From Acidobacteriaceae bacterium (GTDB lineage: Bacteria > Acidobacteriota > Terriglobia > Terriglobales > Acidobacteriaceae), in assembly GCA_025360645.1 (NCBI GenBank), contig JANYBT010000022.1:1-64000 (forward strand): a stretch of 64,000 nucleotides of DNA, written 5' to 3'. Under the pieces are notes generated by a model. It saw only the letters and a list, made by a program, of their open reading frames with translations. It did no database searches and had not been told where the DNA came from. The position numbers and the translations under genes are program-made. Shown here piece after piece: positions 1 to 64,000 of this stretch (positions are counted from its first letter, which is position 1; the number at the start of each line of letters is the position of its first letter).

Positions 1-414
1 CGCGATCCTCTGAAGGGGGGCGCTCTTCACCGGGACAGGAACGACTTGACGCGATCGCGGGTGGTCTGGACCCTGTGCCACCGGGCCTAAAGGCCGATGC
101 TGAGGGGTGCTTGACGCGGCCCTAAAGGGCCGCTCTTCCACTTACCCCGAAAACGGTCGGGGCTGAAAAGCCCGGTCGACGGAACGGGTTGTGCGGCCCT
201 GAAGGCCGGCTCTTTCCACTTACCCCGAAAAGCCGGGGGCTGAAGCCCCGTTGATTGAATGGGGTTGCGCGGCCCTAAAGGGCCACTCTTCCACTAACCC
301 CGAAGACGGTCGCTGAAGCCCGTCAATAGAATGTGCTGACGCGGCCCTTTTAGCGCCGCGTTCCCGACGTCCGGGAGAAGAGCGCTCTCGCGTTCGACTC
401 CCCCCTCGTCCCAG
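1..414. repeat. Left REP cluster of the RAYT locus
   Basis: This non-coding stretch is built from repeats of about 75 bp. Each ends in a GC-rich palindrome, best copy GCGGCCCTAAAGGGCCGC (116-133), followed by the tail CTCTTCCAC. Degenerate copies lie near 192-217, 268-293 and 338-358, and an inverted copy at 422-439 sits at the 3' end of the RAYT gene. Between the palindromes is a second weak hairpin of the form GGGGCTGAAGCCCC. This layout is what REP/REPIN repeats mobilised by a RAYT look like. No independent gene is seen here apart from a copied RAYT tail at 51-125. Confidence 0.75.
51..125 (+). pseudogene. Detached copy of the RAYT C-terminal tail
   Basis: Read on the plus strand these 75 bases give a 24-residue tail ending CLTRP-stop. 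It is nearly identical to the last residues of the RAYT encoded on the minus strand at 430-897; both contain GGLDPVPPGLKAD. Upstream (1-50) the similarity stops, so only the 3' end is present. It is either a truncated second RAYT or a REP unit that carries the gene end with it. Confidence 0.6.
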
Positions 415-429
415 TGGAAGAGCGGCCCT

Positions 430-897
430 TTAGGGCCGCGTCAAGCACTCCACGACATCGGCCTTTAGGCCCGGTGGCACAGGATCGAGACCGCCCGCGA
501 TCGCCGCGGAACAATAAGGATAGTCTTCGGGCCTCGCCGCCAACCCGGCGCGCACGGGATTCCGCAACAGGTATCCGCGATGATGTTCGTAATCCCGTTT
601 ATCGCGAATTCTATGGTTAGTGAAACTCGGTTGCCAAACCGGTCTCGCGGAATGCAAACGAAACGAAAATCCGCCCTTGATAAATTGCACGGCCCGCTCC
701 ACAGAGAAAGGGTCGGCGGACGTGAGCAAAAGATGGAAGTGGTCGGGCATGATGACAAATTCGTGGAGCTGATATTTTCCTTGCGCGCGATAGTCGAGAA
801 GGGTTTCGGCGAACAATCGGGCGGTGGCGTCGCAGCGAAAGATGGCACAACGCTGCGCCGCCACAGAGGTGACGAAGAAAGTTCGGTTGTCCTCCAT
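430..897 (-). CDS. REP-associated tyrosine transposase (RAYT, Y1_Tnp/IS200-like)
   Basis: The 155-residue product is a single-domain Y1/HUH transposase of the Transposase_17 (RAYT) type. It has the HUH metal site in MPDHFHLLL (about residues 50-58). The hallmark C-terminal stretch YLLRNPVRAGL carries the likely catalytic Tyr and is followed by the family's PEDYPY motif. RAYTs act on REP palindromes as single-stranded DNA. This one is flanked by REP clusters on both sides, and its last codons lie inside a REP palindrome (422-439), so the repeat supplies part of the protein and its stop codon. Length is normal for the family and the frame is intact, so it may be active. No second subunit or terminal inverted repeat of a classical IS is seen. 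Confidence 0.85.
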   Translation of the reverse strand: MEDNRTFFVTSVAAQRCAIFRCDATARLFAETLLDYRAQGKYQLHEFVIMPDHFHLLLTSADPFSVERAVQFIKGGFSFRLHSARPVWQPSFTNHRIRDKRDYEHHRGYLLRNPVRAGLAARPEDYPYCSAAIAGGLDPVPPGLKADVVECLTRP

Positions 898-966
898 ACG
901 GGAGAGGATAGAGCGATCTGGACGGCTCCGATGTGAAGCGGGTCACATGGAAATGGTCGTCTTTCA

Positions 967-1181
967 CCACCGGGCCTAAAGGCCGATGTTTTTGAGTACT
1001 TGACGCGGCCCTAAATGGCCGCTCTTCCACCGACCCCAAAAAACCTGGGGCTGAAGCCCGGTCGATGGAACGGGGTTACGCGGCCCTGAAGAGCGGTTCC
1101 TCCAGCGACCCCTGAAAAGGCCTGGGGCTGAAGCCCGTCAATAGAATGTGCTAACGCGGCCCTAAAGGGCCGCTCTTCCAC
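967..1181. repeat. Right REP cluster of the RAYT locus, with another copied RAYT tail
   Basis: Palindromes GCGGCCCTAAATGGCCGC (1005-1022) and GCGGCCCTAAAGGGCCGC (1156-1173) are both followed by CTCTTCCAC, with a degenerate unit near 1080-1105. Bases 967-1014 read on the plus strand as PPGLKADVFEYLTRP-stop, a third copy of the RAYT C-terminal tail. The spacer (1030-1075) again carries a GGGGCTGAAGCCC hairpin. From 898 to 966 and from 1182 to 1228 I see nothing else. Confidence 0.7.
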
Positions 1182-1228
1182 CTACACCAAGGCGCGGCCA
1201 AGCGCTGGGTGGCTGACGCGCGGTCTAT

Positions 1229-1313
1229 TTCATCGGAAGCCTGCGCGGTGTTCTTTCAAGATGCAACGACCCATTCATCCGAAGCGGGCGCGGTGTTCTT
1301 TCAGGATGCAGCG
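1229..1313. repeat. Tandem duplication of the CoA-binding gene's 3' end
   Basis: Two copies of a 40-base segment lie 45 bases apart (1229-1268 and 1274-1313). The second encodes the real C-terminus of the minus-strand CoA-binding protein. The first, beyond its stop codon, still reads RCILKEHRAGFR-stop in the same orientation, against RCILKEHRARFG-stop in the gene. The differences show that the duplication is not brand new. Confidence 0.7.
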
Positions 1314-1676
1314 GTCCATCACTACGAAGATTCCGGCGGCGCGGGCTTTGGCGGCGGCGGCTTCGTGGACCACGTCTTCCTGCATCCAGATGGCGGGGAT
1401 TTTCAGCTGGATGGCCTGAGCGACGATTTCTTCCACAAACTCCGGGCGACGAAAGATGTTGACCAGGTCAATCTTGCCGGGGACGTCAAGCAGGGTGGCA
1501 TAGGCATCCTCGCCGAGCGCCTCTTTGACTTGGGGATTGACGGGGATGATGCGATATCCCTGGGACTGCATGTAGGCGGCGACGCCATGACTGGGTCGCA
1601 TCGGGTTGTCAGACAAGCCAACCACCGCGATGTTCTTCGCCGTGGTCAGAAGATCGCGGATGGGATCGGAAGACAC
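1275..1676 (-). CDS. CoA-binding protein, YccU family
   Basis: This 133-residue protein is a stand-alone CoA-binding Rossmann domain (CoA_binding_2/YccU). The N-terminal nucleotide-binding turn reads IAVVGLSDNPMRPSHGVA. Family features in the middle and C-terminal half are IPVNP, DLVNIFRRPEFV and the IWMQ.DVVHEAAAAKARAAG segment. Family members bind CoA, but the physiological role is not established. The start is GTG at 1676, preceded by GAAGGAG. It is a monocistronic gene with its own promoter candidate. It sits beside the REP/RAYT region, and its 3' end has been tandemly duplicated downstream. Confidence 0.85.
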   Translation of the reverse strand: MSSDPIRDLLTTAKNIAVVGLSDNPMRPSHGVAAYMQSQGYRIIPVNPQVKEALGEDAYATLLDVPGKIDLVNIFRRPEFVEEIVAQAIQLKIPAIWMQEDVVHEAAAAKARAAGIFVVMDRCILKEHRARFG

Positions 1677-1700
1677 GAGGCTCCTTCGGGTTGCAGTTCC

Positions 1701-1730
1701 ATTCTAGTCACAAGGGAGGGCTGCGGCCAA
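1701..1730 (-). promoter_or_regulatory. Candidate promoter of the CoA-binding gene
   Basis: On the minus strand, TTGGCC (1730-1725) is followed after 18 bases by TAGAAT (1706-1701). This lies about 25 bases upstream of the GTG start and its Shine-Dalgarno GAAGGAG. Identified by eye only. Confidence 0.4.
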
Positions 1731-1738
1731 ACCCGCGC

Positions 1739-1803
1739 TATCGCTGAAACATCTTGCGGCCAAACCCGGCGCTATCGCTTAACTTCCTTATCGCTGACCT
1801 TCT
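1739..1803. repeat. Duplicated 3' end of the upstream membrane-protein gene
   Basis: Downstream of the DUF2127-like gene (minus strand) the sequence encodes RKMFQR-stop at about 1740-1760, copying that gene's real end RKMFDR-stop. The segment GATAGCGC(C)GGGTTTGGCCGC occurs twice, at about 1722-1744 and 1757-1780. Further TATCGCT units are scattered up to 1803. Confidence 0.5.
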
Positions 1804-2235
1804 TTATCGATCAAACATCTTTCTTACGGGAGGCGCGAGCAGGTACACCAGCGCAAAGCCGTTGACGATTCCCATGATCAGAGCGAGAGGGGAGGGATGG
1901 ATCAAGCGAGGCAGAAGCGAGACGATCCCGACGGCTGCGAAGACGATGGTCAGCAAGCGGGCCCAGTTTTGCATGGCCATCAAGCCAAAGCCGAGAACGA
2001 CATGAACCAGGGCGTAGAGCAAGAGGGCAAGTCCGATCCAGCGTCCGGTGCCCGAAAGCAAACGCTCGACAAAGTTGCCTTCCGCAGCCAGGGACGCCAG
2101 TTTGGCAGTCAGCCCGGAAGCCAGCCATACCAGAAGCGCGAACAGTACGCCCATGCCTCCGCGAAAGAATTGATAGATGGCGATGAAAGTAACGCCGACG
2201 GGACGAATAAGCGCCTCCTGAGGATATACCAACAA
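1804..2235 (-). CDS. Small integral membrane protein, DUF2127-like
   Basis: The product (up to 143 residues) has four hydrophobic segments at about 12-38, 64-83, 90-110 and 114-134. It begins with RPVGVTFIAIYQF, as many DUF2127-type membrane proteins do. Function is unknown. The start is uncertain. The frame opens with TTG at 2235, which has no good ribosome site. A perfect AGGAGG (2219-2214) lies inside the frame, five bases before an in-frame ATT codon at 2208, and that codon falls exactly where family proteins begin. Either a TTG start or a rare ATT start is possible. Confidence 0.55.
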   Translation of the reverse strand: MLVYPQEALIRPVGVTFIAIYQFFRGGMGVLFALLVWLASGLTAKLASLAAEGNFVERLLSGTGRWIGLALLLYALVHVVLGFGLMAMQNWARLLTIVFAAVGIVSLLPRLIHPSPLALIMGIVNGFALVYLLAPPVRKMFDR

Positions 2236-2351
2236 TAGCTCACAGCCACAGTATAGGAATCGCGGCTTGGGGGGAAGTACAAAGTTGGTGCGCGGACGGT
2301 GCTGCGTTCAGGTGCGAACAAGGCGCGAAGGGCGATGTAAGATGAACATTC

Positions 2352-3605
2352 ATGGTGTTCCCTTTGAGCTCAGGCATTCCCGAGGTGTTTCCGACGGCGC
2401 AGCAGGAGGTCGCGCGGATCGCGTCCCAGGCGGGAGTGAAGTGGGCGGTTGAGTGGTTTCGTCGCCAGGAACCGCAGTTGGCGCAGTGGCAGATGGAGTT
2501 GGCGCGCATTCCCGGCCCACCTTTTGGCGAGGAAGAACGCAGTCGTTGGGCGGAGCAGAGATTCCGGGAATTGGGATTGGAGGATGTGCACCGCGACGAG
2601 TTGGGGAATGTTTTCGGGAGGAGTGAAGGATTCGGGCAGCGCTGCGTGGCAGTGAGCGCCCACCTGGATACAGTTTTTCCGGCAGGAACGAAGCTGGAAG
2701 TGAAGCAGCAGGGAAGCCGTCTGGAAGGGCCTGGCATTTCCGACAATGCGGCGGGAGTGACGGCACTGCTGGCGATGGCGGCGGTGATGCGCGAGGCCGA
2801 ACTGCAGCATGGCGCTCCGATCCTGTTCATCGCGAACGTAGGCGAGGAGGGCGAGGGCGACCTGCGCGGAATGAGGCATGTATTTGCCACGCCGCGCTTA
2901 AGCGAGAGCATTGCCAGTAGCCTGGTGGTGGATGGAGCGGGCAGCGACACGGTCATCGCGCAGGCCTTGGGGAGCAAGCGTTTTGAGATTGAAGTGCGCG
3001 GGCCGGGAGGCCACTCCTGGAGCGACTATGGCGTACCTCATCCGGTGGTGGCGCTGGCGAACGCAATCCAGAGGCTGAGCCAGATGGCGCTTCCGCAATC
3101 GCCGAAGACGACGTTCAACGTGGGAACGATTCAGGGTGGGACCTCAGTGAATTCGATTCCGCAGTCGGCCACTATGCGGGTGGATTTACGCTCGGCATCG
3201 GCGGAGGAGCTGGACAAACTGGAAGGCGCGCTGCGGGTTGCCATGGAGCATTGCGTAGAGGAAGAGGATGAGCGCTCGGAGAGGCTGGGGAAACGCGGCG
3301 GAAAACTGAGCGCGGAGTTGCGGATGATTGGGGATCGTCCGGCGGGGGAGGTAGCGGAGGGGGCGAGGATTCTGCAGGTGATGGATGCGGTGGACGGGCA
3401 TCTGGGCAATGTGACGCGTCGGCAGCGGGCGTCCACCGATGCGAATATTCCCATCGCGCTGGGGCGGGAAGCGATCACCGTTGGGGGCGGCGGGACTGGC
3501 GGTGGAGCGCATACCTTGCAGGAGTGGTTTGATTGCCGGGGGCGGGAATTGGGGCTGAAACGGATCCTGCTGGCGCTGCTGGCCCTGGCGGGGTCGGCTG
3601 AGTAG
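2352..3605 (+). CDS. M20 family zinc peptidase (tripeptidase/dipeptidase-like)
   Basis: This 417-residue cytoplasmic metallopeptidase of the M20 clan probably removes residues from small peptides. Visible metal and catalytic motifs are SAHLDT (about 102-107), GISDNAAGV (128-136), the Glu-Glu pair in NVGEEGEG (162-169) and the late His in GGGAHTLQEWFD (about 382-393). The dimerisation domain is present between them, with GPGGHSW and GTIQGGTSVNSIP. No signal peptide is seen. The ATG at 2352 has only a weak ribosome site, so the start could differ by a few codons. It is transcribed alone. M20 substrates cannot be assigned from sequence by eye. Confidence 0.85.
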   Translation: MVFPLSSGIPEVFPTAQQEVARIASQAGVKWAVEWFRRQEPQLAQWQMELARIPGPPFGEEERSRWAEQRFRELGLEDVHRDELGNVFGRSEGFGQRCVAVSAHLDTVFPAGTKLEVKQQGSRLEGPGISDNAAGVTALLAMAAVMREAELQHGAPILFIANVGEEGEGDLRGMRHVFATPRLSESIASSLVVDGAGSDTVIAQALGSKRFEIEVRGPGGHSWSDYGVPHPVVALANAIQRLSQMALPQSPKTTFNVGTIQGGTSVNSIPQSATMRVDLRSASAEELDKLEGALRVAMEHCVEEEDERSERLGKRGGKLSAELRMIGDRPAGEVAEGARILQVMDAVDGHLGNVTRRQRASTDANIPIALGREAITVGGGGTGGGAHTLQEWFDCRGRELGLKRILLALLALAGSAE

Positions 3606-3770
3606 TATAAAAAATGCGTGGAATTGGGCTATACTTTTGGCCAGTTGGCGCGTCTAACGAAGTAAGGCGATGGTTCTCCTAATGGTTCTCCCGTTGAAGC
3701 GGGGAGGCACATCGGTATTAGGCTCATCGGTATAATGAGTTGTGGTGCATTCTCAGGAGGAAATTGACGT

Positions 3771-5360
3771 ATGGATTCGCGCGCAAGCGCCTTTTTGGTG
3801 CGCCTGAAGGCGAACCGCTGGGCGTACACAGTGACGATTGCGGCCACCTTGGCCGTGGGAATTTTGCTGGGCACAATTGTATCGTCGGGGGTGAAGGGCA
3901 AAGAACCGAAGTCGTCCGACGCCACGCAATTGACGGTGCCGGCACCGCAGCAGTTGTCCAACACCTTTTCGCAGATTTCCAAACAATTGGAACCGAGCGT
4001 AGTCAACATCAACACTGAATCAACGGTAAAGAATCCGCACGTCCGCCGTGGTGCTCCCGGTGGACAGGGCGGACAGGGTGGGCAAGGAGACGATCAGCAA
4101 GATTTATTCGACCGATTTTTTGGTGGTCAAGGCGGGCAGGGTGGTCCGGGCGGGGACGGCAGTATCCGCGAACGTTCGCTGGGTTCGGGAGTGATTGTGG
4201 ACCCGAAGGGCTACATTGTGACCAACCGGCACGTGGTCGAGAAGGCGGACCGCATCCGGGTGAAGCTGCAGGATGATGCGGCGGGCGTGCAGCACGACGC
4301 CAAGTTGATCGGGATGGACCAGGAAACCGACCTGGCGGTGATCAAGATCGATGTGGACAAGCCGCTGCCCGCAGCCAAGATGGGGAACTCGGAGAGCATG
4401 CAAGTGGGCGATTGGGTGCTGGCCGTGGGGAGCCCGTTCGGCTTGCAGGAAACCGTGACGGCGGGCATTGTTTCGGCCAAGGGGCGGAACATTGTTCCGG
4501 GCCGGCAGTTCCAGTCGTTCATCCAAACCGATGCGGCGATCAATCCCGGGAACTCGGGCGGACCGCTGGTGAACATGACCGGTGAAGTGATCGGCATCAA
4601 TACAGCGATTATTACCGAAACCAGTACCTATGCCGGCGTGGGTTTCGCCATGCCGTCCAATACGGTGGTGCAGGTGTACAACCAATTGATCGCACCGGAC
4701 CACCGCGTAGTGCGCGGGTCGATCGGAGTGATGTTCAGCGCGCAGGAATCTCCGGCAGTGGCGCGTGTGTATGGCGGCGGTTCGGGAGTGACACTGTCTA
4801 ACGTAGTCGCTGGAAGCCCCGCGGACGAGGCAGGGTTGAAGGTGGGGGACACGATCACAGCGGTGGATGGCAAACAGGTGAAGGTGGGCGACGATCTGGT
4901 GTCTGACATCGCGGTGCGCAAACCGGGATCGAAGGCAAAACTGACCTACCTGCGCAACGGAAACAAGTCAGAAACGATGGTCACGGTGGGGGACAGGGCG
5001 AAATTGTTTGCAGCCCGTCTGGGAGATGAAGAAGCGTCCACCGATGAAGACCAACCGAAGCCGAGCAAGTTCGGCGTCACGGTTCGGCCGATTTCGCCGG
5101 AACTGGCAGAACGCATGAGCCTGACGGCGGGCAAGGGCGTGATTGTGACCGACGTGAAGCAGGGTTCGTTCGCGGATGACATCGGAGTGACCCGCGGCGA
5201 TGTGATCCTGGAAGTCAACAAGAAGGTGGTAAACAGCGCGGACGACTTCAGCCGGATCGAATCGTCCCTGAAGAGCGGGCAAGACGTGGTATTTTTGGTA
5301 CGCCAGCAGGGTGCTGGACGTCAGGATGGCGCGATCTTCCTGGCAGGTACGTTGCCGTAA
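3771..5360 (+). CDS. DegP/HtrA-type periplasmic serine protease
   Basis: This 529-residue Do-type protease/chaperone of the cell envelope has an N-terminal membrane anchor or signal (about 18-40) and a Gln/Gly-rich flexible insert of [10 protein letters not shown] type (about 97-128). Next comes the trypsin-like domain with the triad His154 (TNRHVV), Asp187 (ETDLAV) and Ser262 (NPGNSGGP). Two PDZ domains follow, at about 310-400 and 430-520. AGGAGG lies a good distance before the ATG. A strong hairpin terminator follows the stop. It is expected to degrade or refold misfolded envelope proteins. The long Gly/Gln insert before the protease domain is unusual for DegP but common in acidobacterial homologues (family knowledge). 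Confidence 0.92.
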
Positions 5361-5370
5361 GCAGTGATTT

Positions 5371-5403
5371 CAGAACCCAGCCGGGGAGTCTGGCTGGGTT
5401 CTG
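5371..5403 (+). terminator. Hairpin terminator after degP
   Basis: A perfect 12-bp stem, CAGAACCCAGCC (5371-5382) with GGCTGGGTTCTG (5392-5403), encloses a 9-base loop and is followed by GTTGTTA. It starts 10 bases after the protease stop codon and argues against the next gene starting at GTG 5364. Confidence 0.75.
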
Positions 5404-5435
5404 GTTGTTATCCTCAATTCAGGAGAGCACTGATT

Positions 5436-5951
5436 TTGGTCTTGCCCCGCTTATTTAGCGTTGGCCTCGCTGTGGCGTTGGCGTGTGCTGCGACACCGTG
5501 GGCGTCCGCGAGGGCAGCGAAAAGGCATCATGGCTCGGCTGCGGCCCATCGGGGATCTGCGGTTGGACACATGCATCACCCGGCTGGAGCGAGGGCGGCC
5601 TCCGGCAAACATTCTCGATCAAAGAAGAATACGAAGGTGCGCGGGCAGAAGGAAATTGACGCCCAGCGCACAAATCAAATTCAGACGGCGCTCATTCGGG
5701 AGCATTACCTGAGTGGCGAGCCTTCTGGCGCATGGGACAGCGCGACGCAAGAAGCTCTGCGCAAGTATCAAGCGGCCCACGGCTGGCAGGACAAGTCGGT
5801 ACCGGACTCTCGCGCCTTGATCCAATTAGGATTGGGACCGAATCACGATCGCTTGCTGAATCCAGAAAGCGCGATGACCAGCGGAAAGATCCAGAGCCCT
5901 GCACCATCGCAACTCGAAGCCGGCCCCACGCAAAACAAAACCAACCCGTAG
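5436..5951 (+). CDS. Secreted peptidoglycan-binding-like protein
   Basis: From a TTG at 5436 this gives a 171-residue protein. Its first ~27 residues form a classic signal peptide (basic start, hydrophobic VGLAVALACAA, cleavage near ASA-RA). A His/Ser/Lys-rich low-complexity part follows. Then comes a PG_binding_1-like segment (YLSGEPSGAWDSATQEALRK and PDSRALIQLGLG), whose repeat pattern normally binds cell-wall peptides. The TTG is preferred because AGGAG lies at 5421-5425. The longer frame from GTG 5364 would start inside the degP terminator hairpin. No catalytic domain is seen, so it is probably a wall-associated accessory protein. Confidence 0.65.
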   Translation: MVLPRLFSVGLAVALACAATPWASARAAKRHHGSAAAHRGSAVGHMHHPAGARAASGKHSRSKKNTKVRGQKEIDAQRTNQIQTALIREHYLSGEPSGAWDSATQEALRKYQAAHGWQDKSVPDSRALIQLGLGPNHDRLLNPESAMTSGKIQSPAPSQLEAGPTQNKTNP

Positions 5952-6086
5952 TTTCCCACCTGTAATTCCACGACGCCATTCGCGACGCTTCGCAGAAATC
6001 CGCGGTTTTACTCTAACCCGGGCCTGCGCACTCTCCGCCGACTCAAAGGCCACCAAGGGTGCGACGCTCAATCAGGACGACGAGAC

Positions 6087-6854
6087 TTAGCGTTTTGAAG
6101 GAGACGACTGGAGCGCGTTGCCGGCGGCGGCGCGGTCCACCATCCAGAGCAAGCGGCCATCAGCGGGTAAGACCAGTTGGGCAGGGAGGGGCGGTTGCAA
6201 CGGCGGTCCAAGTACCTGAGGCAACATCGCCGCCTTATCCGGGCCGCTCACCAGGAATACTACGTTGGCCGCAGCGTTGAGCAGTGGGAGGGTGAAGGTG
6301 ATGCGGTCGGTCTGAAACTTCTCCACCCAGTTCGCGATGACCAGACGCTCATGTTGGTGAAGACCGGCGCTGCCTGGGAACAACGAAGCAGTATGACCGT
6401 CGGGGCCCATGCCGAGCAGAATCAGGTCGAAGCGGGGGAACTGGCCGGGGGTGGACGCAAAGAAGTCTCGTAGCGTCTGCTCATAGGCAAGGGCGGCTGC
6501 GGCGGCATCGGGGTTTTCTGCAAGAACGCGAAACACGTTTTGGCGGGGGACGGCGACCTTCGATAGCAATGCCTCCTCCGCCATGCTGAAGTTGCTGGCG
6601 GGATCAGTGGGGGGAACGTGGCGTTCGTCGTTCCAAAACAAAAACGACTGCTTCCACGGCAGAGTGTCGAGGTAGTCGGAGGCCAGCAGGGAATAGAGGC
6701 CTCGGGGAGTGGAACCGCCGGCCAGCGCCACTGTAAATTGTCCGCGGGCGGCAACCGCGGCACGGGCTATTGCGGCAAACTCTTCGGCGGCGGCGCGGAA
6801 TAAATCCGCAGAAGTATTGAGCACGCGGATTTCGGGGGCTACGCTCATGCTCAT
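6087..6854 (-). CDS. pgl: 6-phosphogluconolactonase
   Basis: This protein of 255 residues in the SOL/DevB family hydrolyses 6-phosphogluconolactone to 6-phosphogluconate in the oxidative pentose phosphate pathway. Visible are the sugar-isomerase-like motif VALAGGSTPRGLY near the N-terminus, FWNDERHVPP, and the family signature LGMGPDGHTASLFPG. The start at 6854 is chosen because its ATG overlaps the glk stop as ATGA, which implies translational coupling. The longer frame to 6884 would intrude into glk. It is the last gene of the tkt-to-pgl operon. Confidence 0.92.
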   Translation of the reverse strand: MSMSVAPEIRVLNTSADLFRAAAEEFAAIARAAVAARGQFTVALAGGSTPRGLYSLLASDYLDTLPWKQSFLFWNDERHVPPTDPASNFSMAEEALLSKVAVPRQNVFRVLAENPDAAAAALAYEQTLRDFFASTPGQFPRFDLILLGMGPDGHTASLFPGSAGLHQHERLVIANWVEKFQTDRITFTLPLLNAAANVVFLVSGPDKAAMLPQVLGPPLQPPLPAQLVLPADGRLLWMVDRAAAGNALQSSPSKR

Positions 6855-7837
6855 TGGGGGTGGATCTTCGCGTCGGCGTAGCAAGCGGCGCCGAGGAGCG
6901 CAGTCTTGTCGTTGGTGATGACTTTGACCGGAACCGACTCAAGCAGGGTCTGCATGCGTCCCTTGCCGAGAAACGCTTGCATGAACAAAGGGCCCGCCAG
7001 CTTGGGGAGGATCTTGGGGCTGATGCCGCCACCCAGAAAAACTCCGCCTAGAGCGAAGAGCTTGAGCGCGAGATTGCCCGCTTCGGCGCCATACACGCTG
7101 ATCATCAGGTCGAGGGCTTGTTCGGCGAGCGGGGATTTGCCTGCCAAAGCGGCTTTGGAGATGGCAGCGGCGGGATCTCCCTGGCGCATTTCCTCGGCGA
7201 GCCAGGACTCATGGTGGCCGCGATAGCTCTCGCGGAGGAAGTGAAACACGTTGACCAGGCCGGGACCGGAAATGATGCGCTCATAACTGACATGGCCGAA
7301 GCGGCCGCGCAGAAAATGAAGCAGTTCAACTTCGAGATCGGTGCGGGGAGCGAAGTCGGTGTGGCCACCTTCGCAAGCAAACACGCGGTGGCGCGTGCCA
7401 TCCCAAAAAAGGCCGGCTTCTCCCAGCCCAGTGCCCGCGGCAATCACCGCTTGATTGCCAGGGGCGGGATCCTGGATCTGATTTAGAGGAACCAGGTCTT
7501 TCTCGTCTAATGCCGCGATGCCGCAAGCATTGGCTTCGAGGTCGTTGATGAGAAAAACGGAGTCCATGCTGAGTTCAGTGCGAAGGTGGGAAGCCAGCAC
7601 GACCCAGGGCAGGTTGGAAGTTTCGACCCGCTCGTTGCGGACGGGGCCGGCGATGCCAAAGCAAGCCGCATCGGCCTTGCGAGAGGAACCGGCCATGAAC
7701 TTGAGGACGATTTCGTCGAGGCTGCGAAAGTCGCGGCTGGGGAAGATGGACTCTTCCTGGATTTCGCAGCGCCCGCTCTGAACGTCGGCGAAGGCGAGGC
7801 GAGTGTTGGTACCGCCAATGTCACCGGCAAGAATCAT
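6851..7837 (-). CDS. glk: Glucokinase (Glk family)
   Basis: This 328-residue ATP-dependent glucokinase converts glucose to glucose-6-phosphate, feeding the neighbouring Zwf. The N-terminal phosphate loop [12 protein letters not shown] (residues 4-15) and the glucose-binding LINDLEANA (about 99-107) are clear. So is a second ATP-site segment, [10 protein letters not shown]. Domain order and length match the Glk (PF02685) family rather than ROK kinases. It overlaps zwf upstream and pgl downstream by ATGA-type four-base overlaps, so the three are almost certainly co-translated. Confidence 0.92.
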
Positions 7838-9360
7838 TTCTCGAAGTTCCTCCAGCGACGGCCGTCGCGCTCCAGCAGATCATCGGCCTCTTTGGGGCCC
7901 CAGGTACCGGCGACGTAGTTGGGGAAGGCGCGCGGTGGCAGAGCTTTCCAAATATCCAGAACGGGGCTCACCACGGCCCACCCGGCTTCGACCATGTCGG
8001 CGCGCTGGAATAGCGTGGCGTCTCCAATCATGCAGTCATGCAGCAGACGTTCGTAGCCAGTGCTGGGAGCCTTGCCGAAGTAGTCGGCATATTCGAAGTT
8101 CATGTCCACCGAACCAAGTTTCATCACTGGGCCGGGCGCCTTAGCCGCGAAGCGCAAAGAGATGCCTTCTTCGGGCTGAATGTGCATCACCAATTGATTG
8201 GGCATCAGGTCATTGACGGTGGTGTCGCGGAACAGCACGAAGGGGGCGCGCCGGAACTGGATGACGACATGAGTATTGCGGACGGGCATCTGTTTGCCAG
8301 TGCGCAAATAGAAGGGAACGTCGGCCCAGCGCCAGTTGTCGATGTTCAACTTCATGGCGACGAAAGTTTCGGTGCGGGAGTCAGGCGGTACACCCGGCTC
8401 GGCGCGGTAAGCGGGGAAGCGATGGCCGTCCACCACGCCCTCTCCGTACTGGCCACGGACGGTGCGGCTTAAAACGTCTTCAGAAGAGAGCGGTTGGATG
8501 GCGTGTAGAATTTTGGCCTGTTCGTCGCGGACGGCGTCGGCCTGGAAGGAGATGGGCGGCTCCATGGCGGTCAGGCTGATGAGCTGCATGATGTGGTTGG
8601 GCACCATGTCGCGCAGAGAGCCGGCCTGATCGTAGTAGTGGCCCCGCGTCCCCACACCCACGGTTTCGGCCACTGAAATCTGCACGTGGTCAATGTAGCG
8701 GCGGTTCCAGATGGGTTCGAAAATTCCGTTGGCAAAGCGGAACGCCATAATATTCTGGACCGTCTCTTTGCCCAGGTAGTGATCGATGCGATAGATCTGA
8801 TGCTCGGCGGCGACTTTGAGCAATTGAGCATTGAGGGCTTTGGCAGACTCCAGGTCTCGCCCAAAGGGTTTCTCGATAATCACGCGGCGCCAATGGCTAT
8901 CTTCTTCGGTCAGGAGGCCGACGGCGGCCAGGTTTTCGACGATGGGAGCAAAGAACTCGGAAGCGGTGGCCAGGTAGAAAAAGTAATTGCCGTGAGTGCC
9001 GTGATCTTTGTCGGCCTGTTCCAGGGCCTGCTTCAGAGCGGGGTAGAGATTGGGATCGGAAAAGTCGGCGCTGATGTACTGCATGCGCCGGACGAACCAC
9101 TCCCACAAGTCGGGCTCCACCGTGCTGGTGGCGAATTCCTTCATGTCGTCAGTGACTTGCTGGCAGAATTCTTCGGTGGTGATTTTTTTGTGGGCTACGC
9201 CGATGACCGCAAATTCACGAGATAGCAATTGCGGCTTGGCCAGGTTGTAGAGGGCGGGGATCAACTTGCGGCGGGTCAGATCGCCGGCAGCGCCGAAGAT
9301 CACCATGACGCAGGGATCGCCGGGTCGTCCGCTGGGAAGAGCCGGTTCAGTCGAAGGCAT
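7834..9360 (-). CDS. zwf: Glucose-6-phosphate 1-dehydrogenase
   Basis: This 508-residue enzyme oxidises glucose-6-phosphate to 6-phosphogluconolactone with NAD(P)+. The dinucleotide-binding [10 protein letters not shown] is at 23-32, EKPFG at 163-167, and the active-site signature RIDHYLGKE with its catalytic His at 191-199. The large C-terminal alpha+beta domain is complete. It ends in an ATGA overlap with glk. A 73-bp gap separates it from gnd upstream. Confidence 0.96.
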
Positions 9361-9433
9361 GGTTATCGCAGCTCCAAAGCATGTTCATGACGGTGGTTTG
9401 CAGTATCGCACAAGCGGGCGCGGGGGCCGAAAG

Positions 9434-10414
9434 TCAGTGTTTTGCAGGCTCCACATGGCCGCCGAATTTCTGGCGCATGGCGGACAGGATTTTCTCGGCA
9501 AAGGTGTGTTCCTGGCGCGAGCGGAAACGAGTGTAGAGAGCTGCGGTCAAGACCTCCGCCGGGACTGCTTCCTCGAGGGCGGCCTGGATGGTCCAGCGGC
9601 CTTCGCCGGAGTCTTGCACGAAACCGGAATACTCGGCCAGATCGGGGCTCTCGGTGAGCGCCATCGCGGTCAGGTCCAACAGCCAGGAGCTGACCACGCT
9701 GCCGCGACGCCAGACCTCAGCAATCTCGCCCAGGTTCAGTTCGTAACGCAGATTTTCGGGCAGTTCCCTGGAGGTAGCGTTGCGGAAAATATCGAAGCCT
9801 TCGGCATAGGCCTGCATCATGCCGTACTCGATCCCGTTGTGGACCATCTTGACGAAGTGGCCCGAGCCGGAGCGTCCGCAGTGGATATAGCCGTCTTCGG
9901 ATGTGCCGCCGAGGGCCGCGCGCCCGGGGGTGAGGGCGATATCGCCTTTGCCGGGAGCCAGGGTCTTGAAAATCGGGTCGAGTATGCGCAGAGCTTCGTC
10001 GGAGCCGCCGATCATCATGCAATAACCGCGTTCCAGACCCCACACGCCTCCGCTCGTGCCGACATCCACGTAGTGGATGCCTTTCTTCTGCAGGATTTCG
10101 GAGCGGCGGACGTCGTCCTTGTAATACGAGTTGCCGCCGTCGATGATGATGTCACCCGAGCTCATGCGGTCGGCGAGGGCCATGACAGTCTTCTCGGTGG
10201 CATCGCCGGAGGGAACCATGACCCAAACGGCGCGAGGTGCGGAAAGCTTGCTTACGAGATCGTCAAGGGAAGAGGAGCCGGTGGCACCCTCGCCCGCGAG
10301 TTGCTGAACGGCTGCGGTGCTCAGGTCCGAGACCACCAGTTGATGACCGCCGCGCATGAGGCGTCGCGTCATGTTGGAACCCATTTTGCCCAGACCGATC
10401 ATTCCTAACTGCAT
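9434..10414 (-). CDS. gnd: 6-phosphogluconate dehydrogenase, decarboxylating (short form)
   Basis: This 326-residue enzyme converts 6-phosphogluconate to ribulose-5-phosphate and CO2. The Rossmann motif GLGKMG lies at 7-12. The substrate site includes [10 protein letters not shown] and the catalytic segment around [14 protein letters not shown]. The length fits the short, Gram-positive/YqeC-like class rather than the ~470-residue E. coli form. The start is placed at the ATG 10414 because AGGAG precedes it by six bases. The frame is open to 10513, but that part is not conserved. A gap of 104 bp follows the tal-pgi gene. Confidence 0.93.
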
Positions 10415-10518
10415 GTTGTTCTCCTGATCTTCGAGTCGCGGCATTGCAGCACCGCGGGTATTCATGGATTCCGCTGGCCGCATGGGCGGCGGTTTCCCCA
10501 ACTTTCGTGGCATGCAGA

Positions 10519-13401
10519 TTATGCCAATGCTTGTGTGACGGCTTGGTGAAGCTGCTTGAGTCCGGCGTCGACATCGGCGCCGAGATGGACGCGGAGCGCC
10601 CGCCGTCTGCGCTCGGCCAGCACCGCAAGGTCACCGCGAGATTGCGCCGCCTTGACGATGCCAAAGGTGTACTTTTGCCCAGGTACCGCCAAGTCATGCG
10701 CATCATCGCACGTGACTTGCAGGAAGACTCCTGAGTTGGGGCCGCCCTTGTAGGCCTGCCCGGTCGAGTGCAGGAAACGCGGACCAAAGCCCAATGCGGT
10801 GGCCACGTGTTTGGCATCGCGGACGGCATGACGCAGACCTTGCAGTTCGGTCTGGTGAGCGTCGTTCATTTGGACATAAGCGAGCAATGCGAAATAATCG
10901 CCCGTACCCAGCCGGCTGAGATGCGCTTTGAGGTACGAAACCAAGGACGGGTTGCCGCCAACCGTGGCCGCGAGTTCTGCCGCGTTCCTGGGATCGGTAA
11001 ACAGCTTGACTCCGGAGCCCTCAAAAATCGGGCTCTCAGCGGGGAGGGAGCCTTTCGCCTCGTATTCCGTGGTCAGCTTTTTGGTTTCGATCTTACTGGC
11101 CTCGACATCGGGCTGGTTAAAAGCGTTGATGCCCAGGATGGAGCCGGCAACCGCGGTAGCAATCTCCCAGCGGAAGAACTCCTGGCCAAGATTGTAGGAA
11201 TCGGAGAGTGCGATACGAATTACAGGATGTCCCGCTTGTTGCAGAGCCGCGAGTTTCGTTTCCGTAGCGGCGTCTGGGCCGGGGCCGATGTACACAAAGA
11301 CCCGATCGCTGCCATAGGCATCTGGAGCGGCCAGAGCCTCGCGATCGACGGGGATGATGCCCTTGCCCTGCTTACCCGTGGATTCGGCGATCAGTTGCTC
11401 AAGCCACGCGCCTAGGTCATGGAAAGCGGGCGCGGGGAGGAAAGTGATCTTATCGCGGCCATGGACCGCGGCGGTTCCGATCACGATGCCGAGAGCTACG
11501 CCGGGATTCTGCGGAACGGGAGTGATGGGCTGACAGGCGGCGACCATCTGGCTGGTACGGTCGAGGAATTTGTTGGTGTCGAGGCCCATGACTGCAGCCG
11601 GGACCATTCCGAAGTTGGAGAGGGCTGAGTAACGGCCGCCGATGGACGGGAGTCCGTAGAAGATGTGGCGGAAGTGGTCGCCTTCAGCAACTTGCTGCAT
11701 TTTGGAAGCGGGATCGGTGACGGTGATGAAACGGCTGCCCGCCTGGTCTGCGCCGATGGTCTGGCTCACACGCTCGAAGAAATATTGTTTGAAGATGTTG
11801 GGCTCGAGGGTGCTTCCCGACTTGCTGGAGACGATGAAGAGAGTCTTGTCGAGAGCGATCTTGTTTTCAAACGTCTTCACCTGGGCGGGATCGGTCGAGT
11901 CGAGCACATGAAGTTGGGGAAAACCGGGAGTGCGGCCAAAAGTCAGCTCCAGAACTTCAGGACACAAGCTGGAGCCGCCCATGCCGAGCAGCAGAATGTG
12001 TTCGAAACCGCCGCTCTTGGCATCGGCCGCAACGCTTTGTAGAGCGGCGTTATTGGCAATCTGTTCCGCAGTGACGCCGAGCCATCCCAGCCAACTGGCT
12101 TCGTCGGTGTTGGTCCAGAGTGAAGCATCTTTCTCCCACAGACGGCGGACTTTGCCGCTAGCGCGCCATTCGCTGATGTTGGCTTGCACGGCAGCAGCTA
12201 GGTCGTCGGGCAATTTGTAGGTCATCGCGCCCACTGGGATTGGGGTGAGCTTGGTGTTCTTCTCCACCGCGTCGAGCAACTTGTCGAAGGGATCGCAGAA
12301 CAACTTGACCGCGTCGGCGGTCAGCTTGTCGGTGACTTGCTTCATGGAGATGCCGGCTTGGGCGAGCGAATCCATGGTGTGCTGGGCGCCGGGAATGTCT
12401 TCGGTCAAACTGTTGCGCAGTTTGCCGTGGTCGCGGAAAGCATCGAGGGTTGCCGGCGGGATGGTGTTGACCGTGTCAGCGCCAATCAACTCTTCCACGT
12501 ACAGCACGTCGCGGAAAGCGGGATTCTTGGTGCTGGTACTGGCCCACAGCACGCGCTGGGTTTGGGCGCCTTTGGCCGCCAGAGCTTTCCAGCGCGGAGT
12601 CGAAAAAATCTGGAGATAGCTTTGGTAGGTGAGCTTGCCGTTGGCAATGGCAACTTTTCCCACGATCGACTGCAGCAACGCTTGCTGCTTCGGGTCCGAC
12701 GTTGCCTTTAAACGCGCGTCCAGCAGGGAGTCGACTAGCGAATCAATGCGACTGATGAAGAAACTGGCAACGCTGGCGACGTGACCCAAGTCTGAGCTGG
12801 TTGCGGCCAATTGTTCCAGTCCCGCAATGTAGGCGTCCGCCACTTGCTCGTACACGTCTTGCGCGAACAGCAAGGTCACGTTGATGTTGATGCCCTGGCC
12901 GATAAGTTCGCGAATGGCAGGAATGCCGGCGGCCGTGCCCGGAACCTTGATCATCACATTCTTGCGAGCGACGGCCTTCCACAGGCGAATGGCCTCGGCG
13001 ATGGTGCCTGCCGTGTTATGCGCGAGATACGGGGAAACTTCCAGGCTGACATAGCCGTCGCGCCGCTGGCTGCTCTGGTACACGGGCTGAAGCTTGTCGG
13101 TAGCGTCCTGAATATCGCGGATGGCCAGAAGCTCAAAGCGGGCTTTGGCGTCAAGATCGGTGCGGGCATCGAGCGTGGCCAGAAAGTCCTGGTAGTCTTT
13201 GCTGCCGGTCACGGCCTTCTCGAAAATCGCGGGGTTGGACGTCATCCCGCGCAGGCCGTCGTCGTCAATCAAGTGCTGCAGTTCGCCGCTGGTGATGAGG
13301 TCGCGCCGAATGTAGTCCAGCCAGATGGATTGCCCGTAGCTCAGCAGTTCGCGGCACGGGTTGGTGGTTTTCGTGGTCTCGGCAGTTTGCACTGGATTCA
13401 T
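10519..13401 (-). CDS. tal-pgi: Bifunctional transaldolase / glucose-6-phosphate isomerase
   Basis: This 960-residue natural fusion joins two enzymes. Residues ~15-380 are transaldolase with [12 protein letters not shown] and the Schiff-base Lys152 in MIKVPGT. Residues ~400-960 are glucose-6-phosphate isomerase with [12 protein letters not shown] (471-482) and the phosphosugar site SSKSGST (525-531). The pairing links the non-oxidative pentose phosphate branch directly to the fructose-6-P/glucose-6-P step. Such fusions are known from several bacteria. The ATG at 13401 has GGAG eight bases upstream. The 13464 upstream extension is discarded. It lies 31 bp after tkt. Confidence 0.95.
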
Positions 13402-13432
13402 GAGTTTTCTCCGTACGCCAATCTGGCAGGGG

Positions 13433-15517
13433 CTATTTAACCCGCGCGGCAAGGTCGCGGGCAACTTTCACAATGTTGTCTGTAGTAAAGCCGAATTTCT
13501 TCTGCAGGTCTTTGAGCGGGGCAGAAGCGCCGAACGTGGTCATTCCGATGATGCTTCCTGCGATGCCGACATAGCGCTCCCATCCGAAGGTGGACGCCTG
13601 TTCGACGGCGATGCGGGCAGTGACGTCGGAGGGCAGGACTTCTTCGCGATAGTCGGCGTCCTGGTGCTCGAAGATGTCCCACGACGGCATGCTGACGACG
13701 CGGGTGGGAATGCCCTCGGCCATCAGCTTTTCATAAGCTTCCACGCATAAGTAAATTTCGCTGCCAGTGGCAATCAAGATCACCTTGGGCTTGGCTCCGG
13801 GAGCGTCGGCCAAGATGTACGCGCCCTTGGCCAATCCCGCGGCAGAAGCATATTTGGTGCGGTCGAGAGTGGGCAAGGCCTGGCGAGTCAACAACAGCGC
13901 CGCCGGTTCGTGACGCAATTTCAAGATGGCCCGCCAAGCTTCGACCACTTCGTTCGCGTCCCCGGGGCGAATGATGGTGAGGCCGGGCATGGCGCGCAAG
14001 GCGGCCAGCTGTTCGATGGGTTGGTGGGTGGGTCCGTCTTCGCCGACTCCGATGGAGTCGTGAGTGAAGATGAAGATCACAGGGATCTCCATGATCGCCG
14101 CCAGGCGCATGGCCGGTTTCATGTAGTCGGAGAAGATGAAGAAAGTGGAGCCGTAGACGCGGAGCTTGCTCAGCGCCATGCCGTTGCAGGCTGCGCCCAT
14201 GGCGTGTTCGCGAATGCCGAAGTGCAAGTTGCGTCCGGCGTAGCCGCCTGCCTCAAATTCACCGGCGCCCTCGAAGGTCAAACGGGTTTTGGTGGAGGGG
14301 TACAGATCGGCGGAACCGCCGATGAGCCAGGGAAAATGCGGCGCCATCGCGTTGAGCACCTTCGCAGAAGAGTCGCGGGTGGCCAGGCCTTTGGCATCGG
14401 CGGGAAAGCTGGGCAGGTATTGCTGGTAGCCGTCGGGGCCCTCGCGGTGCTGCATGCAGCTGAATTGGCCGGCCAGATCGGGATGGGCGGCCTCATAGGC
14501 TTCGAATTGCTTCATCCAGGCTTCGCGCAAGGCGTGTCCGCGAGTCGCAATGCCTTCGCGGAAGTGTTCGCGGACGCCTTCTGGCACCAGGAACTTGGCA
14601 TCTTCGGGCCAGCCGTAGAACTGCTTGGCCAGGCGAATTTCATCTTCGCCCAAGGGCTCGCCGTGCGCTTCCTTGGTGTCTTGCCGATGGGGAGCGCCGA
14701 AGCCGATGTGGCTGTCGAGGATGATGAGGGTGGGCCGGTCGCCGGTGTTCAGGAAAACGTTGTAGGCTGCGGAAATTGCCGGCAGGTCGTTGGCGTCGTG
14801 GACATGGGTCACGTTCCATCCATAGCCTTCGAAGCGGGCTTTCACGTCCTCGTTGAAGGCCAGGCTAGTGTCGCCTTCAATGGTGATGTGGTTGTTGTCG
14901 TAGATCCAGCAAAGGTTGGAGAGCTTGAGGTGGCCGGCCAACGATGCAGCTTCTCCGGAAATGCCTTCCATCATGTCGCCATCCCCGCACACCACCCAGA
15001 CGTTGTAATTGAACATGTCAAAGTCGGGACGGTTGAAGTGCTCGGCCAGCCAGCGCTCGGCCATTGCCATGCCTACGCTGGTAGCAACGCCCTGGCCGAG
15101 AGGACCGGTAGTGGTCTCAACGCCGGAGGTCCAGTGATACTCGGGATGGCCGGGGGTCTTGCTGTCGAGCTGGCGGAAATTGCGGATGTCTTCCAGGGTG
15201 ACGGAGAGTTCGCCCAGCCGCTCATACTTGGCGTTGACCGCGCGCACTCCCGCCAGATGCAGCAGGGAATACAGCAGCATGGAAGCGTGGCCGTTGGAAA
15301 GCACGAAGCGATCACGATTGGGCCAGATCGGGTCTTCGGGATCGTAGCGGAGAAATTCCCGCCACAAGCAGTAGGCCATCGGAGCCAGCGCCATGGGAGT
15401 GCCGGGATGACCGGAGTTGGCCTTTTGCACGGCATCCATGGAGAGAGTGCGGATAGTGTTGATGCAGAGACTATCGAGTTGTGCGCTGGTACGGACCGCC
15501 TGATCGCTCACTGCCAT
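13433..15517 (-). CDS. tkt: Transketolase
   Basis: This 694-residue ThDP enzyme transfers two-carbon units among pentose phosphates and glycolytic sugars. It has SGHPGTPM (35-42), the ThDP/Mg signature GDGDMMEG (178-185) with the downstream DNNHITI, and the pyrimidine-domain segment GEDGPTHQPIEQ. Length and order are standard. TACGGAGA precedes the ATG. It is the first gene of the minus-strand operon tkt, tal-pgi, gnd, zwf, glk, pgl. I see no convincing promoter in the 187 bp upstream (15518-15704). Confidence 0.96.
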   Translation of the reverse strand: MAVSDQAVRTSAQLDSLCINTIRTLSMDAVQKANSGHPGTPMALAPMAYCLWREFLRYDPEDPIWPNRDRFVLSNGHASMLLYSLLHLAGVRAVNAKYERLGELSVTLEDIRNFRQLDSKTPGHPEYHWTSGVETTTGPLGQGVATSVGMAMAERWLAEHFNRPDFDMFNYNVWVVCGDGDMMEGISGEAASLAGHLKLSNLCWIYDNNHITIEGDTSLAFNEDVKARFEGYGWNVTHVHDANDLPAISAAYNVFLNTGDRPTLIILDSHIGFGAPHRQDTKEAHGEPLGEDEIRLAKQFYGWPEDAKFLVPEGVREHFREGIATRGHALREAWMKQFEAYEAAHPDLAGQFSCMQHREGPDGYQQYLPSFPADAKGLATRDSSAKVLNAMAPHFPWLIGGSADLYPSTKTRLTFEGAGEFEAGGYAGRNLHFGIREHAMGAACNGMALSKLRVYGSTFFIFSDYMKPAMRLAAIMEIPVIFIFTHDSIGVGEDGPTHQPIEQLAALRAMPGLTIIRPGDANEVVEAWRAILKLRHEPAALLLTRQALPTLDRTKYASAAGLAKGAYILADAPGAKPKVILIATGSEIYLCVEAYEKLMAEGIPTRVVSMPSWDIFEHQDADYREEVLPSDVTARIAVEQASTFGWERYVGIAGSIIGMTTFGASAPLKDLQKKFGFTTDNIVKVARDLAARVK

Positions 15518-15704
15518 TCGTTCTCTCCGTAGGTTGTGAATGCGCCCTCAAGTGAGGCTATTTTATCGTTTCCGGCTTGCGCTGGCTGGTTTGGATGCGC
15601 AGAATGGTTGCAAGTTTGCAAAGGCGATTGTAACTGAAACGCCGATTGATATTCCTGCTCGAAAGATAGAGGCCACGGGCAGGAACCGAAGGGGAGCCAC
15701 TGCT

Positions 15705-17039
15705 TCAGTGGGTAATCAGGCGCACTGGGACCGATGACACGCCGCCGCCAATGACGGGTGGGTTGGGGCTGACAGAGCCCATGACGCAACCGGAGACATT
15801 GAGGACGTTCGCCATGATGATCCCGTTGCTGTCCGCACTCTGCAGAAACAACTGGGCGAAGCCGACCACGGTGACCGAGGGCTGGGAAGTGCCCACGAGA
15901 ATCGTCGCGCCGTCGTAGATGGGCACGGTCACGATGGAGAGGCTGGAGGTGACTTGGTCCCCTGGGCTCACTACTCCGGATTTTACCAACGGACCGCCGG
16001 GCTGGGCGATCACCTGCAGAGGAGAGGACGCGAGGAGTAAGTCCGGTTGACCCCCCATCCCGCCGGTAATCAAATTCATGACCCCGTTTTGAACGTAGGA
16101 GGCTAGAGTAGCGCCGCTGGTGTTGAGGTCGACTTGAGCGCCTTTGACTCCGCAGGTGTAAGCGACATTGCTGCAACATTCGATGGCCTGTTCATAGTCG
16201 CTGCTTCCCACGGTTGCGGGGCAGAAGTTGTTGCTGCCTGACGGTACATAGGCGGGGAGGTAGAGGCCAGCGGTCGGTGGGTTAATCAAAGCGCAACCAG
16301 GCGTTCCGCAGTCGGGTTGCAGGACCACGAGCTCGCCAATAACTCTCACCAGCGAATCCGCATTTACAATTGCCCCGCTTACGGTGTCCACAAACGGCAT
16401 GGGCGTTGAAGTGAGGGCAGAGACGTGTGCCGGGTTCGGATCCAGATTCGGAATCAGCCAAGGCTTCACGCACCTCGGCGAGATGGGGATGGTCGTAGCG
16501 TCGGCGCTTACCGAGGAGGAATTGGACGGATTCAGGGCTTCGGCGGTGGCGATGGCGGTGATGGTACTCGCCGAGCGGGCAAAGATGCGGGCAAAGAAGA
16601 CCGGCAAGTCCTGGCGCTGCACCACCACCTGAATCTGAGGATTGATCCCGAAAACTTTGTTCGAGCCCGAACAATCCGTGGTGCTGGGTGCGTTGGGAAA
16701 GCTAACTTGGACATCGCTTGCGGTAACGAGGGCACCGCCCAGGGAATTCATCTGTGCAATGGATAGTGCTTGCTTGGCGGCAATGCCGCATGCCGCTTGC
16801 CAGGTAGAGAAAGCATTGGTCGGGTCCCCAGTCACTCCGCCAGCGACCAGCGCTTTGGCGCCCGCCATGGCTGCGGCATCGGCGGCACGCTGGGCCTCCA
16901 CCTTGGCGACGTAAAGAGTGATGATGTCGATCGCCAATGCAGCCATGGCGACGATGGAGACCATGGCGACGGCCACCAACAACATGGTGACGCCGCGCTC
17001 TCCACGCCGGTCCCGGCTTGTTTGCCGCCTCGTTTTCAT
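15705..17039 (-). CDS. TadG-like pilus-assembly/secreted protein
   Basis: The 444-residue product starts with a basic leader (RRGERG) and one membrane helix (about 18-42). Then comes the typical TadG-like N-terminal helix with an Ala-rich AQRAADAAAMAGAKALV segment. The rest is an exported, Cys-containing region without a recognised catalytic domain. TadG-type proteins are envelope components of Flp/Tad pili. It is third in line behind two TadE-like genes and a prepilin peptidase on the same strand (34 bp gap), and last in the cluster. No vWA domain motif is obvious, unlike classical TadG. Confidence 0.7.
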   Translation of the reverse strand: MKTRRQTSRDRRGERGVTMLLVAVAMVSIVAMAALAIDIITLYVAKVEAQRAADAAAMAGAKALVAGGVTGDPTNAFSTWQAACGIAAKQALSIAQMNSLGGALVTASDVQVSFPNAPSTTDCSGSNKVFGINPQIQVVVQRQDLPVFFARIFARSASTITAIATAEALNPSNSSSVSADATTIPISPRCVKPWLIPNLDPNPAHVSALTSTPMPFVDTVSGAIVNADSLVRVIGELVVLQPDCGTPGCALINPPTAGLYLPAYVPSGSNNFCPATVGSSDYEQAIECCSNVAYTCGVKGAQVDLNTSGATLASYVQNGVMNLITGGMGGQPDLLLASSPLQVIAQPGGPLVKSGVVSPGDQVTSSLSIVTVPIYDGATILVGTSQPSVTVVGFAQLFLQSADSNGIIMANVLNVSGCVMGSVSPNPPVIGGGVSSVPVRLITH

Positions 17040-17073
17040 ATGCCTCGCTCCGCGCCTAATGCATCACGAAAAA

Positions 17074-17688
17074 CTAACTCTGATTGAGCATAGCGGCGCT
17101 GCTAGTAATTTGCGTGACGGCCGCGTAGCCCGCCCCCGGCACCAGCAACGTGATTACGCTATTGAACCGCCAAGCATAAGGATAGCTGATGCTGACCTGA
17201 GTGCTGACCAGTTTCACCGAGGCTCCTTCGGTACCGCCTTCCCCCAGATTCGCTGCTGGTGAGTAAGCACGCTGGATGGTGAGCGTCACGCTTCCGGCGC
17301 AGCCATTGCCGCCACTGACATATTGCCACGTGGCGTTGTTGAGGAAATTTGGAGACGAGGCGGTGGAGAGGCCGCAGTCGTTGAGCTTTGCGGCTAAAAG
17401 ATAGGCGGACACCACGTTGCGAATTCCTCCCACTGAGGAGGGGAGGGAAGCGCTGAGGTCGTTCAGCGGAGTGAGCGCTCCGGTGCGCGCGCCCTCGCTC
17501 ACCGCATTGGCCAGCTTCTGTTTGGTATCCAGAGCGGCGCCGAAATCATAGATGCCCACGACGAACACCACCAACAGGGGCAGGGCCACTGCCAACTCAG
17601 CCATCTGCGTTCCGGCGGTGCTCCGCATCCAGGAGTGCCGGATGCAGGAGCGGATACTGAGGCGCGCGGTGGAAAGTCTGGTAGCCAT
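17074..17688 (-). CDS. TadE-like pseudopilin
   Basis: This 204-residue protein has the TadE-like signature: a short basic leader, then GTQMAELAVALPLLVVFVVG (about 26-45) with the conserved Glu inside the hydrophobic helix and the following DFGAALDTKQKLANAVSEGARTG. Prepilin peptidase is expected to process it. The start overlaps the preceding tadE stop as TAATG, so the two are translationally coupled. The C-terminal part is extracytoplasmic with two Cys residues. Confidence 0.75.
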   Translation of the reverse strand: MATRLSTARLSIRSCIRHSWMRSTAGTQMAELAVALPLLVVFVVGIYDFGAALDTKQKLANAVSEGARTGALTPLNDLSASLPSSVGGIRNVVSAYLLAAKLNDCGLSTASSPNFLNNATWQYVSGGNGCAGSVTLTIQRAYSPAANLGEGGTEGASVKLVSTQVSISYPYAWRFNSVITLLVPGAGYAAVTQITSSAAMLNQS

Positions 17689-18257
17689 TAATTATTCCCT
17701 TGCATCTGCACCTGGGTGCGTATGTTGATCTTCTCCAGGTTGAAGGAAGTGAAGGGAAGATGCACCTGGAACGGATATTGCAGGCTGACCATGTTGCCAC
17801 AGGGAGCGACGGCGCCCGGATACGAGTATAAGGCCACATTGTCTTGGATGCAGACTTGGGCCTTGCCTCCGCTGACGGACTCGCAAGCGACGTAGGATCC
17901 GCCGCAACTCTGGTTGGAGCAAGCGCACATGGATGCCGGTTGTGAAGTCACTAGAGTGGGATCGAGATGTGCCGCCAGCAATGCGGCGGAGACGCGATCG
18001 GCAACACTGTCCGCAGTCGCCACGGTGTTCCCGCAAGTTGCACAGAGCGGTTGCGTGGACAGCCGGTTGCCCTCGCGGGCTGCGTGGGTCAGGGTGGCGT
18101 AGATGCTATAGGCGCGGCCGAACCAGAAGATCCCCAGCATGAACAGGAAGACCAGCGGCAGCACTAGCGCGGCCTCCGCCATCTGAGCCCCCCGGTCGCT
18201 TTGATAGAGCGCATGCTTCATCGCGTTTTGTAAATCGTCTCGCAAATCGTCTCGCAA
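17688..18257 (-). CDS. TadE-like pseudopilin (first of two)
   Basis: The product of up to 189 residues has GAQMAEAALVLPLVFLFMLG followed by FGRAYSIYATLTHAAREGNR, the TadE family signature. The exported part carries several CxxC/CxC pairs (LCATCGN, MCACSNQSC), suggesting disulfides. The frame opens at TTG 18257, two bases after the peptidase stop. An in-frame ATG at 18221 (MKHALYQ) is an alternative start closer to the helix. The leader region contains a 12-base tandem repeat (two copies of the CGCAAATCGTCT type). Confidence 0.72.
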   Translation of the reverse strand: MRDDLRDDLQNAMKHALYQSDRGAQMAEAALVLPLVFLFMLGIFWFGRAYSIYATLTHAAREGNRLSTQPLCATCGNTVATADSVADRVSAALLAAHLDPTLVTSQPASMCACSNQSCGGSYVACESVSGGKAQVCIQDNVALYSYPGAVAPCGNMVSLQYPFQVHLPFTSFNLEKINIRTQVQMQGNN

Positions 18258-18259
18258 AG

Positions 18260-18790
18260 TTACAGCTGGCTTCCGGCGCGCGCGAGGGCGCAGAGGAACA
18301 CGCCTACCGCGACCGCGACCCCAAAAGGAATTTTAGTCGCCTGGGGGTTGTCGAGCGAAAATTCTTGCGGCGGAAGATGAAAAGTGACCAGCGCCGCGAG
18401 GATGCGGACCACATTCAGCAAGGTTTGACGAAGCCGTCGCGACCGGATGACTTGGACGAGCGCGATCAGGCCGGCGGTGAAAACGCTTGCGATTAGTACC
18501 GTAACCAGCAAGGCCGGGGCCAGACAGGCGCCGAGTGCGCCCACGAGTTTCCAGTCGCCTGCGCCGAGAGCGCGAATCGCCACCAGGGGCAGAAGCAGGG
18601 TCAGCCCCAGCAGAGCTCCAAGCAGCGCAAATTGCAGCCCCTTCCATCCATGCAACGCGGCGTTGGTGGCCAACCCCGCCAAAGCCCCGCTCACGGTGAG
18701 CCAGTTGGGGATGCGCCGGGATTTCCAATCCGTCCAACCGGCGACCGCGGCTACCACCAAGGCCGGCAACCACGGGCTGAGGAAGTTCAT
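18260..18790 (-). CDS. Prepilin peptidase, A24 family (TadV/CpaA-like)
   Basis: This 176-residue polytopic membrane aspartyl protease cleaves prepilin leaders. The two catalytic aspartates are in GWTDWKSRRIPN (first cytoplasmic loop) and in the GxGD motif GAGDWKLVGALG. It lacks the N-terminal methylase domain, so it is the short TadV/CpaA type. The ATG at 18790 is used because the longer frame would start within the ctpA terminator. It opens the operon tadV - tadE - tadE - tadG. No ATPase, secretin or Flp pilin gene is in the window. Confidence 0.82.
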   Translation of the reverse strand: MNFLSPWLPALVVAAVAGWTDWKSRRIPNWLTVSGALAGLATNAALHGWKGLQFALLGALLGLTLLLPLVAIRALGAGDWKLVGALGACLAPALLVTVLIASVFTAGLIALVQVIRSRRLRQTLLNVVRILAALVTFHLPPQEFSLDNPQATKIPFGVAVAVGVFLCALARAGSQL

Positions 18791-18815
18791 GATAAATAGG
18801 ATCGATCCTAAAATT

Positions 18816-18843
18816 GCAAAGGCCCGGCAGACCGGGCCTTTGC
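18816..18843 (-). terminator. Terminator of the S41 protease gene
   Basis: GCAAAGGCCCGG (18816-18827) pairs perfectly with CCGGGCCTTTGC (18832-18843) around a 4-base loop. Read on the minus strand it lies 19 bases after the ctpA stop and is followed by AATTTT. Confidence 0.8.
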
Positions 18844-18861
18844 GCAAACCCGAGTGGCGGT

Positions 18862-20466
18862 CTACCTGGCAACCGATGCCGCAGAGGCGGCGCTACGCTC
18901 AGCAATCACCTTGCGAGCGTTATCGGTCAACGCGCGGGCTTGGGGAAGCAATTCCAACCCTTTGAGTATCTCTTGATCCGCTTCGGCTCGTACCTTCAGG
19001 CCTTCTTCCTGACCGAAGGCGGCTACAAAAATCTCGCTCTTGATGCTGGCTCGCACCCAATCGCTGTTCTCCAGGAGTTCCGCCTCGGTGTAGGGGATCT
19101 TTTCTTCGTCCATGAACTTGCGGAATTCCTGCAGCAGAGCATCGTCGACTTCCAGGGCTTTGGTGGGATGGTGGTTCACCATGTAGTGCTTGGAGAAATT
19201 GAAGAACGCGTAGTGCTGGAGCAGTTGTTCCTCGAACTTGTTGCTTTTCTGCGGAGGAATCTTGACGTCCGGGTTGATACCGCCGCCGCCATACACCGTG
19301 CGTCCGCCGTCGGTGAGCTTGACCTCGTGGTTCGCGTTGTTCTCCTCGCCCTCGCGGTTGTAATAGTAGTCGTACAACGAAACATTGGAATAGTCGCGCT
19401 GAATCAATCGGCCGCTCGGGGTGTAGTACTTGGCAGTGGTCAGTGCCAGGCCGGTGTTCTCGGTCAGCGGATACACGGTTTGGACCAGGCCTTTGCCGAA
19501 CGTGGTCTCACCCGCGATCAAGCCGCGGTCGTGGTCCTGAATGGCGCCGGAAACGATTTCTGCCGCCGAAGCCGTGCCGCGGTTGACTAACACCACCAGA
19601 GGATAGTCCTTGCCATTGTTGCCGTGGGTGGCAAAATAACGCTTCTCCGGAGAGGAGCGGCCGTGATGCGACACGATCAACTGTCCTTTGCGCAGGAACT
19701 TGTCCGCGACGCCCACGCCTTCGTTGAGCAGACCGCCGGGATTCTGGCGAAGATCGAGAATCAGACCCTTCAGGTCGCCCATCTGATCCAGGGCCTCGCC
19801 CACTTCGTGCTCGGTGGTTTCGCTGAAGCTGGAAACGTGCATGTATCCGATCCCGGGGCGGAGCATGAAGTGGAGGTCCACGCTAAAGCGGGGAATCTCG
19901 TCGCGAATGAGTGCAAAGTCCAAGGCTTTGTCGGAGCCTTCGCGCAACATGGAAATTTTGACTTGCGTTCCCTTGGGACCCTTCAACATGTCGGCTACGT
20001 CGGTGGTGCTCAGATTGTCAGTGGGCTTGCCGTCCACGGCGATGATGATGTCGCCCGGACGAATGTCTGCACGATACGCCGGTGAACCGACAAATGGGGC
20101 AATCACAATGACTTTGTTGTTGCGCGGCCCGACCTGCATACCCACCCCGTAGTACTTGCCGCGCTGATCTTCGCGGAGCAGGGCATACGACTTGGGATCG
20201 AAGAAAGTGGAATGGGGATCGAGAAGATGCAACATGCCGGGAATGGCGCCATTGTAGATCGCCTTGTCGGCGCTCACCGGCTCGGCGTAGTTTTGCTCCA
20301 CCATCTGGTAAACCTGAGTGAACTGCTTCAGGCTGTCACGCACTTCCGAATCGCTGTCCGCGGAAGGTTCCGGCGCATTTTTCTGCGCGAACAGGACGCC
20401 CAGGAATCCGCAACCGAGCAAAACCAAAACTACGAGGACGAGAGAGCGACGAGAACTACCAGCCAT
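18862..20466 (-). CDS. ctpA: Carboxyl-terminal processing protease, S41 family
   Basis: The 534-residue envelope protease has an N-terminal signal anchor (about 7-27), a PDZ domain (about 100-180) with GIGY and DLRQNPGG motifs after it, and the S41 catalytic dyad Ser300 (NRGTASAAEIV) and Lys325 (TTFGKGLVQ). Such proteases trim or degrade exported proteins from their C-termini. The long Tyr/Asn-rich insert (VSLYDYYYN) and about 130 residues after the core are extra. It has its own terminator and lies upstream of the tad genes, so it is probably a separate unit. Confidence 0.92.
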   Translation of the reverse strand: MAGSSRRSLVLVVLVLLGCGFLGVLFAQKNAPEPSADSDSEVRDSLKQFTQVYQMVEQNYAEPVSADKAIYNGAIPGMLHLLDPHSTFFDPKSYALLREDQRGKYYGVGMQVGPRNNKVIVIAPFVGSPAYRADIRPGDIIIAVDGKPTDNLSTTDVADMLKGPKGTQVKISMLREGSDKALDFALIRDEIPRFSVDLHFMLRPGIGYMHVSSFSETTEHEVGEALDQMGDLKGLILDLRQNPGGLLNEGVGVADKFLRKGQLIVSHHGRSSPEKRYFATHGNNGKDYPLVVLVNRGTASAAEIVSGAIQDHDRGLIAGETTFGKGLVQTVYPLTENTGLALTTAKYYTPSGRLIQRDYSNVSLYDYYYNREGEENNANHEVKLTDGGRTVYGGGGINPDVKIPPQKSNKFEEQLLQHYAFFNFSKHYMVNHHPTKALEVDDALLQEFRKFMDEEKIPYTEAELLENSDWVRASIKSEIFVAAFGQEEGLKVRAEADQEILKGLELLPQARALTDNARKVIAERSAASAASVAR

Positions 20467-20640
20467 GTTGTATTGATCCTTCGGGGTGGGGGCGTCGAGA
20501 TGCCCGCGACCCGCATCCTAGGCGAAGTATAACACGCCCGATTGCCTGACTATTGGACGTTCGAACCCAGCCTTTGGTTATCCCGGAAGGCGCAGATTCT
20601 GCGCACGGTTCAGCTCGCAGAACATCCAATCCCGACCGCT

Positions 20641-20669
20641 TTGCTGGCTTGCGTCTACCCATATATGAT
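20641..20669 (+). promoter_or_regulatory. Promoter of tatB, apparently giving a leaderless message
   Basis: TTGCTG (20641-20646), a 17-base spacer, then TATGAT (20664-20669). Only six bases separate the -10 box from the ATG, so transcription should start at or next to the start codon. No Shine-Dalgarno is present. Confidence 0.55.
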
Positions 20670-20675
20670 ACAGCC

Positions 20676-21128
20676 ATGAGTTTTTCGGAAACCATATTTT
20701 TGCTTCTTCTTGCCCTGATTATCTTCGGGCCCAAGAAGCTTCCGGAAATTGCCCGTCAAATTGGCAAATTGCTGAACGACTTCAAGCGCACTTCCAACGA
20801 GTTTAAGTCGCAAATTGAGAGTGAGATTTCGAACCTGAACCGCGAACCGAGCAACACGATTTTGCCTCCAGCTCCTGCGACGCAAGCCTATTCCGGAGGG
20901 CACGTTGAGGAGTTGCCGTCGACCACCGAACCGCCCGCGTCGCTGGCAGGAGCCGTGACCGTGGCGAGTGCTTCCGAACCCATCGGTCCCGACGGCGCAG
21001 TGCCACGCGAGAGTTTGCCGATACAGGCGGATGCTGCAGCGCGGCCGAGCCCCGCGCCGGACGCTGCTTCGAACTCTTCTTCGAACTCTGCGGCAGAGAT
21101 CTCCTCCACGGTCGGTCCGCATGTTTGA
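20676..21128 (+). CDS. tatB: Sec-independent translocase protein TatB/TatA-type
   Basis: This 150-residue protein has an N-terminal membrane helix (about 5-17) and the TatA/B hinge FGPKKLPEIARQIGKLLNDFKRTSNEF, followed by an amphipathic helix and a long acidic, Pro/Ser/Ala-rich tail. The Glu in the helix region and pairing with tatC suggest the TatB role, but TatA and TatB cannot be told apart firmly here. The start is the ATG at 20676 where similarity begins. It overlaps tatC by eight bases. Tat substrates lie close by (see the molybdoenzyme at 23014). Confidence 0.85.
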   Translation: MSFSETIFLLLLALIIFGPKKLPEIARQIGKLLNDFKRTSNEFKSQIESEISNLNREPSNTILPPAPATQAYSGGHVEELPSTTEPPASLAGAVTVASASEPIGPDGAVPRESLPIQADAAARPSPAPDAASNSSSNSAAEISSTVGPHV

Positions 21129-21939
21129 GACCGCTCTCGAACCCCGGACGCCAGCTGCGGACGAAGCTCCTACGCTCCCCGGCATGAGTTTTCTCGATCA
21201 CCTGGAAGAATTGAGGCGGCGTCTGGTGTATTCCGTAATCGCCGTGGCCGTGTGTTTTGGCGTGGGTTGGACATTCGTGGACCGCCTCTACGGATTCATG
21301 CAGAAGCCGATCATCGATGCCCTGCATCGCCATAACCTGCCCGAGCGGCTGGTGTACTTGAATCCCACCGAACCCTTCAACCTTTACATCAAGATCGGGC
21401 TGATCGCCGGGCTCTTCCTGGCTTCGCCCATCGTGCTCTACCAGGTGTGGGCATTTATCGCGCCCGGGCTCTACAAGAACGAACGCCGTTATGTGGTGCC
21501 GTTCATGTTCTCTACCGTGGGCCTGTTCGTGACGGGGGGATGGTTCGGTTACAGGGTTCTGTATCCGGTTTTTCTGGAGTTCTTCATCGGGTTTGGGTCC
21601 CGCTTCCAGCCGATGATAACCATCGGAGAGTACACCCAACTGTTTTTGACCGTCATTTTAGGGACAGGTGTGATTTTTGAGTTGCCCATCCTGGTATTTT
21701 TCCTGGCGCTGATGGGCGTGGTGAGCGCGGGCTGGATGTGGCGGAATGTGCGCTACTCGATTCTGGTGATTTTCATTGTGGCGGGAATTGTCACGCCCTC
21801 AGCCGACGTTCTCAGCATGTGTTTGATGGCGGCGCCCATGCTGGGGCTCTATGTGATTAGCATCGGGATTGCATACCTGGTTCATCCCACGCAGCGAAAA
21901 GCGAGAGCCGAGAAGGCCGCAAAGAAAGCGCAGGGCTAG
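21121..21939 (+). CDS. tatC: Sec-independent translocase subunit TatC
   Basis: TatC is the six-helix receptor of the twin-arginine export system. The 272-residue protein shows the N-terminal signature MSFLDHLEELRRRLVYSV, the periplasmic-loop NPTEPFNLYIKIG, the FxPGLYKNERRYV-type loop after helix 2, and VTPSADVLSMC near the last helices. The start is taken at ATG 21121, overlapping tatB. An internal ATG at 21184 (MSFLDHL) is possible and matches the typical family start more closely. Confidence 0.95.
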   Translation: MFETALEPRTPAADEAPTLPGMSFLDHLEELRRRLVYSVIAVAVCFGVGWTFVDRLYGFMQKPIIDALHRHNLPERLVYLNPTEPFNLYIKIGLIAGLFLASPIVLYQVWAFIAPGLYKNERRYVVPFMFSTVGLFVTGGWFGYRVLYPVFLEFFIGFGSRFQPMITIGEYTQLFLTVILGTGVIFELPILVFFLALMGVVSAGWMWRNVRYSILVIFIVAGIVTPSADVLSMCLMAAPMLGLYVISIGIAYLVHPTQRKARAEKAAKKAQG

Positions 21940-21952
21940 GGTGAGGGGAAAA

Positions 21953-22927
21953 ATGGCAAGCAGTCTGGGTGCGATTTTGCTGGCTCTGCTCGGCGCATGT
22001 TCCAACGATCACGGCTCGAACGCCAAACTACCTGCGCCGACGGCGGTTACCCCACAAAATTCGTCGCCCGCCGCCGCGATACCCGCGCCGCCAGACTCCG
22101 GGCCACTTCCGGCCATCGACGCCTCTCGCGCCATGCAGTACGTCCGGGAAATCGTAGGGTTTGGCACTCGGCCCATCGGCAGCGAGGCTCACAAGAAGCT
22201 GGAGAACTACATACTCTCGCACCTGAAGGGCGATGATGTGGTAGACGACGCCTTCACCGCGGATACGGTCGAAGGCAAGTTCCCGGTGCGCAACATCATC
22301 GCAAAGTATCCCGGAACGAAAGATGGCATCATCGTCATCGCCGGACATTACGATACCAACTATCCGCTACGCAACGTTGGGTATGTGGGGGCGAACGACG
22401 GCGGATCGACCACTGCGCTGCTGCTGGAGATTGCCAATCAGCTTCGCGGCAAGAAGCGCGACGGCTACAGCGTCTGGCTGCTATGGACCGATGGCGAAGA
22501 GGCGGTGCGCACCTGGTCAGACAGCGACAGCATTTATGGCACACGGCACCTTGCCGACCAGTGGGCGACAGATGGCACCCTGAAGCAGATCAAGGCGTTT
22601 CTGCTCACCGATATGATCGGCGATGCGGACTTGAACGTAGACCGCGATCACTCGTCGACACCATGGCTGGAAGATATGGTGCTGCAGGCCGCCACTCGTC
22701 TAGGATATCAGTCGCATTTCTTCGGACGCGAGATCGCGGTCGAGGACGATCACATTCCTTTTATGAAGCGCGGTGTACCCTGCGCCGACCTGATTGACCT
22801 GGACTACGGCTACAACAACGTGTTCCACCACACCCCGCAAGACACCTTGGATAAGCTCAGCCCCAAGAGCCTGGAAATTGTGGGCAACACGATTCTGGAG
22901 ACGGTCCGACTGCTCGATCGGCGGTAA
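21953..22927 (+). CDS. Glutaminyl-peptide cyclotransferase-like M28 lipoprotein
   Basis: The 324-residue product has a lipoprotein signal ending in LLGAC (lipidated Cys about 17), a Pro-rich linker, and an M28-type zinc domain. Visible zinc-site elements are HYDTN, GANDGGSTTALLLE, the DGEEA motif and a late His in the VFHHTPQDTLDKL region. VEDDHIPFMKRGVP and LLTDMIGDAD resemble glutaminyl cyclases more than aminopeptidases, so it may form N-terminal pyroglutamate on exported proteins. That role is inference. GAGGGG precedes the ATG at 21953, 13 bases after tatC, so it is probably in the tat operon. Confidence 0.75.
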   Translation: MASSLGAILLALLGACSNDHGSNAKLPAPTAVTPQNSSPAAAIPAPPDSGPLPAIDASRAMQYVREIVGFGTRPIGSEAHKKLENYILSHLKGDDVVDDAFTADTVEGKFPVRNIIAKYPGTKDGIIVIAGHYDTNYPLRNVGYVGANDGGSTTALLLEIANQLRGKKRDGYSVWLLWTDGEEAVRTWSDSDSIYGTRHLADQWATDGTLKQIKAFLLTDMIGDADLNVDRDHSSTPWLEDMVLQAATRLGYQSHFFGREIAVEDDHIPFMKRGVPCADLIDLDYGYNNVFHHTPQDTLDKLSPKSLEIVGNTILETVRLLDRR

Positions 22928-23013
22928 TTCCAATTCTTAAAATCCGCACACTGAAATCGCCTCGTGCTATCTTATTTTGGTCTCAGCTCCTCAGTGAGCC
23001 GCGATCATTCCAC

Positions 23014-24192
23014 ATGACAACCAGACGAAATTTTGTCGGGACGGCATCCGGAGCGGTGTTTGCCGGCGCTCTCGCATCTGCCATAGGGTTCCATCCGCTG
23101 CTCGCTTGGGCGGGCGAAAAATCTCTCGCGATCCCCGGCAAAGATGGCATGTTGGTGCGCTCCGCCCGCTTCCTTGATCTGGAGATGCCGGTGGAGTATG
23201 CCGCTGACTGGATTACTCCGACCCATCATTTCTTCGTGCGCAATCATATGCATGAACCCAGCACGCTGGATCCCGCTGGGTGGAAACTGAGCATCAGTGG
23301 GGAAGTGGAGAAACCCTATGCGATCTCGCTGACCGAGCTTTCCAAATTGGCATCGCACTCGGTCACCAACACCCTGGAGTGCGCGGGCAACGGTCGCGGC
23401 CTGCAGAATCCGAAGGTTCCCGGCGTGCAGTGGGGGAAAGGCGCGGTCGGAACCGGCACGTTTTCGGGGCCGCAGCTTCGGGTGCTGCTGGAGCGCGCCG
23501 GGGTGAAGTCTGCCGGCAAGCATGTGATGTTCCGCGGTCTCGACCAAGTTCCCGGCAAAGTTCCTCCCTTCATTCGCAGCATTCCGCTGGAAAAGGCGAT
23601 GGATGCCGACACTCTGGTGGCCACTCACATGAATGGCGCAGTTTTGCTGAAGCATCACGGATTTCCGGCGCGGGCCCTGGTCCCGGGATGGATCGGCGCC
23701 GCCAGTTGCAAGTGGCTCACTGAAATCAAGGTGCTCGACAAGGAGTTCGAGGGCAACTTTATGAGCCCCGGCTATCGCATGCCCAATACTGCGGCGAAGC
23801 CGGGTGAAGCGGTCAAGCCAGAAAATACGCATCCGGTCACTGCCTTGGGAGTGAAGTCGCTGATCACCAGCCCCGCCGACGGCGCCGCGCTAAAAGGCCG
23901 AGCGATTGCGGTCCACGGTATGGCCTGGGCGGGCGAAGCCGACATCGCGAGGGTCGAAGTTTCCACCGACGCGGGAACGACCTGGAAGCCCGCGCGATTA
24001 GGCCACGACCACGCCAAGTATGCGTGGCGTCAATGGACGTATGCTTGGCAGCCGCAGAAGCCGGGCGCTTATGTCGTACTCTCGCGTGCCACGGACACCC
24101 AAGGCCGGGTGCAGCCCGACCAGCCCGTGTGGAATCCCAGCGGATATCTCTACAACGCGATCGATCAGGTGAAAGTCCATGTCGAAGCTTAA
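23014..24192 (+). CDS. Tat-exported sulfite oxidase-family molybdoenzyme
   Basis: This 392-residue molybdopterin oxidoreductase (SorA-like) has a twin-arginine signal (TTRRNFVGTASGA, residues 2-14) and a sulfite oxidase-type Mo-cofactor domain with the Mo-ligating Cys123 in NTLECAGNGRG. A C-terminal Mo-co dimerisation domain follows (about 280-390). It is predicted to oxidise sulfite, or a related substrate, in the periplasm and pass electrons to the cytochrome encoded next, with which it overlaps by 14 bases. Placement beside tatBC fits folded export. A YedY-type reductase is less likely because of the dimerisation domain. Confidence 0.85.
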   Translation: MTTRRNFVGTASGAVFAGALASAIGFHPLLAWAGEKSLAIPGKDGMLVRSARFLDLEMPVEYAADWITPTHHFFVRNHMHEPSTLDPAGWKLSISGEVEKPYAISLTELSKLASHSVTNTLECAGNGRGLQNPKVPGVQWGKGAVGTGTFSGPQLRVLLERAGVKSAGKHVMFRGLDQVPGKVPPFIRSIPLEKAMDADTLVATHMNGAVLLKHHGFPARALVPGWIGAASCKWLTEIKVLDKEFEGNFMSPGYRMPNTAAKPGEAVKPENTHPVTALGVKSLITSPADGAALKGRAIAVHGMAWAGEADIARVEVSTDAGTTWKPARLGHDHAKYAWRQWTYAWQPQKPGAYVVLSRATDTQGRVQPDQPVWNPSGYLYNAIDQVKVHVEA

Positions 24193-24517
24193 GTTGCTGC
24201 TCGTGCTTCTGCCTGTCTTAGCGGCGGCGCCACAGTTTTGGGCCCAGTCGCCATCGCTTGCCGTAGAACTTCCACCCGGGCCCATGAAGGCCAAAGCAAC
24301 AACTGCTTGTGCCGAGTGCCACGAAGCCCGCATCATCGTGCAACAGCGCTTGAGCAGCGCGGCATGGACGAAGGAAGTGGATAAGATGGTGAAGTGGGGC
24401 GCGGTTGTGGATGCCAAGGACCGCGACAGCCTGATCGAATACTTCAGCGCGAACTTCGGGCCCGAGCAACCGGTTTATGTTCCGTCACGGACGAGCGTCG
24501 ACAAGCGCCAGAAGTAA
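24179..24517 (+). CDS. Small periplasmic c-type cytochrome, SorB-like
   Basis: The 112-residue product has a signal peptide (cleavage near FWA-QS) and one CxxCH heme site, CAECH (44-48), in a short cytochrome domain. The gene overlaps the 3' end of the molybdoenzyme gene, the SorAB arrangement, so it likely accepts electrons from it. Heme attachment would need the Ccm system, part of which lies at 54.6-57.4 kb. A distal Met ligand could be Met69 in VDKMVKW, but this is a guess. Confidence 0.75.
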   Translation: MSKLKLLLVLLPVLAAAPQFWAQSPSLAVELPPGPMKAKATTACAECHEARIIVQQRLSSAAWTKEVDKMVKWGAVVDAKDRDSLIEYFSANFGPEQPVYVPSRTSVDKRQK

Positions 24518-24519
24518 AG

Positions 24520-24536
24520 ACTGCCGCGGAGGCAGT
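24520..24536. terminator. Short hairpin at a convergent gene junction
   Basis: ACTGCC (24520-24525) and GGCAGT (24531-24536) form a 6-bp stem with a 5-base loop. It lies between the cytochrome stop and the 3' end of the opposing gene. There is no T-tract, so termination is uncertain. Confidence 0.3.
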
Positions 24537-24539
24537 GCA

Positions 24540-25481
24540 TCAATAGTCGCCGGTCATCTCAATGACGGCTTGGCCGTGGCAGCGCAACTCCTGCGTTGTC
24601 CCCTCACGAGTACGAATTCGCACGCTTGCATTCGCCAGACTGTTGTTGCTCACTTCAAAGCTGCCGGAGCAGTCGGTGCGCAGATAGGGAAGTCGGTGAA
24701 TGGAGTCGCCAGAGCCGTCCACCGTAACCGCGATGTCCCAATCCCGATTTGCGTAAACCAGTTCCCACTGCAGCGCATTGCGGTCGCGTAGAGTCTCTTT
24801 GATGTTCAGACGGTGCTCTGTGCCCTCATGCCACAAAATCGCCTTGCGAAACTGAAGGCCCATGGGCATTTCGTAGACGAGCGCCTCCAACGTCGTGGCC
24901 GGGCCGTCGGCTTGGGCGAAGTAGGCATGAGTCCAGGTCCAGGAGTGGCGATGCCGGAACCCGCAGTTGTGGCCTTGCACTCCGAATCCGACAGGCTCGC
25001 CCCGGAAGACCTGTCCGTCGAAGGCAATTTCGACGGAGAATGTCGCGTCGGAGTGGGGTGAGCGCGAGAATCCGATCCAGCCTTTGTGGCTTAGTGTCGC
25101 GGCGAAGGCCGAGCGATACTGTAGATTCCACCGAATGCGGTGACCCTGGGCTTCCATTTGCCCCGCACAAGAATCTTCCCCAATCTGATTCCCGGCGACA
25201 CTGAAATGAAAAGGGCTGCGTCCCCGTGGACTTAGCGCAAGACCATCCAGTGGGAATCCTTGGATAAACGTTTCCGGCTTGCCTGCACGTGGGAACCAGG
25301 TCGCCCACACTTGCACCGGCGTTCCGAGTGAGTTCCCCGCGCAGCCCTGCTGGCCCGGATTCATCAGCAGATAGCGAAACCACCAGGCGCCCGATCCATC
25401 CGCCAATCCCAGACGCAGGAACCACACTTCGTAGCGGCGCCGCATGGAGAGACCAGAGAAGACCGGGTTGAGAGAGGTCAT
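24540..25481 (-). CDS. Unknown protein, possible AttH/tocopherol-cyclase-like lipocalin fold
   Basis: The 313-residue protein has no signal peptide and no membrane segment. It is rich in aromatic residues and beta-type strands, with GVQGHNCGFRHRHSWTWTHAYF in the middle. The GHxxG...W.W.HA pattern recalls the AttH / hydroxyneurosporene synthase / tocopherol-cyclase-like superfamily, but I cannot place it firmly. Its end lies 22 bases from the cytochrome gene (convergent), and it starts 15 bases downstream of the lysS stop on the same strand, so it could be co-transcribed behind lysS. Confidence 0.45.
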   Translation of the reverse strand: MTSLNPVFSGLSMRRRYEVWFLRLGLADGSGAWWFRYLLMNPGQQGCAGNSLGTPVQVWATWFPRAGKPETFIQGFPLDGLALSPRGRSPFHFSVAGNQIGEDSCAGQMEAQGHRIRWNLQYRSAFAATLSHKGWIGFSRSPHSDATFSVEIAFDGQVFRGEPVGFGVQGHNCGFRHRHSWTWTHAYFAQADGPATTLEALVYEMPMGLQFRKAILWHEGTEHRLNIKETLRDRNALQWELVYANRDWDIAVTVDGSGDSIHRLPYLRTDCSGSFEVSNNSLANASVRIRTREGTTQELRCHGQAVIEMTGDY

Positions 25482-25496
25482 GGGGTTGCCCCGGCC

Positions 25497-27041
25497 CTAG
25501 GGGTTGGTGGGTTCGGGCGGTCCAGGCTTCTCCGCCCTGAGTAAGGGGAACAGAATCACGTCTCGGATGGTATGCGAATCGGTCAGCAGCATGGCCAGCC
25601 GGTCCACTCCTACACCCACGCCGCCCGCCGGGGGCATTCCGTAAGAGAGGGCGCGGATGTAGTCCTCATCCATCTGGTGGGCTTCGTCATCGCCGCGCTC
25701 GCGTTCTTTCAACTGCCCTTCAAAGCGGCTGCGCTGGTCTTCGGGATCGTTGAGCTCGCTGAAGCCGTTGGCAATCTCCATCTTCCCGGCATAGATTTCC
25801 CAGCGTTCAGTCCAGTCGGGCTCGTCCGGCTTCTGTTTTGAGAGCGGCGAGATGGCGGTGGGAAATTCGTAAATGATAGTCGGTTGCAACAAGTGCTCTT
25901 CGGCGACGGCCTCAAAGAGATTTGCCACCGTCTTGCCCACCGGCTCGGCGGCATCGTACTTCAGATGGACGCCAGCGCCGCGCACCCGTGCCACCAGCGC
26001 TTTCACCGGCTCGTGCGCAGCGAAGTCAGTTATCTCGGGCTTAGCACCGGCCGCATCTGGCCAAAAATGGAGGATCGCCTCGCGCATGGTCATACGCCGC
26101 CAGTTGTCGTGCGACCAGTCGAGCTCCTCATCACCCCATTTGGTCTTCATCCCCCCGGTCACATCGAGCACCGCCTGCTCAATGGCGCCTTGCGTGGTGT
26201 TCATGATGCCGAGATAGTCGGTATAGGCCTGGTAGGCCTCCAGCATGGTGAACTCAGGGTTCCAACGCCAGCCCAGACCTTCGTTGCGGAAGTTGCGGTT
26301 GATCTCGTACACCCGGTCGAACCCGCCGACTGTCAGCCGCTTCAGATAAAGTTCGGGCGCAATCCGCAAAAACAAATCCATGTCGAGCGTGTTGTGATGG
26401 GTGACAAACGGACGCGCCACCGCTCCGCCGGCGATGGCATGCATCATCGGCGTCTCCACTTCCAGGAAGCCCTGCCCATCCAGATATCGCCGCAGCGATT
26501 GCACCAGGCGCGTGCGTTTAACAAATACCTCGCGGACCGCCGGATTCATCACCAGATCGACATAGCGCTGGCGGTATCGCAACTCCACGTCGGTCAGCCC
26601 GTGCCATTTTTCAGGCAGGGGCAGCAGGTCTTTGGCCAGAAACGTGATGGCTTCCACATGGACCGACAATTCGCCAGTGCGAGTGCGGAACAAATATCCG
26701 TTCACTCCGATGTGGTCGCCGAGATCCAGCAGCTTGTAGAGATCGAATCCCTGATCGCCGACCGCGTCCTTCTTGACGTAAATCTGCAAGCGTTGTCCGT
26801 CTTGCTGCAGATGCGCAAAGCCGGCCTTGCCCATCAGTCGAATAGCCATGATGCGCCCGGCCACTCGTACGTTCACCCGCGACGCCTCCAACTCCTCGGC
26901 GGTTTTGGGCAGGAATTCCGCCAGAATCTGCGGGATGGTGTGGGTGAACTCGTACTTGCTGGGGTACGTCGCCTGCCCCAGCGCCTCAATCTGCTTGAGC
27001 TTCTCGCGGCGCAGTTCGTAAATTTGTTCGTCGAGTGCCAA
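25497..27041 (-). CDS. lysS: Lysyl-tRNA synthetase, class II
   Basis: This 514-residue enzyme charges tRNA-Lys. The N-terminal OB-fold anticodon-binding domain (about 55-165) has VRVAGRIMAIRLMGKAGFAHL. The class II core carries motif 1 near FLEVETPMMHAIAGGA, motif 2 FRNEGLGWRWNPEFTMLEAY and motif 3 GVGVGVDRLAMLL. The start codon appears to be TTG at 27041 (ALDEQIYELRREKL follows). Upstream at 27096-27091 the minus strand has TATAAT without a clear -35. Confidence 0.95.
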   Translation of the reverse strand: MALDEQIYELRREKLKQIEALGQATYPSKYEFTHTIPQILAEFLPKTAEELEASRVNVRVAGRIMAIRLMGKAGFAHLQQDGQRLQIYVKKDAVGDQGFDLYKLLDLGDHIGVNGYLFRTRTGELSVHVEAITFLAKDLLPLPEKWHGLTDVELRYRQRYVDLVMNPAVREVFVKRTRLVQSLRRYLDGQGFLEVETPMMHAIAGGAVARPFVTHHNTLDMDLFLRIAPELYLKRLTVGGFDRVYEINRNFRNEGLGWRWNPEFTMLEAYQAYTDYLGIMNTTQGAIEQAVLDVTGGMKTKWGDEELDWSHDNWRRMTMREAILHFWPDAAGAKPEITDFAAHEPVKALVARVRGAGVHLKYDAAEPVGKTVANLFEAVAEEHLLQPTIIYEFPTAISPLSKQKPDEPDWTERWEIYAGKMEIANGFSELNDPEDQRSRFEGQLKERERGDDEAHQMDEDYIRALSYGMPPAGGVGVGVDRLAMLLTDSHTIRDVILFPLLRAEKPGPPEPTNP

Positions 27042-27391
27042 AGGGAGCCCTTCTGAGTGCGGGTTTTACGAATATAGGGATGAACTGAAGATTATAAACA
27101 ACCCTCACTTGCGCTAGTAGTCAGCACCCGTATCGCCTTTCCTATGTGATCTCCGCGGTCAATTGCGTCTTGCGCCTTCCCGTGTCTTCTGTGCCCTCTG
27201 TGATGAATGGTACTTTCCTTCGGGTCCACCGCGTCTTCCTTGGCCGAACCCGGCCCACGGGCAATTGCTCTCACAGGGGCGAAACTCCAGCAGTCCGCGA
27301 AGCAAGCCAGCGCCTCGCCCCTTGTAGCCAAGCCTCATCGGCGTTACCATTAGCAGCTCCAAGTTTTGCAGCCGCAAGTTGCGAGAACCTG
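27042..27391. other. Divergent intergenic region between lysS and nuoA
   Basis: These 350 bases hold a TATAAT on the minus strand at 27091-27096 that may serve lysS. No conserved frame is seen. A frame reads into nuoA from 27146, but it is unlike known NuoA upstream sequence. I see no riboswitch or convincing nuo promoter. Confidence 0.4.
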
Positions 27392-27748
27392 ATGCCCCAA
27401 AATTACGTTCCCATTTTCATCTTCGTCGCGTTCGTAGGAATTTTGCTGCCGTTCACCCTGCTGCTGGCCAAGCTGGTGCGCCCAGACAACCCTGGCAAAA
27501 CCAAGCTGATGCCCTACGAGTGCGGTATCGACCCTTACGATAACGCGCGCGGACGCTACACCGTCCGCTACTACATCATCGCCATTTTGTTCGTGGTGTT
27601 CGACGTCGAAACCATTTTTTTGTTTCCCTGGGCTGTGAAGTTCAAGGCCATGGGAATGTTTGGACTGGTTGAAATGCTGGTCTTCCTCGGCATCCTGATC
27701 GTGGGCTACATCTGGGTCTGGAACAAGGGCGCGCTGGAGTGGGTATAG
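27392..27748 (+). CDS. nuoA: NADH-quinone oxidoreductase subunit A
   Basis: This 118-residue, three-helix membrane subunit of complex I has the diagnostic loop PYECGIDPYDNARGRYTVRYY and the VFDVETIFLFPWAV motif. The ATG at 27392 is where family similarity begins. It is the first gene of a nuo set, followed not by nuoB, as is usual, but by a 146-bp gap and nuoC. Confidence 0.95.
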   Translation: MPQNYVPIFIFVAFVGILLPFTLLLAKLVRPDNPGKTKLMPYECGIDPYDNARGRYTVRYYIIAILFVVFDVETIFLFPWAVKFKAMGMFGLVEMLVFLGILIVGYIWVWNKGALEWV

Positions 27749-27820
27749 CACGGCCGGTTTCCTTTTTTTCGTGAACTGCTGCACGTGACGCAGCGCACTC
27801 GCGGCAGTGACCGTGGTGCG

Positions 27821-27849
27821 TTGACTTCGCCGAAACAAGCTGTTAAAAG
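27821..27849 (+). promoter_or_regulatory. Candidate promoter in the nuoA-nuoC gap
   Basis: TTGACT (27821-27826), a 17-base spacer and TAAAAG (27844-27849) lie in the gap where nuoB would normally be. The -10 overlaps a small palindrome, GTTAA-AAG-TTAAC (27842-27854). It could give independent transcription of nuoC onward. Confidence 0.35.
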
Positions 27850-27894
27850 TTAACGTTCTTTTCGTCCCAACCAATTAGAGATACTCGCGAGCTT

Positions 27895-28632
27895 ATGCCC
27901 GAAGACACCAAGTCGCCCGCGACACCGCCGCCTGAGGGCGAGTCGAAGCCAGCGGCGGAAAACAGCACCGCCCCGGAAGCCAAAGAAGCTGCTGCGCCGA
28001 CGTCTGTGGCACCCGCTGCTTCGATGCCCACTGCTTCCGCACCAACCGCTTCCACTCCCGCGGCGCCCACACCCGCGCCCGCTACTTCCGCTCCTGCGAA
28101 ACCTGCTGCTCCGGCGAAGCCCCCCGGCCCCACGCCCATTCCATGGGATTCCCCCATGGTCGCAAAATTTAAAGGTCAATACGGGACCGGCCTGGAGTCG
28201 TGGACCTACCTCGGACAAAACTATCTAATTGTGGATCGCGCGTTGATCCCTGACATCTTGATGCTGTTGCGCGATGGCGAGCAGTTCGACTATTGCGTCG
28301 ACCTCACCGCCGCCCACTATCCCACTCGCGAAAAGCAGTTCGAAGTCATCTGGATTCTCTACTCCTTCGAGCGCAACGAGCGGGTGCGAGTGAAGACTTC
28401 GATTGCAGAAGGAGACTCGATACCGACCGCCGTCGGCATTTGGCCCACCGCCAACTGGTTGGAGCGCGAAGTCTATGACATGTTCGGCATCCAGTTTGCC
28501 GGACATCCCGACATGAAGCGTATTCTGCTTCCCGACGGGTGGAAGGGTCACCCGCTGCGCAAGGATTACGGCATCCTCCAGCAAGACCAGGAATGGGTCC
28601 AGATCAACCTCGGGATTGAGAGCGGCCAATGA
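27895..28632 (+). CDS. nuoC: NADH-quinone oxidoreductase subunit C, with Ala/Pro-rich N-terminal extension
   Basis: The 245-residue protein contains the 30-kDa subunit domain at about 85-240, with the signatures [21 protein letters not shown] and [27 protein letters not shown]. This subunit helps form the quinone-reducing peripheral arm. The first ~80 residues are a low-complexity chain of Ala, Pro, Thr and Ser not found in typical NuoC (about 150-200 residues). The start codon itself (ATG 27895) lies before this extension. It overlaps nuoD by four bases (ATGA). Confidence 0.93.
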
Positions 28633-29786
28633 ACGATCCGATTACCCACTCTCTCTCCCATCTCGATCTCAATACCAAAGACGAGACGTTCCTCGACTCC
28701 AACGAACTCATCATCAACATGGGTCCGCAACATCCGGCGACCCACGGCGTGCTGCGCGTCATCCTCAAGCTGGATGGCGAAAAGGTTCTGGGTACCGAGT
28801 GCGTCATCGGCTACCTGCATCGCGGCGTCGAAAAAATTGCCGAGCATCGCACCTACACCATGTTCAATCCCTATGTGGACCGCATGGACTACGTGGCTGC
28901 GGTTTCCAATGGCTTGGGGTACTGCCAGGCGGTCGAAACCTTGATGAACGTGGAGGCCCCGCCGCGCGCCAAGTACATTCGCGTGATTTTGACCGAGCTG
29001 AACCGACTCGCCAGTCATCAACTGTGGCTGGGGACGCACGCGCTCGATATCGGGGCCATTACGCCGCTGTTCTACACCTTCCGCGACCGCGAAGAGATCC
29101 TTAAGATTTTTGAAAAATACTGTGGCGCCCGTCTTACCACCCACGCCTTCCGCATCGGCGGCTGCTTGTATGAGACCTACGACGGCTTCGAAAGAGAAGT
29201 CAAGAAATTCCTGACTTTCGTCGCTCCTAAGATTGACGAGTACGAAGAATTGCTGACCACCAATCGCATCTGGGTGGAGCGTACCCGCGGAGTGGGATAC
29301 ATTTCCGCCGAGGATTGTATCGCGCTCGGCGTCACCGGCCCAGTGTTACGCGCCAGCGGCGTGCGCTGGGACCTTCGCAAGGCCCAACCTTACGCGGCCT
29401 ATTCCGATTTCGATTTCGACATCCCCATTGGTGAGAACGGCGACACCTACGATCGGTATCTGGTGCGCATGGCGGAAATGCGGCAGTCGCTGCGCATCAT
29501 TCAGCAGGCCGTGGACGGCATCCCCGAAGGTCCCATCATGGCCAAGATTCCCAAGGTCATCAAGCCTCCCGTGGGCGAAATCTATCACTCCATCGAAGCT
29601 CCCAAGGGTGAGCTGGGCTACTTCATCGTCAGCGATGGCTCCACCCAGCCTTACCGACTGCGGGTTCGGCCACCTTCGTTCATCAACCTGCAGGCGCTCG
29701 ACCAGATGGTCAAGGGACAGATGATAGCCGACGTGGTTGCTGTTATTGGCACGCTCGACATTGTTCTGGGCGAGGTGGATCGCTGA
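28629..29786 (+). CDS. nuoD: NADH-quinone oxidoreductase subunit D
   Basis: This 385-residue, 49-kDa-type subunit of the quinone-binding arm has [16 protein letters not shown] near the N-terminus, [16 protein letters not shown], and the family signature [11 protein letters not shown] plus a C-terminal [16 protein letters not shown]. It overlaps nuoC (ATGA), and its stop shares a base with the nuoH start (TGATG). It normally functions with NuoB, which is encoded apart at 41265. Confidence 0.96.
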
Positions 29787-31036
29787 TGCTCGAGTACATC
29801 AAGTCCTACCTCGGCAGCAACCTCACCCCGGGGTCCGCCGGCAACATGCTTTGGGCGTTCGTATACATCGCGCTGATTTTTCTCGGACTCTCGGTTGCCG
29901 TGATTGCGATGAACTGGCTGGAACGCAAGATCCTGGCTCACATGCAAGTTCGTCTTGGCCCCATGCGTGTGGGCCCGCACGGACTGCTGCAGCCCGTGGC
30001 GGACGCCTTGAAGCTGCTGCTCAAGGAAGACATCATGCCCGCGGAGGCCGACAAGCTGGTTTTCTGGCTGGCCCCGCTCATTGTCGTGCTGGCGGCGTTC
30101 GCGGTATTCACCGTGGTCCCCTTCGGTCCCACTCATGCGGTCACGGACATGAACATCGGCATTTTGTTCATGCTGGGCGTGTCGTCACTGGGAGTGCTTG
30201 GCATCGTGATGGCGGGTTGGGCATCGAATTCGCACTATCCCCTGATTGGCGCGCTGCGTTCCAGCGCCCAGATGGTTTCCTACGAAGTGGCCATGGGCCT
30301 GGCCGTCGTCTCCGCCGTGCTGATGACCAGCATGAACGCCCAGGGAACGGGTACGCTGAGCATGATTGGCATTGTCCAAGCCCAACAACAACAGGGCGTG
30401 TGGTTCATCTTCAAATTCTTTCCGCTGGGATTCATGGCGATGGGAATTTTTGCCATCGCGATGGTTGCGGAAACCAACCGCGCCCCGTTTGACTTACCCG
30501 AAGCTGAGTCGGAACTGACTGCGGGCTTCCACACTGAATACAGCGGTTTCCGCTGGTCTCTGTTTTTTCTGGCGGAATACTCGGCGATGATTGCGGTCTC
30601 CTCCATCGCGGTGACGCTGTGGTTGGGCGGATGGCTGCGTCCCTTTCCCAACCTGCTGGGCGGACCGCTGTGGGATTTAGTTTTCTCGCTGGCTCCGGGA
30701 TTGTCTTTCCTGGCTTTGGGGGCCATGGCTGCCTTCAACACCTTTCGCATGCCGCGACACTCGTTTTTTCGCGTGCAGACTGTCGGGCTGGCCCTGTTCG
30801 CGGTTTTGTTGGCAATGATCGGCGTGCTGATGCTGGCGCCGGGCGTGCGCGAAAGAGTGCAGGACATTTTCTGGTTCTGCTTCAAAGTGGCGGTGTTCAT
30901 GTACCTCTACATCTGGTATCGCGGCACCTTCCCGCGCTATCGTTTTGACCAGCTGATGCGAGTGGGATGGAAAGTGCTGTTGCCCGCTGGTCTGGGCGTG
31001 CTGATCTTGACTGCCATTGTGGGGGTGCTGGTTTAA
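29786..31036 (+). CDS. nuoH: NADH-quinone oxidoreductase subunit H
   Basis: This 416-residue membrane subunit joins the quinone cavity to the proton-pumping arm. It has about nine hydrophobic segments and the conserved MNWLERKILAHMQVRLGPMRVGPHGLLQPVAD segment near the N-terminus. ETNRAPFDLPEAESELTAGF is on the central loop. A TAATG junction follows directly into nuoJ. There is no nuoI between H and J, where it usually lies. Confidence 0.96.
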   Translation: MLEYIKSYLGSNLTPGSAGNMLWAFVYIALIFLGLSVAVIAMNWLERKILAHMQVRLGPMRVGPHGLLQPVADALKLLLKEDIMPAEADKLVFWLAPLIVVLAAFAVFTVVPFGPTHAVTDMNIGILFMLGVSSLGVLGIVMAGWASNSHYPLIGALRSSAQMVSYEVAMGLAVVSAVLMTSMNAQGTGTLSMIGIVQAQQQQGVWFIFKFFPLGFMAMGIFAIAMVAETNRAPFDLPEAESELTAGFHTEYSGFRWSLFFLAEYSAMIAVSSIAVTLWLGGWLRPFPNLLGGPLWDLVFSLAPGLSFLALGAMAAFNTFRMPRHSFFRVQTVGLALFAVLLAMIGVLMLAPGVRERVQDIFWFCFKVAVFMYLYIWYRGTFPRYRFDQLMRVGWKVLLPAGLGVLILTAIVGVLV

Positions 31037-31545
31037 TGAATCCCGTTGCCACCCCGTTTTTCTTTTACTTGCTCTCCACCCTGGCGATTCTGGGCGGCGT
31101 GATGGTGATCGTTCGCCGCAACGCGGTGCATTCCGCCATCGCTCTGATTGTGACCTTGCTGTCGGTGGCCGGCTTGTACCTCATGCTGTATGCCCCCTTC
31201 GTGGCTGGCGTGCAGATCATCGTTTACGCCGGCGGCATCATGGTGCTGTTCCTATTCGTCATCATGCTGGTCAACATTGACCGCTCCATGAAGGAACGAG
31301 CCTTCAATAAACAATGGTGGATCGCGATTGCAGCGGCGGTCGCACTGGGTGCGTTGTTTGTGTCGGTGTTCGTGAAGAGCAAGGGACTGTTCCCGGAACG
31401 CGGGCTGCCTCTTGCGGAAGAGTCCAACACCCAGCAGATTGGTTTGTATCTGTATGGGAATTACATGTTTGCCTTCGAAATCGCCTCGCTGTTGCTTCTG
31501 GTGGCGATCATCGGAGCCGTGGTGATGGCAAAGAAGCGGATTTGA
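31036..31545 (+). CDS. nuoJ: NADH-quinone oxidoreductase subunit J
   Basis: This 169-residue, five-helix membrane subunit has the helix 3 signature [22 protein letters not shown] and the [12 protein letters not shown] segment. The start ATG at 31036 overlaps the nuoH stop. It is followed by a 34-base gap before nuoK. Confidence 0.94.
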
Positions 31546-31579
31546 ATCGGCGGTATTCTCGGCAACTAGAAGCGAATTT

Positions 31580-31885
31580 ATGGTTCCAATCACGACAACG
31601 CATTATCTGGTGGTAGCCGCTGCACTGTTCGTGCTGGGCGTGATCGGCGTGCTCACTCGCCGCAACGTGGTCATTGTGCTGATGTCCATCGAGCTGATTC
31701 TGAATGCGGTCAACCTTAATCTGGTGGCTTTCTCGCGGATGTGGGGACTGCACGGGCAGGTGTTCGCCATTTTTGTCGTGGTGGATGCTGCTGCGGAAGC
31801 CGCGGTTGGGCTGGGCATTCTGATCGCGTTCTTCCGCAATAAAGAGACGATCAACGTGGATGAGATTGATTTGTTGAAGTGGTAG
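31580..31885 (+). CDS. nuoK: NADH-quinone oxidoreductase subunit K
   Basis: This 101-residue, three-helix antiporter-like subunit has the two membrane glutamates in [18 protein letters not shown] and [20 protein letters not shown]. Length is exactly that of the family. The 30-base gap to nuoL contains an ACTGGCAACTGG-type repeat. Confidence 0.95.
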
Positions 31886-31915
31886 GCGACTGGCAACTGG
31901 TAACCGAGAACTGAA

Positions 31916-34042
31916 ATGCTTTTTCTTGATCACATTTGGCTGCTCCCGCTGCTGCCGGCGTTCGGCGCGGTCATTATGTTTTTCTTCGGCCGCAAGCTCT
32001 CCAAGCCTGCGGTCAATGCCATCTGTGTCGGCCTGGTCGTGCTCACCTTCCTGATGTCCTGCGGGGCGGTGTACCAGTACACCCAGTTCGCCCACGGCAC
32101 CGGCCAGCCATTTGAAAAAGTGATGTACACCTGGCTGGGCAGCGACACTGGACACCTTGCCTATCGCACTACCACCGGTACTCCCGTCGAGTTCAAAGCG
32201 CAGGTCGGTTTCCTGCTCGACCCTCTCTCCGCCATCTGGCTGTTGTTCGTCACCGGTGTGGGCATGTTGATCCACATCTACTCCACCGGATACATGGCGC
32301 ACGAAGGCGGATACTACCGCTTCTTCGGCTACATGAACCTGTTCATGTTCTCCATGCTGACTCTGATTCTGGGGAACAACTATGCACAGCTTTTCGTGGG
32401 ATGGGAAGGCGTGGGCCTGTGCTCCTACTTGCTGATCGGATTCTATTTCCATCGCCAGTCCGCCAGCACCGCCGCCAACAAAGCTTTTATTGTGAACCGC
32501 ATTGGGGACGCGGGATTTTTGCTCGGCATGTTCACCATCGCCTGGTACTTTGGCTCGCTTCGATTCACCGAAGTGAACCATATGGCGCGGGTGGGCGGCT
32601 TCGCCATCGGCGACCCGGTCATCACGGCGGCGGCATTGCTGCTGTTTGTCGGCGCTTGCGGAAAGTCTGCGCAGGTTCCGCTCTATGTCTGGCTGCCTGA
32701 CGCGATGGAAGGCCCCACGCCGGTGTCTGCTTTGATTCACGCGGCCACCATGGTCACCGCTGGACTGTACATGGTCGCGCGTTCCAACGCTTTGTTTGTG
32801 CTGGCGCCCACAGCGATGTTCACCATGGCGATTGTGGGCGCGATCACTGCCATCTTTGCCGCCTCCATCGGCCTGGTACAAAACGACATCAAGCGCGTGC
32901 TCGCCTATTCCACAGTTTCCCAACTGGGCTACATGTTCCTGGCCCTCGGCGTGGGCGCCTTCTCCGCCGGAGTGTTCCACGTCTTTACTCATGCTTTCTT
33001 CAAGGCCTTGTTGTTCCTGGGCGCGGGTTCGGTGATTCACGCTATGAGTGGCGAGCAGGACCTGCGCAACATGGGCGACCTGCGTAAGCGCATCCCCATC
33101 ACTCACTGGACCATGTTGATCGCGACCCTCGCTATTGCAGGCATTCCGCCCTTCGCCGGCTTCTTCTCGAAAGACGAAATCCTTTGGCAGACCTGGTCGT
33201 CTCAAGGCGGCGCCTTCCGCATTCTCTGGTATGTCGGCTACGCCACCGCTCTGATGACCGCCTTCTACATGTTCCGCCTGATGTACTTGACTTTCTACAG
33301 CCCGTCGCGCATGACCCACGAGGCGGAACATCACCTACACGAATCACCCAAGTCCATGACCGGACCCTTGGTGATTCTGGCGCTGTGCTCCATTGGTGCG
33401 GGCTGGTTGGGTTGGCCGCACAGTCTCGGCGGCTCTGATCGTTTTGCCGCCTTCCTTGCTCCCGTGTTCGCCAAAGAGGCGCAGGTGTTCAAGAACCAGG
33501 GCGAGGCTAATCAATTGGCTGCGGGCGAGAGGGAAGAGGAGCATACGTCTCCTACTGAATACGCTCTGATCGGACTTTCCGTGGCCGCTGCAGGATTGGG
33601 TTTTGTCATGGCCCGCATGGCCTACAGCCGAGCCCAGCGCGGCTTCCGCGAACCCATCGCCACCGCCTCTCAACCCTTCTACCGAGTGCTTTACGACAAA
33701 TGGTTTGTGGATGAATTCTACGACTACGTGTTCACTGGCCGCCGCAAGGTGGGAGGAGTGCGCCTGGGCGTGATGGGTTTAGGCGAAGCCTCGTCCTGGG
33801 CCGATTCCCACCTGCTCGACGGCACCGTAAACGGGGTTGGGTGGGCCACCCGCGCGTTTGGAACCCTCTCCAGTTGGTGGGACAAATGGATCATCGACGG
33901 CCTGCTGGTGAACGGTCCAGCCATTGGGGCGCAGATGCTCTCTTTGCCGATGCGGCTGCTCGAATGGGGATTGATGCAGTGGTATGCGTTGGTGATGGTG
34001 CTGGGTCTGCTTGGGTTTGCGGTGTATTACGTGTACCGGTAA
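31916..34042 (+). CDS. nuoL: NADH-quinone oxidoreductase subunit L
   Basis: This 708-residue subunit is a distal proton-pumping, antiporter-like component. The core shows FVGWEGVGLCSYLLIGFYF, the lysine-bearing GKSAQVPLYVWLPDAMEGPTPVSALIHAATMVTAG, and a lateral C-terminal helix region ending around 690. A hydrophilic insert after helix 13 (residues about 520-550) is moderately long. It is preceded and followed by short gaps with ACTGGCAACTGG repeats. Confidence 0.96.
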   Translation: MLFLDHIWLLPLLPAFGAVIMFFFGRKLSKPAVNAICVGLVVLTFLMSCGAVYQYTQFAHGTGQPFEKVMYTWLGSDTGHLAYRTTTGTPVEFKAQVGFLLDPLSAIWLLFVTGVGMLIHIYSTGYMAHEGGYYRFFGYMNLFMFSMLTLILGNNYAQLFVGWEGVGLCSYLLIGFYFHRQSASTAANKAFIVNRIGDAGFLLGMFTIAWYFGSLRFTEVNHMARVGGFAIGDPVITAAALLLFVGACGKSAQVPLYVWLPDAMEGPTPVSALIHAATMVTAGLYMVARSNALFVLAPTAMFTMAIVGAITAIFAASIGLVQNDIKRVLAYSTVSQLGYMFLALGVGAFSAGVFHVFTHAFFKALLFLGAGSVIHAMSGEQDLRNMGDLRKRIPITHWTMLIATLAIAGIPPFAGFFSKDEILWQTWSSQGGAFRILWYVGYATALMTAFYMFRLMYLTFYSPSRMTHEAEHHLHESPKSMTGPLVILALCSIGAGWLGWPHSLGGSDRFAAFLAPVFAKEAQVFKNQGEANQLAAGEREEEHTSPTEYALIGLSVAAAGLGFVMARMAYSRAQRGFREPIATASQPFYRVLYDKWFVDEFYDYVFTGRRKVGGVRLGVMGLGEASSWADSHLLDGTVNGVGWATRAFGTLSSWWDKWIIDGLLVNGPAIGAQMLSLPMRLLEWGLMQWYALVMVLGLLGFAVYYVYR

Positions 34043-34095
34043 CTGCGGGCTAGCTCGAGACTGGTAGCCAGAACTGGCAACTGGAAATTGCTCTT

Positions 34096-35703
34096 ATGCA
34101 GAGTCACATACTTTCGATCATTCTGTTCACGCCGCTGGCGGGGGCCCTGCTTCTGTTGTTCATTCCGAAGCAGAACAAAGACCTGATCCGTTGGGTCGCG
34201 AACCTCGCTTCTCTGCTTGGCCTGCTGGTTTCTGTGCCGCTGGTGCCCTGGTTCTGGGCGCAGCGCTACGATCCCGGGTTCAAGTTTATCGAGGGTGGCT
34301 CCAACAACTGGATCCCCTCCATCGGCGCCGGCTTCCATCTCGGCATTGACGGCATTTCCTTCCTGCTGATCATGCTGACCACGCTGCTGGGCTGGATTTC
34401 GATCCTGTCCTCCTGGACCGCCATCGAAACCCGGGTCAAGGAATACTACATCTGGTTCCTGGTGCTTCAGACCGGGATGCTAGGTGTGTTCATGGCGCTC
34501 GACTTCTTCCTCTTTTTCGTTTTCTGGGAAGCCATGCTTGTCCCCATGTACTTGTTGATCGGCATCTGGGGCGGCCCACGCAAGCTTTACGCGGCAATCA
34601 AATTTTTTCTGTATACATTGTTTGGCTCCGTGTTCATGTTGCTGGGCATCCTGTTCCTCTACTTCAACCACCACACGCTCACCGGTATTTACACCTTCGA
34701 CTTGCTGGCTCTGTATCAAACCGCGCCCAAGATCGAGTTCCATTACGCCGTCTGGCTATTCTTTGCGTTTTTCCTGGGCTTTGCCATCAAAGTCCCGATG
34801 TTCCCCTTTCACACCTGGCTGCCTGACGCCCACGTCGAAGCTCCCACCGCGGGTTCCGTCATCCTGGCCGGCGTCCTGCTGAAGATGGGGACCTACGGCT
34901 TCGTGCGCTTCTCGTTGCCGTTCTTCCCCAGCGTGGTCATGGACTCGCGCGTGCGCAGTTGGATGATCGGTTTGTCTCTGGTCGGCATCATCTATGGCGC
35001 GTTGGTTTCGCTGATGCAGAAGGACATGAAAAGACTGGTGGCGTATTCCTCGGTCAGCCATCTGGGCTTCTGCACTCTCGGCATCTTTGCCCTGAACCCC
35101 GCTGGCATCAGCGGTTCGGTTTTGCAGCAGATCAACCACGGCATCTCCACTGGCGCGCTGTTCTTGATTGTCGGCATCCTCTACGAGCGCCGTCACAGCC
35201 GCGAAATCTCCGAATACGGCGGCATCTCCAACGTCATGCCGGTCTATGCCACCATCACCATGATCATGTTTCTCTCCTCCATGGGACTGCCCCTGCTCAA
35301 CGGTTTCGTGGGAGAGTTCACCATCCTGCAGGGCGCCTTCATGGAAAACAAGATGTGGGCCGCGTGGGCTGTTAGCGGCGTGATTTTAGCTGCGGCCTAT
35401 TTGCTTTGGCTCTACCAACGCGTGTTCTTCGGCCCTGTCACCAACCCCAAGAATGAAAAGCTGCACGACCTCACCGGCAGGGAAATGCTGACCTTCGCAC
35501 CCTTGCTCATCGCGGCTTTCTGGATTGGCCTCTATCCCAAGCCCTTCTTTCAAATCTTGGAACAGCCGGTCAATGCGCTGGTGCAGACGGTTCGGCCGGG
35601 TTATCCGGGAGCGGGCGCTCCGGTTAATGCCGGGGTGCTGCCCCCGCCTGCCGCCGCAGAAGCCGCCGTGGTTCCCACTCCGGCCGCGAAGGGGACCAAC
35701 TAG
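34096..35703 (+). CDS. nuoM: NADH-quinone oxidoreductase subunit M
   Basis: This 535-residue antiporter-like proton-pumping subunit has FFVFWEAMLVPMYLLIGIWGG with the conserved helix-5 Glu, and the helix-7 region FAIKVPMFPFHTWLPDAHVEAPTAGSVILAGVLLKMG. MKRLVAYSSVSHLGFC carries the central Lys region. A Pro/Ala-rich C-terminal tail of about 40 residues is extra. The stop shares one base with the GTG start of nuoN. Confidence 0.96.
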   Translation: MQSHILSIILFTPLAGALLLLFIPKQNKDLIRWVANLASLLGLLVSVPLVPWFWAQRYDPGFKFIEGGSNNWIPSIGAGFHLGIDGISFLLIMLTTLLGWISILSSWTAIETRVKEYYIWFLVLQTGMLGVFMALDFFLFFVFWEAMLVPMYLLIGIWGGPRKLYAAIKFFLYTLFGSVFMLLGILFLYFNHHTLTGIYTFDLLALYQTAPKIEFHYAVWLFFAFFLGFAIKVPMFPFHTWLPDAHVEAPTAGSVILAGVLLKMGTYGFVRFSLPFFPSVVMDSRVRSWMIGLSLVGIIYGALVSLMQKDMKRLVAYSSVSHLGFCTLGIFALNPAGISGSVLQQINHGISTGALFLIVGILYERRHSREISEYGGISNVMPVYATITMIMFLSSMGLPLLNGFVGEFTILQGAFMENKMWAAWAVSGVILAAAYLLWLYQRVFFGPVTNPKNEKLHDLTGREMLTFAPLLIAAFWIGLYPKPFFQILEQPVNALVQTVRPGYPGAGAPVNAGVLPPPAAAEAAVVPTPAAKGTN

Positions 35704-37244
35704 TGGGCTCGACCTCACAAATGTTTACCAGCCTCGACTACTTGCTGGCTCTGCCCATGGTGCTGCTGACTCTTTTTGCCTTGGGCATCCTGCTCATTGA
35801 CCTCATGCTTCCCGCCGACTGGAAGTGGGTCAACGCGGTCACGGCTTTTGTGGGAGTATGTTTTTCCGCGCTGGGGGTCTGGCGCATTCAGTCCATTTAT
35901 GCCCACGCCGGATCCAACGTCACCGGACAGTTTGGCATGGCCAACTCGCTGCTAGTGGACCGCTTCGCCCTTTATTTTTTCTATCTCTTCCTGGCGGCTA
36001 CCGCGATTTCGATCTTGATGTCAGTGCGCTACCTGGAAGTCGAGCACGAGCACCACGGCGAATACTACTCTCTTATGCTGCTCTCGGTGGTCGGCATGAT
36101 GTGCATGGCCTCGGGCTTCGATATCATCCTGATCTTCATTGGCCTCGAACTGATGGCGATCTCCACCTATGTTCTGGTCGGGTTCCTCCGTCGCGACCGC
36201 CGCTCCAACGAAGCCGCTTTGAAGTACCTTCTGCTGGGTGCTTTTTCGTCCGGCATTTTTGCCTACGGACTCTCGCTCTTCTACGGCCTCACTGGCAGCA
36301 CCAATCTGGCTGTGATCCAGCGCCAGATCGCTGCAATTATCAAGCTTCGGCCCCACGATCCCATCGTGGTGATTGCTTTGCTCACGGTCTGTGTCGGCCT
36401 GTTCTTCAAGATTGCCGCTATTCCATTTCATCAGTGGGCGCCTGACGCCTATGAAGGCGCTCCCACCTGCGTCACTGGCTTCATGTCGGTCGCGGTGAAA
36501 GCGGCGGCGTGGGCCATGCTGCTGCGTATCCTTCTCTACGGGTTGTTCCCGCTGCACGAAATCTACACTCCGCTGATTCTGTTCGTTTCCATTGCCACCA
36601 TGACCGGCGCCAACCTTGCTGCGCTCACCCAGAACAACACCAAGCGCCTGCTGGCTTACTCTTCTATCGCGCACGTTGGGTATATGCTGCTTGGTCTGGT
36701 GGCCGTTGGCTCGGGCCAGGAGGCCGCAGCCACCGATGGCCTCCGCGGAATTCTCATCTACCTGTTGGTTTACACCTTCATGAACCTGGGCGCGTTTGCC
36801 GTGCTCACCTCGCTGCGCCACCGCGATGTCATTGGAGATGAATTGGACGACCTCGCCGGCCTCTATCACCGCGCCCCTGCCGAAGCTGTGCTGATGCTCT
36901 TCTTCCTCCTCTCCCTGGCCGGCATTCCACCCATGGCTGGCTTCATCGGAAAGTACTTCATCTTCCTCAGCCTGATCGAGAGCAGCCACTATGTTCTGGC
37001 CGGATTGGCCGTGCTCTATGCCTTGTTTGGTCTGTATTACTACATGAAGATTGCCAATGCCATGTTCATGCGCGAAGGCAGCGACCAGTCCCGCTTGCCA
37101 GTCAGCCTGGCCATGAAGGTTGCGCTGGGCGTGACCGGTTTGGCGACTGTAGTGATCGGCGTCTTCCCTGAACACTTCATTCAAATGGTGAATTGGTCCC
37201 TGGGACTGGTCCAAACCGTTCCGATCGCCAGCCTGATCCGTTAG
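35703..37244 (+). CDS. nuoN: NADH-quinone oxidoreductase subunit N
   Basis: This 513-residue antiporter-like subunit is the last gene of the operon. Core motifs are DIILIFIGLELMAISTYVLVGF, FFKIAAIPFHQWAPDAYEGAPTCVTGFMSVAVKAA and KRLLAYSSIAHVGYMLLGLV. The frame starts with GTG 35703 at the nuoM stop. An in-frame ATG six codons later (35721, MFTSLDYLL) is an alternative. Its end abuts a decayed gene fragment. Confidence 0.95.
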   Translation: MGSTSQMFTSLDYLLALPMVLLTLFALGILLIDLMLPADWKWVNAVTAFVGVCFSALGVWRIQSIYAHAGSNVTGQFGMANSLLVDRFALYFFYLFLAATAISILMSVRYLEVEHEHHGEYYSLMLLSVVGMMCMASGFDIILIFIGLELMAISTYVLVGFLRRDRRSNEAALKYLLLGAFSSGIFAYGLSLFYGLTGSTNLAVIQRQIAAIIKLRPHDPIVVIALLTVCVGLFFKIAAIPFHQWAPDAYEGAPTCVTGFMSVAVKAAAWAMLLRILLYGLFPLHEIYTPLILFVSIATMTGANLAALTQNNTKRLLAYSSIAHVGYMLLGLVAVGSGQEAAATDGLRGILIYLLVYTFMNLGAFAVLTSLRHRDVIGDELDDLAGLYHRAPAEAVLMLFFLLSLAGIPPMAGFIGKYFIFLSLIESSHYVLAGLAVLYALFGLYYYMKIANAMFMREGSDQSRLPVSLAMKVALGVTGLATVVIGVFPEHFIQMVNWSLGLVQTVPIASLIR

Positions 37245-37513
37245 TCGAGATTCAACACCAGATCAACGGGGTGAACAACCTGAACTACAAGTCCAGCAAC
37301 GGCACCGTGGTAGCGCCGCTGATGATTTGGGGACCGTATTACTGGTCCAACGGTTTGCTCGGACGCCAGGACGGATTGGTGTGGACCTGTCAGGACTTGT
37401 CCAAGGATGGCACCCATCCCTCCAATCCCATCGGTCAGCAAAAGGTCGCGAACCAGTTACTGAACTTCTTCAAGACCGACACCTCAACCACCCCGTGGTT
37501 CCTAAAGCACTAA
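37245..37513 (+). pseudogene. C-terminal remnant of a secreted protein, possibly SGNH-hydrolase-like
   Basis: Directly after the nuoN stop an open frame encodes about 85 residues with no plausible start of its own. It includes a WTCQDLSKDGTHPSN segment and QKVANQLLNFFKTD, ending TTPWFLKH. The D-G-x-H-P pattern near the end is how SGNH/GDSL hydrolases finish (catalytic Asp-x-x-His). I read it as the 3' piece of a lost gene left between the nuo and atp genes. The family assignment is tentative. Confidence 0.55.
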
Positions 37514-37558
37514 CCGGCGGCGGGCGGCGTCCTTGCAAGGAGAAGAGGTTTCATAAAT

Positions 37559-37625
37559 GGTCGTGTGGAAGGGCACGGCTTCAGCCGTGCCGTCGAAGTC
37601 GCCAAAAATGCGGGCTTTAGCCCCT
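37559..37625. repeat. REP-like palindrome upstream of the atp genes
   Basis: GTGTGGAAG precedes the palindrome GGCACGGC-TTCA-GCCGTGCC (37572-37591), and a second hairpin GGGCTTTAGCCC follows at about 37612-37623. The GTGGAAG head and GGGCTTTAGCCC are shared with the REP units of the RAYT region, but the palindrome sequence differs, so it is a related subfamily. Confidence 0.5.
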
Positions 37626-37702
37626 GTGGGACCGGGTCAGTCCTGCGCGAGTCCATCTGTGAAACCAGCTCTGCTCTCCTTGGCGCCCGATGTCGGGTGG
37701 AG

Positions 37703-37737
37703 GCATGGGCCGTCCTCGTGTTGAGGGCGGCCCATGC
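37703..37737. other. Large hairpin before atpZ
   Basis: GCATGGGCCG (37703-37712) pairs with CGGCCCATGC (37728-37737). The 15-base loop can pair further (CCTC with GAGG). It lies about 35 bases upstream of atpZ and could be a terminator for upstream transcription or a 5' leader structure. Confidence 0.45.
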
Positions 37738-37770
37738 AACCTGCTCCCCGAACCTGCTACTCTGGTGCCC

Positions 37771-37992
37771 ATGACGCCACGACCGGACGGCGACCGCGAT
37801 GCCTGGGGCTCGATCGCCCGCTACTCGGAAATCGGATTCATCATCCCGGCAGCCGTGTTGCTTGGCTTCGGGCTGGGCAAGCTGGCCGACTACTTTTTCC
37901 ACACCACCTGGCTCTACCTGGCGGGAGTGATTTTCGGCGCCGTCGTCGGCTTTGTTCAGATGATCCGCATGGCGACTTCAGCCCCCGACTGA
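37771..37992 (+). CDS. atpZ: AtpZ/AtpI-type accessory protein of Fo ATP synthase
   Basis: This 73-residue protein has two hydrophobic segments (about 19-37 and 42-62): IGFIIPAAVLLGFGLGKLADYFF and a GVIFGAVVGF helix. These are typical of the putative FoF1-ATPase subunit (AtpZ/AtpI-like, PF09527) that precedes atpB in many operons and is linked to c-ring assembly or ion uptake. The start is ATG 37771, where conservation begins. A TACTCT -10-like box lies seven bases before it. Next gene after 20 bases. Confidence 0.75.
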   Translation: MTPRPDGDRDAWGSIARYSEIGFIIPAAVLLGFGLGKLADYFFHTTWLYLAGVIFGAVVGFVQMIRMATSAPD

Positions 37993-38012
37993 TTCGGCAT
38001 CGCGCTCCCCGC

Positions 38013-38450
38013 ATGAGTGTTCCCGCCACCACCGCGAACGACTCCGGCGCTGCCGAGCGCTTCTACTCGCTCGCTCCCGCCCGCATTGTTCGCGGCAGCT
38101 GGATTTCCGGCTTACTGCTTTTTCCCGTCGCATGGTGGCGATTCGGTGCTGCCTCTGCCGCGGGCTTTGCTTTGGGCGCTGCCCTTGCCTGCCTCAATTT
38201 CTATTGGCTGGCTCGCGCGGTCGAAGGTTTGGCGGGCCGCATCGTCAACGACCAGAGCAACGAGACCGGCCGCTCCATCGTGGCTCGGTTCCTGCTGCGA
38301 TATCTTTTGATCGGGCTCGGCGCCTATGTTATCTTTACAGGTTGGTCGCAGGCCACCCACGGCTTCCTTGTAGGCTTGTGCGTGCCGGTTGCGGCCTTGC
38401 TCGGCGAAGCGTTTTACGAGTTGTATGTGGCGCTGCGTCGCGGACTGTAA
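38013..38450 (+). CDS. atpI: ATP synthase subunit I-like membrane protein
   Basis: The 145-residue protein has four hydrophobic helices (about 31-47, 49-67, 92-110, 114-132) with GAALACLNFYWLARAVEGL between them, like ATP synthase protein I. Family members act in Fo assembly and are not essential. It is placed directly before atpB. The ATG at 38013 is chosen because the same frame further upstream is the out-of-frame shadow of atpZ. Confidence 0.65.
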   Translation: MSVPATTANDSGAAERFYSLAPARIVRGSWISGLLLFPVAWWRFGAASAAGFALGAALACLNFYWLARAVEGLAGRIVNDQSNETGRSIVARFLLRYLLIGLGAYVIFTGWSQATHGFLVGLCVPVAALLGEAFYELYVALRRGL

Positions 38451-38489
38451 TTTTTCTACCTGAGTTTCCAACAAAAAGGTTTCTTACTC

Positions 38490-39218
38490 ATGCACGAGCT
38501 GCCGTTCACACAATTGCTGAACCGGATCTTCGCGGGCCCCGTCACTGCGCTGCTGCAGGCCCTCCATGTGCGCGTGGCGCACCCGGCAACGCCCATTCCT
38601 GACCACGTCTCCATGCAGATCGCCGTGGTCCTGCTGCTGACCATCCTATTTCTGCTGACTCGCGCCCGTCTCTCCGTGGACAATCCCGGCGGCCTGCAGC
38701 ATACCTTCGAGTCCATCGAAGGTTTTGTCGGCGGCCTGGGCAAGGAAATCATCGGCCATCACTACCAGCAGTACATGGGATACCTGGTGGCGCTGGGCCT
38801 GTTCATCCTGGGATGCAACCTGATCGGTCTGATTCCCACGTTTGAGTCCCCCACCGCCAATCCCGTCGTTCCTCTGGGATGCGCGCTGCTGACCTGGTGC
38901 TACTACCATTTTCAGGGCTTGAGGGAACACGGCGGCGGGTACGTGAAGCACTTTATGGGCCCGGTGTGGTGGCTCGCGCCGCTGATGTTCCCCATCGAAG
39001 TCTTCAGCCATTTGGCGCGCGTTCTGTCGCTCACCATCCGTCTCTTCGCCAACATGTTCGCCGGCGAAATGGTGACTCTGGTGTTTTTTTCGCTGATCCC
39101 GATCGGCATCCCGATTATTTTCCAGGGGCTGCACATCGGCGTCGCATTTATCCAGACCTATATTTTTGTGCTGCTCACCTGTGTGTATCTGGGTGAAGCC
39201 ACCGCACACGAGCACTAG
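38490..39218 (+). CDS. atpB: ATP synthase Fo subunit a
   Basis: This 242-residue membrane stator subunit forms the ion half-channels. The essential Arg184 lies in LTIRLFANMFAGEMV, with Gln222 on the last helix (AFIQTYIFVLLTCVYLGEA). NLIGLIPTFESPTANPVVPLG is the usual segment after helix 2. A 40-base gap precedes it. It is followed by a 357-bp repeat region before atpE instead of the usual short gap. Confidence 0.95.
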   Translation: MHELPFTQLLNRIFAGPVTALLQALHVRVAHPATPIPDHVSMQIAVVLLLTILFLLTRARLSVDNPGGLQHTFESIEGFVGGLGKEIIGHHYQQYMGYLVALGLFILGCNLIGLIPTFESPTANPVVPLGCALLTWCYYHFQGLREHGGGYVKHFMGPVWWLAPLMFPIEVFSHLARVLSLTIRLFANMFAGEMVTLVFFSLIPIGIPIIFQGLHIGVAFIQTYIFVLLTCVYLGEATAHEH

Positions 39219-39453
39219 CTGAAATAGCAAATGAGACCGGCACCGTGGAACAGGAAACAAGATTGAACCGTGGAAGAGCAAACAGTACCGAAATCGTGAA
39301 AGAGCAAACAGCACCGGCACCATCGAACAGGAAACCAGACGGAACTGTGGAAGAGCGAACGGGACCGGACCCGTGAAACAGCGAACAAGACCGGCACCGT
39401 GGAAGAGCAAACGAGATTGAAATCGTGGAAGAGCGGCCCTTTAGGGCCGCGTT
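39219..39453. repeat. Minisatellite between atpB and atpE ending in a REP palindrome
   Basis: About eight imperfect units of 24-27 bases follow the pattern GACCGGCACCGTGGAAGAGCAAACA. They run from the atpB stop to 39430. The last unit reads GTGGAAGAGC and runs straight into GCGGCCCTTTAGGGCCGC (39433-39450), the same palindrome as at the RAYT locus (inverted copy 422-439, same GTGGAAGA head). A second hairpin, GGGCTTTAGCCC, follows near 39470-39481. The remaining bases to 39575 hold the atpE ribosome site (AAGGAGAAC) and nothing else I can identify. Confidence 0.7.
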
Positions 39454-39575
39454 ACAGTCAGGTCTTGACGGGCTTTAGCCCCAGAGTTTTTGTACCGCGG
39501 TCAGCGTGAGGGCGTCTGCACCAGGATGACGTCAACCACCCACTAACCGCAATTTGCTACAAGGAGAACAACACC

Positions 39576-39890
39576 ATGCGTAAAGTACTTTTCGTCGTTC
39601 TGAGCGTCGCGGCATTGTCTATGTTCGCTATGCCCGCCTATGCCCAAACCACCGAGCCCATGAGGGCGGTCGGAGCCAACTGGGTCGCGATCACTTCCGG
39701 GTTTGCCATGGCCCTTGCCGTAGCTCTGGCGGCACTCGGTCAGTCCCGCGTTGCCGCTGCCGCGTGTGAAGGCATGGCCCGCAATCCCGCTGCCCGTCCC
39801 GGCATTCAGCTCGCGCTGATTCTCGGTCTGGCTTTCATCGAATCGCTGGTGTTGTTCACGCTGGTGATCATTTTCGTGAAGGTCGCCTAA
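39576..39890 (+). CDS. atpE: ATP synthase Fo subunit c with N-terminal signal peptide
   Basis: This 104-residue protein has a typical signal peptide (residues 1-23, cleavage after AYA) followed by the two-helix hairpin of subunit c, with the loop ARNPAARPG (68-76). The ion-binding Glu89 is on helix 2 (LAFIESLVLF). Helix 1 has Gln56 (ALGQSRV), and Ser90 follows the Glu. Gln plus Glu-Ser are partners of the Na+ site in sodium-driven c rings, but the Thr and Tyr that complete that site are Leu91 and Phe94 here. A terminator follows. No atpF, H, A, G, D or C is in the window. Confidence 0.93.
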   Translation: MRKVLFVVLSVAALSMFAMPAYAQTTEPMRAVGANWVAITSGFAMALAVALAALGQSRVAAAACEGMARNPAARPGIQLALILGLAFIESLVLFTLVIIFVKVA

Positions 39891-39911
39891 GGTTTTGGCA
39901 CCGCTGTGCAT

Positions 39912-39936
39912 GAAGCCCCGCCGCGAGCGGGGCTTC
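39912..39936 (+). terminator. Terminator after atpE
   Basis: GAAGCCCCGC (39912-39921) pairs with GCGGGGCTTC (39927-39936) around a 5-base loop, 21 bases after the atpE stop. The T-tract is poor, but the stem is strong and the position is right. Confidence 0.65.
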
Positions 39937-39997
39937 GTGCGTGAGCACTGCAATTTGCGCTCCCCCGTGCTATTTTCAAAAGTCGAGCACTCGCAGT

Positions 39998-40076
39998 GAT
40001 CTGAACTCGCAACGATCTGAACTCAAAACGATCTGAACTCAAAACGACCTGAACCCGCAATGATCAACTCGCAACC
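39998..40076. repeat. 16-bp tandem repeat array
   Basis: Four units of 16 bases (39998-40013, 40014-40029, 40030-40045, 40046-40061) follow GATCTGAACTCGCAAC with few changes. A fifth, shortened unit follows. The array lies in the gap between atpE and the alcohol dehydrogenase gene. Copy number in such arrays is often variable. Confidence 0.8.
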
Positions 40077-40139
40077 ACCTCAAACCGATCGTCGCCAGCG
40101 CCAGACTCAACCAACGCGCCGCGCAGCCAGGAGCTTTTT

Positions 40140-41162
40140 ATGAAAGCCGTCCGCATTCATCAATTTGGTGGCCCCGAAGCCCTCACCTACGAAGAAATTC
40201 CCGACCCAGTCCTCCGCAAAGATCAGGTCTTGATTCGGGTGCGCGCCTGCGCCCTCAACCATCTCGACCTGTGGGTGCGCAAGGGTCTGCCCGGCGTCGC
40301 CTTGCCGCATATCCTGGGCAGCGACATTGCTGGTGAAGTGGTGGAGCTGGGCGAGTACGTCACCGGTTTCACCGTGGGCCAGCGTGTATTGCTTGCGCCC
40401 ATGAGTTTCTGCGGTCACTGTTTCCACTGCACCTCCGGCGTTCAGAACCAATGCGCGCAGTTCACCGTCCTGGGCAATCGCGTGGATGGCGGCAACTGCG
40501 AGTTGATCGCCATCCCTGCCGTCAATGTCATCCCCATCCCCGATGCTCTCGATTTCACTCAAGCCGCCAGCGTTCCGCTCGTGTTCCTCACCGCCTTCCA
40601 CATGCTGACTGGTCGCGCCGCGTTACGCCCCGGACACACCGTGCTGGTGTTGGGCGCCAATTCCGGCGTGGGCATTGCCGCTATTCAGATTGCCAAATTG
40701 TTTCAGGCGCGCGTGATTGCCACTGCCGGCGACGACCGCAAGATGCAGTTAGCTCGCGAACTCGGCGCCGACCACGTGATCAACCACTACACCCAGAAAA
40801 TCTCCGAGGAAGTCCGCAAGCTCACTGCCAAGCAGGGCGTGGACATTGTGATTGAGCACGTCGGCCCCGCGACCTGGGACGAGAGCGTCCGCTCGCTGAA
40901 GCCCGGCGGCACCCTGGTGACCTGCGGGGCAACCACCGGCCCCAGCGCGGCCATCGATCTGCGCTTCCTCTACTCGCGTCAGATTTCGTTGTTGGGCTCC
41001 TACATGGGAACCATGGGCGAACTCCATCAAGTTTTGGCCCATGTGTTTGCCGGACGCCTAAAGCCGGTGGTGGATCGCGTGTTCCCGCTGAAAGAGATTC
41101 GTGCCGCCCACGAGCACATGGAAAAGAGCCAGATGTTCGGCAAGATCGTGCTCGTCCCGTGA
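40140..41162 (+). CDS. Zinc-type alcohol dehydrogenase / quinone oxidoreductase (MDR family)
   Basis: The 340-residue medium-chain dehydrogenase has a GroES-like N-terminal half with the NHLDLWVRKGLPG signature of a bacterial subgroup. The four structural-zinc cysteines are Cys91, 94, 97 and 105 (FCGHCFHCTSGVQNQC). A Rossmann half has LVLGANSGVGIAAIQIAK for NAD(P)H. The usual GHE of catalytic-zinc enzymes is replaced by GSD, so catalytic zinc binding is doubtful. Substrate unknown. It is a stand-alone gene between atpE and nuoB, preceded by GCCAGGAGC. Confidence 0.82.
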   Translation: MKAVRIHQFGGPEALTYEEIPDPVLRKDQVLIRVRACALNHLDLWVRKGLPGVALPHILGSDIAGEVVELGEYVTGFTVGQRVLLAPMSFCGHCFHCTSGVQNQCAQFTVLGNRVDGGNCELIAIPAVNVIPIPDALDFTQAASVPLVFLTAFHMLTGRAALRPGHTVLVLGANSGVGIAAIQIAKLFQARVIATAGDDRKMQLARELGADHVINHYTQKISEEVRKLTAKQGVDIVIEHVGPATWDESVRSLKPGGTLVTCGATTGPSAAIDLRFLYSRQISLLGSYMGTMGELHQVLAHVFAGRLKPVVDRVFPLKEIRAAHEHMEKSQMFGKIVLVP

Positions 41163-41228
41163 GCGTGGCTTAGGTTCCAATGGTAGGCGACGGCTCGCTA
41201 CTCTCACGGCTCGCTACTATCAGTGACC

Positions 41229-41258
41229 GTGACCGTCAGCACCCTCTCCGGTTAGAAT
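41229..41258 (+). promoter_or_regulatory. Candidate nuoB promoter giving a leaderless message
   Basis: GTGACC (41229-41234), 18 bases, then TAGAAT (41253-41258), with only six bases (ATCCCC) before the nuoB ATG. No Shine-Dalgarno is seen. The upstream CGGCTCGCTACT motif occurs twice. Confidence 0.4.
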
Positions 41259-41264
41259 ATCCCC

Positions 41265-41825
41265 ATGGCGCAAGACATCAGCTTTGGCCCTTACGTTGAC
41301 ATCGAACACGGCAAGAAGGTCGTCCGCGAACTGACCTTTGGCAACGAGGTTCCCGAAGGCATCGTGCTAACCTCGCTTGACGCCGCCATCAACTGGTTCC
41401 GCAAGAGCTCGATCTGGCCCATGACCTTTGGCCTGGCCTGCTGCGCCATTGAGATGATGTCCATGGGCGCTTCGCGTTTTGACATCGCCCGCTTCGGCGC
41501 AGAAGTGTTTCGCCCTTCGCCCCGCCAATCGGATCTGATGATCATCGCTGGCCGCGTCTCCAACAAGATGGCTCCGGTGATTCGCCAGCTCTATGAGCAA
41601 ATGCCGGAACCCAAGTGGGTCATCTCCATGGGTGCGTGCGCGACTTCGGGGGGAGTGTTCAACAACTACGCGCTGGTGCAGAGCGTCAATCAGGTGATCC
41701 CGGTGGATATTTACGTGCCCGGTTGTCCGCCGCGGCCGGAGCAGCTGATTTATGCCATTACGCTGCTGCAGGAGAAAATCCAGAAGGAGCGGGGCAGCAC
41801 CAAGCGGGTGCTGAACCTCGCGTAG
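41265..41825 (+). CDS. nuoB: NADH-quinone oxidoreductase subunit B, encoded apart from the nuo operon
   Basis: This 186-residue peripheral-arm subunit carries the terminal [4Fe-4S] cluster N2, which reduces quinone. The four ligands are Cys59-Cys60 (GLACCAIEM), Cys125 ([10 protein letters not shown]) and Cys154 ([10 protein letters not shown]). It is intact and of normal length. It should assemble with NuoA, C, D and H encoded at 27.4-31 kb. It lies 13.5 kb from nuoA, behind an unrelated dehydrogenase and in front of a sugar kinase. Confidence 0.95.
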
Positions 41826-41865
41826 TCTCCACGCGGGTTGGCACCGCGCCCAAACAACCGTTCCC

Positions 41866-42888
41866 ATGTCGCAACCTCCGGAAGCTCTGCCCCTGATTAC
41901 CGCGCAAGCCCCCTGCCGCGCTGACCTCGCCGGTGGCACCCTCGACCTTTGGCCGTTGTATTTGTTCCATCCCGGGGCGATGACCCTGAATTTCGCGGTC
42001 ACCATTCACACCACCTGCCGCATCACTCCGCTCAAGGGCAAGCAGATTCATTTTCGTTCCGTGGATACCGGCAGAGAAGAAAGTTTCCCCAGCCTCGATG
42101 CCTTGCAGCAGACCAAGCGCTACCGCCATCCCATCGCTGGATGTCTGGTGAAGTTCTTTGCGCCGGAGCGGGGATTTCTGCTGGAAACCGATTCCGAGTC
42201 GCCTGCCGGCGCGGGCATTTCCGGATCCTCGGCCCTCATGATCGCTACCATCGCAGCGCTGGCACGCTTTACCGGGCGAGACTTGAGCCTGGAAGCCATG
42301 CGAGTGGTGGCGCAGAACGTGGAGGCTCGCATCATCCAGGTCCCCACTGGTTGCCAGGACTACTATCCCGCCCTTTACGGCGGCGTCAATGCCATTCATC
42401 TGGATGCGGACGGCATTCGCCGCGCTGCCGTACCCGTCGCCCCGGAAGAAATCGAACTGCGCTTTCTGCTCGCCTACACCGGCAAGCCCCGCCAGTCGGG
42501 CATCAACAACTGGGAAGTGTTCAAAGCCCACATCAACGGCGACAAACGGGTCTTTAGGAATTTTGAGCGCATCGCCACCATCGCCCGCGAGATGCATCAG
42601 GCCCTGCTGCGTCATGATTGGGAAGACATTGCCCGCCTCCTGCGCGACGAATGGAAACTGCGCCGCAGCAACGCGCCCGGCATCACCACCCCTCTGATCG
42701 ACAAGCTGATTGCCGCCGCCAGCAAGAAAGGTGGCCGCGCCGCCAAAGTCTGTGGCGCCGGCGGCGGAGGCTGTGTAATTTTCCTGGTGGAAGAAGGCTC
42801 CAGAGAAGCCGTCGCCCAAGCCGTGGCTGCCGCCGGCGGTCGCATCCTCCCGTTCGGCGTGGCCCGCCAAGGCTTGCAAGTTATCTGA
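41866..42888 (+). CDS. GHMP sugar kinase (heptose/fucose kinase-like)
   Basis: This 340-residue kinase has the N-terminal substrate segment APCRADLAGGTLDLWPLY, the GHMP ATP-binding loop ESPAGAGISGSSALM (about 111-125), and the C-terminal motif 3 KVCGAGGGGCVIFLV (about 291-305). The order and the RADLAGGTxD start are those of HddA (D-glycero-D-manno-heptose 7-phosphate kinase) and L-fucose kinase-like enzymes. The sugar substrate cannot be fixed from sequence. It lies 40 bases downstream of nuoB without its own clear ribosome site, so it may be co-transcribed. Confidence 0.75.
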   Translation: MSQPPEALPLITAQAPCRADLAGGTLDLWPLYLFHPGAMTLNFAVTIHTTCRITPLKGKQIHFRSVDTGREESFPSLDALQQTKRYRHPIAGCLVKFFAPERGFLLETDSESPAGAGISGSSALMIATIAALARFTGRDLSLEAMRVVAQNVEARIIQVPTGCQDYYPALYGGVNAIHLDADGIRRAAVPVAPEEIELRFLLAYTGKPRQSGINNWEVFKAHINGDKRVFRNFERIATIAREMHQALLRHDWEDIARLLRDEWKLRRSNAPGITTPLIDKLIAAASKKGGRAAKVCGAGGGGCVIFLVEEGSREAVAQAVAAAGGRILPFGVARQGLQVI

Positions 42889-42940
42889 TTCCCGGGCAAC
42901 CCGCCGCGCTATAATGGGCTCATAAGCTCAGGGGTGGTTT

Positions 42941-43927
42941 ATGCGGTATCGTGCTTCTTTTTTCGTTGCGGCGTTCATCCTCACCACCTCCTTGGTGTGG
43001 GCAGGTCCGGATGCCAATCCCAACCAGTCCCGTATGTCCAAGCAGAACCGCATGGAAATTGAACATGCGTTCTCCTCCGACCTGGTTTACGCCCGCTGCA
43101 ACTTCCCCATGGGCAAGACCGGCCTGAAGCTGAAGGACGGCCAGATTTCGCCCAACCCGGAAGACATGGCCCGCCTCATGGCCCTCTTCGGCCCCGCCTT
43201 GAAGCCCGGCGACCAGGCGCGCATCACCGACCTCGTCTTTAAAGACGATCACATCCACATCGAGCTCAATGGCGGCCCGGTCAAGCGGCAAAAGTGGTAT
43301 AAGCATATTTCCATTTCAGGCGTGGCCGGAGACTCTCCCGTAGCGCCGACTGAAAACGTTGCCAACCCTCGCGGGTCTTATGTGGATCTTTATTTTGATC
43401 GCCACGTTCCCGAACTCACCGGCCCTGAGTTCAAGCAGCTGCTGCGCCCCGTCTTCGACTTCGACGCCAAGTCCGCCCGCGAAGCCTACATGGAGTCGGT
43501 GCCGCCCAAGGTCAAAGAAGCCATTGAGAACCACCACGTTCTCGTCGGCATGAACCGCGAGATGGTGATCTACTCCAAGGGTCGACCCGGCAAGAAGATT
43601 CGCGAGAAAGATGGCGACATCGAATGGGAGGAATGGATCTACGGCGATCCGCCCAAAGATGTGGACTTCGTTCGTTTTGTGGGCGATGAAGTCATCCGCG
43701 TGGAAACCATGAGAGTGGACGGCCAGAAAGTGATCCGGGCCGAGAAGGAAATTGATCTGCAGCCGCCAGGGGCAGTCACCGCCAGCCAGGGGGCTCCCGA
43801 GCGTCCAACCACCGCGCCCACTTTGCGGCGCCCCGGAGAAGTCTCGCCCGACTCCAAGGCCGCGGACCCTTCCAGCGCTCCCATCTCCGATCCGTCAAAC
43901 TCAGACCCCAGCAAGAACCCCGGCTAG
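42941..43927 (+). CDS. Secreted protein of unknown function with a BamE/SmpA-like C-terminal stretch
   Basis: The 328-residue protein has a signal peptide (cleavage near VWA-GP). A central region (about 35-180) has no family I recognise. Then comes HHVLVGMNREMVIYSKGRPGKK with WEEWIYG and FVRFVGDEVIRVETM after it, a pattern like the SmpA/BamE fold (GMsxxxV...G.P...W.Y...F..g.v..v). The last 60 residues are Pro/Ser/Asp-rich and probably disordered. TATAAT occurs at 42910-42915 and GGGGTGG before the ATG. Probably an envelope protein. Confidence 0.6.
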   Translation: MRYRASFFVAAFILTTSLVWAGPDANPNQSRMSKQNRMEIEHAFSSDLVYARCNFPMGKTGLKLKDGQISPNPEDMARLMALFGPALKPGDQARITDLVFKDDHIHIELNGGPVKRQKWYKHISISGVAGDSPVAPTENVANPRGSYVDLYFDRHVPELTGPEFKQLLRPVFDFDAKSAREAYMESVPPKVKEAIENHHVLVGMNREMVIYSKGRPGKKIREKDGDIEWEEWIYGDPPKDVDFVRFVGDEVIRVETMRVDGQKVIRAEKEIDLQPPGAVTASQGAPERPTTAPTLRRPGEVSPDSKAADPSSAPISDPSNSDPSKNPG

Positions 43928-44005
43928 CTCCCTGGCGAGCTGCGGAGAAGCTACTTGGGAGAAAGCTACTTGATCGCATCTCGGACGGGATATAAGGCAG
44001 GTGTT

Positions 44006-44227
44006 ATGAAGGCCCTCAAACCACCGACCATTGAATCCATTGACGTGGAAAACGATTTAGAGCTGGGTTCGCTGGTAGCCCATGTTCTGGACGAGGGTGA
44101 CAAGGTTTATCAAGCGCAGCGCGCAGAGTCATTTCGCCTTGGCATCATTGACGAGAGAGGCCGCCTCCTAAAGTGCGAACTCCCCGAAGATATGCGCGAA
44201 GGCGCAGACACTGACTTCGGAGGCTAG
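44006..44227 (+). CDS. Small hypothetical protein
   Basis: The 73-residue, acidic, soluble product (KALKPPTIESIDVENDLELG start) has no signal, no membrane segment and no family I recognise. The start ATG at 44006 follows AAGGCAGG. A longer frame from 43955 is less likely. It lies 78 bases after the preceding gene and about 95 before nadE. It is coded with the same GC-rich third-position bias as its neighbours, which supports a real gene. Confidence 0.5.
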   Translation: MKALKPPTIESIDVENDLELGSLVAHVLDEGDKVYQAQRAESFRLGIIDERGRLLKCELPEDMREGADTDFGG

Positions 44228-44286
44228 CTTGTCGAATGATTGTCGTCGCTGGCCCCTTCCGGTTTCTTTCGAGAAGCGTCCTCCCT

Positions 44287-44316
44287 TTGTCCCCGCCACG
44301 CCCGAAAGTTTACACT
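44287..44316 (+). promoter_or_regulatory. Candidate nadE promoter, leaderless
   Basis: TTGTCC (44287-44292), 18 bases, TACACT (44311-44316), then six bases to the GTG start of nadE. No ribosome-binding sequence is seen. The geometry is the same as at tatB and nuoB. Confidence 0.4.
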
Positions 44317-44322
44317 TGAACT

Positions 44323-45963
44323 GTGAAGATCGCCTTGGGCCAGATCAACCCCACCGTCGGAGACTTCTCCGGCAATTCCGCCAAGATCATCGATTTCTCC
44401 CATCGCGCCCGTACTCTTGGCGCCGAACTCATTCTGTTCCCTGAGCTTTCCGTCTGCGGCTACCCGCCCCGCGATCTGGTCGAGCGCCCTTCCTTCGTTG
44501 CGCGCAATCGCGAGACTGTGGACCGCATCGCCACGGAAACTCAGGGCATCGCCGTCATCTGCGGCTTTGTGACCGCGGCGCAAGCCGAAACCGGTAAATC
44601 CGTACTCAATTCCGCCGCCCTCACCCGCGACGGCAAAATCGCTTTTGTGCAGTCCAAGATGCTGCTGCCTACCTACGACGTGTTTGATGAGAGCCGCAAT
44701 TTTGCCCCCGCCGCCCAGCAGCAACTCTTCACTCTGGGCAGCGACCGGCTCGCGCTCACCATCTGCGAAGACGCCTGGAACGACAAGCATTTTTTCAACA
44801 AGCGCCTCTACAAATTTGATCCGGTCGAGGCCCTCATCCGAGCCGGCGGCGATTTGCTGCTCAATACTTCCGCGTCCCCCTTCTGGATGGGCAAGCGCGG
44901 TTTGCGCTGCGAGTTGCTCACCATGATCGCCCGCCATCACAATGTCCCCGTGGCGCTGGTCAACCAGGTGGGCGGCAACGACAGTCTGGTGTTTGACGGT
45001 TCCAGCCTGGTCATCGCTCCCGATGGCCGCATCATCGCGCAGGCCAAGTCGTTCGAAGAGGACCTGATCTGCTTCGACTCCAATACCCTCACCGGCGATA
45101 TTCATCCGCAAATTCCCGGCGAAGAGGCGTCCACTTACGCCGCGCTGGTTCTGGGCACGCGCGACTACGTTCGCAAATGCGGCTTCCAGAAAGTGATTCT
45201 TGGCCTCAGCGGCGGCATTGATTCCGCGCTGACCGCTGCCATCGCCGCCGACGCCCTGGGTCCTGAAAATGTCATCGGTGTGGCCATGCCCAGCCCCTAC
45301 TCGTCTCCAGGCTCGATTGACGACGCCAAAGCGCTGGCTCGCAATCTCGGCATCTCCATGGAGTTGATCCCCATCAATGAAGTGTTCCAGGCTTACCGCA
45401 ACACTCTGAAGCCAACCTTCGCGGGGCTTGCCGAAGACGTGACCGAGGAAAACTTGCAGTCTCGCACTCGCGGCTCTCTACTCATGGCGCTTTCAAACAA
45501 GTTCGGCGCCCTGGTTCTCTCCACCGGAAACAAAAGTGAAGTGGCCGTCGGATACTGCACTCTCTACGGTGACATGGTGGGTGGGTTAGGAGTGATCTCC
45601 GACCTCTCCAAGACCATGGTCTATCGCGTCAGCGAATATGTGAATTCCAGAAAGCTCGTCATCCCACCCTCCACCATGCAAAAGGCTCCCTCTGCCGAGT
45701 TGCGTCCCGACCAGAAAGATTCCGACTCGCTTCCACCTTACGACGTCCTGGACCCCATCTTGGAGGCGTACGTGGAGAATTCGCAGACGGCGGAAGAAAT
45801 TGCCCACCAGCATGGGTTCGATCCGGATCTAGTTCGCCGCGTGGTTCGCATGGTGGATCGGGCTGAGTACAAGCGCCAGCAAGCCGCTCCCGGTCTGAAG
45901 ATTTCAGCTAAAGCGTTTGGCTACGGCCGCCGCTTTCCCATTGCCGCCAAACCGCAAGCCTGA
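44323..45963 (+). CDS. nadE: Glutamine-dependent NAD+ synthetase
   Basis: The 546-residue two-domain enzyme makes NAD+ from nicotinate adenine dinucleotide. The N-terminal nitrilase-type glutaminase (1-265) has the triad Glu41 (FPELSVCGY), Lys112 (QSKMLLPTY) and Cys148 (LTICEDAW). The C-terminal synthetase (about 275-546) has the ATP loop LGLSGGIDSALTAAIA. The start is GTG at 44323, giving KIALGQINPTVGDF, the normal family beginning. Confidence 0.95.
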   Translation: MKIALGQINPTVGDFSGNSAKIIDFSHRARTLGAELILFPELSVCGYPPRDLVERPSFVARNRETVDRIATETQGIAVICGFVTAAQAETGKSVLNSAALTRDGKIAFVQSKMLLPTYDVFDESRNFAPAAQQQLFTLGSDRLALTICEDAWNDKHFFNKRLYKFDPVEALIRAGGDLLLNTSASPFWMGKRGLRCELLTMIARHHNVPVALVNQVGGNDSLVFDGSSLVIAPDGRIIAQAKSFEEDLICFDSNTLTGDIHPQIPGEEASTYAALVLGTRDYVRKCGFQKVILGLSGGIDSALTAAIAADALGPENVIGVAMPSPYSSPGSIDDAKALARNLGISMELIPINEVFQAYRNTLKPTFAGLAEDVTEENLQSRTRGSLLMALSNKFGALVLSTGNKSEVAVGYCTLYGDMVGGLGVISDLSKTMVYRVSEYVNSRKLVIPPSTMQKAPSAELRPDQKDSDSLPPYDVLDPILEAYVENSQTAEEIAHQHGFDPDLVRRVVRMVDRAEYKRQQAAPGLKISAKAFGYGRRFPIAAKPQA

Positions 45964-46028
45964 GCCAGTCAAGTATTATGAATGAGCGCGGTCGCTGTGC
46001 GCCGGCTCGAACCACACAAAAGGAAACC

Positions 46029-46949
46029 ATGCACCGTCAAATATTTTTCGTTCTGCTGCTTTCGACCCTCACGTTTGCCCAGGCGCCTGCGCCCAAGAAG
46101 AGCGCCACCTCAGTCGCCAGGAAGCCTGCTGCGGAGGTCGCCAAGCCCGCTAGTGCTGGCGCCACCGTGCCATCCGAACAAACTGCCGAGGCCTTTCTGC
46201 ACCAGATGTTCGGATACGACTCCACCATCAGCAGCAAAGTGGTTGAGATCAAGCCTTTTGGCGACATCGGTCTCGCCCAGGTGGACGCGGTCATCGCCAA
46301 TACCCAAGGTCAAAAGCAGTTTCTTACTTTCTACATCTCTCCCGATCAGAAGCACGCCATTGCGGGCGAGGTCATTCCATTCGGCCCTAAGCCCTTTGCC
46401 GAGGCCCACGCTCGTTTGGAGAAAGGCGTGAATGGCCCCGTCCGCGGCCCCGCCAAGGCTCCTGTCACCATCGTGGAATTTAGCGACCTACAGTGCCCTC
46501 ACTGCAAGGTGGCTGCACCCAACTTGGAAAAACTGCTCGCAGAAGAACCCAACGTCCACTTCGTTTTTCAGAACTATCCGCTGCCCATGCACAATTGGGC
46601 TGCCAAGGCCGCCGCCTACTCCGATTGCGTTGGTCTCGCTTCCAATGATGCCGTCTGGAAGTTCATTCAGAAAACTTACGACGCTCAGACCGACATCACC
46701 GAAGCCAACGCCGACCAGAAACTCACCGCCATCGCCAACGACTCCGGCGTGAAAGGCGACGAGATCGCCGCCTGCGCCGCCAAGCCTGAAAGTAAATCGC
46801 GCCTCGAAGCCTCGCTCGCTCTCGGCCGCGCCGTTGGCGTCACCGGCACTCCTACCATTTTCATCAATGGCCGCAAGACCGATCTGGGCGGCGCTCCCAT
46901 CGAATACCTGAAGAACCTGGTCGAGTTCGAAGCCAAGCAAGCCAAGTAG
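46029..46949 (+). CDS. DsbA-like thiol-disulfide oxidoreductase, secreted
   Basis: The 306-residue protein has a signal peptide (cleavage near FAQ), an Ala/Pro/Lys-rich linker, and an N-terminal extension (about 48-125) unlike DsbA. The thioredoxin-like domain has the redox motif CPHC (156-159) in EFSDLQCPHCK and the cis-Pro region GVTGTPTIFINGRK. It probably forms or isomerises disulfides in exported proteins (Thioredoxin_4/DsbA family). The ATG at 46029 is preferred over 45978 because it starts the signal peptide. Confidence 0.82.
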   Translation: MHRQIFFVLLLSTLTFAQAPAPKKSATSVARKPAAEVAKPASAGATVPSEQTAEAFLHQMFGYDSTISSKVVEIKPFGDIGLAQVDAVIANTQGQKQFLTFYISPDQKHAIAGEVIPFGPKPFAEAHARLEKGVNGPVRGPAKAPVTIVEFSDLQCPHCKVAAPNLEKLLAEEPNVHFVFQNYPLPMHNWAAKAAAYSDCVGLASNDAVWKFIQKTYDAQTDITEANADQKLTAIANDSGVKGDEIAACAAKPESKSRLEASLALGRAVGVTGTPTIFINGRKTDLGGAPIEYLKNLVEFEAKQAK

Positions 46950-47011
46950 TCAGTTCGCGACGCCTGCGCCTTGAAAGCAGCGCCTGGACGCATTGGGACG
47001 AGTCTCTAACC

Positions 47012-49156
47012 ATGAAATATATTTCAACCACCGCCTTGTTCCTGCTCCTCGCGGCCGCTACTTACCAGAGCGCCCAGAACCCCGCCGCTCCTGCTTCGCT
47101 TCTGGGTTTTCGTAACCCCGCCGCGGAAAATGCGGCCGAGGCGCGCTTCCTGGCCGTGCCCGACCCCAAACTCGCCGAGCAGCACCTGAAGACCCTCACC
47201 CAGGCGCCTCATGTTGCCGGCACTCCTGAGGACAAGGCCACAGCCGATTACGTCGCGGCGAAATTTCGCGAGGCCGGCCTGGAAACCCAGATCGTCGAAT
47301 ACAAGGCCTGGATTAACTACCCCTCTGAAATCAGCGTAGACCTCACCGCGCCCGCCGGCGTCACCATGCACGGCCCCACTCCCGAGCATGTCGAAGGCGA
47401 TCCTTTTCAGGACGATCCCCGCATCATCAACGCCTTCAACGGCATGTCTCCCTCCGGCGATGTGGAGGCCGACGTCGTCTATGCCAACTATGGCTCCCCG
47501 GAAGATTTTGATCGTCTGAAGGCCATGAATGTGGACGTGCGCGGCAAGATCGTGATCGTCCGCTACGGCGAAAACTTCCGCGGCGTCAAAGCCTTTGTCG
47601 CCCAGGAACGTGGTGCAGCGGCCGTTATTATTTACTCCGATCCCAAAGACGACGGCTATTACCGCGGCGATGCTTATCCCAAAGGTCCCTGGCGCCCGGC
47701 CACCGCGGTGCAGCGTGGTTCCATCGGCTACATGTTCCAGTTTCCCGGCGATCCCACCACTCCCGGAGTGGCCTCCACCCCCGGTCTTGCGAACGACAAG
47801 CGTCTGACTCCCCAAGAGTCGCCGCAGGTCCCGAAAATTCCCACCACCCCGCTCTCTTATCACGACGCCTCGCCCATCCTCGAGCATCTGGGCGGTGCCG
47901 AGTCTCCGCGCGAGTGGCAGGGCGGTTTGCCCTTCACCTACCACGTCGGCCCCGGCCCCGCGAAGGTGCACATGCGCCTCAAGCAGGACTTCCAGTTCCG
48001 CACCATCTGGGACGTCATCGGACGCATCCCCGGCTCCGAGCATCCCGAGCAATGGGTTGTCGCCGGCAATCATCGCGACGCCTGGGTGTATGGCGCGGTG
48101 GATCCTAACAGCGGCACTGCCGCCATGCTGGAAACGGTTCACGGTCTCGGCGAACTGCTCAAATCCGGGTGGAAACCCAAACGCTCCATCGTGATTGGCA
48201 GTTGGGATGCCGAAGAAGAAGGACTGATGGGCTCGACCGAATGGGGCGAGCAGTACGCCGCTCCACTGGCCAATGCCGCCGCCTACTTCAACATGGACGT
48301 CGCCGTCAGCGGTCCTAAATTCGGAGCTTCCTCCGTCCCGACCTTAAAGCAGTTCATCCGCGAGATCACCAAAGCCGTCCCTAATCCCAAGGGCGGAACG
48401 GTGTATGAGGAATGGCAGAAGACGAGCCAGGAAGTCGTAAACACCCACGAAACCAGCAGCGGCACCTACCGTCCGCCCGCCGCCCAGACGAAAGCGGACG
48501 TACCCGTCGGCGACCTCGGCAGTGGTTCCGACTACACCGTCTTCCTGCAACATCTCGGCGTGCCCTCCACCGACATCGGTTCCACCGGCCCCTACGGCGT
48601 TTATCACTCCGCCTTCGACAATTTCAACTGGTTCAAGAAATTCGGCGACCCGGATTTTGTTTACGAACAGCAGATGGCCCGCATCTACGGACTGGAAATG
48701 TTGCGCATGGCCGACTGCGACGCGCTGCCCTACGACTACGAGCAGTACGGCAGGGAAATTGTCACCTACATCGAAACCGCAAAAGCCAAGGCCCAAGCCA
48801 AGCTGGCCGCGCACGCTCCCGAGTTTTCCGCAGCACTAGAGAGTGCCCGCCGCTTCGAGCAAGCCGGCTCAAAAATCGCCGACAAGCGCCGCAAAATGCC
48901 CGCCGACCTGGTCCGCCTGAATTCCGCTTTGCTTGAGACAGAGCGCGCGCTCCTGATTTCCGAGGGCTTGCCCAATCGCCCGTGGTATCGCCACGCCATC
49001 TACGCCCCCGGCCAATACACCGGCTACGCGGCAGTTGTCATCCCCGGAGTGAATGAGGCCATCGACAAGGGCGACGCCGCCCTCACCCAGCAGCAACTGG
49101 CAGTGCTGGCAGCCGCCCTGAATCGCGCCAGCAAGGTGTTAGAGAGCTATCGCTAG
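47012..49156 (+). CDS. M28 carboxypeptidase of the PSMA/glutamate carboxypeptidase II type
   Basis: The 714-residue secreted zinc peptidase has a signal peptide (residues 1-20), then the protease-associated domain (about 120-260), the M28 core and a TFR-like C-terminal helical dimerisation domain (about 600-710). Zinc-site motifs are AGNHRDAW (about 352-359), DPNSGTAAMLE, WDAEEEGLMGSTEW (catalytic Glu in the Glu-Glu pair) and the late His in GVYHSAFDNF. It resembles human glutamate carboxypeptidase II and the transferrin receptor in domain order. It likely trims peptides outside the cytoplasm. Confidence 0.88.
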   Translation: MKYISTTALFLLLAAATYQSAQNPAAPASLLGFRNPAAENAAEARFLAVPDPKLAEQHLKTLTQAPHVAGTPEDKATADYVAAKFREAGLETQIVEYKAWINYPSEISVDLTAPAGVTMHGPTPEHVEGDPFQDDPRIINAFNGMSPSGDVEADVVYANYGSPEDFDRLKAMNVDVRGKIVIVRYGENFRGVKAFVAQERGAAAVIIYSDPKDDGYYRGDAYPKGPWRPATAVQRGSIGYMFQFPGDPTTPGVASTPGLANDKRLTPQESPQVPKIPTTPLSYHDASPILEHLGGAESPREWQGGLPFTYHVGPGPAKVHMRLKQDFQFRTIWDVIGRIPGSEHPEQWVVAGNHRDAWVYGAVDPNSGTAAMLETVHGLGELLKSGWKPKRSIVIGSWDAEEEGLMGSTEWGEQYAAPLANAAAYFNMDVAVSGPKFGASSVPTLKQFIREITKAVPNPKGGTVYEEWQKTSQEVVNTHETSSGTYRPPAAQTKADVPVGDLGSGSDYTVFLQHLGVPSTDIGSTGPYGVYHSAFDNFNWFKKFGDPDFVYEQQMARIYGLEMLRMADCDALPYDYEQYGREIVTYIETAKAKAQAKLAAHAPEFSAALESARRFEQAGSKIADKRRKMPADLVRLNSALLETERALLISEGLPNRPWYRHAIYAPGQYTGYAAVVIPGVNEAIDKGDAALTQQQLAVLAAALNRASKVLESYR

Positions 49157-49233
49157 ATCCTCGCGCAGATTCATAATAATCTTGCTATCGTCATGATATT
49201 GTGACCACACAACGCTGCTCTCGAGGAGATGCG

Positions 49234-49470
49234 ATGAAGCAAATGTCGGCCGGCACATTCAAGTCGAAATGCCTGGCGGTGATGGACCAAGTCTCCCGAA
49301 GCGGCGAACCGGTCTTGATCACCAAACACGGCAAACCCGTGGTCCAGCAGGTTCCTGCCGAAAAGCACGCTGAGGCCATTTTCGGCTATATGGCCGGCAA
49401 GGTGAAAATCATAGGTGACATCGTCGGACCGGTCACGCCGCCGCGAGACTGGGAACTCAAGTCCGGCTGA
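49234..49470 (+). CDS. Phd/YefM-type antitoxin without an intact toxin
   Basis: The 78-residue product begins MKQMSAGTFKSKCLAVMDQV with LITKHGKPVVQQVP, the DNA-binding fold of Phd/YefM antitoxins. It ends with the GKVKIIGDIVGPVTPP.DWE tail that normally grips a PIN-domain (VapC) toxin. GAGGAG precedes the ATG. A partial palindrome GTCATGAT-ATTGTGAC upstream (about 49189-49204) is a likely operator. The toxin that should follow is reduced to its last ~30 codons. Confidence 0.8.
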   Translation: MKQMSAGTFKSKCLAVMDQVSRSGEPVLITKHGKPVVQQVPAEKHAEAIFGYMAGKVKIIGDIVGPVTPPRDWELKSG

Positions 49471-49556
49471 TCACCGCTACATCCACGGTCCAAGGCTCGC
49501 CGCTGGTTACTGCCGATGAACACACCCGCGGAGCGAAAGTCGTGGAGAACATCTGG
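49467..49556 (+). pseudogene. VapC/PIN toxin remnant (C-terminal tail only)
   Basis: Overlapping the antitoxin stop, an open frame reads LITATSTVQGSPLVTADEHT, then RGAKVVENIW. This matches the end of VapC toxins of the Phd-VapC class (LIAATA..h..pLVTAD..ir...V.tiW). The N-terminal two-thirds, including the first acidic metal ligands, is missing. The deletion appears to have joined the antitoxin end to the toxin end. Confidence 0.65.
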
Positions 49557-49572
49557 TTAGGTGAATGTATAT

Positions 49573-49600
49573 TTGATGTCTTGACCGCTTCGACTACAAT
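49573..49600 (+). promoter_or_regulatory. Candidate promoter of the ParD-like gene
   Basis: TTGATG (49573-49578), 16 bases, TACAAT (49595-49600), then six bases to ATG 49607. This again predicts a leaderless transcript. Confidence 0.35.
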
Positions 49601-49606
49601 TTACCC

Positions 49607-49996
49607 ATGGAGATCTTGTTTTCCCCTGAAATCGAAGCCAGACTACTCCGAATCGCTTCAGAAACGGGCAAAGGACTGGACGAAGTCGTACGAGAATTAG
49701 TGGCGAACTACATTGACCACGACGAATGGGTCAGGCAACAGGTTAGGAAGGGACTCGCATCCCTCGATCATGGCACGTTGGTTTCCCACGACGAAGTGCG
49801 CCGCCGCATGAAGCGCCTCATCCGCTCGAAGCGACTGTGCGCCGGTCTCCCGAATTCAACAAATCGCGAGAAGCGGCCCAGCTGGAGACCGCGCAAACTC
49901 TACTTCGCGGGAACGGATTGTTTGGCTGCAGGTGCGCCGCGTAGCAAACCTTCGGTGCTCAGGTCCTCGTCCAGTTCCGGCCAGTGGATACCGTAG
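49607..49996 (+). CDS. ParD/CopG-like antitoxin with run-on C-terminus
   Basis: The first ~76 residues look like a ParD-type antitoxin: ILFSPEIEARLLRIASETGK, DEVVRELVANYI (ribbon-helix-helix-like), then HDEWVRQQVRKGLASLDHGTLVSHDEVRRRM, the toxin-binding part. After KRLIRSKR the reading continues about 50 residues through low-quality sequence that overlaps the opposing DUF2442 gene. The natural stop was probably lost when the downstream ParE toxin was deleted. Genuine length is thus likely about 75-85 residues. Confidence 0.6.
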   Translation: MEILFSPEIEARLLRIASETGKGLDEVVRELVANYIDHDEWVRQQVRKGLASLDHGTLVSHDEVRRRMKRLIRSKRLCAGLPNSTNREKRPSWRPRKLYFAGTDCLAAGAPRSKPSVLRSSSSSGQWIP

Positions 49997-50172
49997 CCGC
50001 CGCCGGCAATCGCCCAATTCCCGCGCTGCGCCGCTGTAACATTGAGCAGTCGCGGATACCACATCAGGGGCACGGTGATGACCCGGCCGTCACGCAGGCC
50101 CACGCTGATCGTATCGTCCGTGGACTGCACGTCGAGCACCCGCTCATCTGCGGCCGTTGCCAAAAAACTCAT
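49900..50172 (-). CDS. DUF2442 domain protein
   Basis: The 90-residue protein has the DUF2442 pattern VQSTDDTISVGLRDGRVITV, WYPRLLN, and IHWPELDEDLSTEGLL at the end. These small proteins often pair with DUF4160 proteins in toxin-antitoxin-like modules. Directly upstream on the same strand a short frame (50228-50169: TFQLLVIQHRDEFWRGME-stop) overlaps its ATG as ATGA and resembles the end of a DUF4160 protein. The partner therefore seems to have been truncated by the neighbouring thiC end. That last point is tentative. Confidence 0.75.
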   Translation of the reverse strand: MSFLATAADERVLDVQSTDDTISVGLRDGRVITVPLMWYPRLLNVTAAQRGNWAIAGGGYGIHWPELDEDLSTEGLLRGAPAAKQSVPAK

Positions 50173-50230
50173 TCCATGCCTCTCCAAAACTCGTCCCGGT
50201 GCTGGATCACCAGCAGTTGAAAGGTGCGCC

Positions 50231-51805
<1,575 letters not shown>

Positions 51806-51841
51806 CTAGAATCATAAGGTTCCTTTCTCAACGAGGTTTCC

Positions 51842-53866
51842 ATGCGCATTCGTCAATATCTTCTTGCCTTCACGTTACTGTCGCTGTCCGTCTCCTTCGC
51901 CCAGACTGCTTCCCATCCAGCGCCGCCCGCGCTTGACACCGTTGATAAAGCCGCCGACCCCTGCACTAACTTTTACCAATATGCCTGCGGCTCCTGGCTG
52001 AAGAAGACGGAAATTCCCGCCGACCAATCGCGCTGGGGCAGTTTCAATGAACTCCACGAACGCAACCAGATGCTGCTGCGCGACCTCCTGGAAAAAGATT
52101 CCGCTGCCGACGCCTCTCGCGGCGCGATTGACCAGAAGATTGGCGACTTCTACGGCTCTTGCATGGATGAAAAATCCGCCAACGCCAAAGGCGCAGAGCC
52201 GATCCAGCCCGAGCTCGACCGCATCGCCGCCGTCAAAGACAAGGCTGCTTTAATGGATGCGATTGCTCGCGTCCACCTCGTCGGCCCCAACCCGCTGTTC
52301 AATTTCTATTCCAATTCCGACCTGCACAACTCCGAGCAAGTCATCGCCTACATTGACCAGGGCGGTCTCTCCTTGCCTGACCGCGATTACTACATCAAAG
52401 AAGACGCCAAGACGGTCGAGGCCCGCAAGCATCTGGCCGAATACATCACCACCTCATTCACTCTCGCCGGCCGCTCGCCGGAAGACGCCGCTCACGCTGC
52501 CGAGACCGTTTTGCGCATCGAAACTGCGCTGGCCAAAGCGTCCATGGACCGCACCGCCCGCCGTGACCCCAAGAATCGCGATCACAAGATGACTCGCGAC
52601 CAGGCAGTTGCCCTCGCCCCGAACTTCTACCTGAACCGCTATTTCACCGTCATCGGCGCTCCCGCCTTCACTGAAATCAACGTCTCCAACCCTGACTTCT
52701 TCAAGCAGGTCAATAGTGTTCTGGAGTCCGAACCGCTCGACGCCCTCAAGGTTTACGTCACCTGGCACATGCTGCGCCACGCGTCTCCGTGGTTGTCCCA
52801 GCCCTTTGTCGAAGCCAATTTCAAGATGCAGCAAGCGCTTACTGGCCAGAAAGAAATTCAACCGCGCTGGAAGCGTTGCGTTGACATCACCGACCGTGCC
52901 CTGGGCGAGGCCTTGGGCCAGCGCTTCGTCGAGCAACACTTTGGCGCCGATGGCAAACAGCGCATGTTGAAAATGGTGGACGCGCTGGAGCACTCTCTCG
53001 ATAGCGACATCCACGACCTGCCTTGGATGTCCGATGAGACCAAGAAGCAAGCCAAGATCAAGCTGGAAGCCATCCGCAACAAAATCGGTTATCCCGATGT
53101 ATGGCGCGACTACAGTTCGGTCACCATCGTGCGCGGCGATCTGGTAGGCAACCTGGTTCGCGCCGACGAATTTGAAGCCCGTCGCGAAATTGCCAAGGTC
53201 GGCAAGCCCCTCGACCGCAAGGAGTGGGGCATGACGCCGCCCACCGTCAATGCCTACTACAACGGATCGCAAAACGAAATCGTGTTTCCCGCCGGCATCC
53301 TGCAGCCTCCGTTCTTTGACAAGGCCATGGACGACGCGGTGAACTTCGGCGGCATCGGCCTCGTCATCGGTCACGAACTCACCCACGGCTTCGACGATCA
53401 GGGCCGCAAATTCGACGCCCAGGGCAACCTGCACGATTGGTGGACCGCGAAGGATGGGGAAGAGTTTGAAAAGCGCGCCAGTTGCGTTGCCAATGAGTAC
53501 GGCAATTTTGTTGCGGTGGACGATCTGAAGCTCAATGGCCGCCTCACCCTTGGCGAGAATACCGCCGACAATGGCGGCGCCCGCGTCGCCCTGATGGCTC
53601 TCCATCAGATGATGGCGCAGGACAAGGACCTCGACCAAAAGATTGACGGCTACACTCCCGACCAGCGTTTCTTCCTCGGCTTCGGACGCGTCTGGTGTGA
53701 GAAGCGCCGTCCTGAAGTCGCTCGCATGATGGTCACCGTCGATCCCCACTCGCCCGGCGAATACCGGGTGAATGGAACCGTCCAGAACATGCCCGAATTC
53801 CAGAAGGCATGGAACTGCAAATCAGGTCAGCCCATGGTCGCGGAAAACGCCTGCCGGGTTTGGTAG
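51842..53866 (+). CDS. pepO: M13 family zinc endopeptidase (PepO/neprilysin-like), secreted
   Basis: The 674-residue protein has a signal peptide (residues 1-20, ending SFAQ) and the M13 fold: an N-terminal PCTNFYQYACGSWLKK segment, then the zinc motif HELTH (511-515) in VIGHELTHGFDDQGRKFD. The third zinc ligand Glu572 is in GENTADNGG, and the C-terminal end CRVW matches the family. It cleaves small to medium peptides outside the cytoplasm. TAGAAT lies at about 51807. Convergent with ppa. Confidence 0.93.
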   Translation: MRIRQYLLAFTLLSLSVSFAQTASHPAPPALDTVDKAADPCTNFYQYACGSWLKKTEIPADQSRWGSFNELHERNQMLLRDLLEKDSAADASRGAIDQKIGDFYGSCMDEKSANAKGAEPIQPELDRIAAVKDKAALMDAIARVHLVGPNPLFNFYSNSDLHNSEQVIAYIDQGGLSLPDRDYYIKEDAKTVEARKHLAEYITTSFTLAGRSPEDAAHAAETVLRIETALAKASMDRTARRDPKNRDHKMTRDQAVALAPNFYLNRYFTVIGAPAFTEINVSNPDFFKQVNSVLESEPLDALKVYVTWHMLRHASPWLSQPFVEANFKMQQALTGQKEIQPRWKRCVDITDRALGEALGQRFVEQHFGADGKQRMLKMVDALEHSLDSDIHDLPWMSDETKKQAKIKLEAIRNKIGYPDVWRDYSSVTIVRGDLVGNLVRADEFEARREIAKVGKPLDRKEWGMTPPTVNAYYNGSQNEIVFPAGILQPPFFDKAMDDAVNFGGIGLVIGHELTHGFDDQGRKFDAQGNLHDWWTAKDGEEFEKRASCVANEYGNFVAVDDLKLNGRLTLGENTADNGGARVALMALHQMMAQDKDLDQKIDGYTPDQRFFLGFGRVWCEKRRPEVARMMVTVDPHSPGEYRVNGTVQNMPEFQKAWNCKSGQPMVAENACRVW

Positions 53867-53878
53867 AAGAAGAATGGA

Positions 53879-53900
53879 ACCCGGGGCGTATGCCCCGGGT
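53879..53900. terminator. Hairpin between convergent pepO and ppa
   Basis: ACCCGGGGC (53879-53887) pairs with GCCCCGGGT (53892-53900), loop GTAT. It lies 12 bases after the pepO stop and 24 before the ppa stop and could serve both strands. It also resembles a REP-type palindrome, so its role is not certain. Confidence 0.5.
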
Positions 53901-53924
53901 GAAAGTTCACGATTGCTCAAAGGC

Positions 53925-54485
53925 TCAATGCGCCGCTTCGACGCCCTTGAAACCCTTCCGGCGCTGTTCGCTGTAGCGATGCAAGGCCGCTTCGATAATC
54001 GGATACGCTTCTGCGGCGGGCCGAATTTCATCCACCTCCACCGCTTTCCCCTCCAGCAACTTGTAGTCCTGAAAAAATCTTCTCAACATCAGCAGGCGAT
54101 GGGGCGGCATCTCGCCCGCCTCGCGATAGGAATTAAACTCCGGGTCTTCGGTCGCGATGGCGATGATCTTGTGGTCCAGCTTGCCTGAGTCGATCATGGT
54201 CATCACCCCAATCGCCCGCGCGTGGATAATCGTCAGCGGCACCACCGTTTCCTGGCACAGCACCAGCACGTCCAACGGATCGTCATCCTCGGCCAGCGTC
54301 TGCGGAATGAACCCGTAGTTCGCCGGATAATAAACCGCTGAATACAAAATGCGATCCAGCTTGATCAGTCCGCTCACCTTGTCCAACTCATACTTGACGC
54401 TGGAGCCAAAGGGAATTTCGATGACGCTATTGAATTCATGAGGCAGCTTGCTGCCGGGGGTGACGTCGTGCCAGGGATGAATCAT
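53925..54485 (-). CDS. ppa: Inorganic pyrophosphatase, family I
   Basis: The 186-residue enzyme hydrolyses pyrophosphate to drive biosynthesis. The signature [11 protein letters not shown] with metal-binding Asp67, Asp69 and Asp72 is complete. [11 protein letters not shown] precedes it, and [15 protein letters not shown] lies in the last third. AAGGAAG precedes the ATG. Confidence 0.95.
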
Positions 54486-54606
54486 AAGAACTGCTTCCTT
54501 GCGCTGCGGGATTTCCTTGCTATAGGCATTCTAAATGCTAGGAGCGGGGTGAGCCCTGCGGAGACTTGCCCTGGGCGGCCACGAGAGGTTCAGAATTCTC
54601 TCCATC

Positions 54607-54635
54607 TTGACCCTCCCGCGCCCGGCGCGTACAGT
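54607..54635 (+). promoter_or_regulatory. Promoter of the ccm cluster
   Basis: TTGACC (54607-54612), a 17-base spacer and TACAGT (54630-54635). Transcription would begin near 54642, just before an in-frame GTG at 54644 and 15 bases before the preferred ATG (54659). Confidence 0.55.
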
Positions 54636-54658
54636 TTTCAGTAGTGAGGTTGGCAATC

Positions 54659-55144
54659 ATGTCGAAGGAAACCAGCAAATTCTTGAAGTTCGGCGCCGTC
54701 ACCGTCGTCATTCTCATGTCGCTCGGCTACCTCGCCTATACCGGAGTGCAAGACACCAAGAGCTACTACGTGACCATCAAAGAGCTGCGAACCATGGGGG
54801 ATAGCGCGTTTTCCAAGCGCCTGCGGGTTGCGGGCAACGTGGAGCCTGGCTCCATCAAGCGCGTCGGCAGTCACGTTGACTTCATGCTGGTGGAACAGGA
54901 CCAGCGCCTCGCCGTCTCCTATACCGGCACCGAAGCCCCTCCCGACACTTTCAAGGACGAGTCGCAAGCCTTGGCGGAGGGTAACTTTGGGCGGGATGGT
55001 GTATTTCATGCCAAGGGGCTTCAGGCCAAGTGCGCCTCCAAGTATGCCCCCAAAACGGGTGGCCCACCCGAGCCTGCAAAAAGCATGACCCAGCTGCAAG
55101 CCCCGGCGGTGCAAACCCCAGCCTCCAGCGGGATGGCAAACTGA
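54659..55144 (+). CDS. ccmE: Cytochrome c maturation protein CcmE, Cys-type (CxxxY) variant
   Basis: CcmE is the periplasmic heme chaperone of cytochrome c maturation system I. The 161-residue protein has a membrane anchor (about 11-28) and the OB-fold domain with RLRVAGNVEPGSIKR and LAEGNFGRDGVFHAKGL. At the heme-attachment position, normally HxxxY, it has CASKY: Cys125 and Tyr129. This is the Cys variant known from some archaea and sulfate reducers. The start at ATG 54659 has GAGG ten bases upstream. It heads the cluster ccmE-A-B-C-D. Confidence 0.88.
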   Translation: MSKETSKFLKFGAVTVVILMSLGYLAYTGVQDTKSYYVTIKELRTMGDSAFSKRLRVAGNVEPGSIKRVGSHVDFMLVEQDQRLAVSYTGTEAPPDTFKDESQALAEGNFGRDGVFHAKGLQAKCASKYAPKTGGPPEPAKSMTQLQAPAVQTPASSGMAN

Positions 55145-55161
55145 CCAGCAGCTCCGCCTCC

Positions 55162-55860
55162 ATGGCCTCCGCTTCGTCTTCGTCACCCGGCGTAATGCCT
55201 GAGCCTATCATCGCGGTCACCGGCCTGATCAAGCAGTTCGGCAAGTTCGCGGCTCTTCGCGGCGTCACTGCCGACTTCGCCGCCGGCAAGCTCTACGCCA
55301 TTCTTGGCGACAACGGAGCAGGGAAGACCACCCTGTTGCGCACCCTGGCTGGACTCAACCATCCCACTCGCGGAGAAGTTCGCATCCTCGGCTCCGCCAG
55401 TATCCCGGAGGTCTGCCACCATATCGGCTACATGGCCCATCCCTCGTTGCTCTACGACGAGATGTCAGCCCTCGAAAACCTGCGCTACTTCGCGCGCCTC
55501 TATGGAGTGACCGACGATACCCGCTGCGCCGCTGCCATTACGTCGGTCGGCCTGGATCCCAGTCTCGCCCGCCCGGTCGGCCAGTACTCGCAAGGCATGC
55601 GTCAACGCGCCTCGATGGCCCGCGCGCTCTTGCACGACCCAAAAATCCTCCTGCTCGACGAGCCTTTCTCGAACGTGGACATCCATTCCGCGCGCGACAT
55701 GGCCGCTCTGCTGGGCCGCACCCGCGACCAGGGCAAGACAGTTTTCATCGTCACTCACCAGGCTCAGTTGCTGGAACAGGTTGCCGACGAGTTCATCTGG
55801 ATGCAAGCCGGGCGCATCATCGCGCGCACTCCTAAGCTCACCCCGCCGGAGCCTCAGTGA
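55162..55860 (+). CDS. ccmA: Heme exporter ATP-binding protein CcmA
   Basis: This ABC ATPase energises release of holo-CcmE from the CcmC complex. The 232-residue form has Walker A GDNGAGKTTLL, signature YSQGMRQRASMARALLHDP, Walker B ILLLDEPFSNVD and the switch His in VTHQ. The start is uncertain: ATG 55162, used here, or ATG 55195 (PEPIIAVTGL, where conservation begins). Neither has a clear ribosome site. It overlaps ccmB as GTGA. Confidence 0.9.
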   Translation: MASASSSSPGVMPEPIIAVTGLIKQFGKFAALRGVTADFAAGKLYAILGDNGAGKTTLLRTLAGLNHPTRGEVRILGSASIPEVCHHIGYMAHPSLLYDEMSALENLRYFARLYGVTDDTRCAAAITSVGLDPSLARPVGQYSQGMRQRASMARALLHDPKILLLDEPFSNVDIHSARDMAALLGRTRDQGKTVFIVTHQAQLLEQVADEFIWMQAGRIIARTPKLTPPEPQ

Positions 55861-56531
55861 CTCCGCCTGCCGGCATCACTCTCGCCACCTTGAGCAAGGA
55901 CCTTCGCCTGGAGTGGCGTTCCAAAGATGCCATCAACTCCATGCTGTTTTTTGCACTGCTGGTGGTCGTGGTGTTCAGTTTTTCGTTCGATCCCAACGCC
56001 GAGGAGTCCCGCCACATCGCCGGCGGACTGGTCTGGGTGGCGTTTCTGTTCGCCGCCGTAGTCGCTCTGAACCAGACCTGGGCCCGCGAAGTCCGCAATC
56101 AGGTGCTGGATGCCTACCGGGTTTCTCCCGCCCCCGCCAATTCGCTTTTCCTCGCGAAAGCATTGGGGAATTTTATCTTCGTCACCATTCTGGAAGCCGC
56201 CATGACGCCCCTGTTCATCGTCTTCTATCAGCTGCGTTCTCTCGGCCCCGCCTGGCAGCTTCTGTTGGTTGCCGGCTTCGGCACTTGGGCTCTGGTAGTG
56301 AATGGCACGTTTTTTGCCGCCATGAGTTTGCGGACCCGCAGCAGGGAGATCATGTTGCCCCTGCTGTTGTTTCCGATTTCGATTCCCGCGATTCTGGCCA
56401 TGGTGCAAGCCACCACTTCCATCTTGCTGGGCGAAGGCGCGCGCTTCTGGATTGTCTTGCTGTTCACGTATGATTTGGTGTTCACCTCAGCTTGTCTGCT
56501 TTTATTTGAGACAGTACTGGAGGCAGAATGA
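55857..56531 (+). CDS. ccmB: Heme exporter membrane protein CcmB
   Basis: The 224-residue protein has six hydrophobic segments, the expected CcmB topology. It starts with LATLSKDLRLEWRSKDAINSM and contains LNQTWAREVRNQVLDAYRVSP in the first cytoplasmic loop, as in the family. It partners with CcmA. The start is GTG 55857, overlapping the ccmA stop. Its stop overlaps the ccmC start as ATGA. Confidence 0.9.
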   Translation: MTPPAGITLATLSKDLRLEWRSKDAINSMLFFALLVVVVFSFSFDPNAEESRHIAGGLVWVAFLFAAVVALNQTWAREVRNQVLDAYRVSPAPANSLFLAKALGNFIFVTILEAAMTPLFIVFYQLRSLGPAWQLLLVAGFGTWALVVNGTFFAAMSLRTRSREIMLPLLLFPISIPAILAMVQATTSILLGEGARFWIVLLFTYDLVFTSACLLLFETVLEAE

Positions 56532-57214
56532 AACGCATATTTCCCATCCTCTCCGTCATCACCGCCGCTCTGCTTGGCTATGCGCTCTACGCAGCGCTGG
56601 TCATCGCGCCCACAGAACAAACCATGGGCGATGTGCAGCGAATCTTCTACTACCATGTGCCCTCCGCCTGGACCGCCTTCCTGCTGTTCCTGATCAACTT
56701 TGTGGCCTCGGTGGTGTACCTTATCCGAAAGAACCCGGTCGCCGATATCGTCGCGCTGGTCTGCGCTGAAGTGGGCGTCGCATTCTGCACCGTGGTGCTG
56801 ATCACCGGCCCCCTGTGGGCGCGTCCGGTCTGGGGCATCTGGTGGACTTGGGACATCCGCCTGACCTCGACCCTGGTGCTGTGGTTGATCTATGTGGCTT
56901 ACCTGATGCTGCGCCGCTTCTCCTCTAGCGGGCAGACTCCGGTGCTGGCAGCCGCGCTGGCCATCTTTGGCGCGCTCGATGTGCCGCTGGTGTATTTTTC
57001 CATCTGGTTCTTCCGCACCCAGCATCCCCAGCCGGTGATCGGCGGCGGCGGTTCGCTCGCCCCTGTCATGTGGCACGTCCTCTTGCTGAACTGGCTGGCC
57101 TTCTCCATGTTTGCTTTTCTGGTGTGCTGGTCGCGCTTCCGCTTGGAGAAACTCAGCCGCCAAGTGGATGAGACTCAGGCCATGATCGAATTGCTCGACG
57201 AACGAATTGCTTGA
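56528..57214 (+). CDS. ccmC: Heme exporter protein CcmC
   Basis: The 228-residue, six-helix member of the heme-handling protein family loads heme onto CcmE. The tryptophan-rich heme site WGIWWTWDIRLT lies at 102-113. Candidate axial histidines are His43 (YYHVPSAW) and a second in MWHVLLLNWLA (about 180). Length and helix count match CcmC. ATGA overlap with ccmB. Confidence 0.93.
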   Translation: MKRIFPILSVITAALLGYALYAALVIAPTEQTMGDVQRIFYYHVPSAWTAFLLFLINFVASVVYLIRKNPVADIVALVCAEVGVAFCTVVLITGPLWARPVWGIWWTWDIRLTSTLVLWLIYVAYLMLRRFSSSGQTPVLAAALAIFGALDVPLVYFSIWFFRTQHPQPVIGGGGSLAPVMWHVLLLNWLAFSMFAFLVCWSRFRLEKLSRQVDETQAMIELLDERIA

Positions 57215-57246
57215 CGAACCCATTGCTTTACGAACAGGAGTGCCCG

Positions 57247-57375
57247 ATGACTTCCACTGGATATCTCTACGCCGCCTACGCCGTCACCTGGATTATTCAT
57301 GGCGTATATTTGATCACGGTCGTGCGCCGCTATGCGCGGGTGCGATCGCAAATTGAAGAACTGAAGCGGAAGTAG
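57247..57375 (+). CDS. ccmD: CcmD-like small membrane protein
   Basis: A 42-residue product has one membrane helix (about 5-25: YLYAAYAVTWIIHGVYLITV) followed by a basic, charged tail ending EELKRK. Size, topology and position directly after ccmC identify it as CcmD, which helps release holo-CcmE. AGGAG (57236-57240) precedes the ATG. Between ccmC and this gene a GACGAAC.ATTGCTT unit is repeated twice. It ends the cluster; no ccmF, ccmG or ccmH follows. Confidence 0.75.
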   Translation: MTSTGYLYAAYAVTWIIHGVYLITVVRRYARVRSQIEELKRK

Positions 57376-57483
57376 CCTCGGCCCGACTTTTTCGGGAAGC
57401 AGGGCGGTCCCTTCCGGGGTGGCAGGATAATATCAATCAGCTATTAACTGAATGGTAATATCCGACCAAATTGGTCCGACTAA

Positions 57484-57576
57484 GCGTTTTAAGGGGGCCC
57501 TGGGCGCGATTGGGTCGCGGGATGACCCAAAGCGCCACCCGACCCGCCGATCGCGCTCCTAGGGGCCTTAGAACGC
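57484..57576 (+). ncRNA. Candidate structured RNA in a 748-bp gene-free stretch
   Basis: GCGTTTTAAGG (57484-57494) pairs with CCTTAGAACGC (57566-57576, one G-U). Inside, GCGCGAT (57504-57510) pairs with ATCGCGC (57550-57556), and CCCT with AGGG. The interior holds a hairpin TGGGTC/GACCCA (57511-57528). Just downstream (about 57617-57668) CTGGT...ACCAG encloses CCCAATTGGG and GGCTG-CGG-CAGCC, a possible three-way junction. I do not recognise a known riboswitch or RNA class. The rest of 57376-58123 has a weak CCCGA/TCGGG hairpin after ccmD, AT-rich patches and the promoter of the next gene, but no gene. Confidence 0.4.
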
Positions 57577-57968
57577 AAGCAAATGGCATTCCAGGCTATG
57601 GCTGTGATCGCTTTTCTGGTTTCCCAATTGGGTTTGAGGCTGCGGCAGCCGAAAAACCGACCAGCCAGCTCTCGCCTTTATCACAATTTAACCAGCTAAG
57701 TGGTTGATTCCATTGATCGAGGTATCGCTATAACTTGAATCTGCACCATTAACAAGGCATAAGAACGCTGCTCGACTCCCGAATCTGCTTTGACTCCAGG
57801 ATCCGCTCGACTTCAAATTCTCCCTCGCCCGCCCGCTTGCCACCCTAAGCCCGATCAATCTGGTCGAGTGCCTTCCCAGCGGCGACTTCAGTACATCCCG
57901 GCTTAATCTCGCCCGCATCTCAACCACAGCGAGTCGCTTCACCGTTTCGCGTTGCTTGTTCGCTTTGC

Positions 57969-57996
57969 TTGACAGCGTAACTCTTGAATGTAAAAG
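57969..57996 (+). promoter_or_regulatory. Candidate promoter of the SBBP protein gene
   Basis: A consensus TTGACA (57969-57974), 16 bases, then TAAAAG (57991-57996). This would give a leader of about 120 bases before the GTG start at 58124. Confidence 0.45.
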
Positions 57997-58123
57997 TAGT
58001 TATTTGCCTTTCCCCTTGTGCTGGTGACCGTTCCATTGGTGGTGCGACGTGTTCGACTTGCGTTGGGATCGGTTTGCCATTTCTTGTCTCACCCCATGAA
58101 ATTGGGAAAATCCGGAGGAGCTA

Positions 58124-61100
58124 GTGAATTTGACACATCGTGCGTTGAAAACTGGTCGCATGGGATTGCTCATGGCGGCGCTACTGGTCGCCGGAGGTGT
58201 ATTGGCCTTGCGTCAGTCTGCCAGCGTACCGTACTTGAACTCCGCGGCTGCCTCCCAGATTTCCCCGTTGTCAGGAACGGCCGCAGTTCCTGTCCGGCCT
58301 GACGTGCGCGCTGCTTTTGGACAACTCCCGCTGTTCTTCGAGCCCAACCAGGGCCAGACCGACCCACAAGTGAAGTTCGTGGCGCACGGCAGCGGCTATG
58401 GCCTGTTCCTTACTTCGCGCCAAGCCGTGCTGACTCTGCAACACAAGTCCCAGGTGGAAGTGATTCGCATGGAGCTTGACCACGCCAACGCCAACGCTCT
58501 AGTGCAGGGAACGCAACCGCTCCCCGGCAAGAGCAATTATTTGATTGGTGCTGACGCCAGCAAGTGGCATCGCAACATTCCACAGTACGCGCGCGTGGAG
58601 TACGCCGGCGTCTATCCCGGAGTGGATTTGGTTTACTACGGGCGGCAAGGCCGGCTGGAATATGATTTCCGGGTCGCTCCCGGCGCCGACCCGCGCCAGA
58701 TCGCATTGCGCTTCGACGGTTCGGCCAAGCCGCAACTGCAAGCCGGCAACTTGATTCTGCGGACTGCCTCCGGCGACGTGACTCTTGCCGCGCCCCACAT
58801 CTACCAGATCATCGGCAATGGTAGTGGCAATGGAAATGACCAGCGCGCCGTCGCGGGCCGCTTCATCCAGCTTGCCTCCAACAAAATTGGATTTGAGATT
58901 GGCGATTACGATCGCAGCCGCACTCTGGTGATTGACCCCGTGCTCGGCTACTCGACCTATCTGGGCGGCAGCGGCAACGAGACCTATCCCACCATCGCGA
59001 TTGATGCTGCGCCGCTGCCCAACGCCTACGTCACCGGCTCCACCATGTCGATGGACTTCCCCATCGTCGCGAGCACCACCACTCCGCCCTTCCAGTCGAC
59101 CTTGAAGGGCGCGGCCAACGTTTTTGTGGCCAAGATCAATCCGACCGGTTCCGCATTGATTTACGCCACCTACATCGGGGGCACGGGGACCGACGCCAGT
59201 TCCGGCATCGCGGTGGATTCAGGCTTCAACGCTTACATCGCCGGCACCACCAACTCGGCAGACTTTCCTGTCACCAGCTCGACTGCATTTCAGAAAGCTC
59301 CCAAGACGACCGGCAACCATGTGTTCGTTGCCAAGCTCGATTCCAACGGATCGATCCTGCTGTATTCGACCTATCTCTCGGGGAGCGGAATCGATATCGC
59401 CGCGGGCATTGCGATTGACAACAAGTCTGACGCGTTCGTGACCGGCACTACAACCTCGACCGACTTCCCGACTTTCGGAGCCGGCCTGACCGCCGCATGC
59501 TGCCCGGTTTCAAATCCGGCGCCCAACCAGTTCTTTGTCGCCAAGGTGAACACGCTCGGGACCTCGTCGGCCAGCCTTGCCTACTCCACCTATTTCGGTG
59601 GCGGAAATCCATCCAATGCAGTCGCAACGGGCGGCGGTATCGCGGTGGATTCCAGCGGCAATATCTACATCACGGGCGGCACCAACCTTCTTCACATTGG
59701 CGACGCCACCACCGATTTCCCTATTCTGAATGCGCAGCAGGGCTGTCTGAACACGCTGGGAACTCCCGCCAGTTGTCCCGCCACCGGAGTGGATGCGCAA
59801 GATGCTTTCGTCGCCAAGATTAATCCCAACGCAGCGCCCGGCGCGCAACTGATTTACTCTACTTACCTGGGCGGCAATCTGGAGGACGTTGGCTACGGCA
59901 TTGCGGTCGATACCGCCAACAATGCTTATGTCACCGGCAAGACCTCGTCGCCCGCGATCACCGGGCTCTCCACTTCGAAGCCGTACCAGCAAACGCTGGC
60001 CACCGCCCCCGATGCTTTTGTCGCCAAGATCGGGAATCCGGTGACTTTGAATGGCGTCCTGAACCCGGTGTATCCCCTGAACTATTTCAGCTATCTGGGC
60101 GGCAACGGAACCGACATTGGCTACGCCATTGCGGTGGATACGATTCAGGGCGTGCGCGTGACCGGCTCGACTACGTCCACGGATTTCCCGCTCATCGCCA
60201 CGGGCGAAAGCACTTTGGTGCCACCGCCTATTCAATCCACACTGCAGGGCGGGATTGATGCCTTTGTCGCTCGCATTGATACCACCACTACGACTTCCAG
60301 TACGGGCGCGGGACAATACGCTACCTATTTGGGCGGCAGCGGAGACGACCGCGGCACCGGCATTGCGGTGGATTCCAATGGCGCGGCTTACGTGACCGGC
60401 GAAACTGCCTCCACGAATTTTCCGGTGGTCGCCCCGGCGATTCAGCCCAACCGAAAAGGCGCCATCGACGCGTTTGTGTCGAAGCTGGTTCCAGTCAGCA
60501 GCTTAACCTTGACGGCCAGCGTTTCCCCGACCACGGTCGGACTCGGCAACCAGGCCAGCTTCAAATACACCATCACCAATCCGGGTCCGGAGACGGCTGC
60601 CAACGTAGTGTTTACCGGCGCGGTGCCGACAACGAACGGTACTTTCACATCAGTGACCACCTCGCCCGGTTCCTGCACGCCTCCGACGGCGACCGTCATC
60701 ACTTGCACTATCGGCACATTAACCGCAGGCTCGAGCGCAACCGTCACTGTAATTTTGACTCCCACCGCGGCGGGCTCGCTTGGCAACAGCGGCAGCGTGA
60801 CCGCCAACGGCACCGTTGGAGTGAGCGCTTCCTCCAGCGTCACCGTGACCGATTTCTCAATCTCCGTCGCGCCCACCAGTGTTACGGTTCCAGCGGGTAC
60901 CGCGGCGACCTACACTGTGACCGTGACCCCGCTTCCCACCTACAGTTCCAGTATCTCGTTGAGTTGCTCTTCCGGGCTGCCCACGGCTACGAGCTGCGCT
61001 TTCTCGACCACGCCCATCACGGTGTCAGGCACCACCGCGGTCTCGTCCGTGCTCACGGTGAATACTACGGTGCGGCCAATTGTTACCGTGGGGCTGAATC

Positions 61101-61372
61101 CGCGCCGCGCGACCTACGCAATGTGGCTGCCTCTTGCCGGAATGGCGTTCCTGGGATTGACGATGATGGGAGGGAAGTCACGCCGCCGTTGGTGGCTGGG
61201 GGCGATGTTTGCGGTGGCGCTGACAGGAACCGTCGCGTTCGAGTCGGCCTGCAGCAGTGCAAAAGTCGCGCAGACCGTGACCGGCACGCCCGCAGGGACC
61301 TACACCATTACGGTCTCCGGCGTTTCGGGCGCCGATTCCAAGACCACTTCGGTGACCCTGGTGGTGCAGTAG
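58124..61372 (+). CDS. Large secreted SBBP beta-propeller repeat protein
   Basis: The 1082-residue product starts at GTG 58124 behind GGAGGAG. After a signal anchor (about 13-30) comes an N-terminal domain (about 60-275) with FEPNQGQTDPQVKFVAHG and GVYPGVDLVYYG. Next is a run of SBBP repeats (about 280-790), each with YSTYLGGSG...GIAVDS.G.AYVTG.T.S.DFP. A DUF11-like segment (about 795-905) and an Ig-like domain follow. Near the end are a hydrophobic stretch and a Cys in FESACSSAKV. Such proteins are abundant in acidobacteria; the role is unknown, presumably surface adhesion or binding. A structured leader region precedes it. Confidence 0.88.
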   Translation: MNLTHRALKTGRMGLLMAALLVAGGVLALRQSASVPYLNSAAASQISPLSGTAAVPVRPDVRAAFGQLPLFFEPNQGQTDPQVKFVAHGSGYGLFLTSRQAVLTLQHKSQVEVIRMELDHANANALVQGTQPLPGKSNYLIGADASKWHRNIPQYARVEYAGVYPGVDLVYYGRQGRLEYDFRVAPGADPRQIALRFDGSAKPQLQAGNLILRTASGDVTLAAPHIYQIIGNGSGNGNDQRAVAGRFIQLASNKIGFEIGDYDRSRTLVIDPVLGYSTYLGGSGNETYPTIAIDAAPLPNAYVTGSTMSMDFPIVASTTTPPFQSTLKGAANVFVAKINPTGSALIYATYIGGTGTDASSGIAVDSGFNAYIAGTTNSADFPVTSSTAFQKAPKTTGNHVFVAKLDSNGSILLYSTYLSGSGIDIAAGIAIDNKSDAFVTGTTTSTDFPTFGAGLTAACCPVSNPAPNQFFVAKVNTLGTSSASLAYSTYFGGGNPSNAVATGGGIAVDSSGNIYITGGTNLLHIGDATTDFPILNAQQGCLNTLGTPASCPATGVDAQDAFVAKINPNAAPGAQLIYSTYLGGNLEDVGYGIAVDTANNAYVTGKTSSPAITGLSTSKPYQQTLATAPDAFVAKIGNPVTLNGVLNPVYPLNYFSYLGGNGTDIGYAIAVDTIQGVRVTGSTTSTDFPLIATGESTLVPPPIQSTLQGGIDAFVARIDTTTTTSSTGAGQYATYLGGSGDDRGTGIAVDSNGAAYVTGETASTNFPVVAPAIQPNRKGAIDAFVSKLVPVSSLTLTASVSPTTVGLGNQASFKYTITNPGPETAANVVFTGAVPTTNGTFTSVTTSPGSCTPPTATVITCTIGTLTAGSSATVTVILTPTAAGSLGNSGSVTANGTVGVSASSSVTVTDFSISVAPTSVTVPAGTAATYTVTVTPLPTYSSSISLSCSSGLPTATSCAFSTTPITVSGTTAVSSVLTVNTTVRPIVTVGLNPRRATYAMWLPLAGMAFLGLTMMGGKSRRRWWLGAMFAVALTGTVAFESACSSAKVAQTVTGTPAGTYTITVSGVSGADSKTTSVTLVVQ

Positions 61373-61381
61373 CAGGGACGG

Positions 61382-62668
61382 TTACTTCGGGCTCACCCGC
61401 AGGGTCAATCCGTTCACTTCGTGGATGATCACCGGCGCGCCCGCATCGACCGGCGCGCTCGCCACGGCGTCCCAGGTTTCCCCGTGGACGAAAACTTTCC
61501 CCGAGGGGGTGAGCGCGCTCTGGGCCACTCCCCACGATCCGATCATCCCCTGGATGCCCGTGACCACCTTGTTGCGTCGCGCCCGCAGCGCGATGCTCAT
61601 TAGAAATGCAGTGATGACTCCCAGCGGCAGGCTGACCGCCAAGGCGGTCCACCAGTGCACCTGCATCTCGGGAACTGGCCCATCCACCAGCAGCAGCGCC
61701 CCAATGGTCATCAGGGTAATTCCGCCGATAGTCAGCACTCCATGGCTGGCAAATTTTGCCTCCAGCGCGAACAGCACAAATGCTCCGAGGATCAACGCCA
61801 CCGCGGCGAACCGCGTGGGCAGCAGGTTCAGCGCAAACGCTGCCAGCAGGATGAACACGATGCCCACGGTTCCGGGTACCACCGCTCCGGGATGGTTGAA
61901 CTCCGCATACAGCGCCAGCGCCCCAATCGCGAGCAGTACAAACGCCACGTTGGGATCCATGATGTAAGCCAGCAGCCGCTGCTTTAGCGTCATCTCGTAA
62001 TTGCGCACCGGCTGGTTGAGCAGGTGCAAGGTCACCGTGTTTCCGTTGAAGCGTTTCAGAGTCTTGCCGTCAAGTTGGCGGAACAGGTCCGGCTCATCGG
62101 TGGCGACGTAATCGATGAGATGTTGGTCCAGAGCTTCCTGGCTGGTGAACGACTTGGACTCACGCACGGTGCTCTCTGCCACTGCGACGTTGCGTCCACG
62201 TTGGGAGACGACTGAACGCATCATGGCGGCGGCATCGTTTTCCACTTTTTGCTTCATGATGTCGTCCATCTTGGCGCCACCGAGCGCCACCGGATGCGCC
62301 GCACCAGTGTTCGCGCCCGGCGCCATGGCGGCAACATCGGCGGCTTCCAGTATGAAAAATCCCGCTGAGGCCGCACGGCTGCCACTGGGGGTGACGTAGA
62401 TAATCACCGGCACTGGCGAAGCCACGATGCTCTCAATGATCTCGCGGGTGGAGTCGAGCAGGCCGCCCGGGGTATTGATCTCGATCAACAGCGCGTCGTC
62501 CTTCTGCTCGGTCGCGTTGCGAATCGCGCGTGCAATGTATTCGGCGGTAATGGGATGGATGGTGTCGTTCACCACGATCTTCAGCACTTCGGCGGAGCTC
62601 AACGTTCCCAGCCCCAGAAGCACCGCGAGGCCCAGCGTCGCCCGCAGAAAAGTTTTCATAGTTTTCAT
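61382..62668 (-). CDS. NfeD-type membrane serine protease (ClpP-class)
   Basis: The 428-residue protein has a signal peptide (ending LSSAEV), then an S49/ClpP-class protease domain (about 28-240) with IEINTPGGLLDS and catalytic Ser101 in GSRAASAGFFI. The partner Lys is probably near 138 (GGAKMDDIMKQK). A four-helix membrane part (about 235-370) and a C-terminal OB-fold NfeD domain follow, ending VNGLTLRVSP. This long NfeD form cleaves membrane proteins such as stomatins in other organisms; no stomatin gene lies next to it here. It overlaps the upstream TPR gene (ATGA). Convergent with the SBBP gene, nine bases apart. Confidence 0.88.
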   Translation of the reverse strand: MKTMKTFLRATLGLAVLLGLGTLSSAEVLKIVVNDTIHPITAEYIARAIRNATEQKDDALLIEINTPGGLLDSTREIIESIVASPVPVIIYVTPSGSRAASAGFFILEAADVAAMAPGANTGAAHPVALGGAKMDDIMKQKVENDAAAMMRSVVSQRGRNVAVAESTVRESKSFTSQEALDQHLIDYVATDEPDLFRQLDGKTLKRFNGNTVTLHLLNQPVRNYEMTLKQRLLAYIMDPNVAFVLLAIGALALYAEFNHPGAVVPGTVGIVFILLAAFALNLLPTRFAAVALILGAFVLFALEAKFASHGVLTIGGITLMTIGALLLVDGPVPEMQVHWWTALAVSLPLGVITAFLMSIALRARRNKVVTGIQGMIGSWGVAQSALTPSGKVFVHGETWDAVASAPVDAGAPVIIHEVNGLTLRVSPK

Positions 62669-64000
62669 GGATGCACCTCCATCGGTTTTGTTTCTGTCTG
62701 TTTCGAGTCGTTGACCAGTTCCAGGATTTGCGCCAGCCCGGCTTGGGCATCGGCATTTGTAGCGTCGAGTCTCAGTGCTTCGCGAAACTCCTTCTCCGCT
62801 TCCACCGCGAAGCCGTGCGCCAGCAACTCTTTGCCGCGCTCCGCGTGATAGCGGGCGTGGGTTCGTGGATCTGTCTTGGCAAGTTTCTGTTCGGCGGCGG
62901 CCTGAATCTCCACATCGAGTTGTCGGAAAGAGCTCTCTGCATAGTTCCGCTTGATGCGCTCCAGCGGCAGCTTCATTGGCTGCGGAGGCGTGGCAGGGGC
63001 GCTCTTGAGGTCCAGATCGATTTGATCCAGTAACGCTTTCGCCTCGGTATCATTGGGCCGCAGAGTGATTGCCTGGTGCAGTTGCCGGCCGGCGCCGTTG
63101 AGGTCTCCGCCGCGCGCCAGGGCCACTCCCAGATTGAAGTGATAGTCGGCGTCACCCGGATCATTTTGGGCAGCCCGCCGGAAGTGCTGTTCCGCGCGCT
63201 TGCTTCCTCGCCGCGCCTGCGCCACCCCCAGATTGTTGTAAACCTCGCTGAGGGGCAGCCGAGCGGCCACGAAAGCAAATGCCGTCTCAGCTCGCGGCCA
63301 GTCCCCTTGATAGAAAGAGGCCAGTCCCAAATAAAAGTTTGCTTCATTCGCCTGAAACGCGGATGCGGTGACGTGGCCGAATGCCTCCGCCGCGGGCGCG
63401 TATTGCCGCTCGGCGAAGTAAGTTTTGCCCAACTCGAGCCAAGCCTGGTCATACTCGGGGCTCAGTCTCACTGCCTCCTGCAAGCGTTTGATTTTGTCTG
63501 CGGCGCCGTTGGCGACTATGCCGCGCACATAATTCTCCAGCGCATTCAGCCGCAACGCCGGCGCTTTCGCCAGGTATTCCTCCCGGCCCACAGTGAAATC
63601 AGGCCGGATCTGCCGCTGCACTCCCCACGCCAGCGCGCTCTCAATCCGGATGAGGTCGGGCAAAGCTCCGCGCTCGGTCAGCGGGGCCAGCAGCTTCTGC
63701 CGCCGCATGTCGAGTACCTGCGCCGTCGCCGTCAGCACATTCGCTTCATAGCTGTATTCGCCGAGCACCACCAAATCCAAGTCCATTTGCTCGGCGATGC
63801 GGTACAAGGTGGGGCGCGACACCGGCACGCGCGCGGGAATTCCGATGCGGTCATAGCCGCGCAGCCGGTCTTCGCGGTCCACTACGTAGAGCAGGGGAGA
63901 GTTGAGCTGATCGCGCAAGACTTCCGGAAACGACTCGCCGATCCATTCCAGGTTGGCGGTACGAGAAGTATTTTCAAAGGCGAGGACGACCAGGGTATTG
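62665..64000 (-). CDS. TPR-repeat protein, 5' end beyond the window
   Basis: The frame is open to the window edge (codons before the TTG at 63918 read FENTSRTANLEWIGESFPEV in frame), so the start lies outside. About 445 residues are visible. The N-terminal part resembles the FlgO/TolB-like region of Acidobacteria proteins: PTLYRIAEQMDLDLVVLGEYSYEANVLTATAQVLD. Several TPR units follow, e.g. YDQAWLELGKTYFAERQYAPAAEAF and DADYHFNLGVALARGGDLNGA, and one C-terminal TPR after residue 370. TPRs bind partner proteins. Translational coupling with the nfeD gene suggests a shared envelope task. Confidence 0.75.
   Translation of the reverse strand, partial: NTLVVLAFENTSRTANLEWIGESFPEVLRDQLNSPLLYVVDREDRLRGYDRIGIPARVPVSRPTLYRIAEQMDLDLVVLGEYSYEANVLTATAQVLDMRRQKLLAPLTERGALPDLIRIESALAWGVQRQIRPDFTVGREEYLAKAPALRLNALENYVRGIVANGAADKIKRLQEAVRLSPEYDQAWLELGKTYFAERQYAPAAEAFGHVTASAFQANEANFYLGLASFYQGDWPRAETAFAFVAARLPLSEVYNNLGVAQARRGSKRAEQHFRRAAQNDPGDADYHFNLGVALARGGDLNGAGRQLHQAITLRPNDTEAKALLDQIDLDLKSAPATPPQPMKLPLERIKRNYAESSFRQLDVEIQAAAEQKLAKTDPRTHARYHAERGKELLAHGFAVEAEKEFREALRLDATNADAQAGLAQILELVNDSKQTETKPMEVHP

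Follow-up and report, generated by a model that had tools for sequence, protein, structure and literature searches.

Three decayed type II toxin-antitoxin (TA) modules, mutually unrelated, were found between two housekeeping genes in the 64,000-nucleotide stretch of DNA analyzed here (the window). The spacer between a gene for an M28-family peptidase, which ends at position 49156, and thiC, with its stop codon on the minus strand at 50231, comprises 1074 bases (49157-50230) and carries three antitoxin-type open reading frames, Phd/YefM, RelB/ParD-like and DUF2442. Each antitoxin lies beside a remnant of its toxin gene (Table 1), as the original prediction of three decayed modules with surviving antitoxins within 1 kb had it. 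We consider it very probable that three independent modules settled in this spacer and that each then lost its toxin, i.e., that decay was toxin-first.

Table 1. Features of the M28 peptidase-thiC region in the window.
Feature	Position	Strand	Evidence
M28-family peptidase, left flank (TFR dimerisation and PA domains)	47012..49156	+	Pfam PF04389, PF04253, PF02225
Phd operator-like inverted repeat, right half partly degenerate (relatives: TATAGTCAT..ATGACTATA)	49186..49209	.	Alignment of Phd upstream sequence with 7 relatives
Phd/YefM antitoxin ORF, 78 aa; final two codons and stop derive from post-deletion VapC sequence	49234..49470	+	PF02604, TIGR01552; 68-75% identity to 6 close relatives
VapC 3' remnant of 31 terminal codons, lacking a start and its own stop	49464..49556	+	64.5% identity to VapC residues 99-129
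RelB/ParD-like antitoxin, 75 homologous codons; frame continues to 49996, ancestral stop gone	49607..49831	+	68-70% identity to L012, L017, L029; NF048017 E 5.8e-7
ParE 5' remnant of ~8 codons with a substituted start codon	49831..49854	+	Ungapped DNA alignment with L017 through antitoxin end
DUF2442 (DhiA-type) antitoxin, 90 aa, intact	49900..50172	-	PF10387; 85.6% identity to L002
DUF4160 (DhiT-type) 3' remnant, ~25 codons, frameshifted, adjoins thiC stop codon	50140..50229	-	76-77% DNA identity to L002
GGAGAGG, putative DUF2442 ribosome-binding site inside DUF4160 remnant	50179..50185	-	Aligns with GGAGG of paired relatives
thiC, right flank, same direction as DUF2442, 58 bp upstream of DUF2442	50231..51763	-	PF01964, 637.8 bits

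The spacer and its toxin remnants

The source genome is a 3.8 Mb draft in 158 contigs (99.89% complete, 0.08% contamination), and its genus is represented by this one genome. The nearest named relatives of the Phd gene are Acidobacteria. The M28 and thiC genes are also adjacent in relatives L037, L043, L044, L052, and L056. In L037, L043, and L044 the spacer is occupied by a gene for a MarC-type membrane protein (named by sequence motifs, not by profile) instead of TA relics, which means that the relics came to this spacer by local insertion or replacement. The window itself yielded no MarC-like sequence. Intact orthologous pairs were found in related genomes for all three modules.

The Phd gene scored above the curated cut-offs of both PF02604 (31.6 vs. 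29.8 bits) and TIGR01552 (27 vs. 20.8). In related genomes a gene for a 129-residue VapC follows Phd, its start overlapping or adjoining the Phd TGA. The Acidobacteria modules of this type (e.g., L009, L013, and L021, with antitoxins 72-75% identical to that of the window) keep VapC, whereas the window lacks VapC codons 1 to about 98. Alignment with the relatives showed that the last Phd codons run straight into VapC codon ~99, so that about 300 bp are deleted, beginning at the toxin start codon. What follows the antitoxin is thus not a cognate toxin gene but the last 31 codons of one, and none of 2000 shuffles reached the score of this stub against residues 99-129 of the orthologous VapC. Its stop was lost through one extra base. 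The VapC identity originally proposed for the LVTADEHTRGAKVVENIW frame was borne out, and no intact toxin was present in another frame at the locus. The proposed fusion of Phd to the last 30 codons of VapC was not, as the stub lacks a start and lies in a different frame; the antitoxin extends two codons beyond the junction and then stops. The inverted repeat upstream of Phd is, judged from its sequence, a putative operator.

For the second antitoxin, the RelB-family models of NCBIfam were closest, although the score against NF048017 (29.6 bits) was below the cut-off of 50, and a Pfam profile search returned no antitoxin match. The earlier name, ParD-like, is corrected to that extent, while the loss of stop and toxin that went with it is real. 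The partner in relatives is a toxin of the ParE/RelE superfamily. In L017 ParE is intact and its start codon overlaps the stop codon of the antitoxin gene; in the window both of these overlapping signals are substituted. ParE is cut to its first 18 codons in L012 and to its first 35 in L029. Of the four closest copies of the module, three (the window, L012, and L029) thus have a damaged toxin gene and only L017 an intact one. The 45 bp after the ParE stub (49855-49899) gave no match above chance, with 1034 and 553 of 2000 shuffles scoring as high. A loose match to the ParE 3' end in this interval (EAAQLETAQT vs. KAAAVEIARVL) was rejected on the same grounds.

The DUF2442 gene, the only one of its family in the genome, scored 80.7 bits against PF10387 (cut-off 23.9). 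In paired relatives DUF4160 comes first, its 3' end overlapping the start of the antitoxin gene. In the window there is no intact DUF4160 gene directly upstream; the partner is cut off against thiC, as had been suggested, and the DUF4160 sequence that is kept begins 57 nt before the start codon of DUF2442. Over about 88 bp it has 76-77% DNA identity to the paired relatives with one extra base, and its score was reached by 0 of 2000 shuffles. No DUF4160 match was found in the whole source genome. The motif GGAGAGG may serve as the ribosome-binding site of DUF2442; the site is also kept in seven other partnerless DUF2442 loci, which retain just 13-63 nt of DUF4160 before the antitoxin start. We do not claim that deletion end points cluster before the ribosome-binding site, since longer remnants were scored as damaged and the partnerless sample is biased to short ones. 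In L010 (1772-2646) DUF4160 appears to be split: its first codons are separated from DUF2442 by about 830 bp, and an unrelated frame resembling a short-chain dehydrogenase occupies the gap.

TA modules are clustered in relatives too. L002 (1339-2140) has a DUF4160-DUF2442 pair convergent with a ParE gene, the same arrangement as in the window, and in L009 (1441-2163) a fragment of DUF4160 neighbors a Phd-VapC pair that is intact.

One-sided loss in related genomes

In 200 genomes of the family, DUF4160 was missing at 30 of 92 DUF2442 loci, the window included and fragments merged in the count. In the reverse direction DUF2442 was missing at only 3 of 65 DUF4160 loci. Two of these lie at contig ends, one on contig G155:C236 (15510 bases), which ends 176 bases after the DUF4160 match, and one where the match starts with base 1 of the contig. 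The DUF4160 of the third locus carries a frameshift of its own. Thus, none of the 65 loci held an intact DUF4160 clearly without DUF2442. Among the 36 DUF2442 loci nearest to the kind in the window, 11 were without a partner and nine more had a damaged or shortened one.

A similar picture was obtained for the RelB-like antitoxin in these genomes. Its 46 relatives were followed by a full ParE gene, adjacent or overlapping, in 21 cases, by a damaged one in 13 and by none at threshold in 12, leaving 25 of 46 loci without intact ParE. When the search was made from the toxin side, all of the 30 best ParE loci had an antitoxin reading frame directly upstream (29 intact, one frameshifted). Fisher p-values were 2.7e-8 for DUF2442/DUF4160 and 1.5e-6 for RelB-like/ParE, both too small because the loci share ancestry.

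The Phd/VapC family behaves differently. The module was complete in 27 of 29 relatives and the toxin was lost in two, so the loss of VapC in the window is an exception for its family and the tendency to lose toxins is not universal. The one-sidedness is strong but family-dependent, being present for RelB-like/ParE and DUF2442/DUF4160 and absent for Phd/VapC, and the original expectation that toxins are removed first applies to the former two families only. The overall balance was the opposite in a marine survey with other criteria, where orphan toxins (4386) outnumbered orphan antitoxins (3099) (PMC12654330).

Selection on the surviving antitoxins

Omega was estimated with a codon model written for this analysis, and the values are averages over the window branch, part of which predates the toxin losses. 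For DUF2442 omega was 0.07, with omega = 1 rejected (2dlnL 23.8) and no difference from the background. Phd was slightly relaxed at 0.22 (2dlnL 10.8 against omega = 1). The RelB-like gene, at 0.33, was indistinguishable from 1 (2dlnL 1.67), and the VapC stub was unconstrained (2dlnL 7.0 against the background, in a test on 29 codons). DUF2442 and Phd are thus still under purifying selection on a branch that includes the time before the losses. The term decayed modules used originally fits the toxins and undersells these two antitoxins. An order of constraint of DUF2442 over Phd over the RelB-like gene would be expected if the first two still act, but is no proof of it.

Expression of DUF2442 may depend on its neighbor. 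The 58 bp between thiC and DUF2442 contained no terminator-like site, and read-through from thiC would be one way in which the antitoxin is expressed. A TPP riboswitch before thiC would have placed DUF2442 under thiamine control, but no Rfam family was found at threshold between 48000 and 54000.

Order of decay and fate of the antitoxins

Altogether, the remnants and the family counts support that the toxin was lost first. We propose that the Phd-VapC, RelB-like-ParE, and DUF4160-DUF2442 modules each settled independently in the M28-thiC spacer. VapC would then have been lost by the deletion beginning at its start codon, ParE by deletion of all but its first codons together with substitutions in the overlapping stop and start, and DUF4160 by a deletion that starts at the thiC stop codon and reaches into its 3' end. 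With the antitoxin present, a toxin deletion would do no harm and would spare the cell the module's cost and risk. Were the antitoxin to go first, the cell would be exposed to free toxin and selection would act against the loss; decay is therefore expected to pass through an antitoxin-only state. For one of the three families this asymmetry has been seen at the bench, as a Thermus plasmid with DUF4160/DUF2442 could be introduced without the first (DUF4160) but not without the second (DUF2442) open reading frame (PMC12724237). The antitoxin-only end product may drift away, as the RelB-like gene would already be doing, or be kept, as may be the case for DUF2442, which presumably still makes protein, and perhaps for Phd, which should still yield a nearly normal antitoxin.

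That the losses were instead random with respect to toxin and antitoxin, in a dispensable spacer where the window catches three antitoxin-only states by chance, seems improbable to us. All the losses are deletions or frameshifts of a common kind, the evolution of the RelB-like gene and of the VapC stub looks neutral and toxin loss is not general in Phd/VapC, but passive decay does not account for the strong family-wide one-sidedness of the other two families. An error of assembly or sequencing is more improbable still. Although the frameshift in DUF4160 and the missing stops resemble errors and the draft is in many contigs, point errors cannot remove about 300 bp of VapC or the greater part of ParE and of DUF4160; moreover, the flanks are syntenic, the VapC stub carries many substitutions and the genome is nearly complete with little contamination.

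A further reading concerns the survivors, namely that the antitoxins were kept as useful, either in anti-addiction against related toxins on incoming elements or as regulators, while the toxins were shed. The low omega values of DUF2442 and Phd, the kept ribosome-binding site and most of the operator-like repeat are in agreement with this, as are the matching intact toxins carried by close relatives and the lack of a resident DUF4160 toxin for DUF2442 to restrain. Such a role has already been proposed for orphan antitoxins. However, the toxin losses may be recent and the low omega inherited, and the RelB-like gene is relaxed, so we regard retention for use as possible but on the unlikely side. 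Less likely again is the specific version in which the deletion beside thiC made DUF2442 a thiC-linked anti-addiction gene, expressed by read-through and directed against incoming DUF4160 modules. If true, toxin-shedding with antitoxin retention would be a common route to self-immunization in this bacterial family.

Toxin-first decay, our preferred reading, is clear at this locus but ordinary, since a one-sided loss of this sort is seen many times among related genomes in two of the three families. The ideas that orphan antitoxins stem from degraded modules and may act in anti-addiction are already established. Among Pseudomonas putida relatives, the fraction of loci without an intact toxin was 52% for xre-res, 27% for higBA and 23% for brnTA; as in the window the antitoxin is kept and the toxin truncated or missing, frequently in some families and rarely in others (PMC7280312). 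Those are other TA families, and there three decayed modules do not share a spacer as they do in the window. Beyond that study, a toxin-centered count was made here for one pair, and another pair was searched reciprocally with profiles. Orphan antitoxins of Klebsiella pneumoniae (2253 occurrences) are likewise antitoxin reading frames without a toxin in a former TA context; they were inferred from gene content (PMC7192599), whereas the remnants and junctions in the window can be read in the sequence. DhiTA of Dickeya dadantii, a validated module with DUF4160 and DUF2442 (PMC8198452), and the Persistence Enhancing Module on plasmids of Thermus (PMC12724237), which had no effect in E. coli, share the Pfam domains and toxin-first gene order of the third module. 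For these relatives, neutralization of a DUF4160 toxin by DUF2442 has been shown. In the window, nothing is left of such a module except the antitoxin gene and a frameshifted 3' end of DUF4160. New at this locus is a clean triple example with readable junctions, together with counts made in both directions for two families. With three unrelated modules inside 1 kb and with family-wide counts taken from both sides, the order of TA decay is supported directly by comparison, and the locus supplies concrete antitoxin-only genes with which anti-addiction can be tested.

Other TA loci were seen elsewhere in the genome. Loci L202, L203, and L204 (contigs C37, C22, and C103) hold apparently intact modules, one in which ParE is paired with an antitoxin of another type and two of the Phd/PIN kind. 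On contig C2 (L205, 685-1041) a short YefM-type frame accompanies a RelE-like open reading frame of only 47 residues, which has the look of a fourth decayed module.
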